Positions 1 to 33,537 of a stretch of DNA of 33,537 bases are shown here, piece after piece. The translations under genes and the position numbers were made by a program. A model generated the notes under the pieces. The model was not told the origin of the DNA, made no database searches, and worked only from the letters and a program-made list of their open reading frames with translations. Numbering within the stretch: position 1 is the first letter of the stretch; each line of letters opens with the position of its first letter. The DNA lies in NCBI GenBank assembly GCA_945905815.1, contig CAMDQH010000024.1, forward strand, positions 1 to 33,537, given 5' to 3'. This DNA comes from Bacteriovorax stolpii (GTDB lineage: Bacteria; Bdellovibrionota; Bacteriovoracia; Bacteriovoracales; Bacteriovoracaceae).

Positions 1-2400
1 GCTCCAGCTTCTTCACCTCAAAAAAAATCAAAATCTGATAAAACGGAAACTGCAGACGCTTTGCCATCAACCAAAACTCCTGAAATTCGAACTAACTTTT
101 CTGAAACAGCTTTCTGGAAACCTCATTTGACCAGTGACAAAGATGGAAATATTAAAATTGAATTTGAAGTTCCTGACTCTGTGACTTCCTGGAATGTCTG
201 GGTACATGCCATAACCAACGATCTCATCTCGGGTAAGGCTCACAAGGAAACTAGATCAGTTAAAGAGTTGATGGTTCGTCCTTACCTACCTCGATTTTTT
301 AGAGAAGGTGATGAAGCCGATATAAAAGTAGTGATTAACAACTCATCTGAAAAAGAGCTATCCGGCACTTTAGAATTTGATATTTTAGATACAGAGACCC
401 AACTATCGATAGCATCAGATTTTAAATTAGTAAAAGAAGATAATAAAAGAACATTCAAAGTTAAGCCCCAGAGTAGCTCTAATCTGACTTATAAAATTAA
501 AGCACCATCGAGACCTGGACCAATCGCCGTGAAAGTAGTGGCTAAAGCTGGAAATCTTAGTGATGGAGAAATTCGTCCTTTGCCAGTTTTGCCGGGAAGA
601 TTCCACCTTGCGCAGTCAAGATTTGTGACATTAAATAATAAAGACAAACGCGAAATTACTTTTGAAGATTTAATCAGAAACGATGATCCTTCACGAATAA
701 ATAATCTGATGGTTGTAACACTTGATGCCCAACTATTTTATTCAGTTCTTTCTTCTCTGCCTTATATTATAAAATATCCCTATGAATCTACCGAACAGGT
801 TATGAACAGTTTCATTTCCACCGGCATATTAACTTCCGTCTTCGATCAGTTCCCTTCTGTTAAGGCGATGGCAAAGGACTTTTCTTCCCGAAAAACTCAA
901 CTCGAATCTTGGGCCGATAATGATCCAAATATAAAAATGTTGATGGAGGAAACTCCTTGGTTAGCAATGTCAAAAGGTGGAGATACTGTTGAAAAAGACT
1001 TGATTGCTGTTCTTAATCCTGAAAAAGCAAAAGAACTTCGTATCAAATCACTGAAATTTCTCGAGGGGTCTCAAACATCTTTAGGAGGATTCCCTTGGTT
1101 TGCTGGAGGTCCACCTTCTCTAGGTATAACGCTTTCAATTCTCTATGGTTTCTCAAAGGCAATTGAATTTGGAGTTGAAGTTCCTAAGGCAATGGTGGTT
1201 AAGGCCTGGTCTTACATGCATAGGTACTATATTGATGAACTGGTAACTAAAGTTATGGTCCATGACTGTTGTGCAGAAGTTATCACTTTTATGAATTACA
1301 TTATTTCAAATTATCCTGATGCTTCGTGGACAGGGAATGTCTTTACAGAAGCTGACAAGAAAAAGATGTTGGATTTCAGTTTTCGTCAATGGAAAACCCA
1401 TTCGCCGTACATGAAGGGATACCTGACACTGACCTTGAATCGTGCCAATCGAAAGGATGACGCAAAACTAGTTTGGGACTCGGTCATGGATTCCGCTAAG
1501 ACGTCAAAGGATGAGGGGACTCATTGGGCGCAAGAAGACCGCTCTTGGCTTTGGTATAACGACACGATTGAAACTCATGCCATGGCGCTAAGAACAGGTT
1601 CAGAGGTTGGAACGAAAGAAGATGTTCTTGATGGCGTTGTGCAATGGTTATTTTTAAACAAGAAATTGAATCATTGGAAATCGACTCGAGCCACTTCTGA
1701 AGTCATTTACTCTCTAACTCATTATCTTAAGAAAACAAATCAGCTTGGCGTGAAGGAAAATGTCGAAGTTAAGTTGGGAGGAGAATCTCATTCTTTCGAA
1801 TTTGATTCCGCGAAATATACCGGTAAGAAGAATCAAGTAATTATTCCTGCTCAAAAGATTTCGAGCAGTCTTTTACCAATTAAAATAGAAAAATCCTCAC
1901 CTGGTCATCTCTTTGCGTCTGCCACCTGGCACTACTCGACGGAAAAACTTCCCTCTGAGGCGAGAGGAGACTTCTTTAGCGTCAACAGAAGTTATTTTAA
2001 GCGTGTTAAAAATGTCGATGGGTATAAGTTGCTGCCTATAAATGACGGTACCCTTATAGAGGTTGGAGATGAAGTTGAGGTCCAATTATCTTTAACATCC
2101 AAGCATCAGGCGGAGTATGTGCATCTAAGGGATCCTCGAGCCGCTGGTTTTGAACCATCTGATAGTACTTCTAAACACAAATGGGATTTAGGACTCGTTT
2201 GGTATGAGGAAATACGTGATTCCGCTACGAACTTTTTCTTTGAGTACTTACCTAAAGGTCAGTACACTTTTAAATATCGAATGCGGGCAGCAACTTCAGG
2301 AAAATTTAAAACCTCTCCTGCAACTGTTCAGCCATTGTATGCCCCAGAATTCGTTGGATTTTCGACGGGAACGTTTCTTAAAGTTGATGGAATGAAATAA
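1..2400 (+). CDS. Alpha-2-macroglobulin family protein, C-terminal part (5' end outside window)
   Basis: The reading frame is open from base 1, so this is the last 799 codons of a longer gene. The segment FWKPHLTSDKDGNI followed by WNVWVHAITND and a beta-rich stretch is the conserved A2M domain; the alpha-helical thioester-containing domain follows (around residues 245-600 of the visible part), with YPYESTEQ at the thioester site, and a beta-sandwich receptor-like domain ends the protein. Bacterial A2Ms are large periplasmic proteins that trap attacking proteases. The family's Cys-x-Glu-Gln thioester is here Ser-Thr-Glu-Gln (Ser codon at 787-789), so no covalent trap can form; the E. coli YfaS-like class also lacks it. 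The MFS gene starts 17 bp after the stop, suggesting co-transcription. The family call is firm; signal peptide and bait region cannot be seen. Confidence 0.88.
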   Translation, partial: APASSPQKKSKSDKTETADALPSTKTPEIRTNFSETAFWKPHLTSDKDGNIKIEFEVPDSVTSWNVWVHAITNDLISGKAHKETRSVKELMVRPYLPRFFREGDEADIKVVINNSSEKELSGTLEFDILDTETQLSIASDFKLVKEDNKRTFKVKPQSSSNLTYKIKAPSRPGPIAVKVVAKAGNLSDGEIRPLPVLPGRFHLAQSRFVTLNNKDKREITFEDLIRNDDPSRINNLMVVTLDAQLFYSVLSSLPYIIKYPYESTEQVMNSFISTGILTSVFDQFPSVKAMAKDFSSRKTQLESWADNDPNIKMLMEETPWLAMSKGGDTVEKDLIAVLNPEKAKELRIKSLKFLEGSQTSLGGFPWFAGGPPSLGITLSILYGFSKAIEFGVEVPKAMVVKAWSYMHRYYIDELVTKVMVHDCCAEVITFMNYIISNYPDASWTGNVFTEADKKKMLDFSFRQWKTHSPYMKGYLTLTLNRANRKDDAKLVWDSVMDSAKTSKDEGTHWAQEDRSWLWYNDTIETHAMALRTGSEVGTKEDVLDGVVQWLFLNKKLNHWKSTRATSEVIYSLTHYLKKTNQLGVKENVEVKLGGESHSFEFDSAKYTGKKNQVIIPAQKISSSLLPIKIEKSSPGHLFASATWHYSTEKLPSEARGDFFSVNRSYFKRVKNVDGYKLLPINDGTLIEVGDEVEVQLSLTSKHQAEYVHLRDPRAAGFEPSDSTSKHKWDLGLVWYEEIRDSATNFFFEYLPKGQYTFKYRMRAATSGKFKTSPATVQPLYAPEFVGFSTGTFLKVDGMK

Positions 2401-2417
2401 TCGCAGGACAAAAAAGT

Positions 2418-3659
2418 ATGAAGTTAGAAAAAGAGTGGAAATCGATTTTTACCAATATGGCAGTGATTGTTGTTGCTCTAGGTTATTTCGTCGACATCTT
2501 TGATCTCACTCTTTTCAATATGCTGAGAAAGTCATCCCTTGAATCAATGGGAATTCCTGCTGATAAAGCAGTTGAATACGGACTGCTGATCTTAAATGCG
2601 CAAATGATTGGTATGCTTGTAGGCGGAATTATTTGTGGAATTTTAGGTGATAAAAGAGGAAGACTCTCAAGTCTCTTTGCTTCCATTCTTCTCTATTCCT
2701 TGGCCAATATCGCAAACGGTTTCGTTCAAGATGTTCCAACATATGCGGTTCTTCGTTTTATCGCGGGGGTCGGTCTGGCCGGTGAATTAGGTGTTGGTAT
2801 TACTTTAGTTTCAGAAATTTTACCCAAAGAAACCAGAGGGCTTGGGACAGCATTGGTTGCAACTATCGGTGTTCTTGGTGCAGTTGCCGGTGGAATAGTT
2901 GTGGAAATATTTGACTGGAGAACATGCTATATCATCGGTGGCTGTATTGGATTGTTATTGTTATTTCTTCGCTTTAAGGTGCATGAATCGGACATGTTTG
3001 ATGATTTAAAGAAAGGACATGAAAATATTCAGAAAGGAAATTTATTATTTTTAATCAAAAATCCTGCAAGAGTTAAGCGCATTCTCGTTTGTATCATGAT
3101 CGGTATTCCTATTTGGTATGTGGCCGGAATTCTTATGCCTTTTTCCCCTGAAATTGCCAAAGAGCTCGGTGTTCGGGGCGATATCATGGCCTCACGGACG
3201 ATTGCTATTTGTTATCTTGGTTTGGCCTTCGGAGATTTTTTTAGTGGTGTTTTAAGCCAATATTTTAGAAGTCGAAGAAAAGTTATCTTCATGTTTGAGA
3301 TTTTATGCATTTGTATGATTGCGCTACTCTTTCTAACTACAAAAGATTCTTCGCCTACTTATTATTATTTCCTATGCTTTCTTATTGGCCTTGGGGCCGG
3401 CTTTTGGGCATTGTTTGTCATGGTTTCTGCGGAGCAATTTGGAACAAATATTAGGGCAACAGTGGCCACTTCAATACCAAATTTCGTGCGGGCATCAATC
3501 CTTCCAATGTCACTCCTTTTAACTCAACTTCGGCCCAGTATGGGTCTACTCCAGTCAACAGTTATTGTTGGTATCATTGTTTTCATTATTGCCCTATTTG
3601 GGGCAGCATTTTTGGATGAAACATTCGGGAAAGACCTCGATTACCTTGAGGTTGACTAG
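2418..3659 (+). CDS. MFS transporter, metabolite:H+ symporter-like
   Basis: A 413-residue hydrophobic protein with about 12 predicted membrane helices. The loop after helix 2 carries GDKRGR (residues about 78-83), the major facilitator motif A, and the next block, RFIAGVGLAGELGVG with PKETRG after it, is typical of the sugar/metabolite:H+ symporter branch (ProP/ShiA/MHS-like). It should move a small organic solute across the inner membrane with protons; the substrate cannot be read from sequence. The start ATG is preceded by AGGAC at 8 bp spacing. It lies 17 bp downstream of the A2M-like gene, so the two are probably one unit, although no functional link between them is obvious. Confidence 0.85.
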   Translation: MKLEKEWKSIFTNMAVIVVALGYFVDIFDLTLFNMLRKSSLESMGIPADKAVEYGLLILNAQMIGMLVGGIICGILGDKRGRLSSLFASILLYSLANIANGFVQDVPTYAVLRFIAGVGLAGELGVGITLVSEILPKETRGLGTALVATIGVLGAVAGGIVVEIFDWRTCYIIGGCIGLLLLFLRFKVHESDMFDDLKKGHENIQKGNLLFLIKNPARVKRILVCIMIGIPIWYVAGILMPFSPEIAKELGVRGDIMASRTIAICYLGLAFGDFFSGVLSQYFRSRRKVIFMFEILCICMIALLFLTTKDSSPTYYYFLCFLIGLGAGFWALFVMVSAEQFGTNIRATVATSIPNFVRASILPMSLLLTQLRPSMGLLQSTVIVGIIVFIIALFGAAFLDETFGKDLDYLEVD

Positions 3660-3668
3660 AAAGCTTGG

Positions 3669-3709
3669 TCAGCGAATATAATTAGAGGTATTTTTTCCAA
3701 ATTCGCTGA
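3669..3709 (+). other. 9-bp perfect inverted repeat after the MFS gene
   Basis: TCAGCGAAT at 3669-3677 is perfectly complementary to ATTCGCTGA at 3701-3709, with a 23-base loop that contains a run of six T. It starts 10 bp after the MFS stop and no T-run follows the distal arm, so it is not a canonical intrinsic terminator. An AT-rich stretch with repeated ATA/AATA follows (about 3710-3730), probably part of the next gene's promoter. It could be a transcript-stabilising 3' stem or a protein-binding site. Confidence 0.4.
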
Positions 3710-3752
3710 TAAAATAATAATAATAAATATCAAAATCATTGAGGAACATTTA

Positions 3753-5111
3753 GTGAAGCTCGTTCTGATCATACAAAACAAATCGCCAATTCGTGATTAT
3801 ATGGAGTTAGTTCTTGGTGCTAATCCAAATGTAAACATGATCCTTCATTCAAATGCGTCAGACTCAATGGTCTTTTTAGACTTGTCTCCTGATGTTGATC
3901 TCATTTTTATTGGTCATGATATCTTCTTAGATGTTGAGCTCAAGGCATTTAATGATTCAATAAAGCAATATGCCAAAAATAACAATAAGGTCTCAATTAT
4001 TGGTAGTAATAAGGGTCTTCAAAAACTAGATGCATCTAAATATCTTCATCCTCAGTCTCCCATCGATAAAATTTTAAATATTTTGAAGGATACACTATCC
4101 CTTGAGCAATCTACATTCGCTTCTGAAGATTTTCATCCAGTTCCATTAAGTTTATGCCTAGGCATTTATCAAAACCCCTGCGATATCCATATTAAAATAG
4201 GGAAAAATGATAATGCAAAATATATTAAACGTTTTAAATCAAAAGATTTATTCGATAAAGATGCTGTCCTGTCTTTAATTGTGAAGGACCTGGCAAAGGT
4301 ATATGTACATAAAGATGATGTTGGTACTTTAAATTCCTATTTCAAAAACAAAATAAAAAAAGAAGATTTTTGTTCTTCACCAATAGGAGAAAATGACATC
4401 GTAAAAGTCTATTCAAATACCATTAAGGATTCATTGGACTATGTAGGCTACATGTTAACAAATATGAACCTCAAGAGTTCAGGTTCAGTCCTTGTCGCAC
4501 GTATTTTTGAAAACATGCGTGATGAAGTTTTACTTCTACCAAGTAACAACAAAAAGCTTATTAATCAGTTCTTTATTAATTCTCTTGAGTCTGAAAATGA
4601 CTTTGCAACTAAGCTTGTGACTTTAACCTCTATCATGTCCACTAATATGGTTCAGGAAGCGACCTGGGGTAATTCTGAAATGATTAATAAGGTTATCTAT
4701 GCATCTTGTTTTCATGATTTGGCCTTAAAAGGAAATCAGAAATTAATTAGTTGCTTGCGTGATGAAGAACTGGTGTGTTTATCCGAAGATGAGTCTAGGC
4801 AGGTAAATAATCATGCACAGCTGGTTGTTTCTCAATTAAAAGAATTAAATGTTCTCCCTATTGGTACAGACAAAATGATTCTAGAGCATCATGGAAGTCG
4901 AAATGGAGTTGGTCTGCCTAGTGATCAAGTGACTACAACCAAAATTTCCACTCTCTTCATGGTTGCCAGTGAATTCTCCACCAAGCTTTTGCTTAAATAT
5001 GAAAATGATATTACTGGCCTAGATTTGCAGAATTTTGTTAACGATGAACTTGAACGAATAAAAAAAATAGATAATGAAATTTTTGAACTTCTTAAGGCAA
5101 GCCTATTATAA
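3753..5111 (+). CDS. Pseudo-receiver plus degenerate HD-GYP-type signalling protein
   Basis: 452 residues. Residues 1-115 resemble a response-regulator receiver fold, but at the phospho-acceptor position of the DLIFIGHD strand (49-56) there is Gly rather than Asp. Residues about 130-200 form a small domain ending in KVYVHKDD that often precedes HD-GYP domains in Bdellovibrionota. The C-terminal half keeps His-Asp (HD at 321-322), His354 and HH at 379-380, but the GYP motif reads GLP (387-389) and the rest is poorly conserved. HD-GYP proteins hydrolyse cyclic di-GMP; activity here is doubtful but metal binding is possible. The GTG start is supported by GAGGA upstream and by the family-like N-terminus. 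A divergent relative lies on the opposite strand at 5445-6464. Confidence 0.6.
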   Translation: MKLVLIIQNKSPIRDYMELVLGANPNVNMILHSNASDSMVFLDLSPDVDLIFIGHDIFLDVELKAFNDSIKQYAKNNNKVSIIGSNKGLQKLDASKYLHPQSPIDKILNILKDTLSLEQSTFASEDFHPVPLSLCLGIYQNPCDIHIKIGKNDNAKYIKRFKSKDLFDKDAVLSLIVKDLAKVYVHKDDVGTLNSYFKNKIKKEDFCSSPIGENDIVKVYSNTIKDSLDYVGYMLTNMNLKSSGSVLVARIFENMRDEVLLLPSNNKKLINQFFINSLESENDFATKLVTLTSIMSTNMVQEATWGNSEMINKVIYASCFHDLALKGNQKLISCLRDEELVCLSEDESRQVNNHAQLVVSQLKELNVLPIGTDKMILEHHGSRNGVGLPSDQVTTTKISTLFMVASEFSTKLLLKYENDITGLDLQNFVNDELERIKKIDNEIFELLKASLL

Positions 5112-5139
5112 TTTTCCCCACAAGCAAATGTGGGGAAAA
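5112..5139. terminator. Convergent-gene hairpin, probable bidirectional terminator
   Basis: TTTTCCCCACA at 5112-5122 pairs perfectly with TGTGGGGAAAA at 5129-5139 around a 6-base loop, giving an 11-bp stem. It occupies almost all of the 33-bp gap between two converging genes, beginning one base after the plus-strand stop. On each strand the only uridine stretch is inside the stem rather than after it, so termination may differ from the textbook form. Confidence 0.55.
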
Positions 5140-5144
5140 AATAA

Positions 5145-5363
5145 TTAATTCAAATGTGTCTGATGGATATAAAGACGGAAGATCTTGTCTTTAGTCCTGC
5201 GGATAGAAAAATTCCCAGTGTCTTTTTGTTCAATCAAGAACTGATAATAATCAGGGCGAGTATCTGCAATTTCGAGAACGGATTTCCCTTCGAATTCTCC
5301 AAAATCAATTACGACTCTGTCTTCTTCGATAATACCAGTTAGTGGACTTTGCTCCTGGGCCAT
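5145..5363 (-). CDS. Small conserved hypothetical protein (DUF3820-like)
   Basis: A 72-residue soluble, acidic protein. The start is well supported by AAGGAGGG six bases before the ATG. The core, DFGEFEGKSVLEIADTRP followed by a Tyr-rich helix, resembles the short fold of DUF3820-type proteins (pattern: Phe-Gly-x-Phe/Tyr-x-Gly-x-x-Leu-x-Asp-Leu-Pro-x-x-Tyr), which is also found attached to exonuclease domains. The C-terminus, FSIRRTKDKIFRLYIHQTHLN, is basic. No function can be assigned. It sits downstream of the HD-GYP-like gene at 5445-6464 on the same strand, 81 bp away, and could be co-transcribed with it. Confidence 0.7.
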   Translation of the reverse strand: MAQEQSPLTGIIEEDRVVIDFGEFEGKSVLEIADTRPDYYQFLIEQKDTGNFSIRRTKDKIFRLYIHQTHLN

Positions 5364-5444
5364 GATTCCCTCCTTGGAATGCTAGGACAAGTTTAAATGT
5401 CTTTGTAATTAGATTTTGAATGATGTGGCAACGCTTTGAAAAGC

Positions 5445-6464
5445 TTAGTTTTTAAAAAATTGTTTTAAAAAAACGACGAGGGCCTTAAATTCCTGAGGGT
5501 ATTCATCAGCCATCATTTTTTTAATCACTTCAAGTGATTGATAGAGTGAAAGACCCTTTCTGTAGGGGCGATCATTGGTCATGGCTACCAGAATATCAAA
5601 CACGGCTACTAAGGTACTTTCAATCCCCATAATCATTTCACTGCCAGGGCCGCCCTTACGATTTTTATCAACAATATTCTTCATCCGTTCGTTTAAAAAG
5701 TGATGATGTTTGATGATATTGAGATAATTTTTTGAAAGTGGGATTCTTCCATCTAATAGATCACACGAGAAGTCTGAATGGTTTGCGAATAGCTCTTTTT
5801 CTTGAGTCGTAAGATTTTTTATATCGTACTTCAAATTTGGAATCATAGAGATTCCAAGATCTTTTAGATAACTAGTTAGAAATAAATTTTCAATTTCTTT
5901 TTCGTGAAAGAGATGAATGGATTGAAGAAATGACAATAAAAGTATAGATGAAAGCATTGGCTGAGAAATTGTAAAATGAAAATTCTCTCGGCCCAAACCT
6001 TGAAAAAAGTGGGGCTGGTGCTTTTTGTTTTCCATAAGGAATTTTGTCAAGTTTTGCGTACTCTGAAATTGAAGCATCAAATGAGAATCATTATGAGGGT
6101 TCTGGTAGAGTCCCGCCATGTTTAGTGACAGTAGCTTCAAATCTTTGGTTCCGTTCTCCAACGGATCACCAACTGAAAGGGATCTAGTGATCTTTATAAG
6201 CGCCGACTCCAAATTACTTTTTATTTGATCCAAATCCGACTGATATACATAAACTTCTTTATAAAAGTTTTTGATAAGAGAATTAATTTGATCCTTCGTT
6301 GGTACTGATCCTTCAGGTATATAAGAAATGAAAATTCCATCCTTATGGATATAAACAGGGTTAAGAAGTTTTCGAGCAAGATATAGTTCTCCCACGAGTA
6401 TGGGTTTAAGCTTAAGCGCCAGTCTGTGATGATTGCTGTAAGAGGAAATCGTATTGAGGGACAT
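5445..6464 (-). CDS. HD-GYP-type protein with substituted catalytic His
   Basis: 339 residues. Residues about 20-90 match the same small N-terminal domain seen in the plus-strand relative (it ends EVYVYQSD). The HD-GYP signature is recognisable: LKDLGISMIPN (200-210), where the normal HD pair is Lys-Asp; NHSDFSCDLLDG (H229); HHH at 253-255; and VFDILVAMTNDRPYRKGLS (288-306), the strongest match. The metal ligand His of the HD pair and the GYP motif are both missing, so catalysis of cyclic di-GMP is unlikely and a binding or scaffold role is more plausible. CAGGAGC immediately before the ATG supports the start. It follows ddl by 53 bp on the same strand. Confidence 0.72.
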   Translation of the reverse strand: MSLNTISSYSNHHRLALKLKPILVGELYLARKLLNPVYIHKDGIFISYIPEGSVPTKDQINSLIKNFYKEVYVYQSDLDQIKSNLESALIKITRSLSVGDPLENGTKDLKLLSLNMAGLYQNPHNDSHLMLQFQSTQNLTKFLMENKKHQPHFFQGLGRENFHFTISQPMLSSILLLSFLQSIHLFHEKEIENLFLTSYLKDLGISMIPNLKYDIKNLTTQEKELFANHSDFSCDLLDGRIPLSKNYLNIIKHHHFLNERMKNIVDKNRKGGPGSEMIMGIESTLVAVFDILVAMTNDRPYRKGLSLYQSLEVIKKMMADEYPQEFKALVVFLKQFFKN

Positions 6465-6517
6465 GCTCCTGACCTTTTTACTTATTGTACCGCAAAATCA
6501 AATCAGGATAGGAAATA

Positions 6518-7471
6518 TTATAAGCTGTTAATGTGCTGTGATAAAAAGGTTCTGAAAGAGTGGCCATTGGCTTCCATCATTTTTGGAAACATCGAGATGG
6601 GAGTTAGACCTGGGAAAGTATTTATTTCATTTAAATAAATTTCATTACCTTCAACGAAGAAGTCAATTCGTGATAGGTGGCGTAACTTGAGGCCGTGGTA
6701 AAGCTTAGTAGAATGCTCGGTAATCTTCTTTACTATTTCAGGCGTTAAATTTTTTGCGATTGTTTCAGTGGTGGTAAGACTTTCTTGAGAATATTTTTCT
6801 TCAAAAGAATAAAACTTTGAAGGACATACAATTTCGCCGGGATAAGATATTTGAAGCTTGCCATCGAACTCGTATACAGAAACTTCTATTTCTCTTGGGA
6901 ACATTCTCTTTTCAATTAATACGAAGGGAGAAAATCCAAATGCTTTTTTTATTGTATCTACAGAGTCTTTATTTTTTTCAACTAAATAGCATCCAACGGA
7001 TGAGCCCTGATTCGAAGCCTTGATAACGACGTCTCCATGAAGCGCGTGGAAGGCTTTTGCTTTTTGAAGATTTTCATCAGAAAGATCAGAAAGAAAAAAA
7101 TAAGGAGTGTTAGGAACACCTAGAGCCGTTGCCCAGAGCTTAGTGGTGATTTTGTTGAAACACATTTTACTGGTTTCGGAATTACACCCAAGATAGGGAA
7201 GACCGATCATTTCAAAATAGGACTGGATATCCCCAGTTTCACCTGGGTGGCCATGAATACAGGGAATCGCCAAATCAAACATTTTAGGTTCAAGCGTGAA
7301 CTTACTGCCTGAATCATCAATCCATTCACCCGATTTTGTAATTTCAACAGTTTTGAGATTCACATTCGGGATATGGCCCAAACATTCTCTGATGTGCTTA
7401 ACGGAAACAAGGGAAACATCATGTTCCGTACTTCCTCCTCCGCAAATCAGAAGAACATTTTTCGTTGGCAT
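6518..7471 (-). CDS. ddl: D-alanine--D-alanine ligase
   Basis: 317 residues, normal size for Ddl, an ATP-grasp enzyme that joins two D-alanines for the peptidoglycan precursor in the cytoplasm. Visible motifs: CGGGSTEHDVSLVS at the N-terminus (10-23), HGHPGETG (73-80), the glycine-rich ATP loop NQGSSVG (154-160), SRIDFF and the metal/ATP-binding NEINTFPG near 279-286. The ATG directly abuts the thrS stop with no intervening base, and GAGG lies within the end of thrS at 8 bp spacing, so translation is probably coupled. A wall-synthesis gene behind a tRNA synthetase is not a usual pairing. Confidence 0.95.
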   Translation of the reverse strand: MPTKNVLLICGGGSTEHDVSLVSVKHIRECLGHIPNVNLKTVEITKSGEWIDDSGSKFTLEPKMFDLAIPCIHGHPGETGDIQSYFEMIGLPYLGCNSETSKMCFNKITTKLWATALGVPNTPYFFLSDLSDENLQKAKAFHALHGDVVIKASNQGSSVGCYLVEKNKDSVDTIKKAFGFSPFVLIEKRMFPREIEVSVYEFDGKLQISYPGEIVCPSKFYSFEEKYSQESLTTTETIAKNLTPEIVKKITEHSTKLYHGLKLRHLSRIDFFVEGNEIYLNEINTFPGLTPISMFPKMMEANGHSFRTFLSQHINSL

Positions 7472-9229
7472 TTAAATACCTCTGAGAGCTGCCGGGACCT
7501 TTTCAAGGTTAAGAGTCGTAAACATTTCCATCAGCTGTGGCCGTGGCATGACTTCCGACTTCATCTCACCGTATTTTCTTACTGCTACACTTGCAGCAGC
7601 AATCTCCTGATCTCCAAGCACTAGCATGAAAGGTATTTTTCCCGTTTGTGCTTGACGGGTTTTTAGGCCCATTGATTCATTTCTATCATCAACACGAACT
7701 CGGTAACCTTGGGATTTAAGTTGTTTCTCAAGAGTTTTAGCAGCTTCGAGATGTAATTCATTCTTAATAGGAATGATAACCGCTTGTTCCGGCGATAACC
7801 AGAAAGGAAAGGCCCCTGCAACGTGCTCTATATAAACTCCGATAAATCTTTCGAGTGAACCTAGTAGGGCACGGTGAATAACAACAGGTCTCTCCATTTC
7901 ACCATTGGCGTTTGCAAACTTCAGGTCAAAACGTTCAGGAAGTTGAAAGTCCAACTGGATTGTTCCGAGTTGATGGAATCTTCCAAGAGCATCGGCAACT
8001 TGGATATCAATTTTAGGTCCATAGAAAGCGCCGTCACCAGCTTCGATTGAATACTCTTTTCCTGATTTATCTAAAGCCGCTTTCAAAGCCGCTTCCGCAT
8101 TATCCCAAGTCTCATCGCTTCCCACTCTTAGTTCTGGGCGTGTTGAAAGAGCTATTTTAACTTTTTTAAATCCGAAGTGCTCATAACCAATGAAGAACAT
8201 CTCCATCAGTGTTTTGATTTCTTCCTGAATCCCATCAGTCTGTATGAAAATATGGGCATCATCTTGGCAGAAAGTTCGGACACGAGTTAAACCTGAAACC
8301 ACTCCTGATTTCTCGTAACGGTGCAATCGACCAAAATCTGCAAAGCGAAGAGGAAGGTCTCGATAAGAATAACGGTGATGAGAAAACATCAACATATGGC
8401 AAGGACAGTTCATCGGCTTCAGTGCGAATTCTCTTTCATCAATTTGAGTGAAATACATATTCTCTTTATATTTTTCGTAGTGGCCTGAAGTATGCCAGAG
8501 TTCGACGTCCAATATTTGCGGTGTAATCACTTCCTGATAATCATACTGAGCATAAATCCGGCGCATGAAATCAACCAGACCGTTATAAATTATGGCGCCT
8601 TTAGGCATAAAGAAAGGGGACGCTGGTGCAACCGGATCGAAGATAAAAAGCTCGAGCTCTTTACCAAGTTTTCGATGATCTCTTTTTTTTGCTTCTTCAA
8701 TTTGAGTTAGGTATTCACGCAATTCTTCTTTAGAACTAAAACAGGCAGCATATATACGTTGAAGCATCGGGCGAGTTACGTCTCCTCGCCAGTACGCTCC
8801 CGCTGTATGCATAAGCTTGAACCAAAAAGTTAATTCTGATGTCTTTTCAACATGGGGACCTGTGCATAAATCAAAAAAATGATCGCCCTGAGTGTAGTAG
8901 CTGATAATTTCCCCATCAGGAATATCTTTTATGAGTTCACATTTTAAACTTTGTCCACGCTCTGCAAATAATTTCAATGCCTCTGCACGGCTAACTTCAT
9001 GTCTAACAATAGGAAGATTTCGTTTGATGATTTCTTTCATCTTCTCTTCGATCTGTTTTAAATGTTCATCCGTTAGCTTCGCATTCATTTCAATATCGTA
9101 ATAAAATCCATTTTCAATCGTTGGACCAATTCCAAGTTGAACAGAATCATTAGGAAAGAGTTCCATGATTGCTTGGGCCATAAGATGTGCCGATGAGTGC
9201 CTTAAAGTGTCTAATTCGTACTTGGCCAT
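7472..9229 (-). CDS. thrS: Threonyl-tRNA synthetase lacking the TGS domain
   Basis: A class II synthetase charging tRNA-Thr in the cytoplasm. From the N-terminus: editing domain with HSSAHL (His pair) and LCTGPHV (Cys-x3-His); catalytic core with MNCPCH, motif 2 FGRLHRYEKSG, and motif 3 in the C-terminal half of the core; then an anticodon-binding domain (from about 480, IPIKNE onward). Zinc ligands Cys/His are present. It has 585 residues against about 640 in E. coli because the first, roughly 60-residue TGS (N1) domain is absent. I chose the ATG at 9229 (MAKYELDTLRHSS) because AAGGAG lies 4 bp upstream and homology begins there; an in-frame ATG at 9277 would add only 16 residues and lacks a ribosome site. 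Confidence 0.95.
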   Translation of the reverse strand: MAKYELDTLRHSSAHLMAQAIMELFPNDSVQLGIGPTIENGFYYDIEMNAKLTDEHLKQIEEKMKEIIKRNLPIVRHEVSRAEALKLFAERGQSLKCELIKDIPDGEIISYYTQGDHFFDLCTGPHVEKTSELTFWFKLMHTAGAYWRGDVTRPMLQRIYAACFSSKEELREYLTQIEEAKKRDHRKLGKELELFIFDPVAPASPFFMPKGAIIYNGLVDFMRRIYAQYDYQEVITPQILDVELWHTSGHYEKYKENMYFTQIDEREFALKPMNCPCHMLMFSHHRYSYRDLPLRFADFGRLHRYEKSGVVSGLTRVRTFCQDDAHIFIQTDGIQEEIKTLMEMFFIGYEHFGFKKVKIALSTRPELRVGSDETWDNAEAALKAALDKSGKEYSIEAGDGAFYGPKIDIQVADALGRFHQLGTIQLDFQLPERFDLKFANANGEMERPVVIHRALLGSLERFIGVYIEHVAGAFPFWLSPEQAVIIPIKNELHLEAAKTLEKQLKSQGYRVRVDDRNESMGLKTRQAQTGKIPFMLVLGDQEIAAASVAVRKYGEMKSEVMPRPQLMEMFTTLNLEKVPAALRGI

Positions 9230-9233
9230 GAGT

Positions 9234-9331
9234 CTCCTTACAAAGAACCTAGAAATTCGTTCTAACTGGTGCCACATACTTTAGCAATCGAACCCCGTTT
9301 AATCAACGAGTTAGAATACAACGTTAAACGG
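9234..9331 (-). promoter_or_regulatory. thrS leader with mutually exclusive stems / pseudoknot potential
   Basis: Read on the minus strand, an 8-bp stem CCGTTTAA/TTAAACGG (9331-9324 with 9302-9295) closes a 21-base loop. The loop contains TTCTAACT (9316-9309), which is perfectly complementary to AGTTAGAA (9267-9260) further downstream, so a loop-to-tail pseudoknot can form. The same AGAAC can instead pair with GTTCT (9248-9244), a 5-bp hairpin close to the AAGGAG ribosome site (9239-9234). The first loop also contains UUGUA, matching the anticodon loop core of tRNA-Thr(UGU). By analogy with E. coli thrS translational autoregulation this may be a ThrRS operator; that role is inference. Confidence 0.4.
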
Positions 9332-9339
9332 CTCACACC

Positions 9340-9361
9340 ACTGTAAGAAATCCCATCTTAC
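9340..9361 (+). promoter_or_regulatory. Candidate operator copy 1 (GTAAGA...TCTTAC)
   Basis: ACTGTAAGAA (9340-9349) begins a dyad GTAAGA (9343-9348) ... TCTTAC (9356-9361). The same ten bases recur at 9527-9536 in a second, longer dyad, and a TCTTAC half-site lies at 9415-9420. All are in the divergent region between thrS and the TPR/winged-helix regulator gene. Likely a protein-binding site, possibly for that regulator; inferred from repetition only. Confidence 0.4.
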
Positions 9362-9447
9362 ATTTTAAACTTTTGAGCTCAATATCTGGGGTCAAAAGCG
9401 CTCCATAGGGTTAGTCTTACACTGTTCAAGGCCTCAAGATTATATAA

Positions 9448-9476
9448 GTTATGGTGATTTTCGGTGCACCCATAAC
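9448..9476. other. Inverted repeat in the thrS/regulator intergenic region
   Basis: GTTATGG at 9448-9454 is complementary to CCATAAC at 9470-9476, and the stem can extend inward with one bulge (TG with CAC). A short dyad CAAGAATCTTG follows at 9476-9486. These lie in the middle of the 338-bp gap 9230-9567, the only gap longer than 300 bp in the window. I saw no tRNA, no credible small ORF and no clear sigma-70 promoter there. Confidence 0.3.
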
Positions 9477-9529
9477 AAGAATCTTGCTTTTTCATACAGG
9501 ATGAGGTTTAACACCCCCACTATGAAACT

Positions 9530-9547
9530 GTAAGAATGAATTCTTAC
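9530..9547 (+). promoter_or_regulatory. Candidate operator copy 2, 18-bp dyad before the regulator gene
   Basis: GTAAGAATGAATTCTTAC is a perfect 8-bp inverted repeat with a 2-bp centre, ending 7 bp before the AGGAGG ribosome site (9555-9560) of the TPR/winged-helix gene. It shares ACTGTAAGAA with the site at 9340. Its position would let a bound protein, or an mRNA hairpin, repress the downstream gene; autoregulation is the simplest guess. Confidence 0.45.
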
Positions 9548-9567
9548 GCCATTCAGGAGGCCGTAAT

Positions 9568-10827
9568 ATGGACACCATTCAAACGCTATCAATTGAAACG
9601 TTGATGAGTAGGGCTTTGGTGGATCTTAATAAGGACGATAGGTTTTTGGCCCATCTTCCATCCGATTCAACTAGAATTGAAGGTCAAGGCCACTATCGTT
9701 TGGCGAAGCTTTATTATGATAAAGCTGATTTTGAAAAAGCCGAAGAATATTTCCTCAATGCACTCAAATGCACTGATCTTCCTCAAGACGCATTTGCCAT
9801 TTTTAAGATTCACGGTTTTTTGATTCGAATTTACTCTGAAAGTCTCAATGAAAAAGATGCCAACAAATATATCCAGCTCTCAAGTGAACTTCTAGATCAA
9901 ATCGTTTCAATTCTTCCATCTCTTAATGCTGAATATTTTTACAATGCAGCAGTGGTGAATACCTATAAAGGTGAATTTGCAGAAGCAAATAAGAATTTCC
10001 ACCAAGCTTACCGTAAAGCTCAGACTGAAAATGAGCCTGAGCTTATGGCCAAGTCGCTATATGCAATGGCAACCAATGCTTACCAAATGAAGAACTTTCA
10101 GGATGCTCTTTTGCACCTTGGACAGCTCAATGAACTCCTTAATATTCTTAAGAAGGGCTATCTGAAAGGAAGCATGCACTTACTTTGGGGTAATTCCCTT
10201 AGAGAGTTGGGTTCATACGCAGAGTCTTTGCCTCACTACGATTTAGCAATGAAGCTTCTTCATTCTAAACGTTGTTGGAATATGCATCACTATGTTCTTT
10301 TGAATAAAGGCATATCTTTAAAGAAAATGGGTGAGTTTTCTAAGGCCCTGATTCTTTTTGGAATTGCTGAAAATTCTTTGGATGAAGAATACTTTAAACG
10401 CCTTCAGCAGTTACTACTTATGGAAGTAGATGATGTTAATGACTCGAGTGTTGATCTTTATCTTGACCGACATAATAGAGTGATTCATGAGAAGAGCTTA
10501 GGTGTAATTGACTTTAAACATCGTTTTGTTCTCCTTGAGATCCTTTTCCTCTTGGCGCAAACTCCTGGAACTTACTATAATAAAGATGATCTCGCTAAAA
10601 TGATCTGGAAAGATGAGTATAATCCTCTTATCCACGATAAGCTGATCTATACAAGTATCAGCAGACTAAGGAAGTTGATTGAGCCTAAAGGTATCAAGCG
10701 CCAGTATATTCTTCGCGGAAAAGATGGATACACCTTCAATCCACGAGTTAACGCCCGTTTTCACAAAGAAAACGAAGTTGTTAAGCAAAAAAACATCGGT
10801 AATATTGAAATATCTTCTCCTGTTTAA
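9568..10827 (+). CDS. TPR-repeat regulator with C-terminal winged helix
   Basis: 419 residues, no signal peptide or membrane helix. Residues about 40-300 are a run of helical tetratricopeptide-like repeats (for example GHYRLAKLYYDKADFEKAEEYF and GNSLRELGSYAESLPHYDLA). Residues about 310-395 form an OmpR/PhoB-type winged helix: FKHRFVLLEILFLLAQTPG, then KDDLAKMIW and YTSISRLRKLIEP as the recognition helix, and YILRGKDGYTFNP as the wing. The architecture suggests a cytoplasmic one-component DNA-binding regulator in which TPRs bind a partner. The AGGAGG ribosome site 7 bp before the ATG fixes the start and predicts strong translation. Dyads upstream may be its operators. It overlaps the next gene by 50 bp. 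Confidence 0.8.
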   Translation: MDTIQTLSIETLMSRALVDLNKDDRFLAHLPSDSTRIEGQGHYRLAKLYYDKADFEKAEEYFLNALKCTDLPQDAFAIFKIHGFLIRIYSESLNEKDANKYIQLSSELLDQIVSILPSLNAEYFYNAAVVNTYKGEFAEANKNFHQAYRKAQTENEPELMAKSLYAMATNAYQMKNFQDALLHLGQLNELLNILKKGYLKGSMHLLWGNSLRELGSYAESLPHYDLAMKLLHSKRCWNMHHYVLLNKGISLKKMGEFSKALILFGIAENSLDEEYFKRLQQLLLMEVDDVNDSSVDLYLDRHNRVIHEKSLGVIDFKHRFVLLEILFLLAQTPGTYYNKDDLAKMIWKDEYNPLIHDKLIYTSISRLRKLIEPKGIKRQYILRGKDGYTFNPRVNARFHKENEVVKQKNIGNIEISSPV

Positions 10828-11392
10828 TTTCTTGATCGGAGGACTTCAGGCCCAAGAGCTTGTTTCCTCCGATCGATTTCTCATAAAAATCATTGATCGC
10901 ACCATTTCATTTCAGGACATTGTTTACCAGCTACGAAATCTAAAAGCCTTAAATTGTATTTATGATGACGCTCTTGTTGTCGCATATTTTGAAAAAAGCT
11001 TCATAAGTGACCTCGATAAATTCGTAAAAGACTTCCCGGAGAAAGACGAAGATGTCACAAAATATCTTCACGACCATACGGAGATCCTTAAAAAAATAAG
11101 GTATTTCTTTAAAATGCTTCGTTACTCTGAAGATCAAAATAAAAAAGTTTCCAAGGAGCTTTCCAAATTAATTCACGAAGGAACGAGGGAGAATAACTGC
11201 CAAAAGAGTATTCTCCATAAGGATTCTCTTAAAACCAATTTCAAAAGCCTGATTGAAATGGAGATCTATATTCGATCTCGTTATGAAGGCCAGATGAAGG
11301 GCAATAAACGGAATTTCGATATCATCAGGCCTTCGATTGATCTCTTTGTAGACTCATTAGATAAGCAGTTTCCCCATGAATACTACTGGTAA
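10778..11392 (+). CDS. Exported hypothetical protein overlapping the regulator gene
   Basis: I do not recognise the family. The frame is open from well inside the regulator gene; the most sensible start is the TTG at 10778, which gives 204 residues beginning with a signal peptide (basic SKKTS, hydrophobic VILKYLLLFNFLIGG, cleavage near LQAQ-EL). The mature part is helical and rich in Lys, Asp and Phe, with cysteines in ALNCIYDD and NNCQKS and no catalytic motif. With no clear ribosome site, translation probably depends on coupling with the regulator, whose stop lies 50 bp downstream of this start. Its own 3' end overlaps the rimI-like gene by 17 bp. The start is uncertain; the reading frame itself is well supported. 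Confidence 0.65.
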   Translation: MLSKKTSVILKYLLLFNFLIGGLQAQELVSSDRFLIKIIDRTISFQDIVYQLRNLKALNCIYDDALVVAYFEKSFISDLDKFVKDFPEKDEDVTKYLHDHTEILKKIRYFFKMLRYSEDQNKKVSKELSKLIHEGTRENNCQKSILHKDSLKTNFKSLIEMEIYIRSRYEGQMKGNKRNFDIIRPSIDLFVDSLDKQFPHEYYW

Positions 11393-11828
11393 ACTAATTC
11401 AACTGAGTCCCAAACATTTAGACTTCCATCAAATTCTCGATTTGGACCGTGAGCAGTTTCCAAGGCCATGGTCGTCCAAAGATTGGATAGATCTTAACTG
11501 GGATCACCATTTACTTTATGGTTGGTGCCTAAATGGACAAACAGTCGGATTTGCCCTTTTTAGTTTAGTGACCGATGATGACGTGGCGCACCTTCTCAAG
11601 ATTTGCCTTCGGTCCGATCTTAGAGGTCAGGGCATTTCCCAGCAGTTCTGGGATGTCTGCTTATTAAAGATACGGGAACGTGGTGCCAAATCTATTTACC
11701 TCGAAGTTGAGTCTCACAATCATAAGGCCATTGGATTCTATAAAAAGCTCAATTTTGAAACCCTGAGAGTGGTTAAAAGTTATTATTCAGATGGCACTGA
11801 TGCGATTACAATGCAAATAACTACCTGA
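11376..11828 (+). CDS. rimI: RimI-like GNAT N-acetyltransferase
   Basis: 150 residues, the usual length of RimI, which acetylates the N-terminal alanine of ribosomal protein S18 using acetyl-CoA. Motifs: FPRPWSSKDW (RimI-typical, residues 26-35), the acetyl-CoA pyrophosphate loop LRGQGIS, YLEVESHNHKAIGFYKKLNFE as the C-terminal GNAT signature. The ATG lies inside the 3' end of the preceding gene (17-bp overlap), without a clear ribosome site, so coupling is likely. The next gene, rimP, also serves the small ribosomal subunit but is separated by a 125-bp gap containing a terminator-like hairpin. A related acetyltransferase with another substrate cannot be excluded. Confidence 0.8.
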   Translation: MNTTGKLIQLSPKHLDFHQILDLDREQFPRPWSSKDWIDLNWDHHLLYGWCLNGQTVGFALFSLVTDDDVAHLLKICLRSDLRGQGISQQFWDVCLLKIRERGAKSIYLEVESHNHKAIGFYKKLNFETLRVVKSYYSDGTDAITMQITT

Positions 11829-11908
11829 GTCAGAAATGCTTTAAAATTGCTCTTTCGATTTGATTTTGTTACATATGTGGCCTGTCTTAGATTTCGGTGG
11901 TGTTGTTA

Positions 11909-11933
11909 GGGTGGTTTTTTTCCATCCTTTTTT
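11909..11933 (+). terminator. Terminator-like hairpin (possible attenuator) before rimP
   Basis: GGGTGG (11909-11914) can pair with CCATCC (11922-11927; one G-U pair) around a seven-T loop, followed immediately by T6, A, T4. This is a short intrinsic-terminator shape 20 bp upstream of the rimP ATG and 80 bp after rimI. It may end the rimI transcript, or act as an attenuator in the rimP-nusA-infB leader. A possible promoter is TTGCTC (11847-11852), 17 bp, TACATA (11870-11875), but it is weak. Confidence 0.5.
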
Positions 11934-11953
11934 ATTTTACGGGTACTTTTTTA

Positions 11954-12484
11954 ATGGATATCCAGCAAGAGCGGATTGGTTTTGAAAAAAAGTTTTATCA
12001 TCTTTGTGAACCAGTGGTTCAGGAAGCAGGATATCGTTTATACGACCTTGAGTATGTCACCGCTCAAAAAATCCTAAGACTTTTTATCCAGGATCCTAAA
12101 ACTGGCTCAGCAGTGATCGAAGACTGTATTAAAGTTGATCATGCGTTGACTGAGCCATTTGAAAAAGAAGCTTGGATACCGGAAGAAATTGTTCTCGAGG
12201 TTTCTTCTCCTGGTGTTTTCCGAAATGTTATGAATCTTGAACACTTCAAGATGAGCATTGGTGAAATATTGGCAGTTGTAATAACGGGACAGTTATCTGA
12301 GGAGCAGACTGCGGGTTCGCCTAAAAGTCTAAACCTCAAAAGTGATAAAAAATTTCGTGGCAAGCTTATTGAAGCGAACCAAGATGAATATGTGATTGAA
12401 GTTAAAGGCTTCAATCTCAAATTAAATTATAAACAGACTAAAAAAGTTAATTTAGATCCCGATTTAAAATCGGCTCGTGAGTAA
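11954..12484 (+). CDS. rimP: Ribosome maturation factor RimP
   Basis: 176 residues from the ATG at 11954. RimP assists assembly of the 30S ribosomal subunit. The two-domain family is recognisable by GYRLYDLEYV, LRLFIQD, EDCIKVDHAL, and LEVSSPGVFRNVMNLEHF (the SPG-x-x-R motif), then the C-terminal SH3-like part with KFRGKLIEAN. The residues encoded upstream in the same frame (from GTG at 11897) are hydrophobic and come from the hairpin/T-run region, so I rejected that longer start, though no strong ribosome site precedes the ATG. Position before nusA, 11 bp away, matches the conserved rimP-nusA-infB order. An insertion of about 20 residues (EEQTAGSPKSLNL) lies before the C-terminal part. Confidence 0.9.
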   Translation: MDIQQERIGFEKKFYHLCEPVVQEAGYRLYDLEYVTAQKILRLFIQDPKTGSAVIEDCIKVDHALTEPFEKEAWIPEEIVLEVSSPGVFRNVMNLEHFKMSIGEILAVVITGQLSEEQTAGSPKSLNLKSDKKFRGKLIEANQDEYVIEVKGFNLKLNYKQTKKVNLDPDLKSARE

Positions 12485-12495
12485 GGAGAGACCCT

Positions 12496-13923
12496 GTGAA
12501 CTTTTCAGAATTAGGTCGAGTTATTGAACAACTAGGCAAAGACCGCGGTATTAAAAAAGAATATATCGTTGGCGCCATTGAACAAGCGTTCCTTGTGACT
12601 GCTCGTAAGAAATTCGGGATTCAAGGCGAATACGAAGCTCGTTATAATGAAAATGATGGAGAAGTTGAAATCTTCCAATATAAAAACGTAGTTGAGAAAG
12701 TACGTGATGCGATAGTTGAGATTGATTTTGATTCAGCTAAAAAGCTGGATGAAGACTGTGAAGTTGGCGATCAGCTTGGCCTTAAAATTGAAAACCCTGG
12801 TTTTTCTCGTGTAGATATCCAGACTGCAAAACAAATTATTTTCCAAAAAGTTCGTGATGCTGAGAGAGATATCCTATTTGCTGAATTTAAACACCGTGAA
12901 GGCGACCTCGTTACAGGTATTGCGCGTCGTTTTGAAAGAGGTAATGTTATTATCGATCTTGGAAAATCAGATGCTATCTTGCCTAAAAAAGAAATCATCT
13001 TTGGAGAAGCTTTCAAGCCAGGTGACAGAATTCAGGCTTACCTGTCTGACGTTGTCATGACTAACCGTGGTCCAGAAATACGCTTAACTCGTACTTCTCC
13101 TATGTTCCTTGTGAAATTATTTGAAGTAGAAGTTCCAGAAATAGCTGATGGAACAATTGAAGTTAAAGCAGCTGCACGTGAGCCAGGCTATAGAGCAAAA
13201 ATTGCTGTAATGAGCACAGATAGAGATATAGATCCTGTTGGTGCTTGCGTGGGTATGAAAGGTTCACGAGTTCAAAACATTGTGAATGAACTTCAAGGTG
13301 AGAAAATTGATATCGTTCGTTGGAACGAAGATTCTGAAACTTTCGCAAGAGCTGCACTCGCTCCTGCAGAGATTCAATCAGTCTCTTTGAATCACGCAGA
13401 TCATACGCTTGATGTTATTGTTGAAGATGATCAATTATCTCTTGCGATTGGTAAGAGAGGTCAGAACGTTCGCCTAGCAGCAATGCTTACAGGTTGGAAA
13501 ATTAACATTATCTCTAAAGCGAAGCTTCAAGAGCGTGTTAAACTTGCAGTTGAAAATCTTGTCCAGCTTTCAAATATTTCTGAAGCAATTGCTCAGGTGC
13601 TTGTTCAGAAAGGTGTTATGTCGATTATTGATCTTAGTGCTTCAACTCCAGAAAATATCGCTAGATATCTTGGTAAGTCAGTTGCTGATGCTCAAACGAT
13701 GATTGATACAGCCGCTGCTGCTCTAGAGGATGAGAATATCAAGTCTGACCTTGACGAGAATGCAGAAATCATTTCTGCTTCTGCAGTTCCAAATCAGACA
13801 GGCTTCAAGAGATCTGAGAGAGCTGAAAGTACAACTAATTCTAGAAAAGAAGCTGGCGGTGATAAGTTCTCTGAAGTGGAAAGACGCCTAAGAGAAGAAC
13901 TTGCTGCATTTAAATTGAAATAA
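12496..13923 (+). CDS. nusA: Transcription elongation/termination factor NusA
   Basis: 475 residues. NusA binds RNA polymerase and RNA to control pausing, termination and antitermination. Domains in order: N-terminal RNAP-binding domain (1-125), S1 domain (about 135-200, EGDLVTGIARRFERGNVIIDLG), KH1 with VGACVGMKGSRVQNIVNEL, KH2 with LAIGKRGQNVRLAAMLTGW, and a C-terminal helix-hairpin-helix-like acidic region (about 355-415). The remaining tail is low complexity. The GTG start has AAGGAGAG upstream at suitable spacing. It is followed by infB after 30 bp, as in most bacteria. Confidence 0.97.
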   Translation: MNFSELGRVIEQLGKDRGIKKEYIVGAIEQAFLVTARKKFGIQGEYEARYNENDGEVEIFQYKNVVEKVRDAIVEIDFDSAKKLDEDCEVGDQLGLKIENPGFSRVDIQTAKQIIFQKVRDAERDILFAEFKHREGDLVTGIARRFERGNVIIDLGKSDAILPKKEIIFGEAFKPGDRIQAYLSDVVMTNRGPEIRLTRTSPMFLVKLFEVEVPEIADGTIEVKAAAREPGYRAKIAVMSTDRDIDPVGACVGMKGSRVQNIVNELQGEKIDIVRWNEDSETFARAALAPAEIQSVSLNHADHTLDVIVEDDQLSLAIGKRGQNVRLAAMLTGWKINIISKAKLQERVKLAVENLVQLSNISEAIAQVLVQKGVMSIIDLSASTPENIARYLGKSVADAQTMIDTAAAALEDENIKSDLDENAEIISASAVPNQTGFKRSERAESTTNSRKEAGGDKFSEVERRLREELAAFKLK

Positions 13924-13953
13924 TTAATTGGTTTTTGGAAATCGGAGTAACTA

Positions 13954-16629
13954 ATGGCAAAAAAAGTTTACGAACTTGCCACTGAAATTGGAGTAGGCGC
14001 TATCGACTTGGTCGAGAAGCTGAAATCCATGGGCTTTAATGTGAGAAACCACATGGCCAGTCTTACTGACGACGAAGTCATTAAGGCCAAGGCAGCTTAT
14101 GAGACAATGCAGAAATCTTCCTCGACGGCTAAAAAAGCCGTTGTAAGAAAGGTTATCAAAAAAGAAGCGGCACCTGAAGAAGTTATTCCTGTGAAGGAAG
14201 AAGCACCTGTAGTGGTCGAAGAAGCTCCAGCTGAAGTTGTTCAAGCAGCTAAAGAAATGGCGCCGGTGCCTAAAGCTCCACCAGAAAAGCAATATATCGA
14301 CGATAAGCCAAAAGGTTTAACGATCGTTAAGAGAAAGACCAAAGCACAAAAAGAAGAAGAAGATAAAAAAGCTTTAGAAGTTAAAGAAGAAGCTGCTGCT
14401 TATGCAGCTGCTCAGGCCAGTATGCCTAAAGATGATGGCCCAGCGCCGGCTTCATCTTATAATACTTCTAAGAATGCTCCAGGAAAGAAAGAATACTTCG
14501 AAGAGAAACGTCATTCTTTCACTCCTGTATTTACACCAGAAGCTAAAAAGACTGAAACTCCTGAAAAGAAAGCTCAGGATGCTCGTCTTCTTCCACGTCG
14601 TCCTGTTGATGAAACAGAGGGAATGTCGGACGAAGAAAAAGATAAAAAACGCATGGGTGACCTTGCGGCAGCTATGGGTAAAAAAGCTGGAACTGGTAAA
14701 AAAGATTTAACTGTTATCAGAGCTGATGAAGAACTTAAGTTTGCTTCACAGTTAGTTGGTAAAACAATCTATACTGCGGCCAAAAAGAAGAAGCTTTACT
14801 CAGGACCAACTCAAAGAACGCTTATAACTGAAGTTAAAGACTCTAAACGAGTTGTAACTATTAATGGTGCAGCAACTGCGGAAGATCTTGCTCATAAGTT
14901 AAGTCAAAAATTTGATGCTTTTGCTAATAAAATGCTTGAGATCAATCTATTGGTACGTGCCGATGACTACATTGGTGTAAAACTTGCGAACGTTATTGCT
15001 GCTGTTTACAACTACCGTGTTGAAGATAAAGCATTCAATGAAGAAGCTGTTCTCAATAAAGTTGAGGGCGAGGATAAGTCAGCTTTCCCTACACGTAACC
15101 CAATCATTACGATTATGGGTCACGTCGACCACGGAAAAACTTCTCTTCTCGATTATATACGTAAAGCGAAAGTTGCCTCTGGAGAAGCTGGAGGGATTAC
15201 TCAACACATTGGTGCTTATACAGTACCATCTGCCAAAGGTGATCTTACTTTCTTGGATACTCCTGGTCACGCAGCCTTCGGAGCGATGAGACAACGTGGT
15301 GCTAATGTCACAGATATCGTTGTTTTAGTTGTTGCAGCTGATGATGGTGTAATGCCTCAGACAATTGAATCAATCAAATTTTGTAAAAATGCTGGCGTGC
15401 CAATAATTGTGGCCGTGAATAAAATTGATAAGCCTGGTGCCAATCCTGATAAGGTTAAGCAAGGTCTTGTTGAGTACGGTTTACTTTCAGAAGACTGGGG
15501 TGGTGAAACTCAATTCGTTCATTTGTCAGCTTTGACAGGTGCAGGTGTTGATAACCTTCTTGAGGCCATTGGTCTTCAAGCCGAGATTATGGACCTCCGT
15601 GAAGACCCTAAAGGTCCAGCTGAAGGTGTTGTAATTGAATCTAAAATTGAAGTTGGACGTGGCCCAGTTGCTACTATCATTATTCAAAAAGGTACCCTCA
15701 ATAAAGGTGATGCCATTGTTGTAGGTGAGACTGCTGGTCGTGCTAGATCTCTTATGGATTTCGCAGGAAAAGTCATAAATTCTGCAGGTCCTTCAACTCC
15801 AGTACAAATTCTTGGTCTGGAATTAGTTCCAAGTCCAGGTGACATTGTTAACGTTGTGAAAAATGAGCGTGAGGCAATTAAGATTGTTGAAAACAGAATT
15901 AATGAACGTAAAGAGATGGCAAGTGCATCTATAGAAGTTAAAAAAGTTAGTTTAGAAGACTTCTTCTCCACTGCTCAGAACAATTCTGAAGCTGAGAAGA
16001 AAGTCCTCAAGCTGGTTGTTCGTTCGGATGTTCAAGGATCGTTTGAAGCGATTCGTTCAGCAGTACAGCAACTTGGTAACAGTGAAGTTTCGGTTGAAGT
16101 TATTGGCGGAGGCGTAGGTGCAATTACAGATAATGATGTGAACACTGCTGCTTCGACTAAAGCGATCATCATGGGCTTCAATATGAGACCAGTAACAACT
16201 GCTCGTCGTATTTCTGAAGAAAAAGGTGTTGATATCAAGACCTACTCTATTATCTATGAGCTTATTAATGACGTGACTCTTGCACTTGAAGGTATGTTAA
16301 CTCCTGAGAGGATCGAGAAATACATCGGTCGTGCCCAGGTTAAAGAGACATTCGCAATTCCTAAAATTGGAACAATTGCAGGAACATCAGTTATTGATGG
16401 TAAAATTGAACGAGGCTGTAATATCCGTCTTCTTCGTGATGGCAAAATCATCTACGATGGCCGCTTAACAACTCTCAAACGTTTCAAAGACGAAGTTAAA
16501 GAAGTTAAGAATGGTTTTGAGTGTGGTATGTCGCTTGAAAACTTTAATGATATCAGACAAGAAGATCTTATCGAGGCCTATATTATGGAAGAGAAGAAAC
16601 GTACCCTCGTTTCTGATGCAACTCTTTAA
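13954..16629 (+). CDS. infB: Translation initiation factor IF-2
   Basis: 891 residues, a full-length bacterial IF-2, the GTPase that brings initiator tRNA to the 30S subunit and promotes subunit joining. The N-terminus (KVYELATEIGVGAIDLVEKL) is the IF2N fold; residues about 50-250 are a charged Ala/Lys/Glu-rich linker typical of the family. The G domain shows GHVDHGKTS (389-397), DTPGHAAF (from 435) and NKID (489-492). Domains II, III and the fMet-tRNA-binding C2 domain follow (GTIAGTSVIDGKIERG, KNGFECGMSLENF near the end). GGAG lies upstream of the ATG. Gap to rbfA is only 9 bp. Confidence 0.98.
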   Translation: MAKKVYELATEIGVGAIDLVEKLKSMGFNVRNHMASLTDDEVIKAKAAYETMQKSSSTAKKAVVRKVIKKEAAPEEVIPVKEEAPVVVEEAPAEVVQAAKEMAPVPKAPPEKQYIDDKPKGLTIVKRKTKAQKEEEDKKALEVKEEAAAYAAAQASMPKDDGPAPASSYNTSKNAPGKKEYFEEKRHSFTPVFTPEAKKTETPEKKAQDARLLPRRPVDETEGMSDEEKDKKRMGDLAAAMGKKAGTGKKDLTVIRADEELKFASQLVGKTIYTAAKKKKLYSGPTQRTLITEVKDSKRVVTINGAATAEDLAHKLSQKFDAFANKMLEINLLVRADDYIGVKLANVIAAVYNYRVEDKAFNEEAVLNKVEGEDKSAFPTRNPIITIMGHVDHGKTSLLDYIRKAKVASGEAGGITQHIGAYTVPSAKGDLTFLDTPGHAAFGAMRQRGANVTDIVVLVVAADDGVMPQTIESIKFCKNAGVPIIVAVNKIDKPGANPDKVKQGLVEYGLLSEDWGGETQFVHLSALTGAGVDNLLEAIGLQAEIMDLREDPKGPAEGVVIESKIEVGRGPVATIIIQKGTLNKGDAIVVGETAGRARSLMDFAGKVINSAGPSTPVQILGLELVPSPGDIVNVVKNEREAIKIVENRINERKEMASASIEVKKVSLEDFFSTAQNNSEAEKKVLKLVVRSDVQGSFEAIRSAVQQLGNSEVSVEVIGGGVGAITDNDVNTAASTKAIIMGFNMRPVTTARRISEEKGVDIKTYSIIYELINDVTLALEGMLTPERIEKYIGRAQVKETFAIPKIGTIAGTSVIDGKIERGCNIRLLRDGKIIYDGRLTTLKRFKDEVKEVKNGFECGMSLENFNDIRQEDLIEAYIMEEKKRTLVSDATL

Positions 16630-16638
16630 GGATCAGCT

Positions 16639-17013
16639 GTGGCTACTACCGGACGTGGTAATAAATTTTCGAAACTTAAATATGAAGAACGGGTTCGCGA
16701 TGAGATTAATCTTGCCCTGAGAAGGGAATTCGCGGATCCGAGACTCATGAACGTATCTATAACTCACGTCGAATTGACTCAAGATTATTCACACGCAAAA
16801 GTGTATTGGGATACTTTCAACACAGCAACTCGTGGCGACGCCAAAGAAGCGATTGAAAGTACAGCTAGTCGTATGCGCTCTCTTTTAGCTTCTAAAATGG
16901 CCGTGAAACACACACCCCAGATTCACTACCACTATAACTCTCAATTTGAAGATGAGTCGAAAATCACCCAGTTATTAAAAGATAACGACGAATCATCTAA
17001 TGGCGAAGAATAA
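16639..17013 (+). CDS. rbfA: Ribosome-binding factor A
   Basis: 124 residues, standard for RbfA, a KH-fold protein that matures the 5' end of 16S rRNA in the 30S subunit. Features: RVRDEINLALRREFADPRL, the conserved VSITHVELTQDYSHAKVYW strand-helix, SRMRSLLASKM, and the C-terminal PQIHYHYNSQFEDESKI. The GTG start at 16639 is preceded by AAGGATC; the first codons match the family. It overlaps truB by 14 bp, an arrangement that suggests coupled translation. Confidence 0.95.
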   Translation: MATTGRGNKFSKLKYEERVRDEINLALRREFADPRLMNVSITHVELTQDYSHAKVYWDTFNTATRGDAKEAIESTASRMRSLLASKMAVKHTPQIHYHYNSQFEDESKITQLLKDNDESSNGEE

Positions 17014-17971
17014 AAGTCTTTCGCAATTCCCTCCCTTAGTATTCAATATTTTTAAACCGGCCAGGATGACATCTTATGACGTCATCAGACATTTCAAGCG
17101 GAATCTTCCAGCTGGTTATGGAAAGATTGGTCACTTCGGAACTTTGGATCCTTTTGCATCCGGCGTTCTGATGATTGGTATTGGCGGAGCTGCCAGACTT
17201 AATGAATTCATTCACGATCTTCTTCCTAAAACTTATCTTGCAGTCGGAAAGCTTGGAATTGAGACACCTACTGGGGACTATGAATCAGAAATTATTCAAA
17301 GAGATGATTCTCTTTATTTAAAACGAGAAATTGCCAGTTTCTCTGCCAAATTCATAGAAGATCGTTTTAAAGAAAAATTTCTCGGTGAATACATGCAGGC
17401 GCCTCACAAATATTCTGCCAGTAAATTCATGGGAAGAAATATGCATGAATGGGCGAGGGAAGGGGTTGAAGTCAAGAAGGAGCCTGTCCTTCGACATATT
17501 TATGACATCCAAGTTGTGAAATATAAATTTCCTTATCTTTCAGTCAGAGTCACAGTGAGCTCTGGAACTTATGTTAGAACTCTTTTCAACCATATGAGTA
17601 ACGAGCTTGGAACGATTGGGTCACTCATTGCTTTAGTCAGAGAAAAAATTGGGTATGCAACGATTGATAATGCGATTAAGAAGAAAAACTGGCCGCAAGA
17701 GAAGCAGTTTGATGTCCTGAAAATGGGCACGCCGATTGATGAGATTTTGCCATTTGATCGAGTTCAATTAACGGAATCACAGACTATATCATTCAAGTGC
17801 GGAGCATTTTTAAAGTTAGATCAGCTCGAAATTACTAAAAGAAATTTTTCTGATAAATATGTTTGGATGAATGATGAGGAAAATACCTTGTTTGGACTCG
17901 GCCACAAAGAATCCCTGGGTGAATTAAGACCGAAAATTAAGTTTCATTTAGGGGAGCAAGACGAGTTTTGA
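17000..17971 (+). CDS. truB: tRNA pseudouridine(55) synthase TruB
   Basis: 323 residues. TruB converts U55 of the tRNA T-arm to pseudouridine. The catalytic block KIGHFGTLDPFASGVL contains the nucleophile Asp50; KPARMTSYDV (19-28), KTYLAVGKLGIETPTGDYE and SSGTYVRTLFNHM are further family motifs. The C-terminal part (about 240-323) is a PUA-like region that is weakly conserved. The ATG lies within rbfA. The last 35 bp overlap the convergent plsC gene, so transcription of the two can interfere; no terminator is seen for the long operon at this end. Confidence 0.95.
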   Translation: MAKNKSLSQFPPLVFNIFKPARMTSYDVIRHFKRNLPAGYGKIGHFGTLDPFASGVLMIGIGGAARLNEFIHDLLPKTYLAVGKLGIETPTGDYESEIIQRDDSLYLKREIASFSAKFIEDRFKEKFLGEYMQAPHKYSASKFMGRNMHEWAREGVEVKKEPVLRHIYDIQVVKYKFPYLSVRVTVSSGTYVRTLFNHMSNELGTIGSLIALVREKIGYATIDNAIKKKNWPQEKQFDVLKMGTPIDEILPFDRVQLTESQTISFKCGAFLKLDQLEITKRNFSDKYVWMNDEENTLFGLGHKESLGELRPKIKFHLGEQDEF

Positions 17972-18701
17972 TCTGATCGTGACCTTCAACGACTTTCCCC
18001 CACACAGCTCGGCAAAATTCATCAGAGTTTTTGTAATCTTTAGGAACAATCTCTTTGTGTACGATTATTCCAAGATGGCGACCTGTCTTGATATAACCTT
18101 TTTGTGTCAGCACACCTCTAGTTCCATAGATACTGGTTGGAATAATAGGAATATTTTCGTTAAAAGAGAAAACCATCAGGGTACGTTTAATTTTATCGTA
18201 GTGTCTTGGCAGTGCATCTTTGGAACGCGTGCCTTCAGGGTAGACTTGTAGACCAATTTTTTGAGTAACGATGCGGTCCTTCGCCTGGTCTAAAACTTTT
18301 TTTCTGGAATCAACTTTGCTACGGGACACGGGCAAACCGCCACTAATCCAGGCCAGCAATCCTACGATTGGAATGTAGAGAACTTCTTTTTTCATGATCG
18401 GCGGTGCCTGATATATAGTAAACATGAGTGGAATATCGACAAAACTTTGATGATTACAAACGTAGAGACCATGAGTGGGTGTGACCGTAAAGTCTGGAGA
18501 TCTATGGTCTTCTGCAATGTCTATTTTGGCGTGGCATGCAAAGCGTAATAGCATCCGAGAGCAGAAAGCCCAAACGGGGCAAACAATTTTCAAACGTCGT
18601 CTTAGACCAAAGGGCAAGGCAATTAAACAGGCCGGGAATAGAGCAAAAATCAGCAGAAAGCTTGATATGAAAATAGCTTTTATTTGGAGTAGGATGCCCA
18701 T
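17937..18701 (-). CDS. plsC: 1-acyl-sn-glycerol-3-phosphate acyltransferase
   Basis: 254 residues. Two hydrophobic segments at the N-terminus (about 8-32) anchor the protein in the inner membrane. The acyltransferase motif NHQSFVD (His84, Asp89) and the PEGTRS motif near 155, plus SGGLPVSRSK between them and IPTSIYGTRG after them, identify the PlsC family, which adds the second acyl chain to lysophosphatidic acid to make phosphatidic acid. The ATG at 18701 is the first in frame and gives the usual N-terminus; its ribosome site is weak. It converges on truB with a 35-bp antisense overlap. Confidence 0.92.
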   Translation of the reverse strand: MGILLQIKAIFISSFLLIFALFPACLIALPFGLRRRLKIVCPVWAFCSRMLLRFACHAKIDIAEDHRSPDFTVTPTHGLYVCNHQSFVDIPLMFTIYQAPPIMKKEVLYIPIVGLLAWISGGLPVSRSKVDSRKKVLDQAKDRIVTQKIGLQVYPEGTRSKDALPRHYDKIKRTLMVFSFNENIPIIPTSIYGTRGVLTQKGYIKTGRHLGIIVHKEIVPKDYKNSDEFCRAVWGKVVEGHDQIKTRLAPLNET

Positions 18702-18824
18702 AGGCGACCATTGTACTTACAAAATCGGCATCCTAGCAAGGAAGGTACCTATCTTTTTGTTCTACTTTTCACCCATTTAAGTTACAATTTAAGGGATATA
18801 AAAGCCATTTTTGAGGAGTGTTTT

Positions 18825-19691
18825 GTGTCAACAAGTCTGATTGCAATGGGCGTAGCAGTTTTTATGGTCATAAACCTAGTCGTTGGTTTGGCCGCTCTTA
18901 GTTTATTGTTCGGAACTTTTGAAACCCTTTTTGGAAAGCCAAAAATTACATTACTTAGATCTTCGAAAAGTGGAAACATGTTTGCTTTTGGTTTTAAGTG
19001 GAATTCTGCTAAAGAGCCAGCTGCTTTAGACACCATAAGACTTCGTCTTTTTAATCCATTTGGTACTCCAACGCAGGTTGAAGTAAGTAAACCTTTTGAG
19101 GCAAAGAAATCAAGCTTCGCAACCGAAATTGATATGGGCCCAGGCTTTATTGATCTTCTTGGTGCCAAAGGTTTTGATAATGCCCTCATTCAAATTGAAG
19201 TTGTTTCATCAAAAGATGGAGTCGTTTTTCAGTTCGACATGAAAGGCCCTAAATTTAAAAAGCTAGTTTTTGATGCAAATCAGACAGTAGCTGAGTTTGT
19301 GAACAAGAATAATTTGGATGTAAAAAAAGCTTCAAAATCACCAATAGATATTCCTATAAGAAGCTTCATTGCTGATACTGTTCCTGGAAGAGGTCCACAG
19401 TTGAAGCTTGCTACTAATCCAATATTTGCCGGAGAGTTTGCTGGTGCAACCGCTGGAGCTGCTCCAGCTGCTTCAGGTCCGGCCGTAGCAAATTTTAAAA
19501 TTGCCAAAGTATGGATTGAGCCTGGTTGTATCGTTTGTAATGCATGCGAAGATATTTATAAAGATGTTTTCGAAGTACTTGCCGATACATGTATCATTCG
19601 TCCAAATGCTCCACTAGATGATGGTCTAAGAATGCAGGAAGCTGCTGAAGCCTGTCCGGTGGAAGTTATCAAATATACAATAGCTGGTTAG
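18825..19691 (+). CDS. Membrane-anchored protein with C-terminal [4Fe-4S] ferredoxin domain
   Basis: 288 residues from the GTG at 18825, chosen because GAGGAG sits 6 bp upstream; the longer frame upstream encodes unlikely residues. Residues 4-30 are one transmembrane helix. Residues about 40-215 form a beta-rich domain of unknown family (FGFKWNSAKEPAALD, RLRLFNPFGTP). A flexible Ala/Gly/Pro linker (about 206-223) leads to a single-cluster ferredoxin: Cys235, Cys238 and Cys241 (C-x2-C-x2-C) and Cys277-Pro. The domain orientation predicts a soluble cluster tethered to the inner face or the periplasm; sidedness cannot be decided. TACAAT at 18783-18788 is a possible -10. The role is presumably electron transfer; the partner is not evident nearby. 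Confidence 0.75.
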   Translation: MSTSLIAMGVAVFMVINLVVGLAALSLLFGTFETLFGKPKITLLRSSKSGNMFAFGFKWNSAKEPAALDTIRLRLFNPFGTPTQVEVSKPFEAKKSSFATEIDMGPGFIDLLGAKGFDNALIQIEVVSSKDGVVFQFDMKGPKFKKLVFDANQTVAEFVNKNNLDVKKASKSPIDIPIRSFIADTVPGRGPQLKLATNPIFAGEFAGATAGAAPAASGPAVANFKIAKVWIEPGCIVCNACEDIYKDVFEVLADTCIIRPNAPLDDGLRMQEAAEACPVEVIKYTIAG

Positions 19692-19695
19692 TTTT

Positions 19696-20388
19696 TTATG
19701 ATTTAAGTTTGTTCCAGATAAGTTCTGTTTGAAACATTCTCTTGAGACCCTCTTCGTTTTCTTTCCAAATATCCTTCAAGCTTTCGCGATGAGTTTTTAG
19801 TTCAGGACACTCAAAAGTTAAAACAGGGGTCTTGTATTTTTCAACACCAAAAGTTCCAAGTGAGCCTGGAGTAGGGTAGCCAATATCTCCCGCCATTTCA
19901 TATTTGTTAAATTGATAGAGATATTGAGCAATGTCTTGGCAGTCACCATTATGATTTAAGATGGGTTTCCAAGTATGAAAAGAAATAATCAGGCCTGGTT
20001 TATACTTATCAAGGAGTTTTACCAAAAACTGATTTTCAGGTTCTGATAGAGGTTTTGCTCCCGGATTATATTTGGGCTGAGTTTTTTCAGGAGTCCAATC
20101 TTTAGTGGGAAGGTTTCTATTGAGATCAACGAGATGAGCGTTCACTCTTGACTGAGCACGGTAGCCATCAACATTTAATATAGGAATCACAACAATCGGC
20201 ATATCTTTTAAAGAGTGTTCATTCTTTAGCCAATTATAAAGCTCTTTTAAGACATAAACACCTTCGACTTCATCACCATGAACCCCGGCAAGTAAGTAGA
20301 GATATTTTGGCGCTTTGATGTCCGTTTTAAAAACTGTGATTGGAAGACCTTCAACAGATGTACCGCTTTCTAATTCAGAAAAAATCAT
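19696..20388 (-). CDS. M14-family zinc carboxypeptidase (MpaA-like)
   Basis: 230 residues without a signal peptide, so cytoplasmic. The family zinc site is visible: HGDE (His37, Glu40) and SFHTW (His138); substrate-binding NVDGYRAQSRVNAHLVDLNRN (72-92); catalytic Glu in TFECPE (Glu193). The compact size and NVDG-x-R-x-x-R-x-N pattern are close to MpaA, which cuts gamma-D-Glu-meso-DAP in recycled wall peptides. That substrate is plausible for a bacterium that digests or remodels peptidoglycan but is not proven. Its ATG overlaps the stop of the upstream pterin-type gene by four bases (ATGA), so the two are translationally coupled. Confidence 0.82.
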   Translation of the reverse strand: MIFSELESGTSVEGLPITVFKTDIKAPKYLYLLAGVHGDEVEGVYVLKELYNWLKNEHSLKDMPIVVIPILNVDGYRAQSRVNAHLVDLNRNLPTKDWTPEKTQPKYNPGAKPLSEPENQFLVKLLDKYKPGLIISFHTWKPILNHNGDCQDIAQYLYQFNKYEMAGDIGYPTPGSLGTFGVEKYKTPVLTFECPELKTHRESLKDIWKENEEGLKRMFQTELIWNKLKS

Positions 20389-20882
20389 AATTGCTCACGA
20401 TGAAGAAAGACAGCTGACTGGCCTGGCGTTTCTTCAACCTCCACTTCAAAACAGGTAAATGAAAAATTGTATTTAGCTAAAACTTTTTTTCGGATTTCGG
20501 AGGATATATAGACGGCAATTCTCTCTGCGCTTGTATTGAGGATGGGCAGAAGTAGGGTGTCGCTCATTGGAATTGAAAAGTATGATTCATCTGGAGTTTC
20601 AATTACGTAGTTTTTATTTTCGGTATAAATTTTGAGGAATTTATTATCTTTTGGGATCAACAATTTATGATCAAGAAAATCACAGACTTCTCTAACGATT
20701 GGCTTGATATCTAAGAAATCAAAAACCATATCACCGGCCAGATCAGGAGCTTCGCCCTTGATTTGCACACGATAATTGTGGCCATGGAGTGGTTCTCGTC
20801 CACCATTTTCAAATATCATGAAATGTGAGGATGCAAAGTTAAAGTATTGCTTATAGACTTTAATCGAAAAGCTAGGACTCAA
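20385..20882 (-). CDS. 6-pyruvoyl-tetrahydropterin synthase / QueD family enzyme (PTPS-III-like active site)
   Basis: 165 residues from the TTG at 20882, supported by AGGAA 8 bp upstream (frame continues to a GTG at 20999, rejected). Zinc ligands are FASSHF (His20) and LHGHNY (His33, His35); VFDFLDIKPIV and DHKLLIPKDN are typical of the family, as are ETPGQSAVF at the C-terminus. QueD and PTPS use a cysteine four residues before HGH; here that position is Arg29, followed by Glu30 (GREPLHGH). Loss of Cys with Glu kept is the pattern described for PTPS-III, which replaces FolB in folate synthesis. So folate rather than queuosine is possible; inference. Coupled to the M14 peptidase gene by a 4-bp overlap. 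Confidence 0.8.
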   Translation of the reverse strand: MSPSFSIKVYKQYFNFASSHFMIFENGGREPLHGHNYRVQIKGEAPDLAGDMVFDFLDIKPIVREVCDFLDHKLLIPKDNKFLKIYTENKNYVIETPDESYFSIPMSDTLLLPILNTSAERIAVYISSEIRKKVLAKYNFSFTCFEVEVEETPGQSAVFLHREQL

Positions 20883-20984
20883 AGTTTGTTTCCTGGTTGG
20901 GGTTACAGATGTGGAAACATACTTCGCTGTTCCAAAATTGGCAAAGGGAAACCCCGTTTTGCATATAGTCAAAAGGTCTGATAA

Positions 20985-21647
20985 ATGAAAAAAAAACACT
21001 TGAAGTCTTTAAATATGATTGAAAAGTGGCTGCTCTCTGAAACGCCGACCCCAAAAGGCGTTAAAGAAGCGTTTGAAACGATCCGAAATCATATGGAAAG
21101 TCTGCCGGAGAACGAAGCTTATAGTGAGCAAGAATCCCTTCCGGCCCCAACTGAAATTAGTGATGAACCTGAAACTATCGCTGTTTATTCTGATGGTGGT
21201 TGTAGAGGAAACCCAGGCCCTGGTGCCTGCGCGTTTGTGATTCAAGAACATAATGGAAAAGTTCTGGCAGAGGGCGTGGAATATGAAGCGTATACCACTA
21301 ACAATAAAATGGAACTTTCTGGTCCCTTGAAAGGACTACACGAACTCCTCACGGTTTTACCCGCCAAGGGTAAGGATCCACTTTTAACCAAAGTCAAAAT
21401 CATCACGGATTCAAAGTATGTCGTGGATGGGATGAAATCTTGGGTCAAAGGTTGGAAGGCGCGCGGCTGGAAAAAAGCTGATAATAAGGCCCCTGAGAAT
21501 ATGGATTTGTGGCAAGCACTAGATTCAGTTCGGGAAAATTTTATGCAAGTTGAATGGATGTGGGTAAAAGGCCATGCTGGTCATCCACAAAATGAATATT
21601 GTGACCGCAAGGCCAATGAGGTCATGGATGCTCGTTCTTCTCGCTAG
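20985..21647 (+). CDS. rnhA: Ribonuclease HI with N-terminal extension
   Basis: 220 residues, about 65 more than E. coli RNase HI. It degrades the RNA strand of RNA-DNA hybrids. All catalytic residues are in place: YSDGG (Asp70), NNKMELSG (Glu110), TDSKYV (Asp142), GHAGH (197-201) and EYCDRKAN (Asp207); KGWKARGWKK is the basic handle. The first 65 residues are a predicted helix plus an acidic Pro/Glu linker that I do not recognise. AAAGG sits 9 bp before the ATG; an internal ATG at 21015 is a possible alternative. Divergent from the pterin-type gene and overlapping the next gene by 32 bp. Confidence 0.92.
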   Translation: MKKKHLKSLNMIEKWLLSETPTPKGVKEAFETIRNHMESLPENEAYSEQESLPAPTEISDEPETIAVYSDGGCRGNPGPGACAFVIQEHNGKVLAEGVEYEAYTTNNKMELSGPLKGLHELLTVLPAKGKDPLLTKVKIITDSKYVVDGMKSWVKGWKARGWKKADNKAPENMDLWQALDSVRENFMQVEWMWVKGHAGHPQNEYCDRKANEVMDARSSR

Positions 21648-22425
21648 TATTTTCTTACATATTTCGACTGCAATTTCTTGTGATTTTAGTTCAGAAGTCA
21701 AAAGTGTTTATTCATTGTCTGGGCCAGTTACTTTAATCCTGAAAGATTTAGGGCTCATAAAAAGTAAAAAGCTTAAGGGAGTTTCGATTTTTCATCCCGT
21801 AGCAAAAAAAGATTTTCAAGGAATTTTCCTTCCTGGTGGAGTTTTTCTTTCTCATGAGACAATTAAGGGCCTAGCAGGGAGTGTGTTATTCTACGACGAG
21901 AGTCGAGAACTCAATCGAATTTTTTCCCGCTACGAAGGTATCAGAGCAGTCGAAATAAAAACTCGTTCATTAACACCAATGGAAGTCATGAAGGTGATGG
22001 AGAAACAACTGAATCCCTATCTCGTTGGTTGTAACTTGGAAAAAATTACTCATCATTTAAACATGAGGCTAGAAGAGTTAAAGAAACTGGCGCGTAAGGA
22101 TTCTACCTTTCTCTTTTTTTTAGGATTGATACAAAACAACAAGTATCCAGAACTAGTCATAGTCCAAGACGGGATCGTTAAGTGGATGATTCAAGAAAAG
22201 CTGATCAAAACTTACCCGTCGGAGCTTGCTTACGTAAATTGGTCCGCCAGAATTTTAAATAATCTACCTAAAGATACCTATAAAGTGGGTCTACGAGATT
22301 CGGGAAGTTCAATGGAAACTGAATTGAAAAAAGATAATCATACCATCAACCTGACTTACCCTGGAGCTTTGATACCCGGAGGTGGTCAAGTTGAGGCGAT
22401 GATCTATTTATTTAAAAATCTTTAA
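21616..22425 (+). CDS. Probable periplasmic substrate-binding protein of a FecCD-type importer
   Basis: 269 residues from the ATG at 21616 (AAGG 5 bp upstream); it overlaps rnhA by 32 bp. A signal peptide is clear (SWMLVLLASIFLHISTAIS-C). The pattern VYSLSGPVTLILKDLGL near the start, a lobe ending around KTRSLTPMEV, then a long charged helix (LEKITHHLNMRLEELKKLARK) and a second lobe resembles the BtuF/FhuD-like helical-backbone binding proteins. Motif conservation is weak, so the assignment leans on context: an ATPase and a FecCD-like permease lie at 23439-24895. An insertion of a convergent M48 gene separates it from them, and it converges on that gene with 3-bp overlap of stop codons. Confidence 0.5.
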   Translation: MRSWMLVLLASIFLHISTAISCDFSSEVKSVYSLSGPVTLILKDLGLIKSKKLKGVSIFHPVAKKDFQGIFLPGGVFLSHETIKGLAGSVLFYDESRELNRIFSRYEGIRAVEIKTRSLTPMEVMKVMEKQLNPYLVGCNLEKITHHLNMRLEELKKLARKDSTFLFFLGLIQNNKYPELVIVQDGIVKWMIQEKLIKTYPSELAYVNWSARILNNLPKDTYKVGLRDSGSSMETELKKDNHTINLTYPGALIPGGGQVEAMIYLFKNL

Positions 22426-23378
22426 TGAGCTTTTTTTACAATCTCTTGAGCCATTTTTTTCATGCGTTGAAATTCTGCAGTTGATCCAATCGAGCCGTTT
22501 TCTTTAATCAGGCTTTGCATTTCCTGCGCCTGTTTTACACGGGCCTTCGAGGGAGGATGAGAAGACATAGCGTCTCCGAAACTTGACATCAAGGCGTTCT
22601 GACCTTTTTTGGACTGTTTCTCCATGGCCATTAATTTTTCGTAGAAGTCCCCGACATATTGTTTATCGTAATTAGTTTTTACAGCGTATCTGAATCCTAC
22701 ACGATCTGATTCAAGTTCATCTTCTTGCGAATTTTTCATGAAACCATATTTCTGAATCATAAGCCCACCTAGGCCACCGACCGCAGCTCCACCGCCAACA
22801 ACTTTCGCCTTGCAGGCCAAGTCATCAGGGGCACATAGTTTTTTTTGGGCGAGATATCCCACTCCTGCACCAATCGCCGCTCCAATACCTCCAAAAAGAT
22901 AGGTTTTGCTTTGCTCTTGCTTGGCCACATACATTCTTTCTGCCGTATGTCGGGCAACGACGTGTCCAATTTCATGCCCAAGTACTCCAGCAATTTCAGC
23001 TTCTGTATCGGCCATGGCAATAATGGGTGCGGTAATATAAACATATCCAGCTGGTAGAGCAAAGGCGTTGACCTGAGCAGAGTCAACCGCTGTGAAATGG
23101 TAGGTGTAAGGTTTATTGTTCAGATTGTTAGCTCTCACAATTTTTTGTCCAAGCTCTTCAATGTATTCTTGTAACTCCCGGTTTTGGACAGGAGGATAAT
23201 CCTTTTTCATTTCCGCCAAGGCTTCCTTGGTTAACTGCTTCTCTTGATCGACAGTCAGATCCACTTTCTGGCCAGCGTTGTCGCCTTCACGGTAGCGGTC
23301 AGAGCTCATTTTGGACGAACATCCCGCAAGAGCAAACATAAAGGTAATGCTGAGGGCAAAAAATCTTTGAATAATCAT
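22422..23378 (-). CDS. M48-family metallopeptidase, lipoprotein
   Basis: 318 residues from the ATG at 23378, supported by GGAG 6 bp upstream and by an immediate lipoprotein signal (FMFALAGC, Cys20). Zinc motif HEIGH at 135-139 (VLGHEIGHVVARH) with the downstream ExxSD-type site in EDELESDRVGF, and NAFALPAGYVYIT before it, define the BepA/LoiP-like M48 group. These act in the periplasm or on the outer membrane's inner face in quality control of outer-membrane proteins. The glycine-rich insert between the sites (GGIGAAIGAGVG...) is seen in related members. Convergent with the binding-protein-like gene and divergent from the ABC ATPase gene. Confidence 0.9.
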   Translation of the reverse strand: MIIQRFFALSITFMFALAGCSSKMSSDRYREGDNAGQKVDLTVDQEKQLTKEALAEMKKDYPPVQNRELQEYIEELGQKIVRANNLNNKPYTYHFTAVDSAQVNAFALPAGYVYITAPIIAMADTEAEIAGVLGHEIGHVVARHTAERMYVAKQEQSKTYLFGGIGAAIGAGVGYLAQKKLCAPDDLACKAKVVGGGAAVGGLGGLMIQKYGFMKNSQEDELESDRVGFRYAVKTNYDKQYVGDFYEKLMAMEKQSKKGQNALMSSFGDAMSSHPPSKARVKQAQEMQSLIKENGSIGSTAEFQRMKKMAQEIVKKAH

Positions 23379-23438
23379 AAAATCTCCATGAAACAAATTA
23401 ACACATTTTACGTTAATGGATAAGATCATCCAAGATAT

Positions 23439-24032
23439 ATGAAAATATTTGAAGTTATTGATCCCTTATTTTTGCCGCATTGTGGTTGTGAACTGCAAGT
23501 TTCTCTTCCTTTGGGGGGTGGGCTCGTTTTGATTGGTGAAAACGGGATTGGTAAATCAACTCTTTTGCGTCGCCTCTCTTGCATGGTTTCGCCCGATTCC
23601 CAGGTAGTGGTTGAGCAGATGGCCACAGAATACTTTTTTGATCGAAAATTAAGCATTCTGAAAAGTTTTTTTCTCAAGGCCAAGCTACCTCATTTTAACG
23701 CAGCTAATTTTCTTTCTCTGTGGAATGATTTTGAGTTGGATAAAAAAGAACAAAGACTACTTTCTCACCTTTCTGGGGGAGAGTCTCAGGCGCTTAAATT
23801 GTGCTTAGCTCTATGCAAAGATTGCACATTTTATTTTTTGGACGAACCCTCTCAATATTTAGATGCCCACCGAAAAAAAGTTCTATTGAACTACCTTGAA
23901 AAACTAAGAAGAGATGGAAAAGCTTTGTTGGTTGTAGAGCATAATCTAGAATGGCTACCTTCAGGATGGAAGGCGCAGCAGTTAGTTGTTAAAGACGATG
24001 TGCTTAAGCGGGGAGATGAATGGACTATTTAA
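23439..24032 (+). CDS. ABC importer ATP-binding protein (FecE/BtuD-like)
   Basis: 197 residues, shorter than the usual 250. All ABC motifs are visible: Walker A GENGIGKST (33-41), a Q-loop glutamine near 60, signature LSGGESQ (111-117), Walker B FYFLDEPS (131-138), D-loop YLD and the switch His168 (VVEHN). It should energise import through the permease encoded next, whose ATG overlaps its end by 13 bp. The start ATG lacks a strong ribosome site. The short length comes mostly from a reduced helical region before the signature. Substrate unknown; corrinoid or iron chelate is a family expectation. Confidence 0.85.
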   Translation: MKIFEVIDPLFLPHCGCELQVSLPLGGGLVLIGENGIGKSTLLRRLSCMVSPDSQVVVEQMATEYFFDRKLSILKSFFLKAKLPHFNAANFLSLWNDFELDKKEQRLLSHLSGGESQALKLCLALCKDCTFYFLDEPSQYLDAHRKKVLLNYLEKLRRDGKALLVVEHNLEWLPSGWKAQQLVVKDDVLKRGDEWTI

Positions 24033-24895
24033 TCATCCGTTTAATTTCAAGTTTTTTAGTGGGAGTACTGCTGTCTCAGGCGGGAAGCCTAATTCAATTG
24101 GGAACAAGGAATATTCTGGCAAGCCCCTCGACGTTAGGAATTGATGGTCTTTCAATTTTATGGCTTCTTATTTTTCACTCTGTTTCACTTTGTTTTAATT
24201 TAAACTACTCAGTTGAATGGACTTTTCTAATAGGAATGCCACTTTTTATTCTGTTAGGGATGTCGTTTCCTCGTTTTTTTAAAGGTCAGTCAAAATTTGA
24301 ACGGATTATTCTACTAGGTTTAACCTTTAACTTATTTGTAGGAGCTATTTTTTCTTTATGGCAGTTTCTTTTTATGGCCTTTAATTTACCATTTCCGGTT
24401 GAGTTATGGTTTGGTCATTTTAGATTTGCCTCATCATCCTCTTTGGTAATCCTCCTGAGTACCGAACTTCTTATTTTATTCGGGATGCAGTTTTTTTATA
24501 AAGATTTAAAGATGTTTTCGATTGGGCCGATCATGGGACTTAATTGGGGTCTGAATGAGAAAAGGCTTTTCCAGTTTATATTTGTAGTTGTGGCAGTCAG
24601 TACACTCATCGTGATCAATTTATTTGGTGCCTTCTCCTTTTTAGGTCTCGTATTCCCTATATTGGCCCGCAGAACGTGGTTCAAGAAGTACGACCTTGGA
24701 GGCGAATTGTTCTTAGGCCCGATATTTAACGGTCTTTGCTTAATGGCCGTAGATGCCCTTTGTTACTTCAACCCGATTTATGGGGCCGAGGTTCCGGTTG
24801 GCCTGATTGTTACCGGAATCGGCGCAGTGAGTCTTATTATCATCCTTTGGTCTGGCCACAAAAATTCAGAAATTGTGGCAAAGGCGAAAAAATAA
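24020..24895 (+). CDS. FecCD-family ABC permease
   Basis: 291 residues, about 8 predicted membrane helices, shorter than the usual 320-350. It has the family coupling region [18 protein letters not shown], which corresponds to the G-x-I-x-F-V-G-L-x-x-P-H-x-x-R block of BtuC/FhuB, and [17 protein letters not shown] near the C-terminus, corresponding to the E-x-P-V-G-x-x-T-x-x-x-G block. The N-terminal motif [22 protein letters not shown] is also typical. Forms the inner-membrane channel with the overlapping ATPase gene. Likely substrate class: siderophore, haem or cobalamin, not decidable. FKBP gene follows 41 bp later and could be read through. Confidence 0.85.
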
Positions 24896-24936
24896 CGTTA
24901 TTCTTTTCTAGATTTTTTAATAACAAAGGATTGCAT

Positions 24937-25680
24937 ATGAAAAAAGCGCTGCTTTATTTAAGCCTAGTACTATCAACTCTCACTTTATTTTCTTGTAACT
25001 CAAATGATCCTAAAAAGATCACTCTTGAGTCTGACGATGATAAAACTTTCTACGCTATGGGCTTCATGCTCGGTGGAAATCTTCAGCGTTTGAATCTTTC
25101 AGACAAGGAACTAGCTGCACTTTATAAAGGTGTTGCTGCTGCTTCTAAAAATGAAAAATCTGAAGTGGATATGGCAAAATTCCAAAACCGCATTCAGGAA
25201 GTTTTCAAGTCACGTATGGATAAAGTTGCTGGAAAAGAAAAAGAATCTGGTAAGGCTTTCATTGAAAAATTCATCAAAGCTGAAGGTGCTACAGTAAGTG
25301 CAACAGGACTTGCATATAAAGTTATTAAAGAAGGCACTGGAGCAACTCCTGGTGGCGAAGATGTTGTAGAAGTTCACTACCACGGTACACTTGCTGACGG
25401 TACAGTGTTTGATTCATCTGTTGAGCGCGGTAAGACAATTTCTTTCCCACTTAACCGTGTAATCAAAGGTTGGACTGAAGGTCTTCAAACGATGAAAGAA
25501 GGCGGAAAAACTAAGTTTGTTATTCCTGCTGATCTTGCTTACGGCGAAGCCGGCGCTCCTCCAAAAATTCCTGGTGGCGCAACTCTCGTTTTTGAAGTTG
25601 AGCTTTTCAAGGTAACTAAAGCTGCTGACGCTGCTAAAGCTGCAGCTCCTGCTGCTAAGCCAGCTCCTAAGAAAAAGTAA
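24937..25680 (+). CDS. FKBP-type peptidyl-prolyl isomerase lipoprotein (FkpA/Mip-like)
   Basis: 247 residues from the ATG at 24937, preceded by AAAGGA. Lipoprotein signal: [20 protein letters not shown]. Residues about 25-110 are the helical Mip/FkpA-type dimerisation region ([15 protein letters not shown]). The FKBP domain follows: [63 protein letters not shown]. It assists folding of envelope proteins. The last 20 residues are an Ala/Pro/Lys-rich low-complexity tail. A terminator hairpin follows 20 bp after the stop. An open frame upstream into the permease gene (from 24736) is a shadow and is not part of the protein. Confidence 0.93.
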
Positions 25681-25700
25681 TTTTGTAGTTAGATACAAAT

Positions 25701-25734
25701 AAAAAGGCCAGGTGAAAAAAACTGGCCTTTTTTT
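25701..25734. terminator. Bidirectional intrinsic terminator
   Basis: AAAAAGGCCAG (25701-25711) pairs with CTGGCCTTTTT (25722-25732) around a 10-base loop, with seven T on the plus side (25728-25734) and five T on the minus side. It serves the FKBP gene on the plus strand and the converging peptidase gene on the minus strand, whose stop codon (25733-25735) lies at its edge. Confidence 0.85.
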
Positions 25735-26584
25735 ATTTGGGTCCGAACCAGCAAAGTGGTCTTGTTCCAGTTTTATCAATATTCTGCGTGTGACATGTTC
25801 CTTTTCGCTCATCTTCCTGTGAAACGCTTTCTTTGAAATCTTGTGGGCATAAAGCCCCTTGAAAATAACTATCAAGTCGACACTGAGGAACAGGGTGCTG
25901 ATCAAAGTTTTGAGTCACGATAGACACATCAGGGGTTTCAAATTCAGGAATGGGAGTCGCTCGTATAGAAGCACTGATTTTTGCGAGGGCATGTCCTGCC
26001 ATGGCCAATCGTATGCAGAGTGAATTAGCTTTTTTTTCAGGAAAGCTTTGTTCACATCCTTTGGAAACGACGAGAGGAACAGTAAAATTTTGAACTGCGA
26101 AATCATTATCTTCATCTTTGAAAATTCTACGAAGACATTTGAGTGTGGCCCAATAATCTGCCTGGCCTTCCGATGAGGCCCAGAACGGTTTTTCATCAAT
26201 GATTTTTTTAGGCGCGCCACCAATATGGTGTCCGATTTCATGACAAATAACTAATGCGTACGCATCTTCAGTTATTAATGGATGGCGGGCGAGTCCTCCA
26301 TACAAATTAATTATCCACTGCTTATTTCTTATGTCGCGATATGTGCCGGCATTAACGGTTGCACTAGGCCATTTTTTTTCTATCTTTAATAATGCATCGA
26401 AGTCCCGTGCAACAGGAATGTAAAACTTTTCAACTTTGTGGATGACCTCATTATATTGAAGTTCACTCAGGCCTTCATTTTTGTCAGATAGGGGTAGATA
26501 AAGTTTATTCGGTGGAAAAATGCCATCACAGGCCAGTAGTGATGATGCTTGAAATATAAAAAACAGTAGGGTTAGTTGATTCAT
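25733..26584 (-). CDS. Secreted HExxH zinc peptidase, paralog 1
   Basis: 283 residues from the ATG at 26584, preceded by GGAGGA. Signal peptide: LTLLFFIFQASSLLA-C. Zinc site HEIGH at 115-119 (VICHEIGHHIGGAPKK), with EGQAD at 139-143 matching the Glu-x-x-Ala-Asp third-ligand motif of gluzincins (M48-like) but only about 20 residues away, shorter than in M48. Conserved cysteines recur to the end, where GTCHTQNIDKTGTRPLCWF closes the protein, suggesting a disulfide-stabilised periplasmic or exported enzyme. Tandem with a paralog at 26710-27612. I do not recognise a named family; target unknown. Confidence 0.75.
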   Translation of the reverse strand: MNQLTLLFFIFQASSLLACDGIFPPNKLYLPLSDKNEGLSELQYNEVIHKVEKFYIPVARDFDALLKIEKKWPSATVNAGTYRDIRNKQWIINLYGGLARHPLITEDAYALVICHEIGHHIGGAPKKIIDEKPFWASSEGQADYWATLKCLRRIFKDEDNDFAVQNFTVPLVVSKGCEQSFPEKKANSLCIRLAMAGHALAKISASIRATPIPEFETPDVSIVTQNFDQHPVPQCRLDSYFQGALCPQDFKESVSQEDERKGTCHTQNIDKTGTRPLCWFGPK

Positions 26585-26664
26585 TCTTCCTCCAATTATG
26601 AACAAATGGATGTTTACGTGGAGACCTAACTAAGTCCAGACGAAGTGCATGTATGCTGGTTGCC

Positions 26665-26693
26665 AAAAAAAAAGGCAGCTTGCGCTGCCTTTT
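26665..26693 (-). terminator. Intrinsic terminator of peptidase paralog 2
   Basis: Read on the minus strand, AAAAGGCAGC/GCTGCCTTTT (stem 26693-26684 with 26679-26670, TTGC-type loop) ends in nine T (26673-26665). It lies 16 bp after the minus-strand stop at 26710 and separates the two peptidase genes into distinct transcription units. Confidence 0.85.
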
Positions 26694-26709
26694 CAGGAAT
26701 GTATAAAGA

Positions 26710-27612
26710 TTATTTTGCTTTTGGCTTGAACCAGCAAAGTGGACGAGTTCCAGTTTTGTGGCCTAGAGAAGGGTGACAAGTACCCTTAACTTCTTCTTTC
26801 TGAGAAACATCTTCATTCATACTAATTTCGCAAAGAGAACCTTGGAAATATGTATCAAGACGACATTGTGCCTTAGGGTGAGCATCATTTGTTCTTGAGA
26901 CTTTTTTTGTATCAGGTGTATCAAATTTTGCTTCAGGAAGTTTGCTTAAGGCTGCAAAAAGATTGGCAACGGATTTACCGGCCATACCTGTACGAACGCA
27001 AAGAGCATTATCTTCTTTGTCATTCTTAGTCGATTTTGTACATGCATCAGTAAGTGCCTTAGGTACTTCCATAGCAGAAACAATTGAAATGTTATCATCG
27101 TTTAAGAAAGTTTTACGTAGACACTTAAGAGTTGCGAAATAGTCAGCTTGACCTTCATTTGAAGCCCAGACATTTACTTCGCCGCCGCCAAAAATGCTTC
27201 CTGACTTTTTAGGTGCTCCACCAATATGGTGACCAAGCTCATGACATACAACTAAAGACATACCATCTGCATTGATGGTTGCGTGACGGGCCAATCCGCC
27301 AAACATAGCAACTTGCCAAGAAGAACCAGATTGCTTTGCGTATGCGTTTACTGTTCCGTCATTCCATTTACGTTGAATTTCAAGTTTGCCACCCATGCTA
27401 GCAACAACTGGTGCGTAGAGGGTTTCAACTTTATCTATAACAGAATTAAATTGAGATTCTGTAATTCCGCCTCTCATACCTTTAAGGCCAGCGGGAATGT
27501 AGAGATCATTCTCAGGTACGAATCCGCCCTGACCACTAATTGAGCAGGCAAGAGCTGCAGTTACACATGAAAATCCGACTATTACTGCTGCTATTTTAAG
27601 AGATCTAAACAT
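26710..27612 (-). CDS. Secreted HExxH zinc peptidase, paralog 2
   Basis: 300 residues, start ATG preceded by GGAGGA. Signal peptide: LKIAAVIVGFSCVTAALA. Same architecture as its neighbour: GGLARH, VVCHELGHHIGGAPKK (HELGH at 124-128), VWASNEGQADYFATLKC (Glu153), NALCVRTGMAGK, QCRLDTYFQGSLC and the C-terminal GTCHPSLGHKTGTRPLCWFKPKAK. Between the two zinc motifs it has a slightly longer Gly/Ser insert (GSIFGGGEVN). Gluzincin-like; probably active in periplasm or outside. The pair looks like an older tandem duplication, each copy retaining the catalytic and cysteine pattern, so both are likely functional. Confidence 0.78.
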   Translation of the reverse strand: MFRSLKIAAVIVGFSCVTAALACSISGQGGFVPENDLYIPAGLKGMRGGITESQFNSVIDKVETLYAPVVASMGGKLEIQRKWNDGTVNAYAKQSGSSWQVAMFGGLARHATINADGMSLVVCHELGHHIGGAPKKSGSIFGGGEVNVWASNEGQADYFATLKCLRKTFLNDDNISIVSAMEVPKALTDACTKSTKNDKEDNALCVRTGMAGKSVANLFAALSKLPEAKFDTPDTKKVSRTNDAHPKAQCRLDTYFQGSLCEISMNEDVSQKEEVKGTCHPSLGHKTGTRPLCWFKPKAK

Positions 27613-27711
27613 TTACGTCCTCCATGAACGAAAACAATTTTTGGTGAGGAAGATTGTTCCGTTTTATCACTGGAGCTGTCTAGTCAGTTTTAGCCTAGAA
27701 ATAAATATGTA

Positions 27712-27770
27712 AGAATTTGTTGGAAATTCTCTTCAATTTCGTCAGATTTTCTGTCGAATTCAAATTTGAA
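27712..27770. promoter_or_regulatory. Cluster of short dyads in the peptidase/cupredoxin divergent region
   Basis: AGAATTT/AAATTCT (27712-27718 with 27724-27730), CAGATTTTCTG (27743-27753) and the perfect 12-base palindrome TTCAAATTTGAA (27759-27770) occur within 60 bp, between the peptidase start (27612) and the cupredoxin start (27874). They may bind a regulator of one or both divergent genes. No sigma-70 promoter is clear. In AT-rich DNA some palindromes arise by chance. Confidence 0.3.
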
Positions 27771-27819
27771 GCAGTGCATTCGCCTGATACTTTTTGTCAG
27801 TTATTGGATCTAAATTAAA

Positions 27820-27836
27820 AGCTCAAAAGTTGAGCT
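27820..27836 (+). other. 7-bp hairpin in the 5' region of the cupredoxin gene
   Basis: AGCTCAA (27820-27826) and TTGAGCT (27830-27836) form a perfect 7-bp stem with an AAG loop, 37 bp before the ATG. It is followed by C and three T only, so it is not a strong terminator. Possible leader hairpin. Confidence 0.35.
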
Positions 27837-27873
27837 CTTTGTACCGACAAGTCTAATGAACAACGAGGTTGAG

Positions 27874-28272
27874 ATGAAGTCACTTATGATTTTTGTTTTA
27901 TTATCCAGCTTAAATGCGGTCGCAGAAGAGGCCAAAAAACTTGTCCAGCCGACAAGGGAAGTGGCGATCATCGTAACCAAAGAGGGTTATTACCCTAAAA
28001 GCCTTTCAGTCTTTGAAGGCGAAAAAATAAAATTTTTTGTCACTTCAACAGTCGAAGAACCGAACTGTTTAATTGTTGAGTCTCATAAAGTTTTTATGGC
28101 GGCCAACAAGGGAAAAGTAACTGAAGCGGAAGTTGTCTTTGAAAATGCTGGAGAGTTTGCCTTTTATTGTCCCAGCTCAAAAAACGATGGGAAAGTAGTT
28201 GTTTTAAAGAAATTTTCACCGAAAAGAGAAGTTGCATCTGAGATTCAGCCTTGGGTCCCAAAAGAATATTAG
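27874..28272 (+). CDS. Cupredoxin-like exported protein
   Basis: 132 residues from the ATG at 27874 (GAGG upstream). Signal peptide: KSLMIFVLLSSLNAVA. The mature domain fits a small cupredoxin beta-sandwich: EVAIIVTKEGYYPKSLSVFEGEKIKFFVTST, then NCLIVESHKVF and GEFAFYCPSSKNDGKVVV. The Cys in NCLIV, His in SHKV and Cys in FYCPS sit where copper ligands occur in the EfeO/CopC-like and nitrosocyanin-like groups, though a complete His-Cys-His-Met set is not present, so copper binding is unproven. It lies 12 bp before the CpaF-type ATPase gene and is probably co-transcribed. Confidence 0.65.
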   Translation: MKSLMIFVLLSSLNAVAEEAKKLVQPTREVAIIVTKEGYYPKSLSVFEGEKIKFFVTSTVEEPNCLIVESHKVFMAANKGKVTEAEVVFENAGEFAFYCPSSKNDGKVVVLKKFSPKREVASEIQPWVPKEY

Positions 28273-28284
28273 GAAGAAACTTTC

Positions 28285-29418
28285 ATGAGTAGTGTTTTTA
28301 AAGATGCCATTGCCAACCTCTTGTCTCCAATCGGAGACCTGCTTAAAGATTCGACTGTGTCTGAGATCATGATCAATGGACCTCACGAAATTTTCATTGA
28401 AAGAAAAGGTCTTGTTTATAAAGTAGAAAATAGATTTGCTGATGATGAAGCCTTAATGGCCTCTATGAGAGCGATTGCTCAGTCTGTCGGTCGAGTGATT
28501 GATGCCGATAATCCAAGACTAGATGCCCGCTTGCCTGATGGCTCTCGTATTGCTGTCGTACTTCCACCAATGGCCAAGGCCGGTGTGACAGTCGCTATTC
28601 GAAAATTTTCCGAAGAAAAATTAGGTTTAAAGGACATGATTAATTTCGGTTCTCTTTCACCTGATGGTGCGCGTTTTCTCGACTGTATTATGTACCTTGG
28701 TAAAAATACACTTGTGAGTGGTGGTACCGGTTCAGGTAAAACGACGATGCTAAATATTCTCGGTGGGCGTATGCCTAAGACACAGCGTCTATTAATTATC
28801 GAAGATGCAGCAGAACTACAAATTAAAGCTGAACACGTGGTACGTTTTGAGACCCGCAAAGAAAATCTTGAGCGTGGTATTAAAGGTGTCACTATCCGAG
28901 ATTTGATGGAATCAGCACTTCGACTTCGTCCTGACCGAATTATCGTAGGAGAGGTTCGAGGACCGGAAGCTCTGGATCTATTGAATGCCATGAGCACAGG
29001 TCATGAAGGTTCTATGGGAACAGTTCACGCCAATACTCCGCTTGATGCATGTACACGTCTTGAAACACTCTGTCTTATGGGCGAAACCAGAATTCCACCC
29101 GATGCTATTCGTAAGATGGTGGGAAGTGCTTTGCAGATGATTGTTCAATGTTCTCGTTATCATGATGGTGGTCGCAGAACATCACATATCTCAGAAGTTT
29201 TGGGCGTGGATGAACATGGACGGTATATCGTTCGGGATATTTTTCGCTGGATACAAACCGGCAAAGACCCTGAGACGCATAGATATATTGGAGAAATGGT
29301 TGCGACTGGATATGTGCCAAGTTTTTTTGAAGAATTTGTTGCTAATAAATTACCTTTTCCTAAAACCAATTTCAAAGCTCCAGAATGGGCAGTGCCACTT
29401 CTAAAAAAAGCCTCTTAA
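28285..29418 (+). CDS. cpaF: CpaF/TadA-type secretion ATPase
   Basis: 377 residues, a cytoplasmic hexameric ATPase of the VirB11/GspE superfamily that powers Tad/Flp pilus assembly or related secretion. N-terminal domain: VSEIMINGPHEIFIERKG; then the CpaF-type NPRLDARLPDGSRIAVVLPP (76-95). Walker A GGTGSGKTT (146-154), Asp box IIEDAAELQI, Walker B IIVGEVRGPEALDLL, and the His box GTVHANTPLDACTRLETL. No other Tad genes (tadB/C, cpaC, flp pilin) are seen here, so either they lie elsewhere or this is an orphan. AGGAAG precedes the ATG. Overlaps the next gene by 34 bp. Confidence 0.9.
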   Translation: MSSVFKDAIANLLSPIGDLLKDSTVSEIMINGPHEIFIERKGLVYKVENRFADDEALMASMRAIAQSVGRVIDADNPRLDARLPDGSRIAVVLPPMAKAGVTVAIRKFSEEKLGLKDMINFGSLSPDGARFLDCIMYLGKNTLVSGGTGSGKTTMLNILGGRMPKTQRLLIIEDAAELQIKAEHVVRFETRKENLERGIKGVTIRDLMESALRLRPDRIIVGEVRGPEALDLLNAMSTGHEGSMGTVHANTPLDACTRLETLCLMGETRIPPDAIRKMVGSALQMIVQCSRYHDGGRRTSHISEVLGVDEHGRYIVRDIFRWIQTGKDPETHRYIGEMVATGYVPSFFEEFVANKLPFPKTNFKAPEWAVPLLKKAS

Positions 29419-29864
29419 GTAAGAAAGTCATAATTCTTGTGGTGAGTCTTATCCTCACCGGAATCGTTATGCGCGTTCTTAGTCCGGCCAAAAAGTTAGA
29501 CTCCAGACTTTACTACACTTATGAGCAAGCAACTTTGTATCTTGAAGGTTTAACCGAAATAGAGAAGCAGAACTACTTTTACGGTGAGCTTTTTGATTTT
29601 TGGTTTATGGTTAATTACACCTGGTTATTATTTTTAGCATTTAGAAAATTCGTTCCGAATAAGAAATATGTTGTCGTGGCATTTGGGCCAGGCATTCTGG
29701 ATTTATTTGAAACAGGCCTGATTACGCACTACTTAAATAGCAGAGAGTTTAATTCGGCCTATCAATTTCTCCCTGCAATCAGTTTTTTCAAATGGTTGTT
29801 GGGATTTTTGATTTTACTCTCTCTCGGTCGAAAAATAATCTTTTGGCGCAGGGCCAATTACTAA
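29385..29864 (+). CDS. Hypothetical four-helix membrane protein
   Basis: 159 residues. About four hydrophobic segments: VIILVVSLILTGIVMRVL (15-32), the FWFMVNYTWLLFLAF region, YVVVAFGPGILDLFETGLI and FKWLLGFLILLSLGRK. The first loop (about 33-68) is charged and tyrosine-rich. I do not recognise a family. Its ATG lies inside the cpaF gene (34-bp overlap) with no good ribosome site, so it is probably translated through coupling and belongs to the same transcript. An unrelated membrane role next to a pilus ATPase cannot be excluded. Confidence 0.6.
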   Translation: MGSATSKKSLLSKKVIILVVSLILTGIVMRVLSPAKKLDSRLYYTYEQATLYLEGLTEIEKQNYFYGELFDFWFMVNYTWLLFLAFRKFVPNKKYVVVAFGPGILDLFETGLITHYLNSREFNSAYQFLPAISFFKWLLGFLILLSLGRKIIFWRRANY

Positions 29865-29923
29865 AATTTCCCCAATAATCCTTTTTCTGCGGTAATCTCT
29901 TAGCTCAAATACAAGGAGTTTTT

Positions 29924-31204
29924 ATGAGTAGCATCAAAAACATTCACGCTCGTCAGATTTTAGATTCTCGTGGAAATCCCACAATAGAAGTTGATGTTAC
30001 AACAGAAAATGGTTTTGTTGGCCGGGCGTCAGTACCATCTGGTGCTTCGACTGGAAGTCGGGAGGCCCTGGAACTTCGTGATGGTGATAAATCACGCTTC
30101 ATGGGCAAGGGAGTTCTTAAGGCGATTGATAATGTTAATAAAATTATTGCCCCAAAACTGATTGGTAAAAATGTTTTTGAGCAACGCTCTATTGATCATT
30201 TGATGCTTGAACTAGATGGTACTGAAAATAAAGATAAACTAGGAGCAAACGCTATTTTAGGTGTTTCAATGGCCGTTTGTCGTGCAGCTGCTCTGGTAAA
30301 AGGTAAACCCGTTTACAAATATCTTTTCGAAGATTTAAAAGTTCCAAATCCTGTTGGCAAAATGAGACTTCCGACGCCGCTCATGAACATCATCAACGGT
30401 GGAGCTCACGCTTCAAATAATCTTGATATTCAGGAATTCATGATTGTTCCCCATATGAAGAAAAGTTTTTCCGAGAATTTACGGGCCGGGGTTGAAGTTT
30501 TTCATCACTTGAAAAAAGTGCTGTCTGATAAAGGTTATTCAACCAACGTTGGTGACGAAGGGGGATTTGCACCTGATTTAAAGGGCCACGATGAAGCCAT
30601 TGAATGCATTTTGTCTGCTATCACTAAAGCTGGATATAAACCTGGTATCGATATTTCACTTGCTCTTGATTGCGCTGCTTCAGAATTTTATAAAGATGGA
30701 AAATATGAAATGCAGGGTAAGACTTATACTTCAGCAGAAATGATTCCCTACTATGAGCACATGACTAAAATTGCTCCCATCTATTCTATTGAAGATGGAT
30801 TTGATGAAAGTGATCAACAAGGCTTTATTAACTTTCAGGCCAAATTAGGCGGCCAGTTGGTTAACGTTGGTGACGATCTTTTTGTAACCAATGCAAAAAT
30901 TCTTAAGCGTGGGATTGATAATAAAGAGGCCAATGCCATTCTGGTCAAAGTAAATCAAATCGGTTCACTTTCTGAAACCTTTGATACGCTTAAACTTGCT
31001 TATGATAATGGTTTTAAAGCGATCATTTCTCACCGATCGGGTGAGACCTCTGATTCTTTTATTGCCGATTTGGCGGTCGCTTCTGGAGCTGGCCACATCA
31101 AGACTGGATCAGCTTCCCGATCAGATAGAGTGGAGAAATATAATCAACTTCTACGTATTGAAGAGGAGTTGGGGGCAGCTGCGCTATTTGAACCAGTAAA
31201 ATAA
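29924..31204 (+). CDS. eno: Enolase
   Basis: 426 residues, standard length. It converts 2-phosphoglycerate to phosphoenolpyruvate in glycolysis/gluconeogenesis. Motifs: [30 protein letters not shown] (substrate loop), [29 protein letters not shown] (catalytic Glu), [28 protein letters not shown] (catalytic Lys) and [24 protein letters not shown] lies 7 bp before the ATG. The 59-bp gap from the membrane protein contains an AT-rich stretch but no clear promoter. The gene is followed by an inverted repeat at 31223. Confidence 0.99.
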
Positions 31205-31222
31205 CTAAATACTTCTTGGTTT

Positions 31223-31253
31223 ATACTCATATTGACCGCTAAAATATGAGTAT
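31223..31253 (+). promoter_or_regulatory. 10-bp perfect inverted repeat covering the next gene's start codon
   Basis: ATACTCATAT (31223-31232) is perfectly complementary to ATATGAGTAT (31244-31253), loop of 11 bases. The ATG at 31246 is wholly inside the distal arm and the second in-frame ATG (31252) is mostly inside. Further pairs (U31222-G, U31221-A, U31220-A) can extend the stem to about 13. In RNA this would hide the start codon; it could also protect the eno 3' end (eno stops at 31204). No T-run follows, so it is not a standard terminator. Confidence 0.5.
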
Positions 31254-31848
31254 GAATACCAAGTACTTCCTTGGCCTGACATTTTACCCCGACAACTCCT
31301 TTTCAAAAAATATTGAAAGTTTTAGATCACGATTTGACCCAAAATTTCAAACTAATCCTGATCTGCATTTACCCATAGTGCCACCTTTTGAGATTGAACC
31401 TTCTGAGGCGAACGCACTCAGGCAGGAGCTAGTGGAAGAACTGGAGTCCTTTTTCTTTGAAAATACCGCTAATCATGTGATGAAATTTTCAGGAATAGAT
31501 GTTCACGAATATAAAAAAAATAAAATCCTCTATCTAAATCCAACTCCAAATGAAGAATTCTTATTATGTCAGGAGTCGCTCTTTGCTATTTGTCAGTCCT
31601 ACATAAACGACAGAGAAAAGAAGATGAAGGATTCACAAAAGACCTTTTTAACGATTGGAAGATTTCAGGATGGCCCTGATCTTCACTTGTCCATCGAGAT
31701 GGCCAAAAAAGAGTTTCATGAGTTCACGGCCCTTTCCTACCAGTCCATTTGCTTATTCTCGAAGAATAATGGGGTTTGGTACAGGGAAGCGGATCTCGTG
31801 AGTTTTGAAAAACCCAATGTCTCCTTTTTACATTCAACAGTCGCTTGA
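31246..31848 (+). CDS. Degenerate 2H phosphoesterase / LigT-like protein
   Basis: 200 residues. The pattern of two repeats resembles the 2H phosphoesterase (2'-5' RNA ligase) superfamily: first block NPDLHLPIVPPFEIE, where the usual HxT is His-Leu-Pro; second block KTFLTIGRFQDGP, where the usual His is Phe. With both catalytic His-x-Thr motifs damaged, enzymatic activity is doubtful. No signal peptide. Start codon choice (31246 or 31252) is uncertain, as there is no ribosome site, and both lie in an inverted repeat. Family call is moderate and rests on motif shape only. Confidence 0.55.
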   Translation: MSMNTKYFLGLTFYPDNSFSKNIESFRSRFDPKFQTNPDLHLPIVPPFEIEPSEANALRQELVEELESFFFENTANHVMKFSGIDVHEYKKNKILYLNPTPNEEFLLCQESLFAICQSYINDREKKMKDSQKTFLTIGRFQDGPDLHLSIEMAKKEFHEFTALSYQSICLFSKNNGVWYREADLVSFEKPNVSFLHSTVA

Positions 31849-31861
31849 ATATGATTATTGA

Positions 31862-33052
31862 ATGAGATTGTTTTTCTTTTGTTTTTTTCTGATGGTATTT
31901 AAGGCCTTTGCTCAAGAGGGTATACCTTCATATATACCAAGCACCTATCTCTTAAAGGCCAAGGGCTATCAACTCGGCTACGCTTTTGATTCGTTTACAA
32001 CTTCTAAATCAATTGACCGTGAAGGTAATAAGCAAGAACTAGCAGAAGGGCAAACTTTCAACCGAGTTCAGTCTGAGATCTCTGGTTATTACGGAGCGAC
32101 TCACGATTTGCAGTTTGGTTTAGGTGCCAGATTTAGACAAAATCATGCCACCGTAGATGTTAGTGGAAATAAACAAAATTCAGACTCTGCTGGGCTGCAA
32201 TCAACTTTTGCCAATATCAAATTTGGATTTGCGAAAGTTGGCCGATTACAATACACACTTGAAGGAACGTTTCGATATACCCCCTACAATAATGCTGAAT
32301 TTGATCCAGCTACTGATGATCCTAAAGCCCTTATTCTTGGTGATCATGGAAATGAATTATCTGGAGGATTGGGTCTCACATATCACTCAAAAAATAATAA
32401 TTTTTTTACGGTAAACTCAGGGTTTCGAAAGCCGGGCACTGATCTTTCCGATGAAATTTACTGGCAAGCAGAAGGCTCTCTTGTTTGGAGCCATATTGCT
32501 TTGGTTGCTGGTGTTGATGGTATCACTTCCATGAAAAATGACCCTTACGAAGCTACGCCTTCAGAGCGTCCAGTCTATAACAGGGGAACAGAATTATACG
32601 GTTCCTCCAATCGAGAATGGATCGCTCCTTATCTCGGTTTAAATTTATCTTTCGGAAAGTCTTGGCGAATTGAGTTGCGAGCTAGTCAGGTTGTTTCTGG
32701 ATACTCAACTGACTTAGGATCTGGATTTGGAATTGGCCTGATTAGACGGGTGGATAAAAGTGTAACTCGTCTAGAAGATAGTAAATTCAAAACCTACGAC
32801 CTGGAATCTACAGTCACTAAAGTGTCCCCCAAACAAGAGTATTTGGTGATAGACAAGGGTCTGGCCGACGACTTCAGTAAGGGTATGAAAATTGATTTCT
32901 TTGAATTTGATTATGTCGGTGGAAACACTCTTGTGGCTTCTGGAGTCATCATTCAGATCAAGTCTGATTCCTCAATTGTGAAAATAGTCGAGCGCTACAA
33001 TATAAAAATAAATCTTAAAGAAGGTTTAATCGGTCGCACCACTTTAAAGTGA
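31862..33052 (+). CDS. Probable outer-membrane beta-barrel protein with C-terminal periplasmic domain
   Basis: 396 residues. A signal peptide (LFFFCFFLMVFKAFA-QE) precedes alternating amphipathic strands with many aromatic and glycine residues (for example LGYAFDSF, LQFGLGARF, YTLEGTFRYTPY, WIAPYLGLNLSF, WRIELRASQVVSGY), as in an outer-membrane barrel. The last 90 residues (PKQEYLVIDKGLADDFSKGMKIDFFE onward) differ: they resemble the small SH3-like beta domain found at the C-terminus of FlgT-type proteins. No precise family is recognised. It starts 13 bp after the 2H-like gene, so co-transcription is likely, but the ATG lacks a strong ribosome site. Confidence 0.65.
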   Translation: MRLFFFCFFLMVFKAFAQEGIPSYIPSTYLLKAKGYQLGYAFDSFTTSKSIDREGNKQELAEGQTFNRVQSEISGYYGATHDLQFGLGARFRQNHATVDVSGNKQNSDSAGLQSTFANIKFGFAKVGRLQYTLEGTFRYTPYNNAEFDPATDDPKALILGDHGNELSGGLGLTYHSKNNNFFTVNSGFRKPGTDLSDEIYWQAEGSLVWSHIALVAGVDGITSMKNDPYEATPSERPVYNRGTELYGSSNREWIAPYLGLNLSFGKSWRIELRASQVVSGYSTDLGSGFGIGLIRRVDKSVTRLEDSKFKTYDLESTVTKVSPKQEYLVIDKGLADDFSKGMKIDFFEFDYVGGNTLVASGVIIQIKSDSSIVKIVERYNIKINLKEGLIGRTTLK

Positions 33053-33182
33053 TAATTATCTATGGCAGTACCTAAGTCATCTACTCGGGCGAATAACATC
33101 ATAAAGCTCAGAAATCTCTATAAATACTCATAAATTTTAAGAAGAGGCAATTATTGTTTGCTTGTAACCAGTTGACATCAGG

Positions 33183-33210
33183 TTAGAATAGTAAAAAGAC
33201 TTCTTATTAT
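33183..33210 (+). promoter_or_regulatory. Weak sigma-70-like promoter candidate
   Basis: TTAGAA (33183-33188), 16 bp, TATTAT (33205-33210) lie 19 bp before the likely start of the last gene. A perfect TTGACA at 33172-33177 is too close to the upstream AT elements to pair properly with TATTAT (27-bp spacing). The call is tentative. Confidence 0.3.
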
Positions 33211-33229
33211 ACAGACAAGGACAATGCTC

Positions 33230-33537
33230 ATGAGGCCTGCTCTATTCAAGATTTTATTAGTACTAACTGTTTTGGCGTGGGGGACTTCTTCATTTGCGAA
33301 AAAGTTTTCAAGCAAATATTGTGAGTTTGAACTTCCACCCGGTTGGGAGTGTGCTTTAGAAGGTACTGAATACGTTTGTCAGAGTGAAAATGCTGACAGA
33401 AAAAAAGAATCAATCATTATTCTCGCTGCCAAAATTCGTGGCGAACAAGATAACCTTGATGAATACATGACCTATTTAAAAAAGGGCAAAGAGTTTTCAC
33501 TTCCCGGCGGCAAAAAACAAATTTCTGAATCAAAAAG
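33230..33537 (+). CDS. Exported hypothetical protein, 3' end outside window
   Basis: The frame is open to the window end (about 102 residues visible). AAGGA lies 8 bp before the ATG at 33230 (an ATG at 33224 is only 2 bp from AAGGA and less likely). Signal peptide: RPALFKILLVLTVLAWGTSSFA-KK. The mature part begins KYCEFELPPGWECALEGTEYVCQSEN, with three closely spaced cysteines, then SIIILAAKIRGEQDNLDEYMTYLKKGKEF, a pattern like proteins common in Bdellovibrionota that I cannot name. No function is inferred. Confidence 0.7.
   Translation, partial: MRPALFKILLVLTVLAWGTSSFAKKFSSKYCEFELPPGWECALEGTEYVCQSENADRKKESIIILAAKIRGEQDNLDEYMTYLKKGKEFSLPGGKKQISESK

Follow-up and report, generated by a model that had tools for sequence, protein, structure and literature searches.

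The stretch of DNA analyzed here (the window) comprises 33,537 nucleotides of contig CAMDQH010000024.1 of Bacteriovorax stolpii, from an assembly of 3.0 Mb in 141 contigs. It contains two genes, P0001 and P0002, which the first-pass annotation had described as a tandem pair of secreted, gluzincin-type peptidases. Both frames are present where they had been placed, and the two proteins carry signal peptides and the HExxH and EGQAD ligands of that description (Table 1). The best start of P0001 is the ATG at 26584, preceded by GGAGGAAGA; starting at the TTG at 26605 would merely lengthen the frame upstream. A GGAGG site precedes the ATG of P0002 at 27612, and the ATG of P0001 likewise lies behind GGAGG. 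The spacer between the genes is 126 bp, and each gene indeed has its own terminator, the hairpin behind P0001 being shared with a convergent FKBP gene. The two genes may be expressed at different times, as the first-pass annotation had suggested. A scan for sigma-70 promoters gave fewer sites than shuffled sequences. At positions 22422−23429, 2.3 kb from the pair, the window also contains an ordinary M48 gene (104 bits).

Table 1. Features of the peptidase gene pair and its surroundings (window positions)
Feature	Position	Strand	Remark
Terminator hairpin, FKBP gene/P0001	25701..25732	.	bidirectional; z −4.8 on both strands; FKBP gene convergent
P0001, secreted M48-type peptidase, 283 aa	25733..26584	-	second member of tandem pair
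P0001 RPLCW tail, residues 275−279	25748..25762	-	
P0001 HPVPQCR, residues 230−236	25877..25897	-	M48 HPx4R plug
P0001 EGQAD, residues 139−143	26156..26170	-	third zinc ligand
P0001 HEIGH, residues 115−119	26228..26242	-	
Terminator hairpin 3′ of P0002	26670..26693	-	z −3.7
P0002, secreted M48-type peptidase, 300 aa	26710..27612	-	
P0002 RPLCWF tail, residues 290−295	26728..26745	-	
P0002 HPKAQCR, residues 245−251	26860..26880	-	M48 HPx4R plug
P0002 EGQAD, residues 153−157	27142..27156	-	third zinc ligand
P0002 HELGH, residues 124−128	27229..27243	-	
Cupredoxin-like gene and CpaF-type ATPase	27856..29418	+	divergent from P0002; conserved neighbors

P0001 and P0002 are 47−49% identical and have in common eight conserved cysteines in the mature chain. 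The motif block around HExxH is CHEIGHHIGGAPKK in P0001 and CHELGHHIGGAPKK in P0002, and both proteins end in ...TGTRPLCWF(G/K)PK. All the motifs that had been reported for the pair, HE[IL]GHHIGGAPKK, EGQAD, the matching cysteines, and TGTRPLCWF, are found in both. A homologue search of the genome itself finds six members of the family. Of 141 cellular homologues aligned together, 140 cover the catalytic site, and H124, E125, H128, E153, and D157 (P0002 numbering) are unchanged in 140/140, as is the cysteine beside HExxH. A lack of HExxH conservation in homologues had been named as a possible refutation; the motif is kept throughout this set. No inactive paralogues were found among the cellular homologues examined, all of which keep HExxH and E..D. 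The identity of the pair, the six genomic members, and the invariant catalytic residues place the family resemblance far beyond chance.

M48 peptidases are zinc-dependent endopeptidases. In these proteins an HPx4R loop plugs the active site, and the pattern HExxH-x(30,140)-HPx4R picks out the M48 proteins of E. coli, plus three other proteins (PMC7950410). This pattern is matched by all 111 close relatives, both window proteins included, and by 20 of 29 distant relatives, as compared to 0.6% of sequences with a shuffled tail. It is present in 33/34 ordinary M48s and in 0/20 proteins of the M13, M6, and M4 families (0/8 for M13 alone). The HExxH motif, the E..[AS]D third ligand, and the HPx4R plug are shared with BepA, LoiP, HtpX, and 3C37, and a VNA(x)A strand precedes the zinc helix as it does in M48. 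The third-ligand motif is of the EGQ[AS]D type with invariant Glu and Asp, and in AF2 models it opens a predicted helix. These models, made as the first-pass annotation had suggested, are confident, with a pLDDT of 94.6 for P0001 and 90.8 for P0002.

The M48 reference, Pfam PF01435 (clan MA(E)), has a gathering cutoff of 20.3 bits; in the Pfam search that had been proposed, P0002 scores 18.4 bits, under the cutoff, and P0001 gives no meaningful match. A paralogue in the same genome (C105) scores 20.6 bits in the genome search and 20.0 bits as the trimmed protein. PF01435 is the commonest weak match across the family, found for 97 of the 111 members, most of which fall under the cutoff. No Pfam or NCBIfam model accepts P0001 or P0002, and the weak M6/Mep72 matches in NCBIfam rest on HExGHxxG. 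HHalign with three profiles, run against comparison sets from the same phylum, gives 91−94% for M48 and 13−35% for M6. A search of PDB sequences with a single protein and two profiles yielded no significant match; the sole hit of the deeper of the two profiles is HtpX, an M48 (E 0.14). Two other assignments were tried and rejected. A metzincin or M6 relationship is at odds with HExGHHxGGxP, which has Gly at +7 but Pro at +10, and a relationship to M4 (thermolysin) reaches only 13−20% in HHalign with the three profiles. The glutamate spacing of thermolysin is 24, the same as the commonest spacing in the window-type peptidases.

A protein outside the predator phylum offers a bridge to M48. Streptomyces canus WP_331736462.1, encoded on plasmid NZ_CP108710.1 and annotated as M48, has a short-loop M48 domain that scores 24.3 bits, over the Pfam cutoff. 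It aligns to P0002 with the same short loop and the counterparts VNAYA, HELAHHYGG, EGQADY, and HPPGACR; the identity is 31% over 122 residues. The related domain is C-terminal within a protein of 468 residues, which differs from the window family in that its tail ends in PACAG rather than RPxCW and no cysteine stands beside HExxH.

An alternative assignment is a separate gluzincin family that is not M48, perhaps nearer to M13, in which HPx4R arose by convergence. M13 enzymes (neprilysin, PepO, Zmp1) share the gluzincin core and an NAY segment preceding the zinc helix, and in VIA the M13 structures reach Z 7−8, within 1 of the M48s (E. coli BepA, Z 7.9, and Geobacter sulfurreducens M48 3c37, Z 7.2, both at 18−19% identity; Ste24p, Z 7.8). 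Because of these ties, the fold supports a gluzincin but alone cannot choose M48. The separate-family reading also draws on the M13 score in HHalign, which ranges from 37% up to 79%, the latter with the deeper profile; on Foldseek, which finds nothing in the PDB at E < 0.001 (a search of viral models gave one phage "Peptidase M48" at E 8e-4); and on the Pfam M48 cutoff, unreached by most members. However, HPx4R is present in 111/111 close relatives and absent from all eight M13 proteins, which are moreover much larger enzymes with the Glu ligand far further from HExxH; M48 scores higher than M13 in HHalign with each profile; and the Streptomyces protein lies over the M48 cutoff. We consider the separate-family reading very unlikely. 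Judged by these comparisons, P0001 and P0002 belong to a lidless variant of M48, distinct and not covered by existing models, and not to an unrelated family. The earlier label of an "unrecognised family" stands insofar as the existing models accept neither protein; it does not stand as regards kinship, given the M48-specific HPx4R motif, the HHalign preference, the paralogue that just reaches the Pfam M48 cutoff in the genome search, and the Streptomyces protein that passes it. Our literature search found no paper that names or treats the window-type peptidases.

The family is a variant rather than a standard M48 because of the distance from HExxH to the Glu ligand. Across the joint alignment, the glutamate lies 18−41 residues past the first histidine, with a mode of 24 (24 in P0001 and 29 in P0002). 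In contrast, ordinary M48s of the same lineage have it 50−86 residues past the first histidine, a range that comes from our own comparison and is not a curated M48 criterion. The short spacing described in the first-pass annotation is thus borne out. In BepA, residues L146−I194, between H140 and E201, form a mobile active-site lid (PMC7950410). Since the BepA lid fills the very stretch that is shortened here, most of the lid has been lost in this family. Further departures from M48 are the eight conserved cysteines, the RPxCW tail, and the absence of TPR and membrane helices.

The pattern of cysteine loss supports three disulfides. C261 and C279 are missing together in 10/10 sequences that lack either, and C123 and C164 in 2/2. 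C191 and C205 are missing together in five sequences, and two more lack C191 alone. The pairs C123−C164, C191−C205, and C261−C279 are accordingly supported as putative disulfides, of which C123−C164 would join the two zinc-ligand helices. C250, within HPxxQCR, and C293, within RPxCW, are present in nearly every sequence; as the two cysteines left over by elimination, they probably pair, which would anchor the HPx4R plug on the C-terminal tail. In seven distant members (L188, L191−L193, L197, L198, and L203), a tyrosine replaces the plug histidine while C250 and C293 stay, indicating that the plug histidine is dispensable in evolution and the cysteines are not. By analogy with BepA, this replacement would remove the histidine switch. 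C23, at the mature N-terminus of close relatives, is also conserved.

The N-termini of 105 relatives are of the signal peptidase I type, with mostly A/S/V/T at −3 and A/S/T at −1. Export to the periplasm or beyond follows as a direct inference; BepA and LoiP are likewise exported to the periplasm. Lipobox-like N-termini occur in some members, such as LLAC in P0001, and in a few phage copies. A lipoprotein was nevertheless rejected for the cellular copies, as Leu stands at −3 in only 3 of the 105 relatives and Thr is frequent at −1. The sequences carry nothing that marks export past the outer membrane.

The family occurs in 199 of 291 sampled Bdellovibrionota genomes, with 1−9 copies each. For the window's own family, Bacteriovoracaceae, the genome table counts the peptidase in 96/97 genomes. 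A scan of a DNA collection located 78 loci in named genomes, mostly Bacteriovoracaceae, Halobacteriovoraceae, and other Bdellovibrionota, and 25 of the 78 are tandem arrays of 2−5 copies, always on the same strand. A genome of 2.7 Mb in one contig and 100% complete (G005) lacks the family, and another of the same genus (G249) has one distant match; most other genomes of their taxonomic family have 1−9 copies. The absence in the former and near-absence in the latter possibly reflect a difference in lifestyle.

The two paralogues of the window have different histories. In the tree, P0002 clusters with orthologues that have the same gene order, across Bacteriovoracaceae and out to Halobacteriovoraceae: the divergent cupredoxin-like gene, CpaF, and enolase lie on one side, and FKBP and ABC genes lie on the other. 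This synteny with the cupredoxin-like gene and CpaF shows no link to predation. P0001 belongs to another clade, which is fast-evolving and patchy, and sits on a long branch; in the closest relatives it is missing beside P0002. The separate clades and this absence indicate that the two paralogues have long stood next to each other. A recent tandem duplication is ruled out, since P0001 and P0002 come from two separate clades, both old. A prophage or plasmid origin of the locus is likewise unsupported, core genes with conserved order surrounding it.

The most unexpected part of our findings is that phages carry the gene. An IMG/VR scan yielded 32 contigs, possibly incomplete, that encode relatives at 30−50% identity, and many of these are true tailed phages. 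A large-terminase match was obtained on 16 of 25 tested contigs, 11 of them over the cutoff. Genes neighboring the phage peptidases belong to tail fiber, tail collar, major head, and terminase families; in five contigs, the peptidase gene lies directly 3′ of the major head protein, and in another group it adjoins tail-collar genes. No lysis genes were seen among the PHROGs matches of the neighbors. HExxH and E..D are intact in all 33 phage copies that cover them. The tree requires at least two switches between cells and phages, and five by parsimony. Uptake by phages with the catalytic residues kept suggests an activity useful in this niche.

The hosts of these phages are likely Bdellovibrionota, judging from gene matches. 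Among 50,697 phages, one group's head protein and another group's terminase each match a single record. It is the same record for both, a phage of Silvanigrella aquatica, a member of the Bdellovibrionota; no peptidase was seen in the part of that record that was covered. Homologues of the same head protein and terminase also share one contig of a Bdellovibrionota assembly.

These data allow us to propose a mode of action. We favor a role of the exported enzymes in digesting prey or envelope proteins; the chief competing reading is housekeeping. P0001 and P0002 are, in our view, exported M48-type zinc endopeptidases that retain little of the lid and have acquired a disulfide scaffold, and that most likely act on the envelope proteins of prey or host debris, a reading to which we assign a probability of roughly 0.6. 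Each protein would be exported by Sec, cleaved by signal peptidase I, and then folded in an oxidizing compartment. The two histidines of HExxH and the Glu of EGQAD would bind zinc, and the Glu of HExxH would activate water. C123−C164 would brace the HExxH helix to the Glu helix, replacing the long loop of M48. In BepA, the HPx4R plug closes the active site; here it is retained and is probably bound to the RPxCW tail via C250−C293; with plug and tail so tied, both likely control substrate access. The place of action would be extracytoplasmic, in the periplasm or on prey. There the enzymes most likely break down or open up envelope proteins from prey or host debris in the predatory cycle, and the old, separately kept paralogues may serve different substrates or stages. 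The copy number, the tandem arrays, the fast turnover of paralogues, and the capture by phages point to variable outside targets such as prey proteins. A role in predation, as the first-pass annotation had raised for the pair, is plausible. By functional analogy only, the window peptidases resemble Bd2269 and Bd2692 of Bdellovibrio bacteriovorus, secreted proteases upregulated at prey exit, of which Bd2269 lyses E. coli from within (PMC12546842); they exemplify how secreted proteases help Bdellovibrio to leave its prey.

The housekeeping reading places the enzymes in the predator's own periplasm, where they would remove misfolded outer-membrane or secreted proteins and have no direct role against prey. 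The closest characterized M48 relatives, BepA and LoiP, serve envelope quality control in the E. coli periplasm (PMC7950410, PMC8423444); P0002, nearly universal and syntenic across the order, resembles a core function; and no mark in the sequences directs export past the outer membrane. It would, however, be unusual for a housekeeping protease to reach nine copies, to stand in tandem arrays, to include a clade as fast-evolving and patchy as that of P0001, and to be carried by phages. The genome, too, already encodes six ordinary M48s over the cutoff (E < 1e-10), one of them in the window. We regard housekeeping as possible yet clearly less probable than a role against prey. A different origin of the pattern would be conflict with phages, in which the enzymes of host and phage would destroy receptors in the outer membrane or incoming phage proteins, in superinfection exclusion or defense, so that the spread of the family follows conflict and not predation. 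The repeated phage acquisitions and the positions beside head and tail-fiber genes fit this idea. We nevertheless consider it very unlikely, because almost every genome of the family has a cellular copy, the locus has no visible defense or prophage setting, and the sequence gives no sign of a target. More speculatively, the digestion of prey envelopes could be part of a protease armory common to the predator phylum and its viruses: a lidless M48 whose disulfide-held plug is freed by reduction or tail cleavage would open the prey-derived envelope for intraperiplasmic predators, and it would be captured repeatedly by phages, which have to leave through the double shell that predator and prey form together. 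In this extended form, the proposal is rather doubtful.

Most of the many proteases that Bdellovibrionota secrete have no assigned role. Here, a phylum-wide, multiplied family that uniformly bears its catalytic motifs has been missed by most annotation models. It represents a structural twist on M48, in which the lid is gone and disulfides brace the helices of the active site and probably also the plug, and it provides concrete residues with which to probe how a lidless M48 works and whether the plug is under disulfide control. That several phage lineages, apparently infecting Bdellovibrionota, carry the gene points to an activity that matters to predator and virus.

Several further features of the phage contigs were observed. 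One contig (L218) has two peptidase genes in a row, and in two others (L215 and L229) the copies are split into two frames. Within 5 kb of phage peptidases lie three papain-family proteases and one of the subtilisin family, so these phages may carry several proteases. On contig C4 of a Bdellovibrionota assembly (G233), at ~31.8−37.6 kb, the phage terminase and head genes have open frames only when TAG is translated as an amino acid, with 7 and 2 in-frame TAG codons in these genes, which suggests a stop-recoded phage.
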